A DNA stretch of 64,000 nucleotides, taken from positions 1 through 64,000 of the forward strand of contig CANQHN010000004.1 of assembly GCA_947623745.1 (NCBI GenBank), given 5' to 3'. Below the pieces are notes generated by a model that was not told the DNA's origin, searched no databases, and saw only the letters and a program-made list of their open reading frames with translations. Source of the stretch: an uncultured Oscillospiraceae bacterium. GTDB taxonomy: Bacteria; Bacillota; Clostridia; Oscillospirales; Oscillospiraceae. A program made the translations under genes and the position numbers. This document shows positions 1 through 64,000 of the stretch, one piece after another (the first letter of the stretch is position 1; each line of letters begins with the position of its first letter).

Positions 1-72
1 TTGGCGATTTTCGTCCGGCCGAAATTGGCTGTTTTCTCCCGGCAGAAAATGGCTAATTTCTCCCGACTCTAA
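1..72 (+). repeat. Three imperfect 24-bp tandem repeats, also an in-frame 8-aa repeat ending at a stop
   Basis: ttggcgattttcgtccggccgaaa / ttggctgttttctcccggcagaaa / atggctaatttctcccgactctaa; frame 1 reads LAIFVRPK LAVFSRQK MANFSRL*. Confidence 0.75.
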
Positions 73-201
73 CACCACGAAACTGCGCCCATCTCCGGAA
101 CGGGAAATACCTCCTGCCACTCCGGAGACGGGCGCGTTATCTTGTTCTGTTCTGTATCATGCGGACTGAGAATCGGTCCACACAGGGCCGGTCGCCAAGT
201 C

Positions 202-894
202 CTATACGCGCTGCAGAACGATCTGCTTGCGTAGATACAGGTTGGCGACCGCCATTGTGATCTCCTCCTGGCTCTTGGCTGTCCGCATCAGCGCCGGCAT
301 GTTGTCGCAGGTGGTACCGTCATCGTCATAAAGGGCCTCCATCAGTTTTTCGCCGGTGGAGATGTCCCTGGCGCCCACCTCCGCGCACTTTACCAACTCC
401 GCCGTGGACAGAAGTTCCTGACGGGCCAGTGCCATGACTTGGGCCTCAGTTCCGCTGGGCCGGTCCCTCCGCAAGAGAACCCGCGCCTTGGAAACGGGCA
501 CGCCCCGGAGGACAGTCAGCTTCAGAAAGACCGCCAGACGCAGCAGCGGGCTCGCGGACAGCGGCGCCACGTACAGCCCGCCCAGCAAGTCATAGAGCGC
601 CTCGGAGTCCGTATCGCCGGAGCCGGACGCGGCGAGGCCCCGGGTCACCAGCCGGTACAGACAGCTCTCCAGGGTGCGCCGGGGCTGTACGCCGCACTCC
701 CAGGCCAGCGTATCATACTCCTGCTCCAGCTGGTCGAAGTCCAGCAGCCGCCAGCTGAGGGCGGTCCATACCGTCATTTCCTGCATGTCCACCGGGTATT
801 CCTCCCGGTTCACCAGAATGACCGGATAGCTCTGCCCGTCCGTGCCGACCTTACGGCGGAAATGCCCGACAGCGGTGTATAATCTTTTTCTCAT
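202..894 (-). CDS. Hypothetical ICE-associated protein
   Basis: 230-aa ORF divergent from the DUF4317 gene; no recognised domain. Confidence 0.6.
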   Translation of the reverse strand: MRKRLYTAVGHFRRKVGTDGQSYPVILVNREEYPVDMQEMTVWTALSWRLLDFDQLEQEYDTLAWECGVQPRRTLESCLYRLVTRGLAASGSGDTDSEALYDLLGGLYVAPLSASPLLRLAVFLKLTVLRGVPVSKARVLLRRDRPSGTEAQVMALARQELLSTAELVKCAEVGARDISTGEKLMEALYDDDGTTCDNMPALMRTAKSQEEITMAVANLYLRKQIVLQRV

Positions 895-1087
895 ACCGAT
901 CCCTCCAAATATCGTGATATATAGATGTACGAAAATCCAACTTATTTTTCAACAAAAATCTTTTTCCTGCGCTCCTGCCTTCCATACCGCCGCGCTCTGG
1001 AAGAAAATTCTTGGAATCTCCGGGCGTCCGTGCTATACTGTTACCGTTGCCGCTGCAACGAAAACAGAATGAAGAGGGTAAAAAACC

Positions 1088-2236
1088 TTGAACAAAAAAG
1101 AGATCAGCGAATTGAGCCGCCGGTGGAAGCCGGAAAAATGCGCCGTCAGCCGGATCTACGGCTGCTATGTATCCGCCGCCGACAAGCGGATCGTGGCCGA
1201 CCTGAATGAGAGCCTTGGCCGGATGCCCCAAGATGAGGCGGAGCACTATCTGGGCCTTTTGAAGAAGGTGCTGTCCGGCGCCCAGGGACGGAACCTTGTG
1301 GATATCGTATTTTCTACAGAGCAGGTGGCGGACAGCGACGAGCACCGCCTGCTGATGGCTCTGAAAAACTCCTCCCTCCAGGACAGCGACGCCCGGCAGT
1401 CCTTCTATCAGAAGATCATCGACTGCCTGGACATGGGGGAGGAGAACTACCTAATCCTCCTTGCGCCGGACTCTTACGATGTGCCCCGCAGGGGGAAGGA
1501 CGACAGCATCCAGGAGGACGCCTCCGACGAGGTGTTTTCCTATTTCCTGTGCGCCATCTGCCCGGTGAAGGAGGGAAAGAGCAGTCTGGGCTACTTCCCG
1601 GGGGACAATGAGTTCCACTGCGCCGGTGGCCGCACGGTGGCCCCGCCGGAGCTGGGATTCCTGTTTCCGTGCTTCGACGACCGAGCCTCGAATGTCTATA
1701 ACGCCCTGTTCTACTCCCGGAAGCCGGACCAGCTCCACCAGGAGTTCATCGACGGGGTGTTCCATACGGAGCCGCCGCTGTCCTCCGTCGAACAGCGGGA
1801 AAGCTTCACAGCCGCTCTGATCGACGCACTGGGCGACCAGTGCAGTCTGGAGGTGGTCCAGACTGTACAGGAGCAGCTGGCGGAGCGGGTCAGCCGGCAC
1901 AAGGAGGAAAAGGACCCGGAGCCCCTGGCGCTTACCGCCAAGGACGTGGGGAAAATGCTCCGGCAGAGCGGCGTACAGGAGGAGCAGGCCGTCGCGTTCG
2001 AGGAACAATGCGCCGCCTCTCTGGGCGAGGGCGCGGTCCTCAACCCGGCCAATCTGATGGGCGCCGGGAAATTCGAGGTCAAGACCGCCGAGGCCACAGT
2101 GACGGTCGATCCAGCCTGCTCCTATGTAGTGGAGACCCGGGTGATCGACGGCAAGCCGTATGTCCTGATCCCCGCCGGGGCTGAGCTGGAGGTCAACGGC
2201 ATCCCTGTGCGCATTGCTGTGGAGCCGGAGGAATGA
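1088..2236 (+). CDS. DUF4317 family protein
   Basis: MNKKEISELSRRWKPEKCAVSRIYGCYV N-terminus typical of DUF4317; TTG start. Confidence 0.8.
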   Translation: MNKKEISELSRRWKPEKCAVSRIYGCYVSAADKRIVADLNESLGRMPQDEAEHYLGLLKKVLSGAQGRNLVDIVFSTEQVADSDEHRLLMALKNSSLQDSDARQSFYQKIIDCLDMGEENYLILLAPDSYDVPRRGKDDSIQEDASDEVFSYFLCAICPVKEGKSSLGYFPGDNEFHCAGGRTVAPPELGFLFPCFDDRASNVYNALFYSRKPDQLHQEFIDGVFHTEPPLSSVEQRESFTAALIDALGDQCSLEVVQTVQEQLAERVSRHKEEKDPEPLALTAKDVGKMLRQSGVQEEQAVAFEEQCAASLGEGAVLNPANLMGAGKFEVKTAEATVTVDPACSYVVETRVIDGKPYVLIPAGAELEVNGIPVRIAVEPEE

Positions 2237-2302
2237 TGCGGCACTTGCCGCCGTCCGGCGAGCAAAGGCAAACGACAGGAATAAAAAACAGGCAATCGCG
2301 GC

Positions 2303-2331
2303 TTGCAATCTGCACATAATAATGCTATAAT
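2303..2331 (+). promoter_or_regulatory. Promoter of Phd/RelE module
   Basis: TTGCAA-N17-TATAAT, with TGCACA...TGTGCA inverted repeat overlapping the -10. Confidence 0.6.
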
Positions 2332-2354
2332 TGTGTGCAAAGGAGGATGATGGT

Positions 2355-2618
2355 ATGCCGCAAATCAGACCAATCACAGATCTACGGAACACGACAGAGA
2401 TCTCGAATGTCTGCCACGCAAAGCAGGAGCCCGTTTTTATCACGAAAAACGGGTACGGCGATATGGTCATTATGAGTATTGAGACCTATGAGGCGATGCT
2501 GGAAACAGCCGCTTCCGATACCGCAATCGCGGAAGCGGAGGCCGAGTATGCGGGCGATGGGAAACTGTACGACGCGCGGGAGGCCCTCTCTTCGTTGAGG
2601 AGGAAGCACTTTGGCTAA
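2355..2618 (+). CDS. Type II antitoxin, Phd/YefM family
   Basis: MPQIRPITDLRNTTEISNVCHAKQEPVFITKNGYGDMVIMS motif; RBS aaaggagg. Confidence 0.85.
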   Translation: MPQIRPITDLRNTTEISNVCHAKQEPVFITKNGYGDMVIMSIETYEAMLETAASDTAIAEAEAEYAGDGKLYDAREALSSLRRKHFG

Positions 2619-2916
2619 ACAATATAAGGTAAAGCTGATGAGCCGCGCCCTGCGCGACCTCGACGGAATTTACCGATATATTGCCCAAACCCTGCTGGAG
2701 CCGGGCACGGCGCTGGACCTGGTCAACGAAATTGAGAAGGAGATCCTGTCACTGGAACAGTTTCCAAATCGGTGCCCACTGCGCAGGACCGGCGCATACG
2801 CCAACAAAGGATACCGGCAGCTCTTTGTGAAGAACTACACAGTCATTTACCGTGTAGACGAGGCCGGGGAACAGGTCATCGTTGTTACTGTGCGGTATTC
2901 AGCGAGCCAGTTCTAA
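2611..2916 (+). CDS. Type II toxin, RelE/ParE family
   Basis: Overlaps antitoxin; RALRDLDGIYRYIAQTL...YTVIYRVDEAGEQVIVVTVRYS. Confidence 0.85.
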   Translation: MAKQYKVKLMSRALRDLDGIYRYIAQTLLEPGTALDLVNEIEKEILSLEQFPNRCPLRRTGAYANKGYRQLFVKNYTVIYRVDEAGEQVIVVTVRYSASQF

Positions 2917-3002
2917 AGAAGATTGAAGGGGCGTGGAACGCGGGATGATTTCCCGTGTTCCGCGCTTTCCTATTTCAATGGCTATGAATGATGCCGCCGC
3001 AG

Positions 3003-3602
3003 TCAGGCTGCATCCATCTCATTTCGCACACTCGGCCCGGTTGCGGCATCCCTTCTCAATCTCTCCATCGCCCTGGCGATCCATGCTCCAACGAGATTGG
3101 GCTTTACCCCATAGAGCCGGGCGATATCGGCCCCTGTGTAGCCCTGGGCCTTCAGTTCCAGGGCCTCGATCCCCAGTCGGGCAGTACCGCTATAGGTGCG
3201 CCGGCCGTGCTCCAGGAGCTGAGCGAGATGCAGCCTATCCAATTGGCTGTCATGATCGTCAAAGGCGGCCAGATGATCCCTGGGTGCGCTGTCCTCAGCA
3301 TAGCTATCCAGGGAGATCATCGGCGCGCTGCGCCGCTTGGCTTGGATATAGCGGCAATGGTCCAGCAGATGGTTGCGGATGACCGCGGCGGCGTAGGTAG
3401 CGAACTGCGCTCCCGCACCGCTGTCATAGGATGCCGCCGCATGGCATAGGGCAACGCAGCCCTCCTGATAGAGATCATCATATCCCATACCGCAGACCGA
3501 TTCGTTGATGTCGATGCAGCGCAGGACGCAGGAGCGGACAATATCCAGGTTCTGTTCCACAATGGCCTGCTGATCCATAGTAAGTGAAACTCTTTCTTTC
3601 AT
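3003..3602 (-). CDS. RNA polymerase sigma-70-like factor (ICE encoded)
   Basis: GYDDLYQEGCVALCHAAASYDSGAGAQFATYAAAVIRNHL region-2-like motif. Confidence 0.75.
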   Translation of the reverse strand: MKERVSLTMDQQAIVEQNLDIVRSCVLRCIDINESVCGMGYDDLYQEGCVALCHAAASYDSGAGAQFATYAAAVIRNHLLDHCRYIQAKRRSAPMISLDSYAEDSAPRDHLAAFDDHDSQLDRLHLAQLLEHGRRTYSGTARLGIEALELKAQGYTGADIARLYGVKPNLVGAWIARAMERLRRDAATGPSVRNEMDAA

Positions 3603-3618
3603 ATGCGGCCCCTCCTTC

Positions 3619-4017
3619 CTATGCCGCGAGTCCCTGCGCCCTGACAAAGCCATCGCAGAGACGGATGACCTGTTCGCAGCGGTACTCGGAAAACCGCCCG
3701 ATGTGAGCCTCCGATTCCGGCAGGCCCATCTGCACCTGAAGGTAATGATAGGCTTCCTTCTTGGTCATGCAGCCACTCTCCCAGAGCCGGTTCAAGGCAA
3801 GATGCGCTTGCCGGCGCTTGCGGCGGAGTGCCTTGTTCGCCAGGGTACCCATGGGCAGCCGGCTGTCCCGGTGGGCGGCCACATAGGCGTCGCAGGCCGG
3901 ATACCTGGCGCACACATAGACTTCCTCGCCCGGCGCGGCTATGGGGCGCACCACAGTGGCCGGACGCAGCAACGCCCGGGAGCCGCAGTACGGACATTTG
4001 ATATTGACTTGTTTCAT
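3619..4017 (-). CDS. Zinc-finger-containing protein (DUF3268-like)
   Basis: IKCPYCGSRALLRPA...VYVCARYPACDAYVAAH. Confidence 0.7.
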   Translation of the reverse strand: MKQVNIKCPYCGSRALLRPATVVRPIAAPGEEVYVCARYPACDAYVAAHRDSRLPMGTLANKALRRKRRQAHLALNRLWESGCMTKKEAYHYLQVQMGLPESEAHIGRFSEYRCEQVIRLCDGFVRAQGLAA

Positions 4018-4432
4018 GATCCACCTTCCTTCTGTAAATCGCTGGTTTCTCCGCATGGCGTGATTTTATGAACAGGCGCATACGGCCCCGTGGTTCGGGC
4101 CGGCCCCGTCGCCGGACGGGCCGAGAGCCTTGCTTTGCCCCGTGCCGGCAAGAGGACATACCTCTCCGCAGGTGTGTGGAACCTATTCAGTTTTATTGAG
4201 AGCGGCCATGCGGACCGTTTTTCTCTCGCTTTATTACGCACCGCCGAAAGGCAAAATGAGCACGGTAATTTGTGAACTTTTTGTAAAAGAAGCTTGCCTT
4301 GCCCAACGCACTGCCCGCCGCAAAGCCCTTGTTGCATATGGGGATGCAGGCTGGTCGTCTCTCTGCGGAAATCGCTAAAATGATGAGAGAGAAAAATACT
4401 CTGTTCCCATGTTGAATAAAATCTTTAACGCA

Positions 4433-4467
4433 AAAGAGCAGGCCCTCAAACAAGGACCTGCTCTTTC
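4433..4467. terminator. Inverted repeat, probable terminator
   Basis: AAAGAGCAGG...CCTGCTCTTT. Confidence 0.5.
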
Positions 4468-4554
4468 AGAATGTAAATATATAGAGGAAAGCTGCGCTTT
4501 AAGTGATCTGAAATGCTGAAAGCAGCATTTTTCCCGTCTCTCAATGCCTTATTT

Positions 4555-5460
4555 TCAATGGGGAAGTGCGCCCTCTGCTTCGGGCGATGGCTCCTCAAAT
4601 ACAGATGGCGTTTCTACTTGTAAGCCGGCCAATATAGCTGCCTGCCGCACGGAAAGTAGAACTTTGCCCCATGAAATATCCGCCGCATAGCGGAATTTGC
4701 TTCTGTAATTTTCCCATAGTGCTGACATCTCTTTGCTGTCATGTAAATCAGTCAGGACTTTTTCTGCGTTTGCCATCAGACTAAGGCTCCCTCTCTTGCG
4801 GGATGTCGCTTCCAACGCATCGGCCAGTGTATCAGATTTTAACTCCCGGCGGTAAAGAACGAAAAGGATATAAACATCGTAGAAATCACGCATCCTGGTG
4901 TTTGCCGTCGTCCTGGCAATAATCGTTTCCAGCTTTTCGGCAAGAACCGTCTCCAAATTATAAGATAGAAGATTGACGGTCCGATCCTCAAACATCAGTT
5001 TATAAGGATATTCGATTGCGCGGGGTGTGATCACATCCCCGGTGGAAAAATCCAATTTAAGCGGCACCCTCACGCCTTCCAGGAGGGCAGTCATGCTTAC
5101 CCGAATACCTGGGTATTCCGCTTCATCCATGATGTCTGAAATGTCATTGAGCAAGAAGCTGACTCCATCGGAGAGAGGAAACGAAATGATCGCCTCAATC
5201 ATGTTCCGGACTTCATCCTGGCTGACTGTCGCACCTCGTACCGTCATATCTGTATCCATTGTGGAGCGCATGGTCGTCCCGACTAAAGAGGACACCAGCA
5301 GCCCGCCCTTTAGGATGAGCTTCTCGTGATACTCAGAAAGGGCAACGCGCTCCAGCAGCCGCTCCATCATGTAAATACGGAGCAACACTTGCGGGTCGGC
5401 CCCTTTCTCCTTTGCGAGGTTACGGATCTTATCCTTTAGCTGCCTGGCAGATGTAATCAT
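4555..5460 (-). CDS. abiEii: AbiEii/AbiGii-type nucleotidyltransferase toxin
   Basis: LSEYHEKLILKGGLLVSSLVG...MDTDMTVRG nucleotidyltransferase motif; overlaps AbiEi-like gene. Confidence 0.85.
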   Translation of the reverse strand: MITSARQLKDKIRNLAKEKGADPQVLLRIYMMERLLERVALSEYHEKLILKGGLLVSSLVGTTMRSTMDTDMTVRGATVSQDEVRNMIEAIISFPLSDGVSFLLNDISDIMDEAEYPGIRVSMTALLEGVRVPLKLDFSTGDVITPRAIEYPYKLMFEDRTVNLLSYNLETVLAEKLETIIARTTANTRMRDFYDVYILFVLYRRELKSDTLADALEATSRKRGSLSLMANAEKVLTDLHDSKEMSALWENYRSKFRYAADISWGKVLLSVRQAAILAGLQVETPSVFEEPSPEAEGALPH

Positions 5461-6050
5461 AGAAGCACCCCCATGTACTGCCTCACTAATTTTTCCACAC
5501 GGAACGGCTTTGCATATTTCATCAGGTTTTGCAGGTTCTTTTCCTTGCGCCGCGCATACTGTTTCAGCGCGTCCTGAAACACCTGTGTTTCCATCGCGCT
5601 CCGGCTCCGCAGAATATCACAGATCGTGCGCTCCATATCATATACCCTCACCTGATGGCCAAAAGCGGTGACAGCCGCTGAAAGGCCGATCTCGTACAAT
5701 TCCCTTTTTACAGTGAAAACTTTTACCCCATGAGAAGTAAGATGTTTTGGATTGTACCCGGTCTTTGCCGTAACTGTGATACGCGGAGGCTCCCTATCCG
5801 TAAGGTCATGGAAAAAGAGCGCGGTGTCATGCGAAAAGACGACCTGCGGACAGCGAAGCTGTAGCAGATATGTCTCGTCCCTCCAAGCGTCAGGTGAGAG
5901 ATACACGCCTAGCGATACACGCTCATAGCGATTCTTTGAAACAAAAGCAGCCAATGCTGTTTTGGAAATACCCGCCTTGACTGCCGCTGCAGTAGTCAGA
6001 ACGCCGCCGTCTGCCGCAGCAAGAGCGTCCAGCCGCTTTGCATCTGTCAT
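5457..6050 (-). CDS. abiEi: AbiEi-type antitoxin
   Basis: N-terminal HTH and FSHDTALFFHDLTDREPPRITVT typical of AbiEi; 4-bp overlap with the toxin. Confidence 0.85.
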   Translation of the reverse strand: MTDAKRLDALAAADGGVLTTAAAVKAGISKTALAAFVSKNRYERVSLGVYLSPDAWRDETYLLQLRCPQVVFSHDTALFFHDLTDREPPRITVTAKTGYNPKHLTSHGVKVFTVKRELYEIGLSAAVTAFGHQVRVYDMERTICDILRSRSAMETQVFQDALKQYARRKEKNLQNLMKYAKPFRVEKLVRQYMGVLL

Positions 6051-6245
6051 GCTATCACCCCTCACGCTAATATTATAGTCGATATTAGCGTAAAAGTAAA
6101 GAGCGGTTTTACGTCCCCGGAGGATACAAAGGCCAAGTGTGTGGTTTCCCCGCTATTCGCCGTCCCGGTCATGGAAGGCGTGCATGCCTTTGGGGAAACA
6201 CATAAATGCGGCAGCCTACTGTTGTGGGATCAGCCTGCTCGCATC

Positions 6246-8396
6246 TCATTTTCGAGTTTGCCGGTCAGCGTCCGCCAACTGTTCCGCGCACCTGCCGGCG
6301 CCGCTGCTGGTAAAGTATCGAATGGTTGTCCCGGAGCTGCGCGCCATTTCCACTACCTTATAATAATAGGAATGGGAGAGGTAGTTGGTCTGGAACCAGA
6401 TCACATCTGCCCGGCGGAACATGTCGGGGGTGATATTGGCGTCGCGCCTGACGAAGTTGACGCCGGGGAGCAGCTCGCGCATCGCCCGCTGCCAGCTATC
6501 CCGGCCGCCGAAAACCAGCGTCCGCCGCCTGACCTGATAAGGGGTCTGTCCCGCCGGCGGTTCCTCCGATTCCGGCTCCGGCTCGGATTCCAGGTTGAAT
6601 ACCAGCTCCCGCAGGTCGGCCAATTCCTGCCGCTCCTGAGCGGCTTCGGACATGGCCCGCTCCAGCCTGGCGTGCTCATCCCGGACCGCTCTGTTGGCCG
6701 TGTGCAGATCGCTCCTGGCGTCGGACAACTGCTTTTTCAGGGCCCGATATTCCTCCGCCAGCGATTCTATGGGCAGCGGGACATCAAGGCCCGCGATCTC
6801 CGCGGCGCGGCTCTCCCTTTGTCGTAATCTGGCGTCGCTGGAGAAGCATTCGAGCCGCTGGAATTCATCGGCCAGCCGCAGGTATTTCTCCCAAACCGGG
6901 GCCTCCGCGGCGGGGACTCCGGCACGGATCAGGGCCTCAGTTACCTTATCCGTCTCCGGTACGTTCCTGGGCATGATCAGCCCGGTCAGTCCATATATGA
7001 GCTGCGGCAAATTGATATCCTGGTATGGCCCTTCCGGGTCCAGGGGATGCGGCAGGATGTCGGGGCGGTATTTGGGCGAATACAAGTCAGCCTTTTTGGC
7101 GCTCACATCGGGATGTTCCATACGCTCCTCGACGTCCGCGTCACCGTCGCCGAATTCCAGTTCATATAGTCCGGGCAGACCAGGCGCCGGGACATTCCAC
7201 GGCAGTTTTACCGCGGCCGCCATCAGTACCGCCACAGCCGGAGCGTACAGCCATGGAAGTTCGCTCCCGGCCTCGATCATGTACAGGAAGGCAAAGCACA
7301 TCTCATAGGGGTCGTCCACAGTAAATCCCTCCATGATCCGGCGGATCTCCGGGGAAAATGTATCCTGCCAGGTCAGAAGGTCTTCACCCTCCAGGACCGG
7401 CAGCACACAGGCATACATCCCCATTTTATAGTGATCGACCATGACTTTATCCGCTTCGTCCTGTCTGGCATACCCCTCCTCCAGCAGACCCTTGATCTGC
7501 TCCATTTGCGGAGCGGGCAGCATATCCGGTTCCCCATTCCAAGGCCCATCCGAAAGCGCCGGGGGAACTGCCAGCGGATACTTGGGACGGTCAGCCGGTA
7601 TCAGGCCGCACTCCGGCACGACCCCGGCGTCCCGGTAGATCTGCCGGCACTCGCTGTCGATCTGCGCGACCCTTTCCCGGAGCCGGCGCTCCATACGGGT
7701 ATACTCCGCCGCGCACGCAAAGTATCGGTCCGCGAACTCCCACACCTTGTCCTCAAATTTTTTTACGGCTTGGGCAGCCAGTTCGGGACGAAGCTGGGAC
7801 ATGGCCAGGTTGAACCGCTCCCGGTTCGTTTCCGGGCCGCTCTTTTTCCCTGCGTCTGCCCATTCAACAGGACCTGCCCGACGGGCAGCCGCAGGCGTGA
7901 CCAGGCCCGCGGACCTCGCGCCTTCGCCGTCACGCTGCAGTATCAACCGGACCATCCCAAGGATGACATCGTTGTCGTAGCGGGGCTCAATGTACTCCGC
8001 CTCGTAAGGGTCAGTGTCTGCCAGCGGTATGATGCTTTCTATCATCCCGAGACTGCAGCTCTCACAGAGCGCATCCAGCAGCCAGATGGCGGCAGCTAAA
8101 GAGAGGCGGAATATGAGGTCCGCCCGATCAACGGAGCAGGTCAGCGTAGCGCAGAAGCGGGCCCATTCCAGAGGTATGTCAAGGCCGGGATACTTATCGG
8201 CATAGCGGGCACTGACAGCATCCATGTAGGAGAGGGTAGCCGCTTTCCTGCGCCGCAGGACCGCCCCGGAGAGTCCGCTGGCGGCCGGCCCATCCTCTCC
8301 GGGAAAGAGCTTGTGAGATATCTGAACAGAGCGTTTGAACTCCACTGTAACGACCTTCGATGCGGAGTCGACTTTCTTGCTTTTCTTATGTCCCAT
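6246..8396 (-). CDS. Coiled-coil protein with C-terminal DUF2325-like domain
   Basis: RTLVFGGRDSWQRAMRELLPGVNFVRRDA...ADVIWFQTNYLSHSYYYKVVEMARSSGTTIRYF. Confidence 0.55.
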   Translation of the reverse strand: MGHKKSKKVDSASKVVTVEFKRSVQISHKLFPGEDGPAASGLSGAVLRRRKAATLSYMDAVSARYADKYPGLDIPLEWARFCATLTCSVDRADLIFRLSLAAAIWLLDALCESCSLGMIESIIPLADTDPYEAEYIEPRYDNDVILGMVRLILQRDGEGARSAGLVTPAAARRAGPVEWADAGKKSGPETNRERFNLAMSQLRPELAAQAVKKFEDKVWEFADRYFACAAEYTRMERRLRERVAQIDSECRQIYRDAGVVPECGLIPADRPKYPLAVPPALSDGPWNGEPDMLPAPQMEQIKGLLEEGYARQDEADKVMVDHYKMGMYACVLPVLEGEDLLTWQDTFSPEIRRIMEGFTVDDPYEMCFAFLYMIEAGSELPWLYAPAVAVLMAAAVKLPWNVPAPGLPGLYELEFGDGDADVEERMEHPDVSAKKADLYSPKYRPDILPHPLDPEGPYQDINLPQLIYGLTGLIMPRNVPETDKVTEALIRAGVPAAEAPVWEKYLRLADEFQRLECFSSDARLRQRESRAAEIAGLDVPLPIESLAEEYRALKKQLSDARSDLHTANRAVRDEHARLERAMSEAAQERQELADLRELVFNLESEPEPESEEPPAGQTPYQVRRRTLVFGGRDSWQRAMRELLPGVNFVRRDANITPDMFRRADVIWFQTNYLSHSYYYKVVEMARSSGTTIRYFTSSGAGRCAEQLADADRQTRK

Positions 8397-8435
8397 GAAT
8401 TCAACCTCCTTGTGCGGGACAGAATTTCAGGCGCT

Positions 8436-9809
8436 TTACTGCGAGGCGCTTCCGGCCCCGATGATCCAGAACGGGCCGCCCGCGCCCGCTCGTGTGCTGG
8501 CTTCGTTGAGAATGATGGACAGATCCCACAGCTTTTGGCTGCGAGTGTAGCTGGCCGGGTCGGCCACCAGGATCTTTCCATCCTGCACCCCGCGCAGCAC
8601 AATGAAATGGCCGCCGGTGGTGAAGTGCCCCTTCAGCATGATGGCCACTACCAGCTTCCCGTCGGCCAGCGCGTCCACAATGCGCTGGGGCTCGGATGCG
8701 GTACAGCCCTCCACCGGCAGGCCCCATGCCTTGGCCGTATTAGGGATCAGGGAGTGATAGGAGCCGCTTTTGCTGCACCAGCCGCCGTTTTTGTAGGCCC
8801 AATCTGCCATTTCCTCTGGGTCCACGATGTCGTTCGTCAGGGAGGACACCACGATAGACATGGAAGTGGGGCCGCAGCCGTAGCCTCCGATGTTGTCCGT
8901 GCCGTAAGGCTTATTTGCCCACCGTTCATCCAGCTGATTGAAGTAGACGACCTCGGTGACCCCATCGGTGAAGCGGACATCCCCCAGCGAGGATACGGTC
9001 GTGCCGTTGTACTGCGTGTACTGGAACATCCCGTCGCCCAGGAACAGGCTCAGGTTTTCGGCGTAGCTGCCGGCCAGGTCCTTCTGCTTGTCAGACAGGC
9101 GGAATACGGTATCCGCAAAATAACCCTCCCCGTTGTAGGAGAGGGTATAGATGTACCAGGTCTCCTCCTTTGTCTCGACCACATCGGCGGTAGCCTCATC
9201 GTCGTCTTCCACCGTCCGTACCTCGCTCGTGCGGGTAAAGGAGTACAGATGGCTCTTGCCCTGCCGCAGGATGGCCTGCATATCCGTCAGCGAGATGCTG
9301 TCCCAGCTCTCGCCCCGGGCGGCGCAGTACTGCGCGATAAAGGAGTTGGTATTGCTGGTCATGTCCGCGGCGTAGGGGTTGACGATCTCATAATGATCGC
9401 CGCCGGTTGAGGCGAAATCCAGAGCGATCCTGGCCTCCGCATCGGCGATGCCTTCGCCCAATACCTCATTGACGGCAAAGGCAATGTCGTTTACATTCTG
9501 GACGATAGCGGTATTGTCATTGAGGACCGGCTGACCAGGGCTCCCGTTGCTGGTCAGGCCGCCGAAAATCAGGGATGGCAGCATCAGGACGTACAGCACC
9601 GGGAGCATGAGCAGGACGGCGGCAACGGCGAGAAGCTTTCCCGCGTGACGCCCCGCCCCCAGGGCCAGCCCGGCCGCCGCGCCGTATGGTCCGCCCACGG
9701 CGGCGCCTTTGGCTGCTGCGGCAATAGCTTTCCCTGTTTTGACGGCCCCGTGGATGGTGTGGGCCGTACCGGCCATTTGAGAAAGGCCGCTCTTTTGCGA
9801 ATCGTTCAA
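8436..9809 (-). CDS. Membrane-anchored C39-family peptidase (T4SS-associated hydrolase)
   Basis: TM segment; VVYFNQLDERWANKPYG..GGYGCGPTSMSIVVSSLT..GHFIVLRGVQDGKILVADPA. Confidence 0.75.
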   Translation of the reverse strand: MNDSQKSGLSQMAGTAHTIHGAVKTGKAIAAAAKGAAVGGPYGAAAGLALGAGRHAGKLLAVAAVLLMLPVLYVLMLPSLIFGGLTSNGSPGQPVLNDNTAIVQNVNDIAFAVNEVLGEGIADAEARIALDFASTGGDHYEIVNPYAADMTSNTNSFIAQYCAARGESWDSISLTDMQAILRQGKSHLYSFTRTSEVRTVEDDDEATADVVETKEETWYIYTLSYNGEGYFADTVFRLSDKQKDLAGSYAENLSLFLGDGMFQYTQYNGTTVSSLGDVRFTDGVTEVVYFNQLDERWANKPYGTDNIGGYGCGPTSMSIVVSSLTNDIVDPEEMADWAYKNGGWCSKSGSYHSLIPNTAKAWGLPVEGCTASEPQRIVDALADGKLVVAIMLKGHFTTGGHFIVLRGVQDGKILVADPASYTRSQKLWDLSIILNEASTRAGAGGPFWIIGAGSASQ

Positions 9810-9824
9810 ATTAAGTCCTCCCCC

Positions 9825-9853
9825 TTGTATATCTGCGGAATTTCTGCTATAAT
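9825..9853 (+). promoter_or_regulatory. Sigma-A-type promoter
   Basis: TTGTAT-N17-TATAAT. Confidence 0.55.
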
Positions 9854-9860
9854 GTCATAG

Positions 9861-10061
9861 GTGATTCAAGTGATTTACGCATGTGATAATTGCCATTTTG
9901 TTTTCAGTCGTGTCGGACACATGGAGCAGTGCCCGGATTGCGGCAAGTTTACCGTCCGCCCGGCGAATGAAGACGAAACCGAAGAGTTCAAACGTCATTT
10001 GGAAGAGGCCAAACAGAGGCCGCTTTGGTGCAAGGAGGACAGAAATGAATCCGTTACCTGA
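9861..10061 (+). CDS. Small zinc-ribbon protein
   Basis: YACDNCHFVFSRVGHMEQCPDCGKFTVRPA; GTG start. Confidence 0.65.
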   Translation: MIQVIYACDNCHFVFSRVGHMEQCPDCGKFTVRPANEDETEEFKRHLEEAKQRPLWCKEDRNESVT

Positions 10062-10374
10062 TTTTTGCCAGACCAGCATCAACCATATTGAGTACTTTAC
10101 CTTTGATCTGCCGGTGACCGCCTTTGGCATCACTGACGACATGATCATGGAGCTTTGCGTAGAGTATGGGAAGTCCCAGGATGGGAAACAAATCGTTGCG
10201 AATGTCTGGGCCCATCAGCGGAAAGCCCCGGTCAAGCACTTTGTTTATAGACTTGCCATTGCGGACTGTCAGGACCCCGACGAGGCGATCCTTGAGGCGC
10301 TGAACAGCAGCGAGGAATTCAATAAAATCATGCTAGACTACATCTGTGAGGCCGCAAAGCACCGCATCGATTGA
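10045..10374 (+). CDS. Hypothetical protein
   Basis: Internal start of ORF 9883..10374 with RBS caaggagg; overlaps zinc-ribbon ORF end. Confidence 0.65.
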   Translation: MNPLPDFCQTSINHIEYFTFDLPVTAFGITDDMIMELCVEYGKSQDGKQIVANVWAHQRKAPVKHFVYRLAIADCQDPDEAILEALNSSEEFNKIMLDYICEAAKHRID

Positions 10375-10454
10375 TGTTTGGGAGCAGTTCAGACGGACTG
10401 CTCCTTTTCTCTGCGGTACACAGGATAACGGCCTCCCGGGGGCAAAGTTCCCAC

Positions 10455-10494
10455 TTGCAAATTAGCTAAATTGTGTTATAATATAATTAGCTAA
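10455..10494 (+). promoter_or_regulatory. vapBC-type promoter/operator
   Basis: TTGCAA-N16-TATAAT with TTAGCTAA palindromes at 10462-10469 and 10487-10494. Confidence 0.7.
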
Positions 10495-10515
10495 TCAAAG
10501 AGAGGAGGAACCCTT

Positions 10516-10758
10516 ATGTCCGCTGTAACCGCGACAGCAACGGAGATGCAGAACAACTTCGGGCGCTATCTCAACCTGGTCATGAACGGGAACGAAATCA
10601 TCGTGACAAAAAATGGTCGGGAGGTCGGGCGCTTTATTCCAAAGGCCTCGACAGTGTCCTATCTGACGGATTCTCTTACCGGCATTCTCAAGGGAAATTA
10701 TGATCTCAGGGAGGCCCGAGAGGAGAGGCTGAAGGAGAAGTATGAAGCTGTTGATTGA
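10516..10758 (+). CDS. Phd/VapB-type antitoxin
   Basis: MQNNFGRYLNLVMNGNEIIVTKNGREVGRFIP. Confidence 0.85.
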   Translation: MSAVTATATEMQNNFGRYLNLVMNGNEIIVTKNGREVGRFIPKASTVSYLTDSLTGILKGNYDLREAREERLKEKYEAVD

Positions 10759-11149
10759 CGCCAATATCCTGTTGGATGTGCTGCAAAACCGCGAGCCCCA
10801 CGTTCAAAACTCGGCCCTGATCTGGAAGCTGTGTGAAACGGAGCAGGCAGAAGGATACGTTTCCACTCTGTCCTTTGCCGATCTGGTCTATGTGATGCGA
10901 AAAGAACTCAGTCCCGCGGCGGTCGAGGAGGTCCAGAAGAAGCTGGGGCTGATCTTCCGCTTTACGGAGCTGGGCGTCGCGGATATCACCAAAGCCGCTG
11001 AAATGAAGTGGGATGACTATGAGGACGCGGTGCAGGCCGCGACCGCGGAGCGTCTCCACGCGGACATGATCATTACGCGGAACGTGCGGGATTTCAAGAT
11101 GAGTAAGGTTCCCGCATACACGCCCGCCGAATGTCTGGCGAGACTATAA
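10742..11149 (+). CDS. PIN-domain toxin (VapC-like)
   Basis: MKLLIDANILLDVLQNR...DDYEDAVQAATAERLHADMIITRNVRDF. Confidence 0.9.
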   Translation: MKLLIDANILLDVLQNREPHVQNSALIWKLCETEQAEGYVSTLSFADLVYVMRKELSPAAVEEVQKKLGLIFRFTELGVADITKAAEMKWDDYEDAVQAATAERLHADMIITRNVRDFKMSKVPAYTPAECLARL

Positions 11150-11150
11150 T

Positions 11151-11186
11151 AAAAAAGCGGGGGCGGCCCTGGATCGGGCCGCCCCC
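11151..11186 (-). terminator. Rho-independent terminator of giant surface gene
   Basis: GGGGGCGGCCC-tggatc-GGGCCGCCCCC with T-run on minus strand. Confidence 0.85.
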
Positions 11187-11193
11187 TGTTGGA

Positions 11194-14100
11194 TTAGTAT
11201 CCGGTCTTGGGAAGGGTAGGATTGGGTGTCAATTTACGGACGATAGTGACCCAGCTGGCCTGCGCGGTCTGCCAGGTGCCCTGGTACTTGCCGCCCACAT
11301 CAGCCCGGTTGATGATCTGATAGCCGTTGGGGACGGTCCCGAGGATCTGGACGGTGAGTGTGGGATTACCAGTCGACTGGAAGCCAACGGGGACCTTCCC
11401 AAAGTCCAGATAAATGTCCGTGACATACTCGCCGGCCTGCATGGGGATAGCATTCAGGCTGAAGGAGTAGTTGCTGGTGGTGATCAGGTTGGACGCCAGC
11501 ACCTGATAGGCGGCGGAGTAGTTGGTCTTGTAGAGGATGCGGTAATTCAGCCGGAAACTGTAGGTGCCGGTTGTGAACACCGTGGCCCGCGTGGCATCCG
11601 TGGGAACCCGATCATGCCAGTAGAAAGACTCCAGCGGTACGTTGCTGGTGTTGGCGACCGTAAAGTCGTAGCGCATCTGACTTCCAGCCAGCCCCTCGGC
11701 GTTGCCGCGCTTGGTGATGCTCACGCCCAGGTTAGAGGGCTTGTCATAGTCGCTGACCTTGATGATCTGACCGGAATACTCCAGTGTTTCATCGAAGGTT
11801 TTGCCGCTGACCTGCCAGTAGGCCGGGGCGGTCACCTCCACGATCTTGTAGCGGCCGAGCGGCAGAGGCCTGGAAGCGGCAACGCCGCGGGCATCCGTGG
11901 TGATATAGTCCACTACCTTGCCCGAGCGGGCCTCGCTGATCTCATAGACCGCGCCCTGGAGCGGGGCGCCGGCAGGTGTGCCGGTGACTTCATTGGCCTC
12001 CGCAGCGTACTTGTAGATCTGGAACTGGCCGGTGATGGGCACATTTGTCCACTCGATCTCAATGGTCTTGCCCGGCTGGACATAGACGGTCTTGTACTCC
12101 TTGTCCAGTTCATAGCCGGGCGCGGCCTCCAGTTCGCGGATGAACAGCTTGCCCTTGCCCTGTACGGTGAGGTCGTCGATGTAGATGTAGCCCCGGTCAT
12201 CGGTAGTGTACTCCCCGATGGGGGTCTTGTTGGCATCATAGACCAGGAATTTGACATCATAGATCCCATCGCCGGTGACGCTGTCCACCTTATGGATGAT
12301 GATGCCCGAGAAGGGGGCGTTGGTGACGGTGAGCTTTGTGGTCTTGCCGTCCTGAATCGTGAAGTAGTGGGGCGTGCTGTCCAGTTTGAAGCCCTCCGCC
12401 GTCTCGATCTCCACAGCGTAGTAATCGCCTGCGTCCATGGGCAGGAACACCCGGCCATTGTCGCCGGTGGTGATGGTGTCCACCAGGCCCCCGTCCATCT
12501 TCCGGATTTCAAAGGTCACTCCCTTGATACGCTGGGTCTTATCGCTCTCGCTGACCTTGATCAGCTCCAGCCCGCCCAGGGGCTTATTATAAAAGGTAAG
12601 GGTCTGGGCCTCGCCCTGCTTGATCAGGATACTCTGCGGGGTAGTGTCCAGCACATAGCCGTCCACAGTCCGTACTTCCTTGGCGGTGATGGTGGTGCCG
12701 GGAACGAGGTCGGTGAGAACGATGCGGCCGTTCCGGTCCGTTACAAACTCCCCGTTGCTGGTCCCGACCACAGCGCCGCTGCTGTCCGTCACGAGGAACG
12801 TGACGCCCTGAATGGGATCAGTAGTGCCGTCCACAAATTTCTGGATGGTGAGCGCCTGCTTGGGGTCATTGTAGAAGACCAGGGTTTGCGTGTCCTGCGG
12901 GTTGACCGTGACCGTCTGGATGCGGGTGGATTCATCGATGGTGTAGCCGGGGATGGTCCTGGTTTCCTTTACAACGATGGTGCCGGTCACGCCGAAGATG
13001 TGGATCTCACCGTGGCTGTCCGTGGTATAGAGGCCGTTGGAGGACAGATGCCCGTTGGCGTTGTCTACATAGCCGCCGCCGGCGTAGGTCAGTTCAAATT
13101 CCACCCCGGCCAGGGGCTGCTTCGTCTTGGAATCCAGTTTGCGGATGACGAGCTCACCGGCCTTCTGATTCCAGAAGGTCAAGGCCTGGACTTCGCCCAC
13201 CTTGATCTTGATGCTCTGGGGAGTCCCGTCCAGGACATAGCCCTCCAGGGTCTTGGTCTCGCGGGCGGTGACCGTCACGCCGGGCTCCAGATCGGTGATG
13301 GTGATGCGGCCGTCCTTGTCGGTGTAATAGTACCCGTTGTTGGGACCGACCACGGCGCCGCTGCTGTCCGTGACCAGGAACTCAACGCCCTTCAGGGGCT
13401 GATTCTCCGTTCCCTCCACGAACTTCTGAATCACCAGGGTGGTGGTGGGGTCGTTCTCAAAGGTCAGGTCGTTATTCCCACCAGCGCCGGAACCGGAACT
13501 GCCGGCGCTGCCGCCCGTGCTCCCGGTCCCGCTGGTCCAGCCGCTGCCGGAGGTCATGCTGCTGGACCCGCTCTGTACCACAAAGGTCTGCGGCGTGGTG
13601 TTCAGGACATAGCCCTTCGGGACCCTGGTTTCCGTGACCACCACAGTGCTGCCCGGAATCAAACCGGTGACGGTGACTGTGCCATCCTTCCCTGTGGTGA
13701 AGCGGCCAATCAGGTTTCCGTTGCTGTATTTGACCTCAAATTCAGTGTTGGGGACAGGTTTTCCGGTGACGGAATCAATTTTGCGGATGGTGATGCTGCA
13801 CAGGGGCTCATCATAAAATTCGAGGTTCTGGGTATCCCCGGCGTTCACCACCACGGTCTGAGGCATGGAGTCCATCACATAGCCGTCCGGGGCGCGGGTT
13901 TCCGTGACGATATACGTCCCAGGCAGCAGCTTGGATAGGACGATCTGCCCGTTGGCGTCGGTGCGGTACTTACCGTTGGTAGAGGTGAGTCCCTCGTTGT
14001 CCGGGGTCAGCTCCCCGTTGGCGTTGGTGATTTTGAACTCCGCGTCTTCCAGGGGTTTCTTGGTCACGCTGTCATATTTGGTGACGACCAGATTCCCCTT

Positions 14101-17100
14101 GGGGGTATTGGTCACCACCACCGTCTGTGTATCGCCACTGGCGCCGATGACCACGTTGGTGCTGGGGCTGTCCATTACATACCCATCCGGCGCCCTGGTT
14201 TCCGTGAGTACATAAGCGCCGGGGGCCAGGTTGGTGACGCGGATCTCACCGTTGGAATCGGTCACAAACAACCCGTTCTGCGTCAAGGTAGACGAGCCGA
14301 TCACGCCGTCCAGGCCCACCTCGCAGCCGGCGGCCGTCGAGATCCTAAACTCCGCGCCGGGAAGCGGCTGGCCGGTGAGGCTGTCCCGCTTCTGCACGAT
14401 AAGCTGTCCCTTGGGCTGGTTTTTCATGGTGAGGGTCACCGTCTTGCCCGCCTGGATCACCACAGTCTGGGACTGCGTGTCGATAATGAATCCCGCCGGG
14501 GCCTTGGTCTCCGTCACGATGACGCTCTTGCCGGGAATCAGTCCGTCGATTCGGACCTCGCCGTTTTCATCGGAGCGATACACACCATTGCTGTCCCCGA
14601 TGAGCATCCCGTCCGAATACATCACTTTGAATTCGGCATCCTGAAGGGTTACGCTGGGATTGACGCTGCACACCTTTCGGATCAAAAGGCTGCCGGTAGG
14701 CTGGTTTCTGAACTCCAGCGTCTTTGTCTCGTTGGATGTGATCTTGACGGTCTGAGGCACTTCATCCAGGATATAGCCGGGGCGAGTGCGGGTCTCTTTT
14801 ACCACCAGGGTGGTCCCCGGCATGATGTCAGGAATGAGGATGGTACCGGCGCTGTCGGTCACAAAGTAACCGTTGCTGTTGCCCACCACCGCACCATCGC
14901 TGGTAGTGATATAGAACTGCACATCACTCAGGGGAGCTCCGGTCACGCTGTCCACCTTTTTGACCAGGACAGAACCGTACTTGGAATTGGTAAAGGTCAG
15001 GGTAATGCAGTCCTGCTCCTTGCCGCTGATGTAGGCAGTCTGAGGAGCGGTGTCCATGACGTAGCCATGGGGCGCGGAGATCTCCTCTACCACGTAGGTG
15101 CCCGCCTCCAGCCCGGTGATTACGATGTTACCGTTGCTGGAGGTCTGATACTCACCGATGATGGTGCCGCCGCTGCCGGAGGTGCCGCCCAGGTAGCGCA
15201 CCCGGAACCAGGCGTTGGCCAGAGGAGCGCCGGTGTCCGAATCAATTTTGCGGATGACGAGGGCGCTCTTGGGGATATTCTCGAAGGTGGCGGTAACGGC
15301 CTTATCGTGCTCCACGTACACCAGCTGCTCGGAGGGGTCCTTGAGCATGAAGCCCGCAGGGGGCTCCACCTCGACAATTTTGTACCAGCCGGTATCCAGG
15401 TTGTCCAGCTCGATGCGGCCGTTGGCGTCGGTGTAGTAGGCGCTGGGCAGCTTGGTGTAGGTGCCGTCTTTATCCTGATCCTTAGCGACCCAAATTTCGA
15501 ATTTGGCGCCCTTCACCCCGTCACCCACTACGGAGTCAATTTTCTGGATGGTGAGGGAGGGCTTCTTTTCGTTCTCAATAGAAACCTCCGTCACCTTGCC
15601 GGCCCGCAGGTAGACCTCATGAGGAGTGGGGTCCAGGATGTACCCCTCCGGGGCCTGGATCTCAGTGATGATGTAGTACCCCTCATCCAGGTGGATGTTG
15701 GGCACGGTGACTTTGCCATCGGGCCCCACGGTGAAATCGCCGATTTTGACGCCCGTTTTGGTCTTGACCTCAAAGATGGCGCCCGGCAGGAACTTGCCGT
15801 TGATATCCACCTTGGAGATGGTCAAAGTGGGCCGCTGGTGGTTCTGGAACGCGATCTGCCCCTCCCGGTTGGGGAACAGGGTGATGGTCTGAGGCGTGGG
15901 GTCCAGAATGTAGTTCTCCGGCACGGACTGCTCAGTCACGGTATAGACGCCGGGCAGCAGGTCGGTGATGACCACCTTGCCATCCTCGCCGGTGGGCTTG
16001 GTGGTGATGGTGGGACCGTCCGCGCCCCGCAGCGTAAAGGTCACGCCGGGGACAGGCTCGCCGGTGTCTTTATCTGTTTTGCTGATGACCAGGGAGGGCC
16101 GCTTATCGTTAGACAGCCGCAGTTCGGCGGTCCGCCCGGGGGTGAGTTGCACGTGATACTCGGTGGTGTCCTGGATATGGTCGGGCAGCGTTGCAGTTTC
16201 AACCACAGAGTAGATGCCGGGCTCCAGGCCCTCGATCAGGATCTCGCCGTTGGCGTCCGTGGTCCGATCCAGAGAGTGAGAGCCCTCCTCGATGGGTGCG
16301 ATCCGGAAAGTCACACCCTCCAACGGAGTCCCGTCCGCGCTGGTCTTGACCAGCCGTAGGGCGGGTTTTTTCGTATTGCTGAAGACGAACTGGGCGGTAT
16401 CATTGGCGCGAAGGTGAATGATCCTCTGCGCGTCGTCAACGACGTAGCCGGGGCATTCCAATTCCGTCACGACATAGGAGCCGGTGGGAAGGTCGCTCAG
16501 GTCGATCTCACCGCTCCCGTCGGTGGTGAACTCCTGCGGGCCCCAGTCGCCGCTGACCGCCTCGATGCGGAACCTTGCTCCGGGGATGGTCTTAGACAGG
16601 TCGGAACTGTCCACCTTGACCAGCTTCAGGCCGGGCTTCGTATCATTATAGAAGATGAGATCCTTGATCCCGTCACCGGCCTCCAACTCTATCTCTTGAT
16701 ACGTCTCATCAAGAATATGGCTTCCGTCGCCGGTGTCCACCTCCACCGCCCGGTAGGTACCCGGTTCGATATCGGTGAGAAGAATCTCCCCGCTGCCGTT
16801 GGTCTCATAGCGGCCGACAGAGCTGTTATCCTTGAATATCTCGAACGTCACGCCGCCCATAGGCCTGTGGGACAGACGGTCATACTTGACGATCCGTAAG
16901 CCGACCTTAGCCAAATTGGAAAACACCAACGGGCCGGCGGGGATGGGATTGCCATCCGCATCCAACTCCAGCTTGATCTGCTTTACCTCTTGGGTAGCCG
17001 TATAATTCGGCGGCGGGATCAGCTCGGTCACCGTGTACTCGCCGGGCTTGATATATCTCCCTGCCGACTCGGTCGGGTCCCACCACTGAATGGGCTCCAA

Positions 17101-20007
17101 TTCACCATTTCTGTCAGTCGTAAATTCGTAATCGCCATTGGTGACAGAAGAAAATCTAAAGGTGGCTGGACCGACGCCGGAATTGGTGCGAGCGTCCCGT
17201 TTGAAAAGGATGGCCCCACCCGGCGTGGGGATGGGGATATCGGGGTCATCCGGCGGTTCCGTTACATCGGATTCCCCGTTGGTGAAGGTCACCTTTGCCA
17301 TGGCGGCGGTGGTGGTGAACTTTTTGCTGGCCATATCGGCGGTCCCGCCGGTGCCGGTAATCGCGGTGAGCAGAGAGGGATCGTCCTCCTTCACTTCGCA
17401 TCGGAACGAATCGTCCGCCTCAAAGGCGATACGGATCGTCTCGCCGCCCTTCAGGGAGAACTTCAGACCGTTGCCGCTACTCGTGACCGCACTGGTGCAG
17501 TCCGCCCCATTTTTTGTGGCAGTATAGCTGGAGGGATTGCTCGCGGTATAGGTCACCGTGAAGTCCCATGCCTGATTTGCGGGGATGGAGCCTTCGACCT
17601 TTTTGGTGACCTCCAGAGTAGTACGGTCCTGATCCGGCTGCTCGAAGTTGAACGGGGTCAGAATGTGGAGCCCAAACGAGCGGCGCTCCGAGAAGATGGT
17701 ATCCCGAATCTGGCGGGAGGAGGAAATGCTGTCTACAAAACTGTCTGCCTCAAGCCAGCCATTGGTGGAATGCAGTTCTTGGCCAGTGGGCACACCGGTC
17801 TCATCGAGGGGATATTCCAGGAATTGATGATCCTTCGATTGCCTCATCCACTGGGCCATATTTCGAATGGTAGAGGCCTGGTCCCAGATGAGGTTGTATC
17901 GCTCGGCAGGCTCGTTATTATACAAGCTATAGGCCATCATCTCCCGGAGCGTATAGGCACGCCGGACACCATCCGGGTCAACAAAGATGCCGCCTGTCTC
18001 AATGATGACACGGTATTTGGTGCGGAGGTTGCCCTGGGAATCGTGGACATACTCCGACCACTTGGTCAAGGCGTCCTCTTTGCTCCAGCCGGTGCCCGCT
18101 CCATTGGTTTCACTCAAGCGCCCCAACAAATACACAAAAGCGTCGTTGGCTTTATAGACGTTATAGAGATTGTTTGGCGTCACGGGATGGGGGTCCGTCC
18201 CCCACATAGAAGTGTAATCGCCATTAAGCCAGCCAGTGGACCAGCTGCTGGAACTGAGGTTGAACATCTGCTCCTTCTGCTGGTCCGTGATTCCAGTCGC
18301 CTGCTGGAATTCATCCGCGGTGGTGATCAGGCGGCTGTTATGCGGGCCGGTGGCATCGTAGGCATAAACGGTGCCGGCCATCAGCTGCCCGGGGTTGGAG
18401 GAAGCGTTAAACTGCAGCGCGTTGGAGTTATACCAGGTAATCTGGCTCCTGCATTGTGCGGCATCCCACGTTTCATAGGTACCTTTGCTCCAAACGACAT
18501 TGAGGGGCGTACCGACAACACGCCACGCGCTGCTGTTCGTGAGATCTGTTACGACGCCCTGGGGGAACTCGACAAGCGTGAACCTCAAAAAGGTGCGCTT
18601 AGGATCGGTTGACCATGCCACATTGCTTGTAGTCGGCCTCTGACCACCCGCGCTGCCGGGGTTCAGGCCGCCGGTGTCGCCATTGGCCGCGCTGACTGTC
18701 ATAATGGGAGAGCGCACACTGCGTACCCCGCTCAGCTCCGACAGCGCGGCGTGGGGATCGATGCTGTATGCCCGATCAATGTTGTAGTCGCCTTTGGTAT
18801 TGATCGCGGTCTTGCCGGCGGAGCTGCCCTTGGCCATGACCGTGGAAATCGCGGGGTCATTGTAGTGCCACCACTCACTGGCCAGGGGAATCAGGCCGGC
18901 ATCGGTGCAATAGTGCTGAAGTTTCTTCGCGCCTTCGCTGGCCGCAAACTGATCCGTCCAATTCTCCAGGGCCGTGGGCATGGACCAGGAGCTCACGGGG
19001 GCTTTATACCGAATCGCCGCGGAACTCAGACGGTGCATGGGAGTAGGCATCTCATACTCGGTCCATGCTTCATATTTCTGATATGTGACTCCACCCAGCT
19101 CGTACTGGTGAAGCTCCGCGGGATCACCTTTGGCGAGGGACATGTCCACAGCCAGGCCAGCCTGGTGGTTGCTGGTGCCAGAAGCAATAAACCAGCCCTG
19201 ATTTCGTGCATACCCCATGGCGATGGCCTTATCCATATCGGCGGCCACAACAGCATCGCTGTCCCACAGGGAGGCAAAGCTGTCCCGCACAGCGGACTGG
19301 ACGGCGGCGGGCCGGAAGGTCTCATAGATGACCAGGGTATCGCCGTTGGCCATGGCGGCCTTCTGGGCCACCGCCAGACGCTCTGCCAGCGTAAACATAC
19401 AGGGCACGATATACTCATAGCGGCTCAGACGCTCATTGAACTGCCGGGCCTGATAGAACTGCTTCCCAGTCACACCAGGGAGCTCTTTGCCGTCCACGGT
19501 CTGAAAGACGCTTCCGGTGCTGTTGGTCAGGTTATAGGCGGCGCCGGGCAGGACGTCAGGAAGATTGATAAAGATAAGGGCCTTATCCACCCAACCTGTT
19601 TTATTGAACTTGCCGCCCTTCCAGGCAGTCACACTACCGTCGCTGCCAGTGGCAAGACCGACTTTGACACGGTCGCCGCCGCTGTACTCCAGCAAGGCAA
19701 AGGGGACAGGAGCGGCGCCGTCCGAGGCGGGAACCGCCGCGATCTGACTGCCGCCTGTGGCCGCGTCATAGACTGGCAGTGGCAAGCAGGTGCCATTCCA
19801 ACCGGTCGAGCCGGCAAGGTTCGTTTCAAAGCTGCCCGTGGGTCCGTAGACCGGGGCGCTGAGGGTGCTGGCAATGGCGGCGCCATCCGTTTTGTCAGCG
19901 GCAAAGGCCGTAGCCGGGAACATCCCAACCACGGTGATCAATGCCAGCAGACAGGCCAGGAGCCGATTCCAGCCGCATTTGAAGCCATGGGAAAAAGATT
20001 TCAGCAT
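11194..20007 (-). CDS. Giant (2937 aa) surface protein: signal peptide, M15 D-Ala-D-Ala carboxypeptidase-like domain, many SpaA/Cna-B repeats, ends at LPKTGY
   Basis: IYETFRPAAVQS..GTSNHQAGLAVDMS..ASEWWHYND (M15/VanY motifs); repeated SLxI(R/Q)KxDSxTGxPLxGxEF..GxxxxTDxxGxIxIxxLxPGTYxVxETxAPxGYxLD blocks. Confidence 0.9.
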   Translation of the reverse strand: MLKSFSHGFKCGWNRLLACLLALITVVGMFPATAFAADKTDGAAIASTLSAPVYGPTGSFETNLAGSTGWNGTCLPLPVYDAATGGSQIAAVPASDGAAPVPFALLEYSGGDRVKVGLATGSDGSVTAWKGGKFNKTGWVDKALIFINLPDVLPGAAYNLTNSTGSVFQTVDGKELPGVTGKQFYQARQFNERLSRYEYIVPCMFTLAERLAVAQKAAMANGDTLVIYETFRPAAVQSAVRDSFASLWDSDAVVAADMDKAIAMGYARNQGWFIASGTSNHQAGLAVDMSLAKGDPAELHQYELGGVTYQKYEAWTEYEMPTPMHRLSSAAIRYKAPVSSWSMPTALENWTDQFAASEGAKKLQHYCTDAGLIPLASEWWHYNDPAISTVMAKGSSAGKTAINTKGDYNIDRAYSIDPHAALSELSGVRSVRSPIMTVSAANGDTGGLNPGSAGGQRPTTSNVAWSTDPKRTFLRFTLVEFPQGVVTDLTNSSAWRVVGTPLNVVWSKGTYETWDAAQCRSQITWYNSNALQFNASSNPGQLMAGTVYAYDATGPHNSRLITTADEFQQATGITDQQKEQMFNLSSSSWSTGWLNGDYTSMWGTDPHPVTPNNLYNVYKANDAFVYLLGRLSETNGAGTGWSKEDALTKWSEYVHDSQGNLRTKYRVIIETGGIFVDPDGVRRAYTLREMMAYSLYNNEPAERYNLIWDQASTIRNMAQWMRQSKDHQFLEYPLDETGVPTGQELHSTNGWLEADSFVDSISSSRQIRDTIFSERRSFGLHILTPFNFEQPDQDRTTLEVTKKVEGSIPANQAWDFTVTYTASNPSSYTATKNGADCTSAVTSSGNGLKFSLKGGETIRIAFEADDSFRCEVKEDDPSLLTAITGTGGTADMASKKFTTTAAMAKVTFTNGESDVTEPPDDPDIPIPTPGGAILFKRDARTNSGVGPATFRFSSVTNGDYEFTTDRNGELEPIQWWDPTESAGRYIKPGEYTVTELIPPPNYTATQEVKQIKLELDADGNPIPAGPLVFSNLAKVGLRIVKYDRLSHRPMGGVTFEIFKDNSSVGRYETNGSGEILLTDIEPGTYRAVEVDTGDGSHILDETYQEIELEAGDGIKDLIFYNDTKPGLKLVKVDSSDLSKTIPGARFRIEAVSGDWGPQEFTTDGSGEIDLSDLPTGSYVVTELECPGYVVDDAQRIIHLRANDTAQFVFSNTKKPALRLVKTSADGTPLEGVTFRIAPIEEGSHSLDRTTDANGEILIEGLEPGIYSVVETATLPDHIQDTTEYHVQLTPGRTAELRLSNDKRPSLVISKTDKDTGEPVPGVTFTLRGADGPTITTKPTGEDGKVVITDLLPGVYTVTEQSVPENYILDPTPQTITLFPNREGQIAFQNHQRPTLTISKVDINGKFLPGAIFEVKTKTGVKIGDFTVGPDGKVTVPNIHLDEGYYIITEIQAPEGYILDPTPHEVYLRAGKVTEVSIENEKKPSLTIQKIDSVVGDGVKGAKFEIWVAKDQDKDGTYTKLPSAYYTDANGRIELDNLDTGWYKIVEVEPPAGFMLKDPSEQLVYVEHDKAVTATFENIPKSALVIRKIDSDTGAPLANAWFRVRYLGGTSGSGGTIIGEYQTSSNGNIVITGLEAGTYVVEEISAPHGYVMDTAPQTAYISGKEQDCITLTFTNSKYGSVLVKKVDSVTGAPLSDVQFYITTSDGAVVGNSNGYFVTDSAGTILIPDIMPGTTLVVKETRTRPGYILDEVPQTVKITSNETKTLEFRNQPTGSLLIRKVCSVNPSVTLQDAEFKVMYSDGMLIGDSNGVYRSDENGEVRIDGLIPGKSVIVTETKAPAGFIIDTQSQTVVIQAGKTVTLTMKNQPKGQLIVQKRDSLTGQPLPGAEFRISTAAGCEVGLDGVIGSSTLTQNGLFVTDSNGEIRVTNLAPGAYVLTETRAPDGYVMDSPSTNVVIGASGDTQTVVVTNTPKGNLVVTKYDSVTKKPLEDAEFKITNANGELTPDNEGLTSTNGKYRTDANGQIVLSKLLPGTYIVTETRAPDGYVMDSMPQTVVVNAGDTQNLEFYDEPLCSITIRKIDSVTGKPVPNTEFEVKYSNGNLIGRFTTGKDGTVTVTGLIPGSTVVVTETRVPKGYVLNTTPQTFVVQSGSSSMTSGSGWTSGTGSTGGSAGSSGSGAGGNNDLTFENDPTTTLVIQKFVEGTENQPLKGVEFLVTDSSGAVVGPNNGYYYTDKDGRITITDLEPGVTVTARETKTLEGYVLDGTPQSIKIKVGEVQALTFWNQKAGELVIRKLDSKTKQPLAGVEFELTYAGGGYVDNANGHLSSNGLYTTDSHGEIHIFGVTGTIVVKETRTIPGYTIDESTRIQTVTVNPQDTQTLVFYNDPKQALTIQKFVDGTTDPIQGVTFLVTDSSGAVVGTSNGEFVTDRNGRIVLTDLVPGTTITAKEVRTVDGYVLDTTPQSILIKQGEAQTLTFYNKPLGGLELIKVSESDKTQRIKGVTFEIRKMDGGLVDTITTGDNGRVFLPMDAGDYYAVEIETAEGFKLDSTPHYFTIQDGKTTKLTVTNAPFSGIIIHKVDSVTGDGIYDVKFLVYDANKTPIGEYTTDDRGYIYIDDLTVQGKGKLFIRELEAAPGYELDKEYKTVYVQPGKTIEIEWTNVPITGQFQIYKYAAEANEVTGTPAGAPLQGAVYEISEARSGKVVDYITTDARGVAASRPLPLGRYKIVEVTAPAYWQVSGKTFDETLEYSGQIIKVSDYDKPSNLGVSITKRGNAEGLAGSQMRYDFTVANTSNVPLESFYWHDRVPTDATRATVFTTGTYSFRLNYRILYKTNYSAAYQVLASNLITTSNYSFSLNAIPMQAGEYVTDIYLDFGKVPVGFQSTGNPTLTVQILGTVPNGYQIINRADVGGKYQGTWQTAQASWVTIVRKLTPNPTLPKTGY

Positions 20008-20048
20008 GAAAAGAATTCCTCCTATTTTCTAAAAATTGCAAAAAAGGA

Positions 20049-20077
20049 AAAGGGCCGCACTTTTTGTGCGGCCCTTT
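20049..20077 (-). terminator. Intrinsic terminator between the SLH/NlpC gene and the giant SpaA gene
   Basis: AAAGGGCCGCAC-ttttt-GTGCGGCCCTTT, T-rich downstream on minus strand. Confidence 0.7.
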
Positions 20078-20160
20078 GGCTGGTACCCGGTCATCTTTCG
20101 GCCGGGGCTATTCATTTTGGGGATCGGCGGTTTTAGATGCATAAGCCTCCTTCTGCTTAT

Positions 20161-21336
20161 TCATGATGCGCCGGCAAGCGTTGGAACGCCCCAGGCGTTG
20201 ACGCTCCGGCCAGAGTATGGGACATTCCCCGGATACCTGGTCCAGGCCTCCAGGCGGTAGGTCTTTCCCTCCGCCTCTGTCCCGTAACAATCCAGACATT
20301 CCCGGCTGTACGGGCTCCCGCGGTCCGGCCAGTAAACGACCGCGCCATGGTTCCCATCTGTGTAATGGACCGCATTCATCTCATTGGGAGATTCGATGGC
20401 GACCATTACATGCCAGACCTTGCCGGTATCATTACGGATCAGGAACAGGACGTCGCCCGGCCGGATATGAGAGAGATCCGTCACCTGACGGGCAGGATTC
20501 GCTGTGTCACCGAAGATAAGGGAGCTGACCATATTGGCGTAGCCGCCGCAGGCGTAGACCCCGCTGACCCAATATGCATCCGTAATGCGGTTGGCTACGG
20601 TGCTGGGGACCTCGTTCTTGTATGTCCCGGGGACCTTGCGCGTCCCCCAGACGGTCCCGCTGGGCCAGTCTTTCTCAATCTGCCGAAGCAGTTCCAGTAT
20701 GTTTTCCTCTGTGACGGGCCTGCCATTGGTCAGATAGCCGTCGCCAGTTCCTGTGCTCTGCGGGTCCACAGGCCGGGAGCCGGTCAGAACGCGGTAGATC
20801 AGCACCGCCATCTCGCCTCGGGAGATCGTTGTGGCGCTGGCGGTAGGCTGGTCGATCCAGCCCAGGCTGGCGGCGCAGGATACGGCGGTGCTGTAGCTCC
20901 AGTAAGAGCCGCCGGCATCCGCGATATCCCGGACCCGCAGCATAACTGTGCAGGCCGCCGCGGGAGTCACCGGGTCCGCCGCTCCGTAGTGGAGCCTGTC
21001 GTAGCCGGCTACCAGGTTGTTTCGGACGCAGTAGCCCACATAAGGCGTGGCCCACTGGGGGACGTCGGTGAACTGGCAGCCCCGCTCGTAATAGGCAGTA
21101 TTCGCCGCCAGTTCGTCCTCGCCGCCATGCAGCCGGGTGAGCAGGACAGCCAATTCGGCCCGGTTCAGGCTGGAATCCAGGTTCAGATCCCCATTCTGAT
21201 CCCCCACCATGATGCCCTGCTCCCGCACATAATCCGCGGCGGCCTCCTGTTCTGTCCGCCCCGCCGCAAAAGCGGAGCCGGCCATGCTCAGGCAGAGTAC
21301 GGCGGCCAGCGCCAGGGACATGATTTTACGCTTCAT
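20161..21336 (-). CDS. S-layer homology domain protein with C-terminal NlpC/P60-like amidase region
   Basis: Signal peptide; ADYVREQGIMVGDQNGDLNLDSSLNRAELAVLLTRL SLH; DLSHIRPGDVLFLIRND..WHVMVAIES. Confidence 0.8.
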   Translation of the reverse strand: MKRKIMSLALAAVLCLSMAGSAFAAGRTEQEAAADYVREQGIMVGDQNGDLNLDSSLNRAELAVLLTRLHGGEDELAANTAYYERGCQFTDVPQWATPYVGYCVRNNLVAGYDRLHYGAADPVTPAAACTVMLRVRDIADAGGSYWSYSTAVSCAASLGWIDQPTASATTISRGEMAVLIYRVLTGSRPVDPQSTGTGDGYLTNGRPVTEENILELLRQIEKDWPSGTVWGTRKVPGTYKNEVPSTVANRITDAYWVSGVYACGGYANMVSSLIFGDTANPARQVTDLSHIRPGDVLFLIRNDTGKVWHVMVAIESPNEMNAVHYTDGNHGAVVYWPDRGSPYSRECLDCYGTEAEGKTYRLEAWTRYPGNVPYSGRSVNAWGVPTLAGAS

Positions 21337-21408
21337 TGAAATGACCTCCATTCATATTGTGGTACCCTTTTATACGGAAATGAACAGAGGTTTTTCAACA
21401 AATTCCGC

Positions 21409-22242
21409 TTACTTTTTTTCCACAGCCTGGACCACGACCCGGCTCTCCGGATGGTCGGCTAGGCAAGTGGTGATGGTGATGCGGTTGTCGGCAGTGGACT
21501 GGAGATAGCTCCAGTCGTCATTGGGAATGATCTGAACGACGGTGACCTGATAGGTGCGGGTCCCGTAGATGGTGGTGTAGGTGATGGTGTCGCCCTGTTC
21601 CAGGTCCTTAATGGACCCGATCACATACTTAGATCCCCGGTTATGTCCACACACGCAGACATTGCCATCCCAGCCGGAAGAAGAACTGTAGTGTCCCAGC
21701 CCTTTCTTCATGCTTTCAGTGGTCTCACCCTCCCAAACCTTCATGCTAATGCCAAGGGAGGGGATCTTCACAGTGCCGATGCTCCCGTCGCTATAGGCCA
21801 TGCCCGTAACGCTGGTATAGGCCGGCTGCTGATAGGTGGGAGTGGCAGGAACAGAGGGGACGGTGGACGAAGCTGCGCCGGAGCTTACGCCAGCCTCAAC
21901 GAGCTGCGTAATCGGACCACCGCCGCCTTCCGCGCCATAGCCGTAACCGCCTCCGCCAGTAGCCACAGACTGCTGAAGGCCGGGGAGGGTGGTGCGTTCC
22001 ATCACGCCGGTCATGGTGCTGCTTTGGATGCCGTACTCCAATTCCGGGACCTGGTAGTCCACGACATTGGGGCCGCCGTAGTTGTACTCGGACCCGTAGA
22101 CGTCCTCGTAACTGGTGCTGTCGTAATAGTCCTGGGCCGCAGCGGTTTCAAAATCATAGTCCGCAGCAAAGGCCGGGACCGTCAGAGACAGCGCCGCCAT
22201 GGCGGACAGCGCCAGCGCAATCAGTTTCTTCATGTGTTTCAA
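21409..22242 (-). CDS. Sortase
   Basis: VKIPSLGISMKVWEG..CGHNRGSKYVIGSIKDLEQGDTITYTT..ITITTCLADHPESRVVV (H, TxTC, R). Confidence 0.9.
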   Translation of the reverse strand: MKHMKKLIALALSAMAALSLTVPAFAADYDFETAAAQDYYDSTSYEDVYGSEYNYGGPNVVDYQVPELEYGIQSSTMTGVMERTTLPGLQQSVATGGGGYGYGAEGGGGPITQLVEAGVSSGAASSTVPSVPATPTYQQPAYTSVTGMAYSDGSIGTVKIPSLGISMKVWEGETTESMKKGLGHYSSSSGWDGNVCVCGHNRGSKYVIGSIKDLEQGDTITYTTIYGTRTYQVTVVQIIPNDDWSYLQSTADNRITITTCLADHPESRVVVQAVEKK

Positions 22243-23402
22243 ACGGAATCCTCCTTTTCTTCCGATGGATCAAATTCATGCCAGTCCCCAGGATGGTCCT
22301 GGAGGACGGTATAGGTGTAGTTAGCCCCGCGGTGGCGGACAGTGAAGGTCTTACCCAGCAGCTTCTTTGCCAGGGACCGCTTGATCTCCACGGCGATGAT
22401 GCCCTCCGGATATGGGTCAAGGTCCGTGATATCGATCTCCGGCCGTTTGGACTCCACCCGGAACTTCGCCACCAGCTTGTAGTCCCTCGGCTGGTCGCCG
22501 GGGATATAGACATATACGTTTTTCCGGCGCAGGAACAGGAAAACGCCGGTCCCGCCCAGGGCTGCGAGCAGTAACGCCAGCAGGAGCGGACCGCCGATGG
22601 CGGCGAGTTCTTCTGCCGGCAGGTCAGCATCCGGGTCGTCCGCCGGATCGGTGGGCGCGGGGGTATCCGGCACGATCTCGGTACCCACATAGACCACCGT
22701 ATAGGTGATGCTGTCCACCCCGGAGGCAGTCGCCGTTCCTTTATACTCCGCGGTGCTGACGTAGCCGGTGGCTACCTGATAGCTGTAGGACGCGGAATAG
22801 GTGGCGACCGCCTGATAGGAGCAGGGCATCAGGACATCTCCCACCAGGTCGGTGCCGATGATCTGCCACTCCACATTGGAGAGGGTGAGCGTCTTTCCGT
22901 CCTTGACCGTGGTGGACGGTATGTAGGACATATCGTTCCGGTCCAGCGGCCCGATGGTCTTGGTGGCTGTGGTCCGTCCGCTCTTGGAAGCGTACCCCGC
23001 AGCCTCGGTGGTGATAGTGGTGTGGTCCAGAGCCAGCTCACCGCTGAACTCCCCATCGTCATAGGGAATAGTAGGGGCCAGCTGCTCCAGAACGACATTC
23101 AGATCTTTTTTCCCGGTCTCCACCGTTACGGTCTCGGTCACCTCTTTGGTTTCCAGGAAGGTATGCTCCTCCTTGGTGGTATATGCCCAGATATAATGAT
23201 AGCCGTCGTAATCAAACGGCGGCTCTTTCAAGGTTGCCGGGTCTACATCCGGAGAGAGCGTATAGGTCTTGACGATTCGCTGCTGGCCGTTCAGGTTCTC
23301 CACCACCAAATTGTCGGGCACTTCGGAGGCCAGAGCGGTGGGGATCAGGGACACGGCCAGCAGCAGGGACAAAAGCATCGCTTTCAGTTGCTTCATGGGC
23401 AT
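22239..23402 (-). CDS. Secreted/membrane ICE cell-wall protein with C-terminal TM
   Basis: Signal peptide; repeated ICE-type extracellular domain; TM LLLALLLAALGGTGVFLFLRRK. Confidence 0.65.
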   Translation of the reverse strand: MPMKQLKAMLLSLLLAVSLIPTALASEVPDNLVVENLNGQQRIVKTYTLSPDVDPATLKEPPFDYDGYHYIWAYTTKEEHTFLETKEVTETVTVETGKKDLNVVLEQLAPTIPYDDGEFSGELALDHTTITTEAAGYASKSGRTTATKTIGPLDRNDMSYIPSTTVKDGKTLTLSNVEWQIIGTDLVGDVLMPCSYQAVATYSASYSYQVATGYVSTAEYKGTATASGVDSITYTVVYVGTEIVPDTPAPTDPADDPDADLPAEELAAIGGPLLLALLLAALGGTGVFLFLRRKNVYVYIPGDQPRDYKLVAKFRVESKRPEIDITDLDPYPEGIIAVEIKRSLAKKLLGKTFTVRHRGANYTYTVLQDHPGDWHEFDPSEEKEDSV

Positions 23403-23408
23403 ACTCCT

Positions 23409-24917
23409 TTACAGGTTCTGACGAATGATGCGGGTGATGATGCCGACAGCCACATCCTGCTCCGGGTCCAGCCGGGTGACGGAAAAACTGACGTCATCCC
23501 GTTTTCCGGGGGTGCGGCGGTCATAGCAGGCGTGGGCGATGGCGTTGGCGCCATTATTCAGCCGAATAAACACCATCCCGTTCCGAACGTCCGTCACCCG
23601 TCCGGCGTAGCGGCCCTGGACAACACACTTTTTCAGTGCGCTTTCCTCATCGTTCTGGAACACGCTGCGCACATCCACGGTGACCGCCAGATTCTGAACA
23701 GTGTCGCCGGTGATCTTCTGCACGCGGACCAGGATGGTGTCGCCAATATGGTACTTCTCACCGGCGTCGCCGATCCAGGAGCGGGAGAGGCCGCGGGCCA
23801 CGATGGGGCACTCCACCCCGAACACCTCTACCCGGATCATCTTCTCCGCCACGGATACCACACGGGCCTGCACGACACGCCCTTCATAGATCAGGCTCTC
23901 GCCCAGTTCATTTTTGTCCAGATAGAAGGTTTGGCGTTTGCGGTACATGGCGTCCTTCCGGCTGCCCACGGCACACCGCTCCTTATTGTCGTGGCCCTTG
24001 ATCACGAAGTCGATCTCCGTATACAGGCGGGTCATTAAGATACGCCGCAGACGGTCCATCAGCTCCGTGTACTCCGGGCCGGTAGGATACGGGTCGGGAT
24101 AGAGCAGCATCTCTTTGAGAGGGATCACCACACGGAATCCCTTGTAGTTGACAACGCCCACGGTGTTTCCGGTCGCCGTCCGCTCCACGCTGTCCAGCGT
24201 GCCGGTGAGGATACGGCGGGTCCAGTCGGCGTTCTGGATCTCATGCCAAATGGATGCCCGTTTGTCTTCCTCCGTCTGCAGTTCATCCCGGGCGGTAATG
24301 GTCAGAACACGGTCCCGCTCCGCATCCCTGATTTCAGCGGTGCTCCGAGCCGAAGCGCGACGGCGGCGGGGAGGTGAAGCATTGGCGGCAGGCCGGGAAC
24401 TCTCTTCCTCTTTCACAGAGGTATCCTGCTCAGCGAGAGGTTCCTGCGCCTGGGGCACTTCCGTTTCATCCTCAGCTGCCGTATCCAGCGTCAGGGGGGC
24501 CTCGCTGTCCTCCTCCGAAACAGGACCGCTTTCGATCCAATCGTGGAGCAGTTCCTCGAACTCCTGATCCGTGTCACCCTCCCCGGAATCTTCCTCCTCG
24601 CCGAGGTCAGGACCAGCCCCATCATCGAGGGCATCTTCCTTGGGAATATCGGGGGGAGAGTCCTCCGGGAAACTCTCTTCCGCTGCGGTGGCATCCGGGC
24701 CGGGGGGCTCGGTCACCTCCGGGCTGTTCCCCACCTCGGTATCTCCAGTGGTGGCAGCGTCATCCATGACCGCGGAGCCCTCGCCGGCGTTGCTGTCCAT
24801 CTCCTCTCCGGGCGGGGACGCGGCCGTATCCGGGGTAAGGGCGGCGTCCATCGCGCCGCTCTCAGGGGATACCGCCTGTTCCACCTGCTGGTCGATCACA
24901 GTTTTCTTCCTTGGCAT
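23409..24917 (-). CDS. S1-like RNA-binding domain protein with acidic, low-complexity N-terminus
   Basis: IYEGRVVQARVVSVAEKMIRVEVFGVECPIVARGLS..YHIGDTILVRVQKITGD..GRVTDVRNGMVFIRLNNGANAIAH; start MPRKKTV. Confidence 0.65.
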   Translation of the reverse strand: MPRKKTVIDQQVEQAVSPESGAMDAALTPDTAASPPGEEMDSNAGEGSAVMDDAATTGDTEVGNSPEVTEPPGPDATAAEESFPEDSPPDIPKEDALDDGAGPDLGEEEDSGEGDTDQEFEELLHDWIESGPVSEEDSEAPLTLDTAAEDETEVPQAQEPLAEQDTSVKEEESSRPAANASPPRRRRASARSTAEIRDAERDRVLTITARDELQTEEDKRASIWHEIQNADWTRRILTGTLDSVERTATGNTVGVVNYKGFRVVIPLKEMLLYPDPYPTGPEYTELMDRLRRILMTRLYTEIDFVIKGHDNKERCAVGSRKDAMYRKRQTFYLDKNELGESLIYEGRVVQARVVSVAEKMIRVEVFGVECPIVARGLSRSWIGDAGEKYHIGDTILVRVQKITGDTVQNLAVTVDVRSVFQNDEESALKKCVVQGRYAGRVTDVRNGMVFIRLNNGANAIAHACYDRRTPGKRDDVSFSVTRLDPEQDVAVGIITRIIRQNL

Positions 24918-24925
24918 TTGTGAAA

Positions 24926-26983
24926 TTACTCCTCCTTTTTTGATTTTGATAATATGGAATCCTTGGTCGTCGTCACGACCCTGGTTGTTCCCCCGGGGGT
25001 TTCCGGGGCACACTGCTCCGGGATGGATTCTGGCTCTTCTGCCTGGGGCGCTTCCGCTGGTGTGCTTTCCACAGCCGGCGTCGCCTCGGCGGGCTTGCCC
25101 GTGGATTTTTTCTTTGAGGTTCTCCGCCGGGACGCCGCTTTCTCCTGCTGAGGCGCTGCATCCTGGGAGGGCACGCCGGGCGGCGTGGCGCCGGGAACCG
25201 GCTTGGCACTTCCTTTATCCTCCGCGCGCCATGCCGGGATGTGGGCGGAGGCCTTGCTGGGCCGCAGCTTCTTGGCCTCCGGGTGCTTGGAATAGTCGTA
25301 CTTGTCTACCTCCAGTACATTTTTGCCCCGGATGATCACCAGGGCCTTGTCAACGTCCATGCGAAGCACTTCATCCATGGTCATCAACCGTCGGCGCCCC
25401 ACGCCGCTGGTTTCCCGGTACTCCGGTGTGTAGTTGGATATGCGCCAGGTCCCCAGCTGCTTCGCCTTACTGGTCACCGCAATACTGGCCTCGCCGGTCC
25501 GCTGGGAGATGAAGTCCGCTGTCAGCGCGTCGGTGCAGCCCAGGAACAGGGTCACGTCGCAGTTGCCTAGAATTTCCTGCCATTGATTTAAGGGGTATCG
25601 GTTCTGTAATCCGGCCAGGTTCTGGAACACGCAGGACATGCTGATATTTCTGGACCGGATGACGGAGATCTTCCGGCTCAGGTCCGGAATGACCCCGCAG
25701 GCGCACAGCTCCTCGCCCAGCACATGGACGGGAACCGGCAGCGCCCCGCCCGGACACTCCTGGTCCGCATACCGTACCAGGCGGATGAACACGAAGGACA
25801 GAAACAATGAGGACAAAAAATCAAAGGTGCTGTCCTGGTCGCTGGTGATACAGTAGTAGGCGCAGGGCTGTCTGCCCGGCAGTTCCAGGTTGATCTCATC
25901 GTAACTGGTGAGATTACAGATGTCCCGGTTTTGGAATACCTGGAGCCGGGAGCCCAGCCCGATGATAACGCCGCCCCGCACACTCTCGCTGGACTGCTTG
26001 AAAATACTGTATGGCCCTTTGGCTGGGTGCGTTATCGGGAGATTATCGAATATCTCGTTCAGTTCCTCCGCCGTGCTGAGGGACAGGAGCTTGTACACCT
26101 CTCCGATATTCCGCTTTTTCTTTGGATAGCTCCGCTCAACATAGAGCACCAACGCTTTCAGCAAGTTCGTTTCGGCATTGTCCCAGAAATGATCCCCTTT
26201 ACCGCTGCCGGTATTCTTGATGATAACGTCGCAGAAAAGCTGGGCCATGAGTTCCTGCCCCTTGATCTCCGCGAGGCAGTTCCAGGAATCTGAGCTGGCC
26301 GGGGTCACCAGGTTGAACACCTTCACCGTGTAGCCCTGGGACCGCAGGTACTCGCTGCTCTTTTCGTAGAGTTCAGACTTTGGATCACATATGATGAGGG
26401 ACTGTTTTCTGGCCGCGCTCTGGAGGATCATGTTCATACAGAACGCCCGGGTCTTTTTGGAGCCGCTGGCGCCGTAGACGGCCAAGTTCCCATTAAATCG
26501 GGTCTTCTCCGGCACACACACCACCTGCCCGTCCAACTCACCCAGGATGATCCCGTGATGTTTCCGAATGTTGGAAACAAGGTCCAGAACGCCTTTCAGG
26601 TCTTTCTTGGACATAAAGCCCGCTGTGCCGTAGGTGCCCTTATTGGAGTAGATGAGGTTGCGCTCCCGGTCGTATTCTCCGGTCTCGCTGTACCCCATCC
26701 GCATGACCATCACGATCAGCAGGGCCAGTGCTCCTATACAGATACCTAGTCCATACAGGCCATACGGGAAACGAAAGGCGGCGGCTATGCAGGCAAAGAA
26801 ATTGGAGCTGGGAAATTCCGGAGAGGTGCCAAAGGTTCCGCCCGCCGCCTGCCATACATCATAGTTGTAGAGAAACTGGCTGATATAGCCTCCTCCATAG
26901 AGCAGGGCTAGCAGAGCGACAGGCAGGATAACGGCAATTTTGATCAGCTGCTTTCTGTCGATGGGAAAACGCTCCTTTCGCAC
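24926..26983 (-). CDS. virD4: T4SS coupling ATPase VirD4/TraG family
   Basis: NGNLAVYGASGSKKTRAFCMNMI Walker A; LIICDPKSELYEKSSEYLRSQGYTVKVFNL. Confidence 0.93.
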   Translation of the reverse strand: MRKERFPIDRKQLIKIAVILPVALLALLYGGGYISQFLYNYDVWQAAGGTFGTSPEFPSSNFFACIAAAFRFPYGLYGLGICIGALALLIVMVMRMGYSETGEYDRERNLIYSNKGTYGTAGFMSKKDLKGVLDLVSNIRKHHGIILGELDGQVVCVPEKTRFNGNLAVYGASGSKKTRAFCMNMILQSAARKQSLIICDPKSELYEKSSEYLRSQGYTVKVFNLVTPASSDSWNCLAEIKGQELMAQLFCDVIIKNTGSGKGDHFWDNAETNLLKALVLYVERSYPKKKRNIGEVYKLLSLSTAEELNEIFDNLPITHPAKGPYSIFKQSSESVRGGVIIGLGSRLQVFQNRDICNLTSYDEINLELPGRQPCAYYCITSDQDSTFDFLSSLFLSFVFIRLVRYADQECPGGALPVPVHVLGEELCACGVIPDLSRKISVIRSRNISMSCVFQNLAGLQNRYPLNQWQEILGNCDVTLFLGCTDALTADFISQRTGEASIAVTSKAKQLGTWRISNYTPEYRETSGVGRRRLMTMDEVLRMDVDKALVIIRGKNVLEVDKYDYSKHPEAKKLRPSKASAHIPAWRAEDKGSAKPVPGATPPGVPSQDAAPQQEKAASRRRTSKKKSTGKPAEATPAVESTPAEAPQAEEPESIPEQCAPETPGGTTRVVTTTKDSILSKSKKEE

Positions 26984-28104
26984 GCCGCCAGGTCAAGACT
27001 TTGCAGTTGGACATGGGGGCCAAGACAGCGGCGGTAAGCCTCCTCCTGGAAGTCGAAACAGTACACCAGTCCTTTCCGATTGTGGACAGCCAGTCCATTG
27101 ATGAAGCGCCGAAGCCGCGGCATATCGCACAGATAGCCGAACAGCACTGGGATCTTGCCGTCCAGTCCGTCGTTCTCAATAGGGAAGCTGGGGTCGGGAG
27201 GCAACAACCCTTGGGATAGGATAGCATCCAACGTGGTTCGAGCCTGCCCGTCACAGAGCAGGCGCAGGACAGTTTCGCCCTCTTGGCTGTTGGGGAGGAA
27301 ATAGAAGTGCTTAAAGCTGCCGTCCAGAATAAAAGGACAACCTGGCAATCCATTACCCAGGTCCATCATCGTATCAAGCCGCTCCATGTCTGAGGCAAAC
27401 ACGATGCCGCTCACCGGTACATCCATAAATTGCTCGGGGAGGCGGCCTTGATATATCTCATTTTGAAGCATGGAGTTCAACCGCATTTCCGCATTATGCC
27501 TCCACGCCATTTGATATGGGCCGGTATTGTAGGCGATAAAAATCCCGGCGTCCGAAAAAAGGATGCCGGTCATGCGGGAACTGGTTATTTTCTTGCCTTC
27601 CTGGCTGACCCCTTTTATCTCACGTATCTCCCGGGCACTGTAATAGGCCGGGAGGGGAATATGCTGGTGGCCATGAAAAGGCGACGATTGAAAGACTGCT
27701 GCCTTTTCCCACGGGAACACCAGCACATCCGCGTTATACATCGCCATCAGGACCTCGGCCATTCGATGGAGGCGCAGGCGGTGGGTCACGCTATACTTGG
27801 GGGCGTTTGTCGCGGTGTCGCCGGAGAAGAGTGGGGCAAAGTGCTTTGGCTGACTGTCAAGCAGCAGACGTTTGGCAGTCGAAGTCAGTCTCAGCCCCCG
27901 AATACTGTCACGGTAGTATGTCCGCAGCAGGTCCTCTTTTTTGAGCTGCTTGACCACCTGCATCATGTAGGTCTCAGAACCGGGCAGCCGGCGGACGGCG
28001 GACGCGGGGAACTCGCCCGAGAGGGCTGTCAACGTCAATAACAGCTCTGGCAGCGTCCCCGGAGCCGGCAGCTTTTTTGCTCCAACATCCACCGCCGCAT
28101 ACAC
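26944..28104 (-). CDS. Conserved ICE protein (possible replication-relaxation-like)
   Basis: 386-aa ORF in the transfer cluster; fold assignment uncertain. Confidence 0.5.
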   Translation of the reverse strand: MYAAVDVGAKKLPAPGTLPELLLTLTALSGEFPASAVRRLPGSETYMMQVVKQLKKEDLLRTYYRDSIRGLRLTSTAKRLLLDSQPKHFAPLFSGDTATNAPKYSVTHRLRLHRMAEVLMAMYNADVLVFPWEKAAVFQSSPFHGHQHIPLPAYYSAREIREIKGVSQEGKKITSSRMTGILFSDAGIFIAYNTGPYQMAWRHNAEMRLNSMLQNEIYQGRLPEQFMDVPVSGIVFASDMERLDTMMDLGNGLPGCPFILDGSFKHFYFLPNSQEGETVLRLLCDGQARTTLDAILSQGLLPPDPSFPIENDGLDGKIPVLFGYLCDMPRLRRFINGLAVHNRKGLVYCFDFQEEAYRRCLGPHVQLQSLDLAACERSVFPSTESS

Positions 28105-28125
28105 CCCCTTTCCTCTGCTTTACGC

Positions 28126-28256
28126 CCATATCCCGTTTTACTTGGGCGTTTTTTTGCCATGCTGGAGTGGCGAAAAGCCTTGCCCCGCAACGGTTTGCGA
28201 GTTGTAGTTCCGTATCCCGAAAAAGATACCCGAAAAACGCCTAAAATGGGATATGG
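28126..28256. repeat. Long imperfect inverted repeat in operon gap
   Basis: CCATATCCCGTTTTACTTGGGCGTTTTT / AAAAACGCCTAAAATGGGATATGG, about 77-bp spacer. Confidence 0.75.
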
Positions 28257-28287
28257 TTTTTCGACTTTTTATTCCCTTTTTCGGCAC

Positions 28288-28932
28288 TCATAAATCGCCC
28301 GCCCGGCTCTTCAACCAGTCGGGAAAATGGTCCTTTTCCATGATGGCGATGCGGATCTGATCCGCCTCTCCCAGCTCCGTCGTATGGTAGGTATCGCACA
28401 GGAGCCCGGTGTCGTCTGTAAGGACATAAGCGGCGATCACATCCTGGATCTGTTTCAATTCCAGATTGTCGTAGTCCCGAACCCGGCGCTCTGGCAGGCT
28501 GCTGTCATAGATATGTGAGAACGCGATCACGCACTCGCGGAAAAACGGCATGGCCCGGGCCTTTGCGTATTGCATGAGCGCCGCATTCAGCGGTTCCAGC
28601 AGGTATTCTGATTTCTGCCAGGATTTGCGCTTGGGACCCAGGCCGGGCAGGATCACTTCAAAGATTCCGTCTCTATAGTGGACCTCGATCCCCAGTGAAT
28701 CGGCGGCAGTAACCAGGTAATCAGATTTCTCGATCCTGGTCGTGGCATAAATCAGGTGCCGCAGCCGGCAGGCAATCCCTTCAGCCCGAAGGGCGGCGTC
28801 GGTGGACAGCACCTCGTAGTTATCGGGGTATCTCTGGATGTCCGTCGTGTTCATGGCGTAGAGTGTGTTGGTCATGCGTTGGATATCATCCAAGATGGAT
28901 GCGACCCGCTTGGAAATGATGCTTCGATTCAA
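28288..28932 (-). CDS. Conserved hypothetical ICE protein
   Basis: 214-aa ORF, in cluster between DUF5697-like and VirD4 genes. Confidence 0.55.
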   Translation of the reverse strand: MNRSIISKRVASILDDIQRMTNTLYAMNTTDIQRYPDNYEVLSTDAALRAEGIACRLRHLIYATTRIEKSDYLVTAADSLGIEVHYRDGIFEVILPGLGPKRKSWQKSEYLLEPLNAALMQYAKARAMPFFRECVIAFSHIYDSSLPERRVRDYDNLELKQIQDVIAAYVLTDDTGLLCDTYHTTELGEADQIRIAIMEKDHFPDWLKSRAGDL

Positions 28933-28943
28933 TCTTTCACCTC

Positions 28944-29480
28944 TTATTCCTTGCGATAGTATTTGACGTCCCCATCCGGGGACACCGTGCAGTAGCCGGC
29001 GGCGTGAGGAATCTGGAGTTCTTCGATTTGCGCCGGATCATCCACCAGCACCAGATAGCGGGACGGCTGCTTGCCGGCCGCCAGCACATGAGACAACAGG
29101 ACCTCTTTCCCTTGGGCCGCGTGGACGATCTCATAGACCTCACCGCCGGCAAAGAAGATGATTTTGGCCGGATAGTCGCCTACCGAATGAAATTCCGTCT
29201 GGTCTATAAAGTCCGTCAGGACCCACACGGCAGCAAAGAGGCCTTTGTCCATCTCTTTCAGCGCATCCGGCTCGGCGCAGTAATATTTTCCGTCCTCAGA
29301 GAGCCAGACGCGCTGTTGTTTGACCAGATACTCCAGGGACCTTGAGATCCGCTCCCGGCTCTTTTCGGATTCGCGCAAATGGAGCCGCAGAAGCTGTTCC
29401 TCGGAGAGAACACGATACATGGAAATATCCCGCAGAATGGCAGAAACCTCCGGCCCATAGATTTGTTCACGAGTTCTCAT
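28944..29480 (-). CDS. DUF5697 family ICE protein
   Basis: MRTREQIYGPEVSAILRDISMYRVLSEEQLLRL. Confidence 0.7.
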   Translation of the reverse strand: MRTREQIYGPEVSAILRDISMYRVLSEEQLLRLHLRESEKSRERISRSLEYLVKQQRVWLSEDGKYYCAEPDALKEMDKGLFAAVWVLTDFIDQTEFHSVGDYPAKIIFFAGGEVYEIVHAAQGKEVLLSHVLAAGKQPSRYLVLVDDPAQIEELQIPHAAGYCTVSPDGDVKYYRKE

Positions 29481-29550
29481 AGTTTAACACCTCAAAAGCG
29501 TATTAGGACCGTGTAAAGTGCGTAATGCGTTTGACACGGCCAGATGTTTT

Positions 29551-29631
29551 CCGTATTACTACCGTATTAAAAGCATTTTCTGCGAAGCAACTGGGGTAAT
29601 ACCGTGTTAGCGCCGTATTCGTTCCGTATTA
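29551..29631. repeat. Five CCGTATTA iterons with 11-bp phasing
   Basis: Starts 29551, 29562, 29602 (CCGTGTTA), 29613 (CCGTATTC), 29624; additional GCGTATTA at 29498. Confidence 0.8.
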
Positions 29632-32544
29632 GGCGACAGGCGGCGCATCCTGTGTTTCGGCCCGGCCCAGCAGCTCTTGCAGCTCCCGGCGGTCGGTGGT
29701 GATGAGCTCCTTTTCTACCTGACTGCACTTGATCTCCACTGTAACATTGTTGTTGTTGGTACTGATGAGGCCGCTGCCCCGCTCGAAATGGGTGATCTCC
29801 ATGACCTCGGCTTCGGACAGATGAAGGATGGACTGGACCCGGCGGGCTTCCTCTTCTTCCAGATTGAGCAGGATCTTGGTCTTGGCATTGTTGACTATGC
29901 CTTTGCCATACTTCCCGTCCTCCAGGGCAAAAAAGTCGTTCAGATCCTGAGTGGCACATATTGCACTCCCGCCATAACCTCGAATTATCTTGAAAATTTC
30001 CAATACAAACTCAGCGGCCAGGCGGTTGCTGCTGGCCCCGATGAGCTGCCAGCACTCATCGATGAAGATGGCCTTTTCCTCGGTGCGGTTTTCTTTGGCT
30101 TTGTCCCAAACAAAGTCTAAAACAGCGAACATCCCCACCGTCAGCAAGTCGCCGGTCAGCTCGGAGATGTCCAGCACGGTGTATTTGTTGTTCAGCGCCA
30201 CATTGGTCTGCTGATTAAAGGTCCGTGCGGAGCCGTGGACCAGCCGGTTGATGATATTTGCCAGACGCCTGGTGTCCGGCGATTCCTTCAACACCTCATA
30301 GAGATCACCCAGCACCGGCATCGTCCGGTAGCTGCCGGGCTTCTCCGGGTCCTCCAAGGTTGCGTTGTCGTGAGTGATGCCCAGGTTGGCATAGGTGCGG
30401 ATGAGGGCATCGTCCAAAAGCTGCCGCTCCTCATGGTTCATATCAGGAATGAGCAGGCTGAAAAAGATATGGAGCCGCTGGATCTTGGCCGCCAGCAGGG
30501 ACTTCTCCACGCCGGGGCCGTCCAGCAGCTCATCTACTGATTTGTCCACCTTGCGGATCTCCATCACATTGATGCAGTTCCTGGATGCCGGGGATATTTG
30601 GATGAACTCGCCGCCGATGTTTGCGCAGGCCCGATGAAATTCATGGCCTTTGAGGGGAGCAACAATAAAGACCTGAGTTCCTTTCCGCCTCATACGAAGC
30701 GCCATCAATTGCATGGTAAAGGTCTTGCCCGCGCCGCTGGTGCCCAGAATAGCGATATTGGCGTTCTTGTAGACCCGGGAATCGAAGATATCCACGATGA
30801 TGAGGGAGTTGTTATGCTTGTTGACCCCCAGCAGGATGCCGTTGTCATCGCACATCTCATAGCTGGTGAAAGGATAGCAGCTGGCCGCGCCCAGGGTGAG
30901 CACGTTCCGCTTGGAGCGTTCAAACAGGTGCTTCTCCAGGGATACCAGAGGAAGTGAGGATAAAAAAGCCTGCTCCTCACAGAAGGAACAGGGCTGTACG
31001 TCCATGTCCTGGGACAGCAGCAGTTTTTTCATCTCCGCGCACTTCCACTCCAGATCTTCCACGCTGTTGGCCGTGACAGTGATCAACAGGTTGAGATAAT
31101 AAAAATCTTCGTTATTGCCGAGGCCATCCTTTAGGAAATAGCCGCTGCGGATGGCCCCGTCCAAGTCATCAAAGTCGGTGTTGGTGTCGCTGGTCTCTTT
31201 GATTTTGCTGCGGTTGATGCGGAGCTGTTGGCCCAGCTTGCGGATCATGCGGTCCTTGGGCTGGCGGGTGAGGAACATATCCACGTCGATGCCGTCCCCG
31301 GCGTTGACCAACAGGCTCATCCAGCCGGCGGGCACCTGGGACCGATAGCCGCTGGAGGGTATCAGCAGATAGGCGTAGTAAATGCCGTCAATGCAGATGT
31401 ACCGCCCGTGGGAGAGGTCGATGCGTGAGGGCGCATAGAACTCGTTGACGGGAATTTCATCCACTGGCCGGCCAGCGGCCAGATACTCCGCCGCCACCCG
31501 CCTCGCCTTATCTTCAAAGGGATGTTCGTTGCTCTCCCGGCGGCAGAGAATATGGTACAGGATCTCCGCCGCCGCCTCGCTTTCATCATCATGTCCAAGC
31601 ACCACCGTATTTCCACACTGACGCAGATAGTTGGCGGCGGTTCGAGCAGCGGTCTGAAGGGAAGCCACAGCCTCCTCTTCCTCATGTCCCCGCTTCGTTC
31701 CGGGCAGCGGTTCATGCTCAAAAATGAGAAAGAACCGCCGGGTGATAGCCTCCCTGGAGCCGAGCTGTCGTATGAGCCGCAGATAGTCCTCCTGGAGCAT
31801 CCGGCAGTGGGGGTCGGTTTCCCGTTCCAGCTCCCGGCGCACCGCCTGTACGTGGCGGTCGATGTCGGCGCGCTTGGCCAGCACCTTGAACTGCACCTTC
31901 ACCGGCGCGATCTTGAGGTAGGAAATAAAAGAGTAGATGATGCTCCTCTGTTCCTGCGTACTGCGCAGGAGGAAATTCACGGGCACTACCTCTACTACCT
32001 TAATATAACGGTGGTCTTTGGTGTAGATGACACCATGCTCGATCCTCTCCACAGGTATATAATCAGCCAACGGATTGAGGGGCTTCACTTCCGGAGCCAG
32101 AAAAGTCTTGAACTGATCTATCCTCTTGCCTTTGATATCAACCTGCAGGCGGTTCCGGCTTTTGAGTATCTCGCTGTCGTCCTCCCGCTGTGCGCTGCGG
32201 CCCCAACTGGGCGCCATATTCTTTTTGCCTCTGTTGGCGCCCTCACGGTCCAGCACCCGGCGATTTCGCAAATAGCTGAAGAACTGTAGAATGAACTCGG
32301 AGAGGCTGCCGCCGCCGATGCCAATGAGAGCCACCAGCACCAGCGGAAGAGTGGTCAAGCATAGGATGATGATACGAGCGGTGAGGGAGAGGGGCAGTTT
32401 TAAGACCGGCAATCCGGTCAATGCAGCCAGGATGCCGGCCTCGACCACGTTGCGGACCTTAAACATACCGCCCAACAATGTGCCGCCCTCAATAAAATTT
32501 GGTGGGATGATATAGGTATCCCGTTCTTCTTGTCTCATAGACAC
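29629..32544 (-). CDS. virB4: VirB4-type T4SS ATPase with N-terminal PrgI-like membrane domain
   Basis: NIAILGTSGAGKTFTMQLMALRM Walker A; EEKAIFIDECWQLIG Walker B; N-terminal YIIPPNFIEGGTLLGGMFKVRN. Confidence 0.93.
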   Translation of the reverse strand: MSMRQEERDTYIIPPNFIEGGTLLGGMFKVRNVVEAGILAALTGLPVLKLPLSLTARIIILCLTTLPLVLVALIGIGGGSLSEFILQFFSYLRNRRVLDREGANRGKKNMAPSWGRSAQREDDSEILKSRNRLQVDIKGKRIDQFKTFLAPEVKPLNPLADYIPVERIEHGVIYTKDHRYIKVVEVVPVNFLLRSTQEQRSIIYSFISYLKIAPVKVQFKVLAKRADIDRHVQAVRRELERETDPHCRMLQEDYLRLIRQLGSREAITRRFFLIFEHEPLPGTKRGHEEEEAVASLQTAARTAANYLRQCGNTVVLGHDDESEAAAEILYHILCRRESNEHPFEDKARRVAAEYLAAGRPVDEIPVNEFYAPSRIDLSHGRYICIDGIYYAYLLIPSSGYRSQVPAGWMSLLVNAGDGIDVDMFLTRQPKDRMIRKLGQQLRINRSKIKETSDTNTDFDDLDGAIRSGYFLKDGLGNNEDFYYLNLLITVTANSVEDLEWKCAEMKKLLLSQDMDVQPCSFCEEQAFLSSLPLVSLEKHLFERSKRNVLTLGAASCYPFTSYEMCDDNGILLGVNKHNNSLIIVDIFDSRVYKNANIAILGTSGAGKTFTMQLMALRMRRKGTQVFIVAPLKGHEFHRACANIGGEFIQISPASRNCINVMEIRKVDKSVDELLDGPGVEKSLLAAKIQRLHIFFSLLIPDMNHEERQLLDDALIRTYANLGITHDNATLEDPEKPGSYRTMPVLGDLYEVLKESPDTRRLANIINRLVHGSARTFNQQTNVALNNKYTVLDISELTGDLLTVGMFAVLDFVWDKAKENRTEEKAIFIDECWQLIGASSNRLAAEFVLEIFKIIRGYGGSAICATQDLNDFFALEDGKYGKGIVNNAKTKILLNLEEEEARRVQSILHLSEAEVMEITHFERGSGLISTNNNNVTVEIKCSQVEKELITTDRRELQELLGRAETQDAPPVA

Positions 32545-32545
32545 T

Positions 32546-34132
32546 TTAGATCCGATCCTTTCGCTTCGGCGGGTCAGGAAGTTTTTTCACGATCTTTTCA
32601 TGGTAAGCCACTGTATCGTCCGGGGCCATGTAGGGCTTGCGCTCTACGGCGTCCTGCGCGTACTGCTTGTACCACTGCGTCCCGTCTGCGGAGAACACCT
32701 TGCTGTATTCACCGGATGGGGCAATATACTGGCCTGCATGGTACATAGCAAATGCGCGGCCCTCAGAGCTGCTGGCGGCGGTCTCCACACCGGTAATTCG
32801 GCCGCGGCCGATCTCCACGTCAGAATATGTGGGAATATCCCTGCTCCCGATACTGGGAGAGGCATACCCCATATAGGAGGTAAGAGACTGGGCCGCCAGG
32901 TCGCCGGTGATACTGCCGGCCACCTCACCCCGGGCCACGGTGCCGATCACGTTGTTGGCGAAGCTGCCGCCGGATGCCAACGAATGAGAGAACACCATGC
33001 CGCCCAGGGTAGGAACGGTCCCGCCACGCAAGACGGAACGGCTGGTCTGCACCTTCTCGCTGGAAACAGCGGTATGGGATGCCTGCACCCGCTCACTGCT
33101 TGTCTGCGTGTGCCGCTCACCGCCAGCGCCGGCCGGGCTTGTCGTGGGAGTGGAGCCTGCGGGACTGATGGAAACGGTGTCGCCCGTCTGCGGTGCGTGG
33201 ATGGAGGTATCTCCGCCGGTTACGATGGTGCCCTCCTGCGGTGTTGCCATATCAGTGGGTACACTGTCGTGAGGCGGAGTCATGTCAGGCGATACACCCT
33301 CCTGCGGCGGTGACAAATCAACAGGTACGCTGTCTGCCGGCGTATCCATGGACGGCGGTGCCGTATCAGCAGAAGATACAGACATTGGCGCCTCGCCAGC
33401 GGTGAGAATGACGCCATCCTGGGGCGGTGCGCTGCCTGGTACTGGACCGATAGGCGGTGTACTGTCTACAGTGGACGCCGGAGACGGCGACCCGCTGCCA
33501 GTCACAATCACGCCATCCTGGGGCGGTGTCCCGACGCCTGCGGCTTTGTTTTCGGTGTGAATGGACGAACCGCCGGTATGAACCTCGTTGTTTACAGGCG
33601 CATCGGCGGCGGTATGCGCGGCGGCGTCTGCCGCTGCCTGGCTGGCCTGACTTTGCGCGGTGTGGAAGGCCGAGGTCTGCGTGGTGGCTGTTTTCACTGC
33701 ACTGTTGGTGATATGCCGCCCGGCCATGCCCACAAGTCCCCCCTTAAAGAAGCCGGCCATCCCGGAGGAACCGGGCCCGCCTGAACTGCCGGCTGTGGAA
33801 CCGGCACGCCCAGCGCCGCCACCGTGGCCACCGCCTACGACCATTGTGACCGCGCGCATGGCGATCATAGCCTCAGCCAGCAACGATCCGCCGGTGCGGC
33901 CCACGTTGACGCCCAGGGTTGCCATAAAGCTGTCCACTTTCTGTGATACCTTTAGGAAAGCGACCGCACAGAGGAACCAAATCAGCAGGTTTCCAGCAAC
34001 AGCCTCCTTACCGGAGGCAGCCACCTGGGCTTCCACATCCGCCTCGGAAACGGCGAAAGCGGGAACGCACAGCACAGAAACCAGCAAGGTAATCAGGGCC
34101 AGGGCCATCAGAATATGCTTACATTTTTTCAT
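32546..34132 (-). CDS. Conjugation-associated secreted/membrane protein with Pro/Ser/Thr-rich repeats
   Basis: Signal peptide MKKCKHILMALALITLLVSVLCVPAFA; degenerate PPQDGVIxTxG repeats. Confidence 0.6.
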   Translation of the reverse strand: MKKCKHILMALALITLLVSVLCVPAFAVSEADVEAQVAASGKEAVAGNLLIWFLCAVAFLKVSQKVDSFMATLGVNVGRTGGSLLAEAMIAMRAVTMVVGGGHGGGAGRAGSTAGSSGGPGSSGMAGFFKGGLVGMAGRHITNSAVKTATTQTSAFHTAQSQASQAAADAAAHTAADAPVNNEVHTGGSSIHTENKAAGVGTPPQDGVIVTGSGSPSPASTVDSTPPIGPVPGSAPPQDGVILTAGEAPMSVSSADTAPPSMDTPADSVPVDLSPPQEGVSPDMTPPHDSVPTDMATPQEGTIVTGGDTSIHAPQTGDTVSISPAGSTPTTSPAGAGGERHTQTSSERVQASHTAVSSEKVQTSRSVLRGGTVPTLGGMVFSHSLASGGSFANNVIGTVARGEVAGSITGDLAAQSLTSYMGYASPSIGSRDIPTYSDVEIGRGRITGVETAASSSEGRAFAMYHAGQYIAPSGEYSKVFSADGTQWYKQYAQDAVERKPYMAPDDTVAYHEKIVKKLPDPPKRKDRI

Positions 34133-34146
34133 AGGCTTGCCTCCCA

Positions 34147-34857
34147 TCAGATTGAAAGCGGGTTGGCGATGAAAGCGCCCACCATGCTTACAAACAGCCG
34201 CAGGCACCAGGCGTTCATCAATAGCAGAAAAAGCTGGCCCGCGAACATCCGGCACCAGCTTTTGAAGATGTTTGATGTGGCCTGGGACGCGCCCATGGCA
34301 AAGGCCACCGGCGCGGTGAACACCATAACGCCCAGCAGCACATACCGCTCCGCCGCCTCAAACAGCAACTTGATGTAGTTCCACGCCAGTATCAGCAACA
34401 AAATCAGGACGATAAGTGCGACAGCTCCGTTGGCGCATACTCCGATGATCGTGAGCAGCACCGAATTGAAATCCGCGAAGCTCAGATTTGGGAGAGCGGA
34501 GGTCAAGATCCAATCGTATGGGGTACCACCTATGTCAAGCGCCAGGTCCACGATTTGGTCCGAGTAGTAGGCCAGGAGAATAAAGAGGACGGAGCGTATG
34601 CTCAGCTTTATAGGGTCTTCTGCTTCGCCGCCGCCCCCGATCCCGAAATTCTTGAACAGGTTCCACACCCACAGAAGCAGGATAAGGCCGATTGCCAGGG
34701 CGACAAACACCTCGTACATGGTCTCCGCCGCCGGAAAGTACCGCAGAAACACACTCATATCACAGCCCAGTGCGCCCAAAACTGATGTGTTGATAAGATC
34801 CAGGCCGTACATGACTTGTTCCGCGATCCACTCCACGATGCCGTCTAAGATGCCCAT
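34147..34857 (-). CDS. VirB6/TrbL-like polytopic conjugation protein
   Basis: Multiple TM segments; position between VirB2-like and VirB4 genes. Confidence 0.7.
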   Translation of the reverse strand: MGILDGIVEWIAEQVMYGLDLINTSVLGALGCDMSVFLRYFPAAETMYEVFVALAIGLILLLWVWNLFKNFGIGGGGEAEDPIKLSIRSVLFILLAYYSDQIVDLALDIGGTPYDWILTSALPNLSFADFNSVLLTIIGVCANGAVALIVLILLLILAWNYIKLLFEAAERYVLLGVMVFTAPVAFAMGASQATSNIFKSWCRMFAGQLFLLLMNAWCLRLFVSMVGAFIANPLSI

Positions 34858-34863
34858 GGCGTA

Positions 34864-35274
34864 TTACGGCGTATACTGTCCGCCGGCGAAGAAGGGGGTA
34901 ATATAGGACATGATGAAGCCCAGAGAGTTGAGGATGATCCAGGTGACGACGATGCGCTTGAGCCAGGCCCGGGACTCATCCACTGTTCTTCCTGAGCGCG
35001 AGAAGTTCATGAGCAGCAGGGCCACGGCAGCCGTCACGATGGCGGCAATGGTGGAGATACCGAGGATCTGGGTGTAGACGTCCTTCATCACCTCGGTGGC
35101 CTTCGTCCAAAGCGTAGGGTTTGCAGCCGCGGCATCAGCTGCGAAAGCGGGTTGGCAAAGCAGGGGTGTCACGCAGGACCCGAGAAACCCCGTATATAGG
35201 ATGCGGCCATAGTCCATTTGCCGTTTCAACGGTGTCTCAGGTTCTTTTTGGCGGGGTGTGTTTTTCAGGTTCAA
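34864..35274 (-). CDS. VirB2-like (pilin/TrbC-type) protein
   Basis: TTG start after AAAGGAGG; signal-like segment plus two TM helices. Confidence 0.6.
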   Translation of the reverse strand: MNLKNTPRQKEPETPLKRQMDYGRILYTGFLGSCVTPLLCQPAFAADAAAANPTLWTKATEVMKDVYTQILGISTIAAIVTAAVALLLMNFSRSGRTVDESRAWLKRIVVTWIILNSLGFIMSYITPFFAGGQYTP

Positions 35275-35426
35275 TCAAAAGCCTCCTTTTCGTGGTTTGC
35301 CGAAAACGAAAACGGCGCCCGATTTTTCGGACGCCGCAGTACCTGTTGCGGGGAACCAAAAAGGGGACGCCTTTCAGCGCCCCGCCACAGCCGTTTTCTT
35401 TTGTGAATACAGTTTTGAGCATGTTT

Positions 35427-35455
35427 AGTTTAACATATATGGAATCCTATGTCAA
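35427..35455 (-). promoter_or_regulatory. Main transfer-operon promoter
   Basis: On minus strand TTGACA-N17-TAAACT. Confidence 0.8.
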
Positions 35456-35464
35456 TTCCAATAC

Positions 35465-35507
35465 AGTCCCAATTTAGTCCCAAAACAGTCCCAATTTAGT
35501 CCCATTG
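35465..35507. repeat. Four AGTCCCAA direct repeats with exact 11-bp period
   Basis: AGTCCC at 35465, 35476, 35487, 35498. Confidence 0.9.
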
Positions 35508-35518
35508 AGCGATAAAAT

Positions 35519-36061
35519 TCAGCGTTCATCTTCATCTGAAAGAGGAAAAAGGTCGGACAGCATTGACATACAGTCCTTAGAGGAATAGCCCCAAAGGATA
35601 GAACTGAGAGACGCCACCGCCTGTTCTCTTTTTCGGAAGTAGGTTGTCCGGCTGATGTCTCTGATATGCGGCTGAAGCTGCTCGATGATAAGATTCGTGC
35701 TCTCGATCTGTTGTGGAATTAAGTAGGTGTAGTATAAAATCCAGTAATACGCCTCACCGTTTTTGTGTTTCGTTCGGAGTAAATCAACGGCGCTGTTGAC
35801 CAGACGAATCATTTTATTGCTTCGCTCAATGCAGCGGGCATGATTTTCGATTTGAGTGCCGCTCAGATCGGCGCCCGCCATATACACGGATTCCAGAAAA
35901 TCATCAATGCTGGTGCCGTATTCAAGTTCAAATTCTTTCTTCAACTGCTGAACAGACAGTTCCATACTCCAGACGACATCACGATATTTTTTGAGAAGCC
36001 GCCAAGTGTCATGGTAGCGGGCGTCTTCCGCCACGCTTTTTTTAGATTTCTTACCTGCCAT
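35519..36061 (-). CDS. Helical hypothetical protein, candidate transfer regulator
   Basis: ORF start MAGKKSKKSVAEDARYHDTWRLLKKYRDVV; sits next to operator array. Confidence 0.6.
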   Translation of the reverse strand: MAGKKSKKSVAEDARYHDTWRLLKKYRDVVWSMELSVQQLKKEFELEYGTSIDDFLESVYMAGADLSGTQIENHARCIERSNKMIRLVNSAVDLLRTKHKNGEAYYWILYYTYLIPQQIESTNLIIEQLQPHIRDISRTTYFRKREQAVASLSSILWGYSSKDCMSMLSDLFPLSDEDER

Positions 36062-36947
36062 TTCTTTCCCTCCTCGAATCATTGTAATCTTCCCAGGTAC
36101 ATGACTTAAAGACCTGTCGCGTATTGACCCAGCGGGCAAAGGCCTTTTGCTCACTGGAGGGCTCAGTCCCACAAAAATCCCGGTACGGTTGAGCAAAGGG
36201 AGTAATCCCCATCCGCTCCAGGGCCAATACACGCTGGTGGGCATCCGGCACGTCCTGTACCAGGACATAGGCCCAAAGCCGCCAGATTTTCACCCCGGCC
36301 TCCTGGAGATATGCTGCGGCCTGTTCCACCACCGGCAGCATATCGCTGGTATCACAGGACAAGCGTACAAATCGTATCCAGTGGAGCCTTGCCAACATGG
36401 CGGCGGACTGTGCTGATACCAAACGGGCATCCAGCCCCTGGTTGAAATCCACCCACACTGTTTCACGACCCATGCGGTCGATCTGCTCCAAGCCGTGTTC
36501 CAAGGCAAGTACGTTGTTGTCCAGAAATATGATTTCCCGGCTATCCGGGCGCTTTATCTGTTCCCAGGTGGCCGCCGGTCGGATTTGACCCTCCTTGCGG
36601 GGAACTATGCACCAAGGACACTGGCGGACGCACCCCCTGGTCAGGAATCCAACTGCCCGCTTGTACTGCGGGTAGATGCTGTAATCTGGGGCCGCTGCTT
36701 CCACCTCCAGCGGCAGATCCCGATAATCTTGGTAGCCAGTACCGCCGGTGATAACTTCATCTGCGTCTATCACGGTGCTGAAATCCGGTGTGAACGTGAA
36801 TACCTTGGACAAATATACCCGGTCATAGTGGGTGAAGCCGGACCACCACTCAACGGTATCACCCTGCTGCTTGTGCCAAGCTGCCAGACGCATAAGCGCC
36901 AAATTGGGAAAGTGATGTCCATCCACGTCAATCAAGCCAATCTTCAT
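36051..36947 (-). CDS. Radical SAM-like protein
   Basis: FLTRGCVRQCPWCIVPRKEG (CxxxCxxC); translationally coupled to flanking ORFs. Confidence 0.85.
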   Translation of the reverse strand: MKIGLIDVDGHHFPNLALMRLAAWHKQQGDTVEWWSGFTHYDRVYLSKVFTFTPDFSTVIDADEVITGGTGYQDYRDLPLEVEAAAPDYSIYPQYKRAVGFLTRGCVRQCPWCIVPRKEGQIRPAATWEQIKRPDSREIIFLDNNVLALEHGLEQIDRMGRETVWVDFNQGLDARLVSAQSAAMLARLHWIRFVRLSCDTSDMLPVVEQAAAYLQEAGVKIWRLWAYVLVQDVPDAHQRVLALERMGITPFAQPYRDFCGTEPSSEQKAFARWVNTRQVFKSCTWEDYNDSRRERNGR

Positions 36948-37972
36948 CCCCCCGCCTCCCCCTGGAATCCCTGAGCCAAATCGTGGCTGACCTGGGATGC
37001 GTAGTACTGTCCCATGGTAACTGGTGCGTTATACAGCGCCGACAGCGTATATGCCTTGATGTTCCGAATAAGCGTCGTGTTGTTGAGCATACACTCCAGG
37101 ACATAGGCAATGTGGTCCTTGTCCAGTTTCAGAAATCTGCTTTTAACAACACCAGCGGCGATATCCTCCCCGGAGATGCGGATGAAGTCCTTGTGGGAGC
37201 AGCACACCTCCACCATCAGATCCACATATCCCCCCAGGGTATCCGCCTCGTAGGGATGCTCCTGGAGCAGCAGGTCAAAGTCGATATTGGCTTTGATAAG
37301 CTCTCGGTAGGAATCCATCTCATCCATTCGCATCCGGCCCTTGGTCTGACCGCCGCGAAATGTACGGCGCTTTGAGGGGGGAGGGGGAACGATAGATGGA
37401 TCAGTCTCATTCAACTCAGTCTGATTCTTATCAGTCTTATTAGGGTCTGGATTGCCGAAGTCTTGAGTTCGGCATCTCCGAAGTCTTGACTTCGGTTTTT
37501 CAGAAGTCAAGACTTCACCGGCTGTTGTGCTAAGTTCAGACTTCGGTTTTTCAGAAGTCTGGACTTCTGGCATAGGAGGATCAACTGCTGGCGCTGGCTC
37601 AGAAGCGGGCGGGGGCAGGAAATTCATGACGTAGATCCTTGTGGGCTTTCCTTGGCCCTGTTTCCGCCGCTCTATGAGACCGATCCCGCTGGGCCTGTCT
37701 AGTTCTTTGAATAGCCGTATGACCTTATCCTTGCCGCTGCTCAGCATTTCCATGGCTTCCTCCAAAGTGAAGTAAATGTAGACCTTGCCGTCGGTATCCA
37801 GCCAGCCGTTGCGAACAGAAAGGCCCATGCGGTCCAACATCAAGCCATAAAGTATCTTGGCCTCCATCGACACGGATTTGAACCGCGAGTCGGTGAACAA
37901 TGTCTTGGGTATACGGTAAAAGCTGTACTGCTCCGCTTCGGCGCCGTAAAAATAATCCAGCTTTAATGGCAT
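36944..37972 (-). CDS. Replication initiator protein A (RepA N-terminal domain)
   Basis: AEQYSFYRIPKTLFTDSRFKSVSMEAKILYGLMLDRMGLSVRNGW. Confidence 0.88.
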   Translation of the reverse strand: MPLKLDYFYGAEAEQYSFYRIPKTLFTDSRFKSVSMEAKILYGLMLDRMGLSVRNGWLDTDGKVYIYFTLEEAMEMLSSGKDKVIRLFKELDRPSGIGLIERRKQGQGKPTRIYVMNFLPPPASEPAPAVDPPMPEVQTSEKPKSELSTTAGEVLTSEKPKSRLRRCRTQDFGNPDPNKTDKNQTELNETDPSIVPPPPSKRRTFRGGQTKGRMRMDEMDSYRELIKANIDFDLLLQEHPYEADTLGGYVDLMVEVCCSHKDFIRISGEDIAAGVVKSRFLKLDKDHIAYVLECMLNNTTLIRNIKAYTLSALYNAPVTMGQYYASQVSHDLAQGFQGEAGG

Positions 37973-38007
37973 TGGGGTCTCCTCCATTTCCCTCTAAACG
38001 CAAAAAA

Positions 38008-38041
38008 GCCTCCCCCGACGGAAAAATCCGTCGGGGGAGGC
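38008..38041 (-). terminator. Rho-independent terminator
   Basis: GCCTCCCCCGACGG-aaaaat-CCGTCGGGGGAGGC, T-run on minus strand. Confidence 0.85.
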
Positions 38042-38074
38042 TGCAACGTTTTTGTGAGCTGAACAACAAAAAAA

Positions 38075-38115
38075 GCCGCCTCAAAGCTGACCATAATCGT
38101 CAGCTTTGAGGCGGC
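38075..38115 (-). terminator. Rho-independent terminator, 17-bp perfect stem
   Basis: GCCGCCTCAAAGCTGAC-cataatc-GTCAGCTTTGAGGCGGC, T-run on minus strand. Confidence 0.85.
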
Positions 38116-38221
38116 GGATTGGCTCCAAGGTATGCTGCCGGACCGGAGCCTGGCTTATGGCAGCCTTCATAATTCTTTGCGTATCACATCCTGTCTTATT
38201 TTGTAATGGTGTTGGATCAAA

Positions 38222-39283
38222 TCAGCGCAGTCCCTTGTGTCCCAAGGCTTTGCTGGTTAGGGCTATTATGCCACAGGCGTCATGAAACCGTATGTGCCGC
38301 AGGCCGTGGCGCTTCAGCAGGATCTGAAAGTGCTCTGAGATGTAGTTGGGCCGGAACAGGTGGCCCATCTCGTCTACGCAGACATAATCCAGGTACTCGG
38401 TGCAGTAGGATTTTTTGAATAGTTTCCGGTACTGGGCCTGTTTCTCTCTCTGTTCTTTCAAAAGCTCCCGCACGGCGGGGAGCAGGGGCAGGGTACGAAA
38501 GCTGGACTTGGTTTTCAGCTTGTCCTCAGTGTGCAGCTGATGTTTGCCCTGAGCGACGGTTTCCGTGACCTTGTGGTTGATGGAGACAGTCCCCCGCTCA
38601 AAGTCCACGGCGCTCCAGCGGATGCCCAGCACCTCGCTGCGCCGCAGGCCGTAGTAGGCGGCCAGACGGATGACTGGCGATATGGAGTCATCTTTGGTGG
38701 CCTCAAAGAGGGCGGCCAGCTCGTCCCGGGAGTAGAACCCGGCCAGATATTTTCCCTTCTTGGGGCGGTCCACCTTGTCCGCCGGGTTGCTGGAGATCAT
38801 CTCGTTTTTCACGGCGTACTGCAGGGCTTTCCGGACGATGGCATGGTAGTGGATGACGGTGTTGGCTCCGCAGCCGTCATCGAAAATGGACTGGTGCAGC
38901 TCCCGGATGTGTTTGGGCTGGATGTCGCACAGCCGCAGCTTGCGGCTCCGGAAGAAGCCGTCCAGCCGAGCCTTGATCATTCTCTCGTAGCTCACATAGG
39001 TGGTGCGCTCGATGGTAGGGGCCGTCAGCTTCAACCAGTCTTGGAGAAAATCCGCGAACAGGGGCGACTTCTCCCTGCGCCGCACCGCCGCAAGCTCCTC
39101 TGTGCTGTACTCGCGCTTCAGCTCCTCCAGCTTGGCCTGAGCCCTGCGCTTGTTTCCCTTCACCGGGATGCCCAGGGCGATGGACTTCTGGCGGCGTTTG
39201 CCGTCCTCGTCGTAGTAGCTGAGCATGGCGGTAAACTTGCCGTTCCGCTCAAATAGGCTCCCGGTGACCTCTCTGCTTTTCAA
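38222..39283 (-). pseudogene. int: Tyrosine integrase truncated after the RFHD motif; lacks HxxR box completion and catalytic Tyr
   Basis: Tn916-type N-terminus and core (LAAYYGLRRSEVLGIRWSAVDF) ending HIRFHDACGIIALTSKALGHKGLR*. Confidence 0.8.
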
Positions 39284-39347
39284 GTAAATTCCTCCTCTCC
39301 GCGTCCGTTCAAGGGTTTTGTGATGTTACCTTGGACAGGCGCTTTTT

Positions 39348-39581
39348 TCAAGTCCTTTCTGCGTTTTCTTCGCTGGAACATAAGTAGTCGATAACCGCCA
39401 CCTTCGGCACCCGGTACAGCCGCCCCATGCGGACGCTGGGAATCTGGCCGCTCTGAAGGAGCCGGTAGGTCATGCGCTGGCCTACACCCAGCATCCGGCC
39501 CACCTGCTCCGGCGTCAGCGCGTCCGGGTAACCCCGGAACATGGCCCGGTAGCGGGTCAGATCTTTCTCCTCTCTGCCCAT
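39348..39581 (-). CDS. Excisionase-like helix-turn-helix protein
   Basis: LTPEQVGRMLGVGQRMTYRLLQSGQIPSVRMGRLYRVPKVAVIDYL. Confidence 0.75.
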   Translation of the reverse strand: MGREEKDLTRYRAMFRGYPDALTPEQVGRMLGVGQRMTYRLLQSGQIPSVRMGRLYRVPKVAVIDYLCSSEENAERT

Positions 39582-39686
39582 AAATTTCGCCCTCCCCTCT
39601 TGACAAACTTGTTGTAATTGATTATTATCATTACATAAATTACACCGTCTAATATATAGACGGCTAGAGGGGGTGAAAACGGTACC

Positions 39687-40196
39687 ATGGGTGGAAAAAT
39701 TTTTCGCCAGTCTGAGGCGGACAAGCGGGAGACCGCACTGGACCAAAGGCTGGAGGAGCTGGCGGCGGAGGAGGACTGGACGGCCGTAGTAGATGAGCTG
39801 GACCGCTTCGAGGAAAACAACGACCGGCGTCACGAGGAACACCGGGCCTGCCTGGACCTGTCTCTGATGGACCGGGACGCGGAGGACGATTGGGAGGGCG
39901 GGCAATTCCGGAAATTTTTGAAACTTTGCAGAGAGCGGGACTGGAACGACCTGATCTTCTCCCAAAAGCCGGAGGACCTGCACCAGCTGGTGACGGAGTA
40001 CCCAGTCAGCGCGGCGCTGAAGGAGCTGACGCCCATTCAGAAGAAGGTCCTCTGGGCCAACGTGGTGTGGGGCGTCCCGACGAGTGACCTGGCCCGTGAG
40101 CTGGGTTGTTCCGTCCGGAACATCACCAAGCACCGCCAGAGAGCGCTGGAGAAAGCCCGCTTTCTGGTCACGGGCCGGAAGGAACCTGACCCCTGA
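39687..40196 (+). CDS. Sigma-70 region-4-like regulator
   Basis: LKELTPIQKKVLWANVVWGVPTSDLARELGCSVRNITKHRQRALEKARF. Confidence 0.75.
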   Translation: MGGKIFRQSEADKRETALDQRLEELAAEEDWTAVVDELDRFEENNDRRHEEHRACLDLSLMDRDAEDDWEGGQFRKFLKLCRERDWNDLIFSQKPEDLHQLVTEYPVSAALKELTPIQKKVLWANVVWGVPTSDLARELGCSVRNITKHRQRALEKARFLVTGRKEPDP

Positions 40197-40280
40197 AACG
40201 ACAAAAAGCCGGGACCGCTGCTTGCGGTCCCGGCCGAAAGATGATATATTGATTACAGGAATTACACAGGAGGGGCCGGT

Positions 40281-40991
40281 ATGGAGCTCAAAACCATGTT
40301 CCCCAATTTAAATGTGATGTGGAGCCGCTGGTCGGAGTACACAACGGTGACGGACCGGGGTGGCGCGGAGTATCTGGTCCCCGCGCCGGGGGCGGCCGAG
40401 CTGGCCTACAACTGCGCCGACCGGCCGGAGGAGCTGGTGGCCGACGCTCTGGAGCTGGGCCGGCGGCTGTTGGTCGGCGGACTGGAGAAAGTGGAGAAAA
40501 CCCGCCTGTGCGCCGCTTTCGCGGCCTGTCACGGCCTCCTGGGGCTGGAGGCAGAGAAGGACACGGCCTGCTCTGACGACCCGAGTTTGCCCCCTTTCTG
40601 CCAGCCGCTGAACAGCAGCGGATATGGCGAGGACCTGGGGCTGTTCCAGGTCAGTTTCATGGAGCTGTACCAGCACTTTGCAATCGTCAGGGGGGAGCGG
40701 GCCCTATCGGAGCAGCACTCCAGGGTGATGGACCTGTCCGGCCTGCTGCGTTATCGCCTGACCAGCGGCCGGACCCCCCAGCTGGTGTGGGAGGCCCGGA
40801 GCATGAGGGCAGTCCTCCACCTGGCCTACGCGGCGATGGTGGCTGCACCGAGCGGCGGGCTGAAGGTCTGCAAGAACTGCGGGAAGGTGTACTACAATCC
40901 CCACGCCAAAAGCGAGTTCTGCTCGGCGCGGTGCAGAAACTATTTTAATGTGAGGGCGTTCCGGGAGAGGGAAAAGGAAACACCACGGTAA
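40281..40991 (+). CDS. DUF6076-like protein with C-terminal zinc finger
   Basis: LKVCKNCGKVYYNPHAKSEFCSARCRNYF. Confidence 0.6.
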   Translation: MELKTMFPNLNVMWSRWSEYTTVTDRGGAEYLVPAPGAAELAYNCADRPEELVADALELGRRLLVGGLEKVEKTRLCAAFAACHGLLGLEAEKDTACSDDPSLPPFCQPLNSSGYGEDLGLFQVSFMELYQHFAIVRGERALSEQHSRVMDLSGLLRYRLTSGRTPQLVWEARSMRAVLHLAYAAMVAAPSGGLKVCKNCGKVYYNPHAKSEFCSARCRNYFNVRAFREREKETPR

Positions 40992-41103
40992 ATTGATGGA
41001 CAGCCGGAGACTTTGCTCCCTAGGGCCGGCCTTTGCCACAATCAGTACTGTCGGAATCACGGGATTCATGCTATAATTGAGTTGATTGGAAGGAGATGGG
41101 AAC

Positions 41104-43017
41104 ATGGAAATATACACTATCCTAAGCCAAATTGATCTTGGGAGCTACGCAATGCCTGTTTTTCAACGTGGATACGTCTGGAATCGGGATCAGGTACGGA
41201 AACTTATGAACTCGCTCTATCGAGGATATCCAATTGGCGAACTTCTTGTTTGGAATACAACAACGGACCCAGCAATCTCTAAAGGTGATGGTCCACTTAC
41301 GCCTGGCAATGTCAATCTAATCCTGGACGGTCAGCAGCGGGTGACCTCCCTCTACGGCGTTATCCAAGGGAAGCCGCCAAAATTCTTTGATGGCAATTCC
41401 AACTCGTTCACCAATCTTTATTTTAATGTTGCCGATGAGACATTTGAATTCTATATGGCCGCCAAGATGAAAAATGACCCAGCTTGGATCAGCGTCACAG
41501 ATCTTATGCAGCAGGGAGCTTCCGAATTCATCCAAAAAAGGATGCTGGAAAATCCTGAAAATGTCCCATTTTGGTTGTCTCACATGAAAGAGCTAAACCG
41601 CTTGGATGCGATAAAAAAACTGGATATTCACATCCAGACAGTGTCAGGTCCCGACAAGACGATCGATGTAGTTGTGGAGATTTTCAATAATGTCAATAGC
41701 GGAGGAACGAAACTAAGTAAAGGTGACCTTGCACTGGCAAAAATCTGCGGGGAATGGCCGGAGGCCCGAGAAGTCCTGAAGGATATTTTAAGCAGCTATA
41801 GAACTGCCGGTTATGACTTCACAATGGACTGGCTGCTCCGTTGTCTTACCGTATATCTGACTGGTCAGCCATATTTTAATGCATTAGGGCAGATTTCCCC
41901 CGACGAGATCAAGAAGGCTATTCCAAAGGCCAATGAGGTGATCGGAACCTGTCTGGATCAAATCGGTTCACGCCTTGGCCTTGATCATGCACGGGTCCTG
42001 GGCAGTGTATTTGCTATAGTCACAATGATCGGCTATCTGCGGCACAACAACTGGGAATTGTCCGATAGCGCCGAGTGGGATAAGCTGCTTTATTGGTATG
42101 TCCATGCGTTCCTGTGGGGGCGCTATGCAGGATCAACTGAAAGTGTGCTGGCTCAGGATTTGAACACGATTTCTCGCGGGGAAGGGATAGAAGGCCTGAT
42201 TCGTCAGTTGAGGCAAATGCGCGGGGATTTGACGATTCGCCCCGAAGATTTTTGGGGATGGAGTACCGGTGCCCGATTTTACCCTCTGCTTTATTTACTG
42301 ACACGTACCAGCCATTCTCGTGACTGGGGTACCAATCTGGAGCTGAAAAACAAGCTCCTTGGGAAGAACTCTACACTTGAAGTTCACCATATTTTCCCTA
42401 AGGCTTATCTCTATGAACATGGGAAAACAAAATCCATCGTGAATGCTCTGGCAAACTATGCGTTTTTGACCAAGGATACGAATATTTCTATTTCCAATCG
42501 CGCCCCAGAGGATTACATGCCTGAATATCAGGCAAAATGTCCCGGTGCAATTGAAACACATTGGATACCGATGGACCCGAAACTTTGGAAAATAGAGAAT
42601 TATGAGAAATTCCTTGAAGAAAGACGGAAACTGCTGGCGCAGGCTGCCAACAGCCTTTTGGATTCCCTTTACCACAGTCGGATGGAAGAACCTGCGATTA
42701 TTCAATCCTTTGCTACGAAATCATTTGATAATGCCCAAACTGAGGAAGAAGAGATTGATGATATGACCTCTTGGATGGAGGAACATGGTCTCAATACAGG
42801 CGTAGCAAATCATCAGCTTGTTGCATCAGATGGGACTGAAGTAGCTATTATTGATCTCGCTTGGCCGCAGGGAATCCAAGTAGGACTGAGTGAACCGATT
42901 GCGTTGCTTTTGAATGAATCGGCCGAAACACAAGCAGCTGTCAGTAAATATGGCTATCGATATTTTACAAGCACCGAAGAACTGAAATCGTTTATTACGA
43001 ACGGATATTTATCATAA
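41104..43017 (+). CDS. DUF262 plus C-terminal HNH/DUF1524-type protein (GmrSD-like)
   Basis: PVFQRGYVWNRDQVRKLMNSLYRGYPIGELLVW; LILDGQQRVTSLYGV; LEVHHIFPKAYLY. Confidence 0.8.
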   Translation: MEIYTILSQIDLGSYAMPVFQRGYVWNRDQVRKLMNSLYRGYPIGELLVWNTTTDPAISKGDGPLTPGNVNLILDGQQRVTSLYGVIQGKPPKFFDGNSNSFTNLYFNVADETFEFYMAAKMKNDPAWISVTDLMQQGASEFIQKRMLENPENVPFWLSHMKELNRLDAIKKLDIHIQTVSGPDKTIDVVVEIFNNVNSGGTKLSKGDLALAKICGEWPEAREVLKDILSSYRTAGYDFTMDWLLRCLTVYLTGQPYFNALGQISPDEIKKAIPKANEVIGTCLDQIGSRLGLDHARVLGSVFAIVTMIGYLRHNNWELSDSAEWDKLLYWYVHAFLWGRYAGSTESVLAQDLNTISRGEGIEGLIRQLRQMRGDLTIRPEDFWGWSTGARFYPLLYLLTRTSHSRDWGTNLELKNKLLGKNSTLEVHHIFPKAYLYEHGKTKSIVNALANYAFLTKDTNISISNRAPEDYMPEYQAKCPGAIETHWIPMDPKLWKIENYEKFLEERRKLLAQAANSLLDSLYHSRMEEPAIIQSFATKSFDNAQTEEEEIDDMTSWMEEHGLNTGVANHQLVASDGTEVAIIDLAWPQGIQVGLSEPIALLLNESAETQAAVSKYGYRYFTSTEELKSFITNGYLS

Positions 43018-43122
43018 TTAAGGGCTTTGTATTTCCTGAAATACTTGAAGCATTCTGATAAAGATATGTGACATTAAGTTATTGGTTTCACGCTCCTCCA
43101 TAAGATATATTCATCTCACATC

Positions 43123-44097
43123 TCATACTGAAAAATGTTGCCCCTGCTCCTGCTGTTCCATTTCATAGCGCTCCTGCACTTCCCGGAACAGATCCGCAGG
43201 GATGGACTCCACAAAACTCTGATACTGCTGCAGCTCCTGAATCAACTCCAGATTCTCCCGGCGATCAGCAGCGGCCTGACGCTGGGCCTGCTGGGCGTCG
43301 TACCGAAGTCCGGCGGCGGCGTCCTCTAGGATGAGGAGCTGCTCGTCGTAGGGCTTCAGCTTGGCCTCGAAAGCGTTGACCTGGGGATACCACTTCAACA
43401 GCAGGCCAAAAATTTTTTCTCTCTGCTTTCCCGCGTTCAGCGGGCCGATCTTTTTGATCTCCTTCTTGATACGCACCATTTCGTCGGTGAGCCGGTGGGA
43501 CTGCTTGTAGAGCCAGGTGGGGATGTGCTTCCGCTTGGTGACGGCGGCGGCCTGGCCCCGCTCCAGCTGAGGAAATTCGGACGCCATATGGTCGTGGAAC
43601 TTGTCCTGCCACTCCACCAACCTGTCCCGGTTGCCGATGACCTCTTTGGCGGACAAGCGCTTGTCCGGCGTCAGCGGGACGAGGCAGACGTGCATATGCG
43701 GGTTGTGCTCGTCCATGTGGACCACGGCGGAGAAGATATTCTCCTCCCCCACCTCCCGCTTCAAAAACTCCAGGGCGTGGGCAAAATAGAACCTCACCCG
43801 GTCCTCCGGCAGCTCGGCCAGAAACTCGGGTGAGGCGGTGATGATGGTATCGATGAATTTAACGCTGTCCTTGCGGACCTTGCACTTGGGGTTCTCCTGC
43901 TGAGCCTGCTCAATGCGGGATTGAATCTCCACGTAGTATTTCATCTGCGGTTCGATGAGATGGTAATTGAGGTAAGAGCGGCTGCGATCCACGTCGGGGT
44001 TGCTGGCGTACTGTTCCTTCTTCCGTTCGTGGTGTTTCTCAAGGGCCCCTGCGGGGCCGCCCTTTCGTTTGGCAAAGCGCATGATTGCGTATGGCAT
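43123..44097 (-). CDS. MobV-family relaxase (plasmid recombination enzyme)
   Basis: MPYAIMRFAKRKGG..HHERKKEQYASNPDVDRSRSYLNYHL; VVHMDEHNPHMHVCLVPLT HxDExxPHxH motif. Confidence 0.93.
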   Translation of the reverse strand: MPYAIMRFAKRKGGPAGALEKHHERKKEQYASNPDVDRSRSYLNYHLIEPQMKYYVEIQSRIEQAQQENPKCKVRKDSVKFIDTIITASPEFLAELPEDRVRFYFAHALEFLKREVGEENIFSAVVHMDEHNPHMHVCLVPLTPDKRLSAKEVIGNRDRLVEWQDKFHDHMASEFPQLERGQAAAVTKRKHIPTWLYKQSHRLTDEMVRIKKEIKKIGPLNAGKQREKIFGLLLKWYPQVNAFEAKLKPYDEQLLILEDAAAGLRYDAQQAQRQAAADRRENLELIQELQQYQSFVESIPADLFREVQERYEMEQQEQGQHFSV

Positions 44098-44321
44098 GAA
44101 GGGTCCTCCTTTCTATTGACAGGTTGACGGTGAACGAGAGGTTTTCACATACCGCCAACAAGCTGGAGCCCGCCGCCCCGGGTCCGATCCGTATCCATCG
44201 ACGGAACGCAGTCGGTGCAGTCTGCGGGGCAGGGTAGCAGCGGCTTGGCGGCGGTCTCCCCGCCCACGGCAGAGCCCGGCCGTCATGGGGGGCCGGGCTC
44301 TGCCGCGTGCGTTTGTTGGGC

Positions 44322-44360
44322 GGTATAACGCACTAGACCTTGCCGCCGGGGGCGGCAAGG
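44322..44360 (-). other. oriT: Predicted MobV oriT (hairpin followed by nic)
   Basis: Minus strand CCTTGCCGCC-ccc-GGCGGCAAGG TCTAGTGCG/TTATACC resembles pMV158 hairpin + TAGTGTG/TTATAC. Confidence 0.8.
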
Positions 44361-44435
44361 TCGTGCGCCCGGGGATACCCCGGGACCCCGTTTTGCGCGC
44401 TCGCCCCTGCCCCGTTGGGGCGGGGCTTCGGCGCA

Positions 44436-44486
44436 CGTTTTTGCCGCCGGCGTATGGGCACAGGCCCTGCACCGGCGGCAAAAACG
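44436..44486. repeat. 15-bp perfect inverted repeat upstream of mob gene
   Basis: CGTTTTTGCCGCCGG / CCGGCGGCAAAAACG. Confidence 0.8.
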
Positions 44487-44642
44487 ATGCCCCTCGGGGG
44501 CGGGACGGAGGACGAGGGACGGGGGATCAAATACAGAGAAAACAAATGGGAGCCAGGACTATTCCTGACTCCCATTCAGCGTTTAAGACTTGGGGTTTGC
44601 CGCCGCAATTTCCACTTTGATTTCTTCTAGGGAGATGTCTTC

Positions 44643-44686
44643 AAAAAGTTTTTAGAATCAAAGTAGAAAAACTTTTTAAAATCAAA
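44643..44686. repeat. Pair of 20-bp A/T-rich repeats at 24-bp spacing
   Basis: AAAAAGTTTTTAGAATCAAA and AAAAACTTTTTAAAATCAAA. Confidence 0.65.
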
Positions 44687-44757
44687 AGTTTTTCACATGG
44701 ACTGCAAATCCGTTTTTGATTACAGCGTGGGGCAAATTGCCAAGGATAAAAACACTG

Positions 44758-44786
44758 TTGATAAGATGGGATAAACGTGGTATAAT
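44758..44786 (+). promoter_or_regulatory. Promoter of second Phd/RelE module
   Basis: TTGATA-N17-TATAAT. Confidence 0.7.
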
Positions 44787-44816
44787 AATGTCACAGCAAG
44801 AAAGGAGCTGATCAAT

Positions 44817-45077
44817 GTGCCGCGTATTATCCCCATCCGTGACCTAAAGGATACAGCAGCAATTTCCCAGATGTGCAGTGAGTCCAGCGAACCGGTGTTT
44901 ATCACCAAAAATGGATACGGCGATATGGTCATCATGAGCATGAAAGCGTATGAGGAAAAAATGTGGCTCCTGGACGCCTATGCAAAGCTGGAAGAGGCCG
45001 AGGAGGACATCCGTTCCGGCCGAATGGTAGAGGCCCATAGCTCGCTGAAGGCTTTGAGGGAAAAATATGGCCTATAA
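44817..45077 (+). CDS. Phd/YefM-type antitoxin
   Basis: MPRIIPIRDLKDTAAISQMCSESSEPVFITKNGYGDMVIMS; GTG start with AAAGGAG. Confidence 0.85.
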   Translation: MPRIIPIRDLKDTAAISQMCSESSEPVFITKNGYGDMVIMSMKAYEEKMWLLDAYAKLEEAEEDIRSGRMVEAHSSLKALREKYGL

Positions 45078-45375
45078 AGTTATCGAAACATCACAGGCGG
45101 AGCAAGATTTGGACAACATTGTCTCCTACATCGTAAATATTTTGGGAAACCCTTCTGCCGCCGCTCTGTTGGATGATGTAGAGAAATACTACAGCAGTCT
45201 GGAGGATATGCCAATGCTGTTTGAGGCATGCCGCTCTCCACACCTCAGAGCATTAGGTTACCGCAAGGCTGGAATTCGGAACTATATTATGATTTACAAG
45301 GTAAACGAACCTAAGAAAGAGGTCATCATTCTGCGGTTCTTCCATGGACGGCAGGACTATGAGAAGCTGATCTGA
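45067..45375 (+). CDS. RelE/ParE-type toxin
   Basis: YKVIETSQAEQDLDNIVSYIVNILG...YIMIYKVNEPKKEVIILRFFHGRQDY. Confidence 0.85.
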   Translation: MAYKVIETSQAEQDLDNIVSYIVNILGNPSAAALLDDVEKYYSSLEDMPMLFEACRSPHLRALGYRKAGIRNYIMIYKVNEPKKEVIILRFFHGRQDYEKLI

Positions 45376-45390
45376 ACGGGCATAAAGCAG

Positions 45391-45425
45391 GGCACGGCCT
45401 GATTGGGCTGTGCCCTGTTGTTTTT
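45391..45425 (+). terminator. Terminator of the TA module
   Basis: CAGGGCACGGCC-tgatt-GGGCTGTGCCCTG followed by ttgttttt. Confidence 0.7.
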
Positions 45426-45427
45426 GC

Positions 45428-45448
45428 CGCTAACAAAACGCTAACAAA
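45428..45448. repeat. Two CGCTAACAAA repeats, 11-bp period; candidate integrase arm sites
   Basis: CGCTAACAAA at 45428 and 45439, about 150 bp from att core. Confidence 0.55.
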
Positions 45449-45599
45449 TTTCCTAAAAAACGGTATTTCAAGCGAGTTTCCTGGAACCCTTGAACTGGTT
45501 GAGAAAATTCGGGAAACGCTTAGAAACACAAGAAATTGCGGCGTTTTCGAATGCAAAAATGTGCCGCTCTGTGCCGCTAAAAACCGCTGGTGGATACCC

Positions 45600-45659
45600 A
45601 TTCGAAATCCGATAGGTCGGGCAACCGGCGCGGGGGTTCAAATCCCTCCATCTCCGCCA
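45600..45659 (+). other. att site: 3' fragment of tRNA-Ser(CGA) from anticodon loop to CCA
   Basis: attcgaaatc...ggtcgggcaaccgg...gggggttcaaatccctccatctccgcca; no acceptor 5' strand or D arm upstream. Confidence 0.75.
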
Positions 45660-45908
45660 CGTCGGAAGCGTCCTGAGGATGGCTGGAAAACGCAAGCGTT
45701 TTCCACGCCGTCGGTCAGGGCGCTTCCTCCTTTCCTTACAAAGCCAAAAGGTGGCTTTGTGAGGGCCCCGTTGTGCAAGCGTTTTGCTTGCTCCGACGCA
45801 TTTGTTTTAAGTTCAGAGCGTGTTCACTCCGCGGCGGCCCACTTGCTCCCAAAATTGGCGGCAGGCAGCGGCATCCCCCGCGCCATGACCGGGGCATATC
45901 AGACAAAA

Positions 45909-45954
45909 GCAGAAAAGGAAGGCCAATATATTTATATTGGCCTTCCTTTTCTGC
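45909..45954. repeat. 46-bp near-perfect palindrome
   Basis: GCAGAAAAGGAAGGCCAATATA-tt-TATATTGGCCTTCCTTTTCTGC, 22-bp perfect arms. Confidence 0.9.
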
Positions 45955-46109
45955 GTTGATCAAGTGTTTCCGCTGAAACAAATTGGTGTTCGTGTTCCTG
46001 TCCTTATTTGAGTGTGGCGTCTCGAACTATTCTCGAATTGCCGAGGACAATATGCAGGTGTGTTTTACAGAACTTATGTCGGTCCAGCCGAGCTCCGCCG
46101 CTGGGGCAA

Positions 46110-46145
46110 AAAAGCGCCCGGGACGGCGATATCCCGGGCGCTTTT
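46110..46145 (-). terminator. Terminator after TRAP permease remnant
   Basis: AAAAGCGCCCGGGA / TCCCGGGCGCTTTT. Confidence 0.75.
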
Positions 46146-46179
46146 GAGGTGAAGATCCAGTTTCGGAGCGGTGCCGCGC

Positions 46180-46488
46180 TCAGCTCTTGTACCCCAGGAG
46201 ATGAGGAACGGCCAAAACGATGGGTTCGCAGTAGGTGATCAGGATCAGGCCGATGAGCAGTGCCAGCAGGAACGGTATGATCTTCTTGACCAGGTCGGCA
46301 AAGGGGATTTTCCCGATGCCGCAGGAGGCGAACAGGCCGGAGGCGATGTAACCCATATTGACTGTGCCGACGGCCAAGGAGTAGGCCACCACCGACAGGC
46401 CGATGGGGACGGACATAAAGACACAGCCCAGGAATACCGCCAGGATCACAGCTCCGTCCGCCGCCAAGGACTGAGCGCCCCGCCCCAT
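46180..46488 (-). pseudogene. Internally deleted TRAP transporter large permease (DctM) remnant
   Basis: N-terminal VILAVFLGCVFMSVPIGLSVVAYSLAVG joined to C-terminal IPFADLVKKIIPFLLALLIGLILITYCEPIVLAVPHLLG; only about 100 aa. Confidence 0.65.
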
Positions 46489-46536
46489 CGGGGCCTGGCC
46501 CCTGAAACTGAGTGGAACGGTGATAAGCGGCGCTTT

Positions 46537-47565
46537 TCATTTCTGTCCGGCCAGCTCCTTGACCAGCTCATCCTTTGGGTGATGGTGGCCGTGCTTCCCG
46601 TCAGAGCGATAATGGTTATGCGCGTGAGAATGGGTTATTGTGTGGGTGTGCGTGCTGCCGTCGTGGGTATGGGTAAACGTGTGCTGGTGAAGGTGGGTGT
46701 GTTGAACGGCCAGCGTATCAGCTACCACCAATGCAGTTCCCGCAATCATCACCGCCAAAGCGATCAGATACATCCCGCTCGGGCGCTCCCGCAGGAAAAC
46801 AAAGGATAAAAACACCCCAATGAACGGCGCGACCGCGTAGTATGCGCTTGTCTTGGCCGCGCCCAGGGTATTCTGCGCACGGACATACAGGAAGATGCTC
46901 AATCCATAGGCGACAAACCCCAAAAGCAGGGCAAGGGCGATATAGCGCAGCTGCGGCACAGCCTCACGCTTCAGGAACGCGATGATGAGGGAGCCAAACC
47001 CCGAAAAGATGCCTTTGAGGATGACGATCTCATAGGTGCTTTTGGAGGCGATATTCCTCGTGCAGTTGTTTTCAAAGCCCCAGCAGACTGTTGCCAGCAG
47101 GACGAACAGGGAGCCGTAGGAAAAGCGGAAACTGTCGGTCCCCTCAAAGGAGAGCAGGATGCTCGACAATGTGATCAGGGCGATTGCGGCCCACAGCCGG
47201 CGGGATACCGCCTCCTGAAACACCACCAACGCGATGATTGTCGTCGCAACGATCTCAAAGTTGCCCAGCAGTGAGGCATTGGATGAGGAACCATAACTGA
47301 TCCCCAGCATTAAGAAGATTGGGGCGGCAATATCCAGCACAATCATTCCCAGCACAAACGGCAGGTCCTGCCGATCCAGTTTCGCGCTCTTTTCCTGCCT
47401 GTTGAACAGGGACAGGATGCCAATCCCGATTCCGGCGCCGAGGTAGAGCAGCGCCGCCATAGTGGTGGTCCCCACATGGTTCAGGAGGAGCTTGGAGAAC
47501 GGCACGTTGACCGCATAAAAGGCTGCGGCCAGCAGCGCATATAGGATCGCTTTCGTTTTCTGCAT
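46537..47565 (-). CDS. EamA/DMT family transporter with histidine-rich C-terminal tail
   Basis: Ten-TM EamA pattern; tail HTHLHQHTFTHTHDGSTHTHTITHSHAHNHYRSDGKHGHHH. Confidence 0.85.
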   Translation of the reverse strand: MQKTKAILYALLAAAFYAVNVPFSKLLLNHVGTTTMAALLYLGAGIGIGILSLFNRQEKSAKLDRQDLPFVLGMIVLDIAAPIFLMLGISYGSSSNASLLGNFEIVATTIIALVVFQEAVSRRLWAAIALITLSSILLSFEGTDSFRFSYGSLFVLLATVCWGFENNCTRNIASKSTYEIVILKGIFSGFGSLIIAFLKREAVPQLRYIALALLLGFVAYGLSIFLYVRAQNTLGAAKTSAYYAVAPFIGVFLSFVFLRERPSGMYLIALAVMIAGTALVVADTLAVQHTHLHQHTFTHTHDGSTHTHTITHSHAHNHYRSDGKHGHHHPKDELVKELAGQK

Positions 47566-47626
47566 GATGCTTTTCCCTCTACGTGTACATTGGGTCGTTT
47601 ATCCCTGTCAAATCAGATTTGGAAAA

Positions 47627-48052
47627 TCAGCCGGTGTAAGCATCCTCGACTGAATTGCTGAAATCCTGCCGTTCAAGCCACACCCGTTCTTCTTCACTTT
47701 CCGGGATGTCGATCCGTTCGATCTTGAATACCACCGGTCTTGTGCCGTCATTGCAGCAGGCAATCATCATCCTGTCATCATTTGTCCAGCCCTTCATGAT
47801 AGAGCCGCCTTGAAGGGCGGTATAGACATAGCGGCTTACAGAGTCCCACGCCTCACCACAGAATTTCCCGTCCATGAGGTGATAGAAATCATCTTGCCGG
47901 GGTGTGCGTTTCAACAAAAATGTATCACCAGGTTTGAAAAATGGACATGGACCGGATTTGGGATCAGCCAGATATTTCTCCTGAAGCTCCGGAAAGCACT
48001 TTGTCTCCAGAACGGTGATCCTGCATTCATGCCTCATAGCGTTGACCTCCAT
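47627..48052 (-). CDS. TIGR04076 family protein
   Basis: CRITVLETKCFPELQEKYLADPKSGPCPFFKPGDTFLL. Confidence 0.75.
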   Translation of the reverse strand: MEVNAMRHECRITVLETKCFPELQEKYLADPKSGPCPFFKPGDTFLLKRTPRQDDFYHLMDGKFCGEAWDSVSRYVYTALQGGSIMKGWTNDDRMMIACCNDGTRPVVFKIERIDIPESEEERVWLERQDFSNSVEDAYTG

Positions 48053-48070
48053 ACCTCCGTTTGGCTCGAT

Positions 48071-48730
48071 TCAGGCCCAGCTGAAATGGTCCGTGCCGAC
48101 GCCCAGCTCAAAGTGGTACTTTACGATGCCCAGGTCCATTTTGGCGAAGGGTCCCAGAAGGGCTTTCGCTGTTACGGTGTTTCCATCCAGTATCAGGCGG
48201 AACGCCTGCTGGTTGATGGCGGTAGGGGCCAGCATGGCGGCCTCCATCCCCTTGCGGAACCAGTCGGGCATCTCGCCCCTGACCCGGCACAGCGTGTCCA
48301 TCGGCTTGCTCTTATGCGGCGTGCCCTGCGTCTCCCCATAGCCCAGGGCGATCACGATTTGGAGCTTCTCGCCGGGGGCGCAGATGACTGGGACCTTCCT
48401 CTTGTCATAGGTGAGGGCGACCCAGCAAGTGTTGAGTCCCAGCTGCTGGGCCAGCAGCACCAGCTGTTCGCCGTAGTAGCCGGCCGCCTCGTCGAAGCCG
48501 TCTGGGGCGGCAATGGCGAAGTAATTTGTACAGCCGCGAAAACTGCCGTAGTGTGCCAGCCTGCTTGAGAATGCCAGGGGTTCATTCAAAATCAGTTGAA
48601 TGTGCAGGCCGCTGATGCGGTTGATCTCCGTAATAGCCTCGCGCAGTACGCCGGCCTTTGCCTCCTCAATGGGCCGGTCCAGGTATGCGCGGACCGAATG
48701 ACGGCTGCGCATTGCCTCCATGACATCCAT
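48071..48730 (-). CDS. Nitroreductase family protein
   Basis: MDVMEAMRSRHSVRAYLDRPIEE...EQLVLLAQQLGLNTCWVALTYDK...APTAINQQAFRL. Confidence 0.85.
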   Translation of the reverse strand: MDVMEAMRSRHSVRAYLDRPIEEAKAGVLREAITEINRISGLHIQLILNEPLAFSSRLAHYGSFRGCTNYFAIAAPDGFDEAAGYYGEQLVLLAQQLGLNTCWVALTYDKRKVPVICAPGEKLQIVIALGYGETQGTPHKSKPMDTLCRVRGEMPDWFRKGMEAAMLAPTAINQQAFRLILDGNTVTAKALLGPFAKMDLGIVKYHFELGVGTDHFSWA

Positions 48731-48920
48731 GAGCTGCACCTCCAGATCCTGTTGAACTGCTTTTTCAAGGGCTCCGCCGGGGTGATCCGATTCCCGGAAT
48801 ACTCGACTTGCCATAGGGACTCTCTTATTTCACTATTGTAGCACACCGCGGTAGGATTTCAAAGCCTGTATTCCGCATCAAATCGAGGGCTGATCCTGCC
48901 GGCGCTCTGTTTGCTCTTTA

Positions 48921-49180
48921 TTAGCCGTTTTTCTGCCCGGTCAGGATCTCGTTCAGGGCGGCGTACACGGTGGCGATCTCCCAATTGAGCTCGTTGTCCT
49001 CCGCAAGGAGGATGCGCTTCCCCCCGGAAATCGTACTTCGTGTCGAGGATGGCCCGGTGGCCGGCGGACAGGTCCCCGTCCCAGACGATGGCCTTGGCCT
49101 CCTCCACTGTGGAGAAGGGGGATGCGGATCTCGTGACTCATCCGGCTGAGGAACTCGCGCTTGGGGACGGCCGCGAAAAG
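48921..49180 (-). pseudogene. Hybrid histidine kinase remnant
   Basis: KREFLSRMSHEIRIP (HisKA) and, in another frame, GKRILLAEDNELNWEIATVYAALNEI (receiver domain start). Confidence 0.7.
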
Positions 49181-49198
49181 ACGGTTCCTATCGAATGA

Positions 49199-49233
49199 AA
49201 AAAGGCTGTGTGCCACAAGCACACAGCCTTTTT
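49199..49233 (-). terminator. glnS terminator
   Basis: AAAAAGGCTGTGTGC-cacaa-GCACACAGCCTTTTT. Confidence 0.8.
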
Positions 49234-49240
49234 ATTTCAG

Positions 49241-50947
49241 TTATTTTTTGAATCCGTCTTTCAGGCTGACCGCCCGGTTGAACACCAAATGTCCCGGCCG
49301 GGAGTCCTTGGAGTCGGCGCAGAAGTAGCCCAGGCGCAGGAACTGGAACCGGTCGGCCGGGGCCGTCTCGGCCAGGCCGGCCTCCAGCTTGCAGCCGGTG
49401 AGCACCTCCAGGGAGCCGGGGTTCAGGCACTCCAGGAAGTCCTTGTCCCCACCGTCGGGGTCGGCGTCCAGGAACAGGTTGCCGTAGAGCCGGACCTCGG
49501 CGTCCACGGCGGTGGCGGCATCCACCCAGTGGATGGTGGCCCCCTTCACCTTCCGGCCGTCGGCGGGGTTGCCGCCCCGGCTGTCGGGGTCGTAGGTGGC
49601 CAGGATCTCGGTGATATTGCCGTCCTCGTCCTTGACGCAGCCGGTGCAGCGGATGAGGTAGGCCCCCTTCAGGCGGCACTCCGGACCGTCGGGGTACAGG
49701 CGCTTGTACTTGGGGATGGGGGTCTCCAGGAAGTCCTCCGCCTCCACATACAGGTGCCGGGAGAAGGTGACGGGACGGGTGCCGGCCTCCGGGTCGCTGG
49801 GGTTGTTCTCCACCTCAAAGGTCTCGGACTGGTCCTCGGGGTAGTTGGTGACGGTCAGCTTCACGGGGCGCAGCACCGCCATGGCCCGCCGGGCGTGGTC
49901 GTTCAGGTCCTCCCGCAGACAGTGTTCCAGAAAGCCGTACTCCACCGTGGAGGTGTTCTTGGCCACGCCGATGCGCTCGCAGAAGTTGCGGATGGAGGCG
50001 GGGGTGTAGCCCCGGCGGCGCAGGCCGCACAGGGTGGGCATCCGGGGGTCGTCCCAGCCGGAGACGTAGCCGTCCTCCACCAGCCTGCGCAGCTTGCGCT
50101 TGGACATGACGGTGTGGTCGATGCCCAGCCGGGCGAACTCGATCTGCCGGGGCCTGGAGGGCACGTCGGTGTGGTTGATGACCCAGTCGTACAGGGGCCG
50201 GTGGTCCTCATACTCCAGGGAGCACAGGGAGTGGGTGATGCCCTCCAGGGCGTCCTGGATGGGGTGGGCGAAGTCGTACATGGGGAAGATGCACCACTTA
50301 GTGCCCTGGCGGTGGTGCTCGATGTAGCGGATGCGGTAGAGCACCGGGTCGCGCATATTGAAGTTGCCGCTGGCCAGGTCGATCTTGGCCCGCAGGGTGT
50401 ACTTGCCCTCGGGGAACTCGCCGTTCTTCATCCGCTGGAACAGGTCCAGGGACTCCTCAATGGGCCGGTCCCGCCAGGGGGAGCGGGCGGGGGTGTTCAC
50501 GTCCCCCCGGTACTCCTTGAACTGCTCCGGGGTCAGCTCGCACACGTAGGCCAGGCCCTTTTTGATCAGGCCGACGGCCAGCTCGTAGGTCTTTTCAAAG
50601 TAGTCGCTGCCGTAGAAGAACCGGTCGCCCCAGTCGAAGCCCAGCCAGTGGATGTCCTCCTGGATGGCGTCCACGAACTCGGTGTCCTCCTTGGCGGGGT
50701 TGGTGTCGTCCATGCGCAGGTTACAGATGCCGCCGAACTTCTCCGCGGAGCCGAAGTCGATGATGAGGGCCTTGCAGTGGCCGATGTGCAGATAGCCGTT
50801 GGGCTCGGGCGGGAACCGGGTGTGGACGGTCATCCCGGCGAACCGCCCGCCGGGGGCGATGTCCTCCTGGATGAACTGATGGATAAAGTTTTGGGACTCG
50901 CCGGAGCCGCCGCTGGCGCCGCTGTCCATGATCTGATCTTCCGCCAT
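49241..50947 (-). CDS. glnS: Glutaminyl-tRNA synthetase
   Basis: VHTRFPPEPNGYLHIGHCKALIIDFG (HIGH); DHTVMSKRKL (KMSKS-like). Confidence 0.96.
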   Translation of the reverse strand: MAEDQIMDSGASGGSGESQNFIHQFIQEDIAPGGRFAGMTVHTRFPPEPNGYLHIGHCKALIIDFGSAEKFGGICNLRMDDTNPAKEDTEFVDAIQEDIHWLGFDWGDRFFYGSDYFEKTYELAVGLIKKGLAYVCELTPEQFKEYRGDVNTPARSPWRDRPIEESLDLFQRMKNGEFPEGKYTLRAKIDLASGNFNMRDPVLYRIRYIEHHRQGTKWCIFPMYDFAHPIQDALEGITHSLCSLEYEDHRPLYDWVINHTDVPSRPRQIEFARLGIDHTVMSKRKLRRLVEDGYVSGWDDPRMPTLCGLRRRGYTPASIRNFCERIGVAKNTSTVEYGFLEHCLREDLNDHARRAMAVLRPVKLTVTNYPEDQSETFEVENNPSDPEAGTRPVTFSRHLYVEAEDFLETPIPKYKRLYPDGPECRLKGAYLIRCTGCVKDEDGNITEILATYDPDSRGGNPADGRKVKGATIHWVDAATAVDAEVRLYGNLFLDADPDGGDKDFLECLNPGSLEVLTGCKLEAGLAETAPADRFQFLRLGYFCADSKDSRPGHLVFNRAVSLKDGFKK

Positions 50948-51235
50948 GGTTGGGACCTCCTTTTTTGTCTGGGAGACGTCACCGCCTTTGGTAACTCCGT
51001 TATTTTACACCATACCCGCCGGGAAATGCAAGATTCTGCGGCGGGTTTTCCCTTTCTGTTTTGGAGAACGGCCGCCGGACGGGGGAGGGCGGTTCTGTGG
51101 ATTTTGCCGGGAAGGGCGGCGCCGGGCGAAAAAATCCCGAAAACCCCGTCCCCCTCGACGGGGTTTCCCATTTTCCGCGGGAGGGGCCGTCCTATAATAT
51201 TCCCAGGATATTCCAAATCAACAGGGGGGACCACA

Positions 51236-51541
51236 ATGACCGTCACATTCACCGAGTCGGGCCGCTGCCTGAGCGCGGCCGTGTCCGGGGAGCTGGACCA
51301 CCACCACGCCAAGGCGCTGATGGAGGAGCTGGACCGGCAGATCGACGCCGCCATGCCCAGACGTCTGGTGCTGGACCTGGCGGGGCTGGGCTTTACCGAC
51401 AGCTCCGGCATCGCTGTGCTCATCCGGGCCATGCGCCGCATGGGCCAGCTGGGCGGGGAGATCCGGGTGGAGCGGGCCCCGGAGCAGGCCAAAAAGGTGT
51501 TCCGGGCCGCGGGGCTCCAGCGGCTGATGCCCATCGAATGA
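51236..51541 (+). CDS. spoIIAA: Anti-sigma factor antagonist SpoIIAA
   Basis: STAS fold; LVLDLAGLGFTDSSGIAVLIRAMRRM; operon with SpoIIAB and SigF. Confidence 0.92.
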   Translation: MTVTFTESGRCLSAAVSGELDHHHAKALMEELDRQIDAAMPRRLVLDLAGLGFTDSSGIAVLIRAMRRMGQLGGEIRVERAPEQAKKVFRAAGLQRLMPIE

Positions 51542-51561
51542 CATAAGGAGGAGATACGTAC

Positions 51562-52005
51562 ATGAGGACAAAAGCGGAAAACTTTGTGACCCTGGAGTTC
51601 CCCAGCCGGTCGGCCAACGAGGGGTTCGCCCGGGCCGCCGCGGCCTGCTTCGCCGCCCAGCTGGACCCCACCCTGGACGAGCTGGGGGACATCAAGACCG
51701 CCGTGAGCGAGGCGGTGACCAACGCCATCGTCCACGCCTACCCCGACGCCATCGGCAAGGTGGTGATGAGGCTGCGGCTCACCGGCGACGTTTTGGAGGT
51801 GGTGGTCAAGGACCAGGGGGTGGGCATCCCGGACGTGGAGCGGGCCCGCCAGCCCCTGTTCACCACCGGCAGCGAGGAGCGCTCCGGCATGGGCTTCACC
51901 ATCATGGAGAGCTTCATGGACAGCCTGAGGGTGCGCTCCCAGCCGGGGAAGGGGACCGTGGTGACCATGAAAAAGCGGGTGTCCCGCAGGGTGGGGCAGA
52001 AGTGA
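51562..52005 (+). CDS. spoIIAB: Anti-sigma F factor SpoIIAB
   Basis: DIKTAVSEAVTNAIVHAYPD GHKL ATPase motif. Confidence 0.93.
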   Translation: MRTKAENFVTLEFPSRSANEGFARAAAACFAAQLDPTLDELGDIKTAVSEAVTNAIVHAYPDAIGKVVMRLRLTGDVLEVVVKDQGVGIPDVERARQPLFTTGSEERSGMGFTIMESFMDSLRVRSQPGKGTVVTMKKRVSRRVGQK

Positions 52006-52721
52006 GCGGCGCGGCCTCGGCCCCGGAGCTGCTGCGGGCGGCCCGGGAGGGGGACAACCGGGCCTGCGAGCAGGTGCTGGAGGAGAACAACGGCCTGATC
52101 TGGAGCGTGGTGCGCCGCTACTACGGCCGGGGCGTGGAGCCGGAGGACCTGTACCAGCTGGGCTGCCTGGGCTTTTTGAAGGCGGTGCGGGGGTACGACC
52201 CGGAGTTCGGCACCCAGTTCTCCACCTACGCCGTGCCCAAGATCGCCGGGGAGATCCGCCGCTTCCTCCGGGACGACGGGGCGGTGAAGGTCAGCCGGGG
52301 CCTGAAGGAGCGGGGCAGCGCCGTCCGCGCGGTGCGCGGGCGCCTGGCAGCCCGGCTGGGCCGGGAGCCCACCCTGTCCGAGCTGGCGGAGGAGACCGGG
52401 TTCACCGTGGAGGACATCGCCGCAGCGGAGACCGCCGCCGACGCGGTCACCTCCCTCCAGGCCCAGACCGGGGAGAACGGGCTGACCCTGGAGGGGGTGC
52501 TGGGCAGCGGCGGCATGGAGGACGCGGTGGTGGAGCGGCTGGCCCTGCGCGCCGCCCTGGAGGAGCTGCCCGAGCGGGAGCGGAAGGTGCTGCTGCTGCG
52601 CTACTACAAGGGCCTGACCCAGACCCGGGCGGCCCGGGTGCTGGGGGTGTCCCAGGTGCAGATCTCCCGGCTGGAGCGCCGGGGGGTGGAGCGGCTGCGG
52701 GGACTTTTGGGGGAGGGATAG
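52002..52721 (+). CDS. sigF: Sporulation sigma factor SigF (SpoIIAC)
   Basis: EDLYQLGCLGFLKAVRGYDPEFGTQFSTYAVPKIAGEIRRFLRDDG; 4-bp overlap with spoIIAB. Confidence 0.93.
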   Translation: MSGAASAPELLRAAREGDNRACEQVLEENNGLIWSVVRRYYGRGVEPEDLYQLGCLGFLKAVRGYDPEFGTQFSTYAVPKIAGEIRRFLRDDGAVKVSRGLKERGSAVRAVRGRLAARLGREPTLSELAEETGFTVEDIAAAETAADAVTSLQAQTGENGLTLEGVLGSGGMEDAVVERLALRAALEELPERERKVLLLRYYKGLTQTRAARVLGVSQVQISRLERRGVERLRGLLGEG

Positions 52722-52811
52722 CAAAAAACGGAAAAAATCCCCGCCCCGCTCTTGTATTGCCCCGGATTCTCTGATAAACTCTTCCCGGAAACCTTTTCCG
52801 GGGGTGTTTTT

Positions 52812-53765
52812 ATGCAGCTGGACTTCTGGCAGGTCCTGACCAACCTGGTGGGCCTGTTCCTGCTCATCGCCGTGGGCTACGGCGCGGTGAAGCTGAATAT
52901 CATCCCGGCGGAGATCTCCGGCGCGCTGTCCCGGCTGCTGCTGAAGATCACCCTGCCGTGTACCATCTTCACCTCCCTGCTGCGGCCCTACGACCCGTCC
53001 TTTCTGCGGGACGTGATCGTGGTGTTCGTCCTGGGTCTGGTGATGCTGCCCATCCAGGCGGCCATCGCCCGGCCCGCCGCCGCGCTGCTGCGGGTCCGCA
53101 GGGACCGGCGGGGGATGTGGGCCTTCTGCACCACCTTCTGCAACAACGGCTTCATGGGCTTTCCCATCGCCCTGGCCCTGTTCGGGGAGGAGGGGCTGGC
53201 CCTGGCGGCGGTGTTCAACATGTCCTTCAACCTGATCATCTACTCCATGGGAGCGGCCATGATCTGCTCCGACCGGCCCAAGGGCGCCGGGGGGCCGTCC
53301 ATCGACCTGCGCTCCGTGCTGGTCACCGGCATCAACGTGTCGGCGGTGCTGGGGCTGGTGTTCTACTTCGCCCAGCTCTCCGTCCCCGCCGCGGTCCTCA
53401 CGCCCCTGACCCACCTGGCCAACGTGACCACCCCTCTGTCCATGATCATCACCGGCATGAACCTGGCGGGCGGGAGCCTGCTGGCCCTGTTCCGGGACCG
53501 GGACGTGCTCACCGCCGCCGCCGTCCGGCTCACCGCCATGCCGCTGATCGCCTTCGCCCTGCTGAACCTGTTCGACCGCCTCGTGCCCTTCGGGAACCCC
53601 CTGATCCTGGGGGTCATCTTCGTGACGCTGGCCATGCCCACCGCCGCCGCCTCCACCATCCTGGCGGAGAACTACGGGATCAACCGGGAGTTTGCCGCCA
53701 GCGCGGTGTTCCTGTCCAGCCTGTTCTGCATCGTCACCATCCCGGTGATGGTGATGCTGCTTTAA
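52812..53765 (+). CDS. AEC (auxin efflux carrier) family transporter
   Basis: TM-rich; LNIIPAEISGALSRLLLKITLPCTIFTSLL; TFCNNGFMGFPIALALFG. Confidence 0.9.
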   Translation: MQLDFWQVLTNLVGLFLLIAVGYGAVKLNIIPAEISGALSRLLLKITLPCTIFTSLLRPYDPSFLRDVIVVFVLGLVMLPIQAAIARPAAALLRVRRDRRGMWAFCTTFCNNGFMGFPIALALFGEEGLALAAVFNMSFNLIIYSMGAAMICSDRPKGAGGPSIDLRSVLVTGINVSAVLGLVFYFAQLSVPAAVLTPLTHLANVTTPLSMIITGMNLAGGSLLALFRDRDVLTAAAVRLTAMPLIAFALLNLFDRLVPFGNPLILGVIFVTLAMPTAAASTILAENYGINREFAASAVFLSSLFCIVTIPVMVMLL

Positions 53766-53788
53766 CGGGCGCGCCCGCCCAAAAGAAT

Positions 53789-53817
53789 GCCTCCCCTGTC
53801 CGATGGACAGGGGAGGC
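53789..53817 (+). terminator. Terminator of AEC transporter gene
   Basis: GCCTCCCCTGTCC-gat-GGACAGGGGAGGC then tctgtttttt. Confidence 0.85.
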
Positions 53818-53872
53818 TCTGTTTTTTGCGCGGGGCGGAATGGCCAAAAAGGGAAGTTTTCCGCGTTTTTTC

Positions 53873-53901
53873 TTGACTATGCCCCGGCGCGGGAGTACAA
53901 T
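53873..53901 (+). promoter_or_regulatory. Near-consensus sigma-A promoter
   Basis: TTGACT-N17-TACAAT. Confidence 0.8.
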
Positions 53902-53907
53902 GGAGCC

Positions 53908-54119
53908 AGCCAAGAAAAAGTGCGGCGGTCATGGGGTGTTGCGACCACCCCATGACCTGCATACGGTGAAAGCACCACCATACACAGGGGGCAAGCCCCC
54001 ACACGCATGAATATTATACGGCAACTCCCGCCTTCTTGCAAGGGGGGAGCCCGCTGGATATTCCCTGTGTGCGCCTTTGTGCCTATGTATGGGTCCCTGA
54101 CCGTACATAGGCGCTTTTT
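53908..54119 (+). ncRNA. Candidate structured RNA (sRNA or cis-leader) ending in intrinsic terminator
   Basis: 12-bp perfect hairpin 53927-53957, GGTGaaagCACC hairpin, ACACAGGG/CCCTGTGT long-range helix, terminator stem 54079-54114 plus T5. Confidence 0.6.
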
Positions 54120-54194
54120 CTTGGTGGGGAAACAGAGCCCGGGCGGCCCCCCGCCCGGGCGGACACCTCATCAAGAACACAGGAGGAGATCAAC

Positions 54195-55253
54195 ATGAAA
54201 AAGCGCGTCCTTTCCCTGGCGCTCACCCTGGTCCTGGCCCTGTCCCTGGCGGTCCCCGCTTTCGCGGATGAAACGGTGACCTGCCCCGCCACCGGCGGCA
54301 ATCTGTACTTTGGCGTAGCCAGCGATGGCGCGTGGATTAATGACGCGGACCCGGACATCACCGCCGTCACCTTCCCCGCCTCGGTGAGCGGGATACCCGT
54401 CGACCCCATGTCGGTTCGGGATTTCTTGTATGGATATGGTCCCAGCCTGACCAGCCTCACCTTCCCCGCCGCGTACTGCGGAGAGAACTGCTACTATAAA
54501 GACACCTATGGTCCTGAGTTTCAGGCGGAGCTCTTTGTTGCCGTGATAGAGGCCGCGAGAATGTGGGACAGCCTGACCGACGTCTACTGGGGCGACGACG
54601 GCGCTCTCCTGGCGGCGGTCCTTGGCTTTTCCTCTCCCTCGGAGCTTCAGACGCAAATCCGCAATGAGATAGGCCGGAACAACTTCACCATTCACCTGAA
54701 CAGCACCGGCTCGGCGGCCCAGCCCCAGCAGCCCGCCGCGCCGCAGGCCCCCGCCTCCGGGTTTACTGATGTGCAGAAGGGCGCCTACTACTACGAGCCG
54801 GTCCTCTGGGCCGTGGATAAGAGCATCACCAGCGGCACCTCCGCCACCACCTTCTCCCCGGACCAGACCTGCACCCGGGCCCAAATCATCACCTTCCTGT
54901 GGAAGGCCGCCGGCTCCCCCGAGCCCAAGAGCCTCTCCGCCTTCTCCGACGTAAAGACCGACGCCTACTACGCGAAGGCGGCGGCCTGGGCCAAGGAGAA
55001 CGGCATCGCCTCCGGCGCGGCCTTCTCCCCGGACGCCCCCTGCACCCGGCAGATGGCGGTGGAGTTCATGTGGAAGCACGCCGGGAGCCCCAGCGCCCCC
55101 AGGGCGCAGTTCACGGACGCCTCCTCCCCGGCGGTGGACTGGGCCGTGGATAAGAGCATCACCAGCGGCACCTCTGACACCACTTTCTCCCCGGACCAGA
55201 CCTGCACCCGCGCCCAGATCATGACCTTCCTCTACAAGGGGCTGGCCGGCTAA
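54195..55253 (+). CDS. Secreted protein with C-terminal SLH domains
   Basis: Signal peptide; repeated WAVDKSITSGTSATTFSPDQTCTRAQIITFLWKAAG. Confidence 0.85.
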   Translation: MKKRVLSLALTLVLALSLAVPAFADETVTCPATGGNLYFGVASDGAWINDADPDITAVTFPASVSGIPVDPMSVRDFLYGYGPSLTSLTFPAAYCGENCYYKDTYGPEFQAELFVAVIEAARMWDSLTDVYWGDDGALLAAVLGFSSPSELQTQIRNEIGRNNFTIHLNSTGSAAQPQQPAAPQAPASGFTDVQKGAYYYEPVLWAVDKSITSGTSATTFSPDQTCTRAQIITFLWKAAGSPEPKSLSAFSDVKTDAYYAKAAAWAKENGIASGAAFSPDAPCTRQMAVEFMWKHAGSPSAPRAQFTDASSPAVDWAVDKSITSGTSDTTFSPDQTCTRAQIMTFLYKGLAG

Positions 55254-55257
55254 ATTT

Positions 55258-55284
55258 TCAAAAAAGGCCAGCGGCCTTTTTTGA
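55258..55284. terminator. Bidirectional terminator hairpin
   Basis: TCAAAAAAGGCC-agc-GGCCTTTTTTGA. Confidence 0.85.
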
Positions 55285-55472
55285 AAAGGGGATGCGGCCC
55301 GCGGCAGCGCACTCGCTGCGCTCGCACGTTTGCGGGCCGAGAGGAATTTTTCCCGACGTACAGAAGGTGAATTGCCCCGAAGGGGCAAGAGAGACCGCCC
55401 TGGGGCGCGCCGCCGGGAAAAATAGATCACATTTGGATTCGCGCCTGCGGGCGCGAATATAGTGACAAGCTG

Positions 55473-55500
55473 ACGGCCCTGCGCAAGCGCGCAGGGCCGT
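55473..55500. repeat. 12-bp perfect inverted repeat
   Basis: ACGGCCCTGCGC-aagc-GCGCAGGGCCGT. Confidence 0.7.
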
Positions 55501-56025
55501 TTCAATACTTTTTTGGATATGTGCCGGGCCGGGCGAGCTGTTTTGAAAAAATTTTCGCCCGGGCAGGAAAAAAACCACCTGCCGGCGGCTGCGGGCCTCG
55601 CACACGTCCAAAAAGAGCCGGACAAAAGAAATGACCCTTGACTGCCCCACTGAATTCGTTGCAGCCAAGGGTCATTCCTGTTCAGTCTTATTATCTAGCA
55701 TCATTTGTTTACCTCTCTTTCTACAGATTCCCGTCCCGCCTGACTCAGTTGCACCGTCCAAATTCTGTCTCTCAGCCATCACATTCGCGCCCGTCCTGCG
55801 GCGCATCCCCTATAGATGAGGTCACTCATTGGCGGGACAATTCTTGGTGTGCGTGTCAGCGGTGGTATCGGGTGGTTCAGGTTTACCTGTACATTGGACT
55901 CACCCTTTCTGGCTATAATGTACCACAGGGTCGGAGCTGTGTCAACTGGTTTTTGTTGAATTTTTCACTTTCAGCGAAAGCCACAAAAAGAGGGCCGCCC
56001 TTTTGGACGGTCCTCCAATTTTGTC

Positions 56026-56715
56026 TCACGGCTCCTCCGGCGGCCGCTCGGAATCCAGGGAGTCGAAGTAGAGGTAGTAGGGCATCAGGAAGGTGAAGCC
56101 GTCCAGCAGCTCGCCGGCCAGCTCCGGGGTGAACAGGCTCCCCTCGCAGTTGCGGTCCCAGTTGAGGGAGAGGTTTTTGCGGTTGTACCAGGGGTCCAGC
56201 AGCTTGCCCACGTCCTTTTTTGGCCGGGCGTACCGCTCCCCCTCCAGGACGAAGCGGTCCTGGCGGGCGATCCGCCGGGCCAGCTTCTCCATGGGGTTGG
56301 GGTCCCGGTCCACCCGGGCGCGGAACTTGGCCATGGTCAGGGGCGTGGCGCTCCAGTAGCCCATGCCCATGCTGTGCCGCTCGGGGGCCAGCTCGAAGTA
56401 GAAGCAGGGCAGGGCCCCCATGCCGCCGTCCACCGGGCGGTGGATGACGAACCACAGGTGGTCCTTGTAGGGCCCCCGGCCGTGGAGCCGCCGGGCGTCC
56501 CGGTAGATGCGGCACACCCGCATCTCCAACTGCTGCCTGGGGTACTTCTCCAGCATGGCCTGCTGGGTCTGGAGGGCCAGCTCCCGCATGGGCTGGTCCA
56601 CCAGCTCCCGGAACTGCTGCTTGCGGGGCTCGAACCAGCCCCGGTCGTTGTTGAACCGCAGGCCCCAAAGAAAGTCCACGGCCTGCGGGGGAAAGCCTTG
56701 AAACATGGTTTTCAT
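56026..56715 (-). CDS. DUF2461 family protein
   Basis: FLWGLRFNNDRGWFEPRKQQF..CRIYRDARRLHGRGPYKDHLWFVI. Confidence 0.85.
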   Translation of the reverse strand: MKTMFQGFPPQAVDFLWGLRFNNDRGWFEPRKQQFRELVDQPMRELALQTQQAMLEKYPRQQLEMRVCRIYRDARRLHGRGPYKDHLWFVIHRPVDGGMGALPCFYFELAPERHSMGMGYWSATPLTMAKFRARVDRDPNPMEKLARRIARQDRFVLEGERYARPKKDVGKLLDPWYNRKNLSLNWDRNCEGSLFTPELAGELLDGFTFLMPYYLYFDSLDSERPPEEP

Positions 56716-56765
56716 CCTCCCCTGAACAACAGCCCGCCGGGGTCCGGCGGGCTGCTGACTGGTTC

Positions 56766-58622
56766 TTATGCGGGCAGGTCCGGGATCACGTCCCCGGCGT
56801 CCGGCGCGGGCTCCGGGGCGGCCGTTCCGGGATCGGGAGTAGTCGTTCCGGGGTCGGGAGTGGTCGTGCCGGGGTCAGGTGTGACCGTTCCGGGGTCGGG
56901 GGCAGTGGCGCCGGGATCGGGCACCACCGCGCCCTCGCCGGACTCGGAGCCGGAGGAGGGGGCTGCCGGCGGTTTGCCGTCCACCCAGGTGGAGGGCTCG
57001 CCGTCCAGGGGGTTGTAGTAGTACAGGTTGGGCCGCATCTTGTACTTGCTGGTGCCCAGGTCCTGCTTCTCCACCACGGTGCCGTCGGCCTCGCAGATGG
57101 TGCGGTAGGTGTGGGCGGTGTAGCCGGTGTAGGCGTACTGCTCCCGGTCCAGCACCAGGGTGCCCCGGGCCACGGACTCCTTGGGCTCATAGACGGTGGT
57201 GGGGTAGACTGGGTCGTAGATGCTGCTGGCGGGGTCGCCGTAGCGGCCGTCCACGTTGGTGCCGTAAATCTTCACGTTCAGGTAGTTTTTCCCGTCCTGG
57301 GCGAAGTACTCGGTGACGATCTTTATGGGGTAGTCGGTGTTGTTCTTGAACCGGAAGTCGGAGGAGCCGTAGAACACGGTGGCGTCCATGCCCATGGTGA
57401 CGTAGCCGGTGTTGAACATGTGGCTGTGGCGCTCCACGATCTCCAGCGTGGTGTGGAGCACGGCGTAGTAGATGGTGGAGGAGGTCTGGCAGATGCCGCC
57501 GCCGGTGTCGTCAATGGACTTGCCGCCGGAGTAGATGGGGGCGGGGAGGTAGCCCTTGTCCTCAGTGCGGCTGCCGGTGGTGTTGTTGTAGGAGAACTCC
57601 TCGCCGGGCAGGAGGATGAAGTTGTTGCAGGCCTCGGCGGACAGCTTCACGTTGTGCCGCCGGTTGGAGGAGCCGGTGACCCGGGTCTGCCCCTCGCCCA
57701 GCAGGTCGGCGAACAGCTTGCCCTCCAGGCTCTCCCGGGTCTCCTTGGGCTGGGTGACGGTGAGGGGGACGGTGAAGGTATCCCCCTCCGCCGCCGCCTC
57801 AAAGGCGGCCCTGGCCTCGTCCACGTCGAAGTCGATCCCCACGGCGCCCTCGGTGACCTCGTAGGTCTCCGGGTCCATCCGGGCGTCCTTCGCCTCGGCG
57901 TACAGCTCGTCGTGGATGGCGTCAAAGTCAGGGGCCTGGGGCGGCTGCTCCGAGGTGAGCAGGTTCGCGCTCACCGGATCGGGGCCGTTGAGCCCGTCGA
58001 GATACCCCGCATAGGCGCTCAAAGCGGTCTGTCGGGCGCTCTCCCGGTCTATCGCCCGGTGGGTGACGCCCTTGGTGAAGGTCAGCGTCTCCTTTTCCAC
58101 GTCGAGCCGGTAGTCCGCCTGTTCCGTGAGCGCCCCCGAGGCGGTATCCATTTCATCAATCAGCCGCTCCAGCTCGGCCGCGCCGTCGGCCGTGAAGGCC
58201 GCGCCGCGCGCCTGGAGCCGCTGTCCGTGAAAGAGGTGGGAGATATATTGGGTCCCGTTGGTCAGGAAAAAGCTCCTGCCCTCGTCCAAAGCCGCCTGGG
58301 CGCAGGCCGCCGCGTCCACCTGGAAGCAGTCCGCCCCCAGACAGCCAGTATAGCCGTCAGTCCGCAGCTCCACAGCGTCGGCGCGGTCCGTGCCCGGGCT
58401 GTTGATCTGTTCCTCCACGGCCTGCTGGATCTGCCGGGCGGTCATGCCGGACACGTCCAGCCCGGCGATGGACACGTTGGGCATCGCCGTGCCCGAGGCG
58501 CCCACCCAGGCGCACAGCCCCAGGTAGCCCGCCGCCAGCACGCCCACTACCGCGCCGCAGACGATCAGGGCAGTCTTTTTTTTGCCGCCCCCCGCGGGTT
58601 TCAGTTCTCTCTCTCCAGCCAT
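56766..58622 (-). CDS. VanW family protein with Pro/Thr-rich C-terminal repeats
   Basis: LLPGEEFSYNNTTGSRTEDKGYLPAPIYSGGKSIDDTGGGICQTSSTIYYAVL; (PDPGTxT)n tail. Confidence 0.9.
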   Translation of the reverse strand: MAGERELKPAGGGKKKTALIVCGAVVGVLAAGYLGLCAWVGASGTAMPNVSIAGLDVSGMTARQIQQAVEEQINSPGTDRADAVELRTDGYTGCLGADCFQVDAAACAQAALDEGRSFFLTNGTQYISHLFHGQRLQARGAAFTADGAAELERLIDEMDTASGALTEQADYRLDVEKETLTFTKGVTHRAIDRESARQTALSAYAGYLDGLNGPDPVSANLLTSEQPPQAPDFDAIHDELYAEAKDARMDPETYEVTEGAVGIDFDVDEARAAFEAAAEGDTFTVPLTVTQPKETRESLEGKLFADLLGEGQTRVTGSSNRRHNVKLSAEACNNFILLPGEEFSYNNTTGSRTEDKGYLPAPIYSGGKSIDDTGGGICQTSSTIYYAVLHTTLEIVERHSHMFNTGYVTMGMDATVFYGSSDFRFKNNTDYPIKIVTEYFAQDGKNYLNVKIYGTNVDGRYGDPASSIYDPVYPTTVYEPKESVARGTLVLDREQYAYTGYTAHTYRTICEADGTVVEKQDLGTSKYKMRPNLYYYNPLDGEPSTWVDGKPPAAPSSGSESGEGAVVPDPGATAPDPGTVTPDPGTTTPDPGTTTPDPGTAAPEPAPDAGDVIPDLPA

Positions 58623-58956
58623 TCTGCTCCTCCCCTCCGGCGCCCTGCGCGCCGGCCGCGGCCCTCCGCAGGGCGGAAAACCGCATTTTTTGTCATTATA
58701 GCACGGCGTGTCCAGTTTGAGGTTACAGAATTGTAACAACCCCGCGTTTTTTTAGAAAAAATTTTTCGAGTGTGATCCCTGTTTACTTTTTCACCGGACC
58801 GCGCTATGATAGGTATAGTCTATGAAAGCTGTCCCTCCGATTTTCCTCCCCGCGGGCGAAACGGGGAGAGAATTTTAAGGAAAATTCAATCTTTTTTTCC
58901 GCGGTTTTATGCTACAATAGGGACGATTTGTGACACGGTGACAGGAGGCGAGGCCC

Positions 58957-60156
58957 ATGGCACGGCGCGGCAGCCAGAACGATCCGATTTACGAGAGCTG
59001 GAATACGGGGGAGCGGCCCGAAAAGAGCGGCGGCCTGAGTGAGTGGATCTTCCCGCTGATCATGCTCTTTCTGTTCCCCCCGGTGGGGGTCCTGCTGCTG
59101 GTGCTGAAAATCTTCACCGGCGGCAGCCGGAAAACCGCCCGGGGCCGGCACCCCTACTACGCCCAGCAGGAGGGGCAGACCCCCGTGGGGGCCCGCACCG
59201 CCGCCACCGCCCCCGCCAAGGGCGGCGGGAAGAAGGCCGGCTCCGTCCAGGCGGTTCTGTCCGGGCTGGACAGGCGGAGCCGCCGGCTCATGGTCGTGGG
59301 CGGTGTGGTGGCCGCCCTGTTCGCCATTGCCATGCCCTCCGTCCTGGGGGAAATCTTTTACTGGCTCTTTGAGGGCGAATTCAGCTGGGCGGTGCAGGAG
59401 TTTTTTAACGGTATGCCTGTTATGATCCTTCTTGCCGCCGGCCTGGGCGCCCTGTGGGCCGGCCTGCGGGGGAAGAAGCAGCTGGGCCGGTTCCGCAATT
59501 ACCTGGCCATGGTGGGCAAGCAGCCCTCCGTGTCCATCTCCGCCCTGGCCTCCGCCGCCGGGCTGCCCCCGTCCAAGGTCCGGGACGACCTGTCCGACAT
59601 GCTGGAGGCCGGCCTGTTCCCCAAGGGCTTTCTGGACTACGGCGGGGACCGGCTGGTCCTGTCCGGCGAGGGGCTGAAGGGGCAGGTTCCGCCGGAGCCG
59701 GCCAGCGCGCCCCAGCCCAAGCCCGCCCCCGGCGAGGAGGAGAACGCCGTCCTGGCCGAGATCCGCGCCGTCAACGACTCCATCGCCCACGAGCACATCT
59801 CGGAGCAGATCGACCGCATCGGGGTGGTCACCGCGAAGATTTTCGACTACCAAAAGACCCACCCGGAGAAGTCCCCCCAGCTCCACAGCTTTTTGAGCTA
59901 CTACCTGCCCACCACCCTGAAGATCCTCCGGGCCTACGCCCAGCTGGAGGCCCAGGGCATCGAGGGGGAGAACATCACTGCCGCCAAGCAGCGCATCGAG
60001 GGCATGATGGACAAGGTGGTGGAGGGCTTCGAGAAGCAGCTGGACCAGCTGTTCCAGGGGGACGCCATGGACATCACCACCGACGTGCAGGTGCTGGAGC
60101 AGATGCTGGCCAAGGACGGCCTGTCCTCCGGGGACGGCCTCCAGTTGGGGATTTGA
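58957..60156 (+). CDS. XpaC-like (5-bromo-4-chloroindolyl phosphate hydrolysis) family protein
   Basis: KSPQLHSFLSYYLPTTLKILRAYAQLEAQG. Confidence 0.75.
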   Translation: MARRGSQNDPIYESWNTGERPEKSGGLSEWIFPLIMLFLFPPVGVLLLVLKIFTGGSRKTARGRHPYYAQQEGQTPVGARTAATAPAKGGGKKAGSVQAVLSGLDRRSRRLMVVGGVVAALFAIAMPSVLGEIFYWLFEGEFSWAVQEFFNGMPVMILLAAGLGALWAGLRGKKQLGRFRNYLAMVGKQPSVSISALASAAGLPPSKVRDDLSDMLEAGLFPKGFLDYGGDRLVLSGEGLKGQVPPEPASAPQPKPAPGEEENAVLAEIRAVNDSIAHEHISEQIDRIGVVTAKIFDYQKTHPEKSPQLHSFLSYYLPTTLKILRAYAQLEAQGIEGENITAAKQRIEGMMDKVVEGFEKQLDQLFQGDAMDITTDVQVLEQMLAKDGLSSGDGLQLGI

Positions 60157-60172
60157 GCAGAAAAGCAAAACA

Positions 60173-60199
60173 GGGGCCCCATGCTCGGCATGGGGCCCC
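60173..60199. terminator. Convergent bidirectional terminator
   Basis: GGGGCCCCATGC-tcg-GCATGGGGCCCC. Confidence 0.75.
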
Positions 60200-60204
60200 A
60201 TTAT

Positions 60205-61251
60205 TTACACGAGCCATTTCCCCGCCCCGGGGATGAGGTACAGCAGCCACGCGAAGGGCACCGACAGCAGGAAGAACACCAGGGCGAAGAAGGGGATGGA
60301 GATGACCGGCGCGAAGGCCAGGATGGACACCCCGAACCAGCGGAACACCAGCGCCCACAGCTGGTGGATGAGGTAGGCCCCGAACACGCAGCAGCCCAGC
60401 TGGTACACCGCCCGGCGGCGGGAGCGCTCGTCGCTGACCCCCAGCACGTAGCGGAACAGGGTGCACAGGGCCGCCGCCGTCATGGCCACGCCGGGGGCGG
60501 TGTAGCTGTACCACACCTCCCGGCTGCCGCCCACGAACTGGCTGCCCAGCAGGGTGAGGGCCAGCCCCAGGATGCCCAGGAGATAGAGGATGAACTCCGG
60601 GACGCGGCCGATCTCGTAGTGGTGCAGATACCACCCGGCCACGTAGTAGCCCACATAGCCCAGCACCAAGTGGACCTGGAGGCGCTGGAGCAGGTCAACT
60701 ATGGCGTTTCCCGGGTGGAAGGCCGCCCACAGGGGCAGCAGGCTGGCGAACAGGAAACACAGCCCCAGGAAGTAGAGCACCTCGCCCCGGCTGGCGGAGG
60801 AGGTGAAGCGGTGGATCACCGGGTGGACCAGGTACAGCCCGATGAGGGGATAGAGCACCCACAGGTGGAAATAGGTGTTGCCCCAGGCGGCGTCCAGCAG
60901 GGCGCCCAGGAACCCCCGCAGGGTCAGCGCCCCACCTCCCAGCAGGTGGGCGGCCGCGGCGTAGACCGCGCCCCAGAACACCAGCAGGCAGAAGCAGGGC
61001 AGGGCAAGCCCAGCCAGCGCGCTGTTCAGGCTGGGCTTGCCGTCCTCCAGGGCGTTCATGCCCCACACCATAAACAGGGCGGGCACCGCCCAGCGGGTGA
61101 GCCCCTCGTAGACGCTCATCACCTGCCAGCCGCTGCCGCCGGAGCCCACCAGCTCCTGGCCCTGCTGGGCCAGAAGGAGCAGGATGGCGGCGAACACGGC
61201 GAACACCATGAAGAAGCCGGACCACCCGGCGTTTTTCTCTCCCTTGGCCAT
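60205..61251 (-). CDS. Acyltransferase-3-like membrane protein
   Basis: TM-rich; HLWVLYPLIGLYLVHPVIHRF. Confidence 0.75.
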   Translation of the reverse strand: MAKGEKNAGWSGFFMVFAVFAAILLLLAQQGQELVGSGGSGWQVMSVYEGLTRWAVPALFMVWGMNALEDGKPSLNSALAGLALPCFCLLVFWGAVYAAAAHLLGGGALTLRGFLGALLDAAWGNTYFHLWVLYPLIGLYLVHPVIHRFTSSASRGEVLYFLGLCFLFASLLPLWAAFHPGNAIVDLLQRLQVHLVLGYVGYYVAGWYLHHYEIGRVPEFILYLLGILGLALTLLGSQFVGGSREVWYSYTAPGVAMTAAALCTLFRYVLGVSDERSRRRAVYQLGCCVFGAYLIHQLWALVFRWFGVSILAFAPVISIPFFALVFFLLSVPFAWLLYLIPGAGKWLV

Positions 61252-61253
61252 GC

Positions 61254-61622
61254 TCAGTCCCTCACCGGCACGATCTCGATCCAGTAGCCGTCCGGATCCT
61301 CGATGAAGTAGATGCCCATGTCGGGATTCTCAAAGCAGATGCAGCCCATGGCGGCGTGCCTGGCGTGGAGGGCGTCGTACTCGTCGGTGCGGAAGGCCAG
61401 GTGGAACTCCCCCTCGCCCAGGTCGTAGGGCTCCTTCCGGTCCCGCAGCCAGGTCAGCTCCAGCTGGAAGCCGGTGTAGTCCTCCCCCAGAAAGACCAGC
61501 CGGAAGGAGCCGTCCTTGCTCTCCTTTTCCCGCACGATGTGCAGGCCCAGGGCCTCTTTGTAAAAGGCGACACTGCGCTCCAGATCCAGGACGTTGAAAT
61601 TGAAGTGGTAGAAGGCGGTCAT
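61254..61622 (-). CDS. VOC family (glyoxalase I-like) protein
   Basis: FYHFNFNVLDLERSVAFYKEALGLHIVREKES..DPDGYWIEIV. Confidence 0.9.
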   Translation of the reverse strand: MTAFYHFNFNVLDLERSVAFYKEALGLHIVREKESKDGSFRLVFLGEDYTGFQLELTWLRDRKEPYDLGEGEFHLAFRTDEYDALHARHAAMGCICFENPDMGIYFIEDPDGYWIEIVPVRD

Positions 61623-61653
61623 ATCAGGTTCTCCTTTTCAGCGTGATGTACGG

Positions 61654-62910
61654 TCATTCCGCTTTGCGGTCGATCCACTCGGCGGTGGTTTTGGATGAGA
61701 CGATCTGCTGCTCGCTGTACAGGCCATAGTAGCCCGAGAGCATGTAGGACACCCCGCAGCACAGGGCGTACAGGGGCAGGCCGGTGCCGCCGAACAGCTC
61801 ATAGGAGAGCAGGATGGCGGAGATGGGGCAGTTGGTGGCCCCGCAGAACACCGCGGCCATGCCCAGCGAGCCGGCGTAGGAGGGGGACAGCCCCAGCACA
61901 GGGCCAGCGACGGCGCCGAAGGCCGCCCCGGTGCACAGGGCGGGGACGATCTCGCCCCCCCGGAACCCGGCCCCCAGGGTCAGGGCGGTGAACAGGATCT
62001 TCAATAGGAAGGCGTAGGGCAGGCCCTCCCCGGCCAGCATCCGCCGGATGAGCGGGTCCCCCGCGCCGTTGTAGCTCTGGTCCCCCGCCAGGAGGGTGAG
62101 GCCCAGCACCAGCGCCCCGCCCACGGCGGCCCGCAGGACGGGGTTAGGGAAATACTTGGCGTACAGCTTGGGGGCCAGGTGCATGGCCTCGCAGAACAGG
62201 ATGGACAGCAGGGCAAAGACCACCCCCAGCGCCCCCGCCTGGAGCATGGACACCGCGCTCAGACGGGGGACCTGACTGATCAGATACCCGCCGCCGTAGT
62301 GCAGGCCGAAGAATCGGGCCACCTGCAGCCCCACCAGGGCGGAGATCAGGCAGGGGACCAGTCCGGCGTAGTACATGGAGCCCACGCTGACCACCTCCAG
62401 GGCAAAGACGGCGGCGGTCATCGGGGTGCCGAACAGGGCGGAGAAGGCGGCGGCCATGCCGCACATGATCATCACCCGGCTGTCGCGGGCGTCCAGGTGG
62501 ATCTTTTTGCCGATGTAGTTGGAGATGGACCCGCCCAGCTGGAGGGCGGCCCCCTCCCGGCCGGCGGAGCCGCCCACCAGATGGGTGAGGATGGTGGACA
62601 GGAAGATGAGGGGGGCGGTGCGCAGCTTCAGCGGCTGGGCCTCCCGCACGGCCACCAGCACCAGGTTGGTGCCCCGGTCCTTCTCCATGCCGCACACCCG
62701 GTACAGCAGCACGATGGCCACGCCCCCCAGGGGGAGCAGCCAGATCAGCCAGGGGTGCTCCCCGCGCAGCTCCACGGCCAGGTCGATGCCCCGGTGGAAG
62801 GACACCGCCACCGTGCCCACGATGATCCCGATGGCGCAGGAGTACAGCAGCCACTTCAAAAATGCCAGGAATTCCTCCTCGGGCTCCCGGAGCTTGGGGG
62901 GGATGACCAT
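61654..62910 (-). CDS. ClC-family chloride channel/transporter
   Basis: GSAGREGAALQLGGSISNYIGKKI (GREGP-like); FRGGEIVPALCTGAAFG. Confidence 0.9.
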   Translation of the reverse strand: MVIPPKLREPEEEFLAFLKWLLYSCAIGIIVGTVAVSFHRGIDLAVELRGEHPWLIWLLPLGGVAIVLLYRVCGMEKDRGTNLVLVAVREAQPLKLRTAPLIFLSTILTHLVGGSAGREGAALQLGGSISNYIGKKIHLDARDSRVMIMCGMAAAFSALFGTPMTAAVFALEVVSVGSMYYAGLVPCLISALVGLQVARFFGLHYGGGYLISQVPRLSAVSMLQAGALGVVFALLSILFCEAMHLAPKLYAKYFPNPVLRAAVGGALVLGLTLLAGDQSYNGAGDPLIRRMLAGEGLPYAFLLKILFTALTLGAGFRGGEIVPALCTGAAFGAVAGPVLGLSPSYAGSLGMAAVFCGATNCPISAILLSYELFGGTGLPLYALCCGVSYMLSGYYGLYSEQQIVSSKTTAEWIDRKAE

Positions 62911-62969
62911 GATACACTCTCCTTCCCGTGTCCGGTCCGCCCGCCAGCGGCCCGGACGCGCTGTTAGAC

Positions 62970-63089
62970 TATTATACCATGAGCGCACAGCGCAAATGGT
63001 ATAATGTGCCATATTTTTCGGTTGCCGCCGAAGGCGGCGAGAAAAATGGCTAAAATCAAAGTATAATAGCCGCTCTGCGGCTATTATAC
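62970..63089. repeat. Cluster of three nested/adjacent inverted repeats between ClC gene and CBS gene
   Basis: ATTATACCAT..ATGGTATAAT; GCCATATTTTTC..GAAAAATGGC; GTATAATAGCCGC-tct-GCGGCTATTATAC. Confidence 0.7.
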
Positions 63090-63228
63090 CATTCTTTCCC
63101 GGCTTTTGCACCTGCCTTTTTTCAAAAAAGACGCCCCGATTCTCCCTCTTGCGCGCCGGGACAGGACATGCTATAATTACCCTGTATTTTTGTAGCCTGC
63201 ATTTTTACGCGCTGAGGGGGAATCTTCC

Positions 63229-64000
63229 GTGTCTGGGGACCAAATATGGCCCATATTATTTGTGATCAGCTTGTGCGGCAATATTGTGCTGCTGCTGTGG
63301 AGACCTGTGCTGTCCAAGCTGCTCCGGAGGGAGGACCAGGTGTCCGAGGATGAGATCATGGCCATGGTGGAGGAGGGCGAGGAGTCCGGCGCCATCGAGG
63401 CCAACGAGAAGGAGCTCATCGAGAACGTGCTGGAGTTCGACAGCATGACCGCTGAGGACGTGATGCTCCACCGGACCGACGCGGTGATGCTGTCCCTGGA
63501 GGACGACCGGGAGACGATTCTGGACACCATCCGCACCACCGGCCTGTCCCGCTTCCCGGTGTACGGGGAGGACGCGGACGACGTGGTGGGTATCCTGTCC
63601 GCCCGGGAGTACCTGCTCAACGCCTGCTCTCCCCAGCCCCAGCCCCTGAAGGAGCTGCTGCGCCCGGCCTACTTCGTGCCGGAGACCGTCCGGGCCGACG
63701 TGCTGTTCCGGGACATGCAGAGCAAGAAGATCCAGATGGCCCTGGTGGTGGACGAGTACGGCGGCACCAGCGGCCTGGTCACCCTGGAGGACCTGCTGGA
63801 GGAGATCGTGGGCAACATCTACGACGAGTTCGACCCCCAGGCCGAGCAGGAGATCATCCAGGTGGACGAGAACCTGTGGCGGGTGTCCGGCGGGGCCGAC
63901 CTGGAGGAGCTGGCCGAGGCTATGGGGGTGGAGCTGCCCCAGGAGGGGCTGGACTGCGACACCGTGGGCGGCCTGGTCTTTGCCCAGCTGTCCGTCATCC
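63229..64000 (+). CDS. CBS-domain HlyC/CorC-like protein, truncated by window end
   Basis: GTG start; EDEIMAMVEEGEESGAIEANEKELIENVLEFDSMTAEDVMLHRTDAVML; open to 64000, absent from ORF track because no stop. Confidence 0.85.
   Translation, partial: MSGDQIWPILFVISLCGNIVLLLWRPVLSKLLRREDQVSEDEIMAMVEEGEESGAIEANEKELIENVLEFDSMTAEDVMLHRTDAVMLSLEDDRETILDTIRTTGLSRFPVYGEDADDVVGILSAREYLLNACSPQPQPLKELLRPAYFVPETVRADVLFRDMQSKKIQMALVVDEYGGTSGLVTLEDLLEEIVGNIYDEFDPQAEQEIIQVDENLWRVSGGADLEELAEAMGVELPQEGLDCDTVGGLVFAQLSVI

Follow-up and report, generated by a model that had tools for sequence, protein, structure and literature searches.

Most known examples of antisense attenuation come, to our knowledge, from plasmid copy control and from single loci such as icsA. 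In the pT181/pIP501 type, the antisense RNA is complementary to a leader with a terminator ahead of the gene, it covers the sequence that holds this terminator, and hairpin loops make the first contact (cf. PMC3753616); in engineered sets of orthogonal pT181 attenuators, crosstalk is avoided by changed loops and upper stems (PMC3753616). The experimentally established relative in mechanism is RnaG of Shigella, where an antisense-induced terminator, together with kissing loops and convergent promoters spaced by ~120 nt, acts on the surface-protein gene icsA (PMC5394118). In Bacteroides, cis-antisense RNAs of the DonS type form a parallel family directed against surface-protein genes (PMC7366714).

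Here we analysed a locus in a 64,000-nt stretch of DNA from an uncultured Oscillospiraceae bacterium (the window), which is probably a cis-antisense transcription attenuator of a gene for an exported protein with SLH domains. At the sequence level it presents three hallmarks of the class, namely an antisense gene with its own promoter opposite the leader, a leader terminator and alternative target:terminator pairing, and it is predicted to resemble the pT181/pIP501 type at each of the points listed above. Unlike that type, the cassette is chromosomal, occurs in many copies per genome, precedes surface-protein genes rather than rep, and encodes a compact four-way-junction antisense RNA whose loops differ among copies; the gene downstream is not one for plasmid replication but the SLH gene in the window, and the 59 proteins examined downstream of the cassettes are mainly exported. 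The likeness to RnaG is one of mechanism: RnaG is a 450-nt RNA from a single locus on a virulence plasmid (PMC5394118), whereas the RNAs described here form a dispersed family of ~95 nt. DonS, compared by description only, belongs to a different phylum, and the part of its report considered here describes neither a leader terminator nor a four-way junction (PMC7366714). The engineered pT181 sets were built in the laboratory; the cassette looks like a natural set, with orthogonality suggested by its loops. What is new, as far as sequence comparison goes, is that the family is dispersed over chromosomes, that its antisense RNA has an unusual four-way junction and that its loops are diversified; the mechanism class is already known.

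Facing promoters upstream of the SLH gene

The first-pass annotation had read this locus as one plus-strand structured RNA with its own promoter and terminator. The elements it listed were all recovered, including the promoter boxes (TTGACT, 53873–53878; TACAAT, 53896–53901), a hairpin at 53927–53957, the GGTG/CACC and GGGGG/CCCCC pairings (the latter at 53987–54000), the terminator at 54079–54119 and the ATG at 54195. A long-range helix between ACACAGGG (53982–53989) and CCCTGTGT (54063–54070) is likewise present in the window, but was set aside as unsupported across loci in a test of matched versus mismatched pairing (p=0.74). The plus strand from 53908 to 54125 folds at −113.2 kcal/mol against −75.6 (sd 4.6) in shuffles (z=−8.1), and the interval 53600–54400 contains two promoter-like sites where 0.2 would be expected, and four terminator-like sites where the expectation is 0.7. 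The second promoter-like site, overlooked by the annotation, lies on the minus strand at 54041–54013, and the hairpins are better formed on that strand than on the plus strand. The “structured RNA” is best explained, with reasonable confidence, as two overlapping and facing transcripts, a putative antisense RNA of ~95 nt, cloverleaf-like in shape, and the terminator-bearing leader of the SLH gene, with the following features.

53873–53901, plus strand: leader promoter TTGACT-N17-TACAAT, facing the antisense promoter
53909–53923, plus strand: element A at the leader 5′ end, complementary to the antisense RNA tail and to 54111–54125
53914–54006, minus strand: antisense RNA of ~95 nt (start and end predicted), a four-way junction of closing stem P0, HP1 (5 bp), HP2 (12 bp) and HP3 (12 bp), with a U-run at ~53918–53914
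53927–53957, minus strand: HP3 with hypervariable loop GUCGCAA, likely the main kissing loop
53958–53986, minus strand: HP2, UGUGUAUGGUGG/UCACCGUAUGCA with G-U pairs and a hypervariable loop
53978–53984, plus strand: element C (CCATACA), lying within the antisense target, predicted to sequester the 5′ arm of the terminator while the 3′ arm has yet to be transcribed
53987–54000, minus strand: HP1, GGGGG-CUUG-CCCCC
54013–54041, minus strand: antisense RNA promoter found by sequence scan (TTGCAA, 54041–54036; 17 nt; TATAAT, 54018–54013)
54079–54119, plus strand: leader terminator, 14-bp stem followed by TTTTT
54086–54092, plus strand: terminator 5′ arm (T5), TGTATGG, predicted partner of C
54118–54126, plus strand: element X (TTCTTGGTG), the end of the U-run and beyond, able to pair with A or Y
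54169–54177, plus strand: element Y (CATCAAGAA), directly before the ribosome-binding site and able to pair with X
54181–54188, plus strand: ribosome-binding site AGGAGGAG, 3 nt after the end of Y
54195–55253, plus strand: target gene for an exported protein of 352 aa with a signal peptide and three SLH domains

The leader in the window is predicted to start near 53908 and the antisense RNA to end near 53914, so that the antisense RNA would be complementary to the first ~98 nt of the leader. The two promoters face each other at a distance of ~110 bp in almost every copy of the cassette; the antisense promoter (≤3/12 mismatches) was found in 115 of 117 copies (2.3% in shuffles) and the leader promoter (≤4 mismatches) also in 115 of 117 (27% in shuffles). 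A leader terminator lies between the antisense target and the gene in 70 of 76 loci, as opposed to 10 of 76 in the control. Further upstream in the window, a perfect 13-bp terminator (53789–53817) behind a gene for an AEC-type transporter separates that gene from the cassette.

Strand and covariation of the antisense RNA

A BLASTN search of 99 related genomes with 53870–54200 as query gave short matches only. At two of the loci (L002 and L006) the window element is present as its reverse complement, in the form of a compact gene that has a promoter and a U-run of its own, and the window RNA and four homologues each comprise three adjoining hairpins and a short closing stem with almost no unpaired junction bases. 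A covariance model (R1) built from five hand-aligned sequences matched the window at 54005–53915 on the minus strand. In an alignment of 60 distinct homologues, 96.3% of cells were paired and 32 of the 35 pairs, read on the minus strand, had changed on both sides, counts that lean towards the structure to which the alignment was fitted and that are to be read against 34–58% paired in slid controls; the covariation score was 0.60 compared with 0.22 in shuffles. The compensatory changes that the annotation had proposed looking for are present.

Among the non-Watson-Crick cells, 379 were G-U and 19 A-C on the minus strand, figures that a plus-strand reading would exchange, and this ratio identifies the conserved structured RNA as the minus-strand one. 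The 12-bp stem of HP2 illustrates the point, being held on the minus strand partly by G-U pairs that become A-C mismatches on the plus strand. On this comparative evidence the covarying four-way junction belongs to the minus-strand RNA, and the plus-strand transcript would be its target and the leader of the gene. The structured RNA proposed by the annotation is real and has no Rfam match, but it is not a single plus-strand RNA.

The Rfam search, also proposed at first pass, was extended from the whole window to ten homologous loci and returned no family of Rfam 15 at the gathering threshold; lax searches of the same sequences gave chance-level matches only and nothing credible. No description of such a family was found in the open-access literature searched, an absence that is no proof, and the main text of a survey of structured RNAs in the human microbiome names neither Oscillibacter, Flavonifractor nor the S-layer (PMC8040213).

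Leader pairings and proposed attenuation

In the mechanism proposed here, a sigma-70-type promoter inside the leader would drive the ~95-nt minus-strand RNA, complementary to the first ~98 nt of the leader. Without this RNA, the 5′ region of the leader would sequester the terminator, with C holding its 5′ arm and A holding its 3′ arm, the U-run and the bases beyond, and RNA polymerase would read into the gene. Binding of the antisense RNA would begin by kissing of the HP3 and HP2 loops; once bound, it would cover A and C, the terminator would form and transcription would stop. The anatomy, the covarying junction and its strand, the recurrence before genes for exported proteins and the co-varying alternative pairings are established by the alignments and scans; we infer that both RNAs are made, that the loops kiss and that the antisense RNA turns the gene off. 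Anatomy and pairing support this mechanism well; its operation is a prediction.

Pairing of A with the terminator 3′ arm, U-run and X gave mean energies of −25.8, −18.8 and −14.3 kcal/mol in matched, mismatched and shuffled combinations, respectively (p=1.5e-11), and co-varies between loci, as do the X:Y (p=3e-8) and C:T5 (p=1e-5) pairings, all three p-values being made optimistic by kinship among the sequences. The A pairing comprises 45 distinct duplexes among 62 loci and, as A is also targeted by the antisense tail, the A:terminator and A:antisense pairings are mutually exclusive.

When the antisense site was blocked in equilibrium folding, the mean terminator probability reached 0.98, up from 0.83 (or from 0.74 when a longer downstream sequence was included), and the change exceeded 0.3 in only 11–17 of 62 loci. 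In the window the values were 0.89 without antisense RNA and 0.98 with the site blocked, i.e. a weak switch at equilibrium. Given such small changes in the window and most loci, the switch would have to be kinetic. In 54 of 62 loci, the T5 arm is predicted to be bound to the antisense target at a stage when the 3′ arm has yet to emerge (0.67 in the window, and still 0.50 in a control with exchanged downstream halves), and this modelled holding supports a kinetic switch.

Other readings of the same anatomy were weighed. The antisense RNA could act after transcription, with the duplex being cut by RNase III or altering mRNA stability or ribosome access, and with A:X and X:Y tuning the read-through mRNA. 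This would fit the co-variation of X:Y, with Y ending 3 nt before the ribosome-binding site, the extension of A:X past the U-run into a region transcribed only upon read-through, and the prediction of a strong terminator in both states in the window. However, such control would have no need of the well-placed leader terminator kept in nearly all loci, and the A pairing covers the terminator 3′ arm too, so that we consider this reading unlikely, if worth keeping in mind. It is improbable that transcription interference is the main principle, with the convergent promoters setting the ratio of transcripts, perhaps with two stable states, and RNA pairing being secondary. The promoters do face each other ~110 bp apart in almost every copy, and those of icsA and RnaG, 120 nt apart, do interfere (PMC5394118), but interference explains neither the covarying four-way junction, nor the loop diversity, nor the co-varying leader pairings.

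A trans-acting small RNA, addressing other mRNAs through its variable loops and placed opposite the leader incidentally, would equally have its own promoter and terminator. This is quite improbable, as a facing leader promoter, a leader terminator and a gene ~200 nt away accompany nearly every copy, the genome contains no further site for the HP3 15-mer of the window even with one mismatch allowed, and A, to which the antisense tail would bind, co-varies with the terminator in the leader of the same locus. The annotation had favoured a plus-strand RNA, either a stand-alone small RNA or a riboswitch or attenuator of the SLH gene. A small RNA gene and a probable attenuator were indeed found, with the main structure of the small RNA on the opposite strand from that proposed. 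The strong plus-strand fold (z=−8.1) and the terminator before the gene would suit a metabolite riboswitch or a plus-strand small RNA, but it is the minus strand that the covarying stems fit, the four-way junction lacks a conserved unpaired core, variability is highest in its hairpin loops and there is no matching Rfam family; on the strand and covariation evidence, both were rejected as barely credible.

Distribution, loop diversity and target genes

The genome of the window contains six copies of the cassette, and up to 11 per genome occur in the genus, where full-length R1 matches were found in 40 of 64 genomes. In the order, 39 of 394 genomes carried it, representing 21 of 168 genera and seven families; named carriers include Oscillibacter sp. 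1-3, Flavonifractor sp. An10 and An82, Pseudoflavonifractor sp. 524-17 and Colidextribacter sp. OB.20. Of 398 other genomes in a sample of the phylum, 4 had copies according to a second model (R2); all 4 belong to other classes, and one family there has up to 7. The copies of other classes that were read retain the antisense promoter and the four-way junction, show a leader terminator where the sequence reaches far enough and often precede exported proteins. A phage origin was rejected, searches of viral collections having given only one match (a viral contig) per pattern. The genome of the window also holds a weak full-length model match (G000:C12:51329-51410, minus strand; E=0.02), perhaps a seventh, degenerate copy, and a partial copy (L007:1500-1565, i.e. 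G000:C1:20996-21058) in which only the antisense promoter and HP1 are recognizable, with 79% identity over 63 nt, probably a decayed cassette.

Among 81 copies from genomes of the genus, none of the 211 pairs within one genome shared an HP2 or HP3 loop, and an HP3 loop was shared in 49 of 3110 pairs between genomes; the permutation signal was modest for HP3 (p=0.03) and not significant for HP2. The five lipoprotein copies of the window's genome share an almost identical scaffold, with a different loop pair in each. YUNR, a motif linked to rapid kissing among the antisense RNAs of plasmids, was enriched on one or other strand in HP3 loops (0.42 versus 0.25) and not in HP2 loops. Loop diversity and the unique HP3 15-mer of the window fit private antisense-target pairs and, as no two copies within a genome have the same loops, each antisense RNA would control its own gene only.

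The gene usually starts ~200 nt past the antisense start point and is preceded by a ribosome-binding site. Its product was scored as exported in 65 of 113 cases, and in more by eye, a fraction that is approximate given the crude ORF picker and signal-peptide rule; the signal peptide is typically MKKKxLSLALALxxCLGLTVPAFA or of the lipoprotein kind, and some copies precede non-exported genes. Pfam domains among 59 downstream proteins included SLH (12), BspA-like leucine-rich repeats (12) and WG repeats (9), with occasional others, among them a TnpB-like protein, an integrase and a helicase. The cassette is therefore common to genes that are mostly non-homologous beyond the signal peptide. In the window's genome it precedes only one of many SLH genes (63 SLH domain matches) together with five lipoprotein genes.

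These cassettes may conceivably form a dispersed natural library of mutually orthogonal antisense attenuators that switch each surface-protein or lipoprotein gene separately, perhaps stochastically via the facing promoters, as an RNA counterpart of phase variation without DNA rearrangement in gut Oscillospirales; we put this forward tentatively. The cassette is in any case widespread on chromosomes and recurs in front of many unrelated genes for surface proteins in common gut bacteria. If confirmed, it would offer a large natural set of orthogonal RNA switches of a kind so far engineered by synthetic biologists, and a testable mechanism for the choice of surface proteins displayed by little-studied gut Firmicutes.

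The downstream proteins were also considered as phage genes, a candidate that was dropped when nine of ten tried had no PHROG match and the tenth was a helicase. A recurrent protein of ~50 aa (MxDYxxMYLxLFxAxEEAxNLLIxAQxxCEELYxSS) lies behind the cassettes at L063, L239, L245, L249, L256 and L261, and the two examples tried had no PHROG match. A TnpB-like gene and a gene for a tyrosine integrase (L100:232-1338 and L101:34-1128) each follow a single cassette, and such mobile-element genes may be borrowing the same switch. At L044, L049, L058, L066 and other loci, paralogues combine a similar leader and signal peptide with different mature proteins, a pattern suggestive of spread of the 5′ cassette or of its exchange by recombination.
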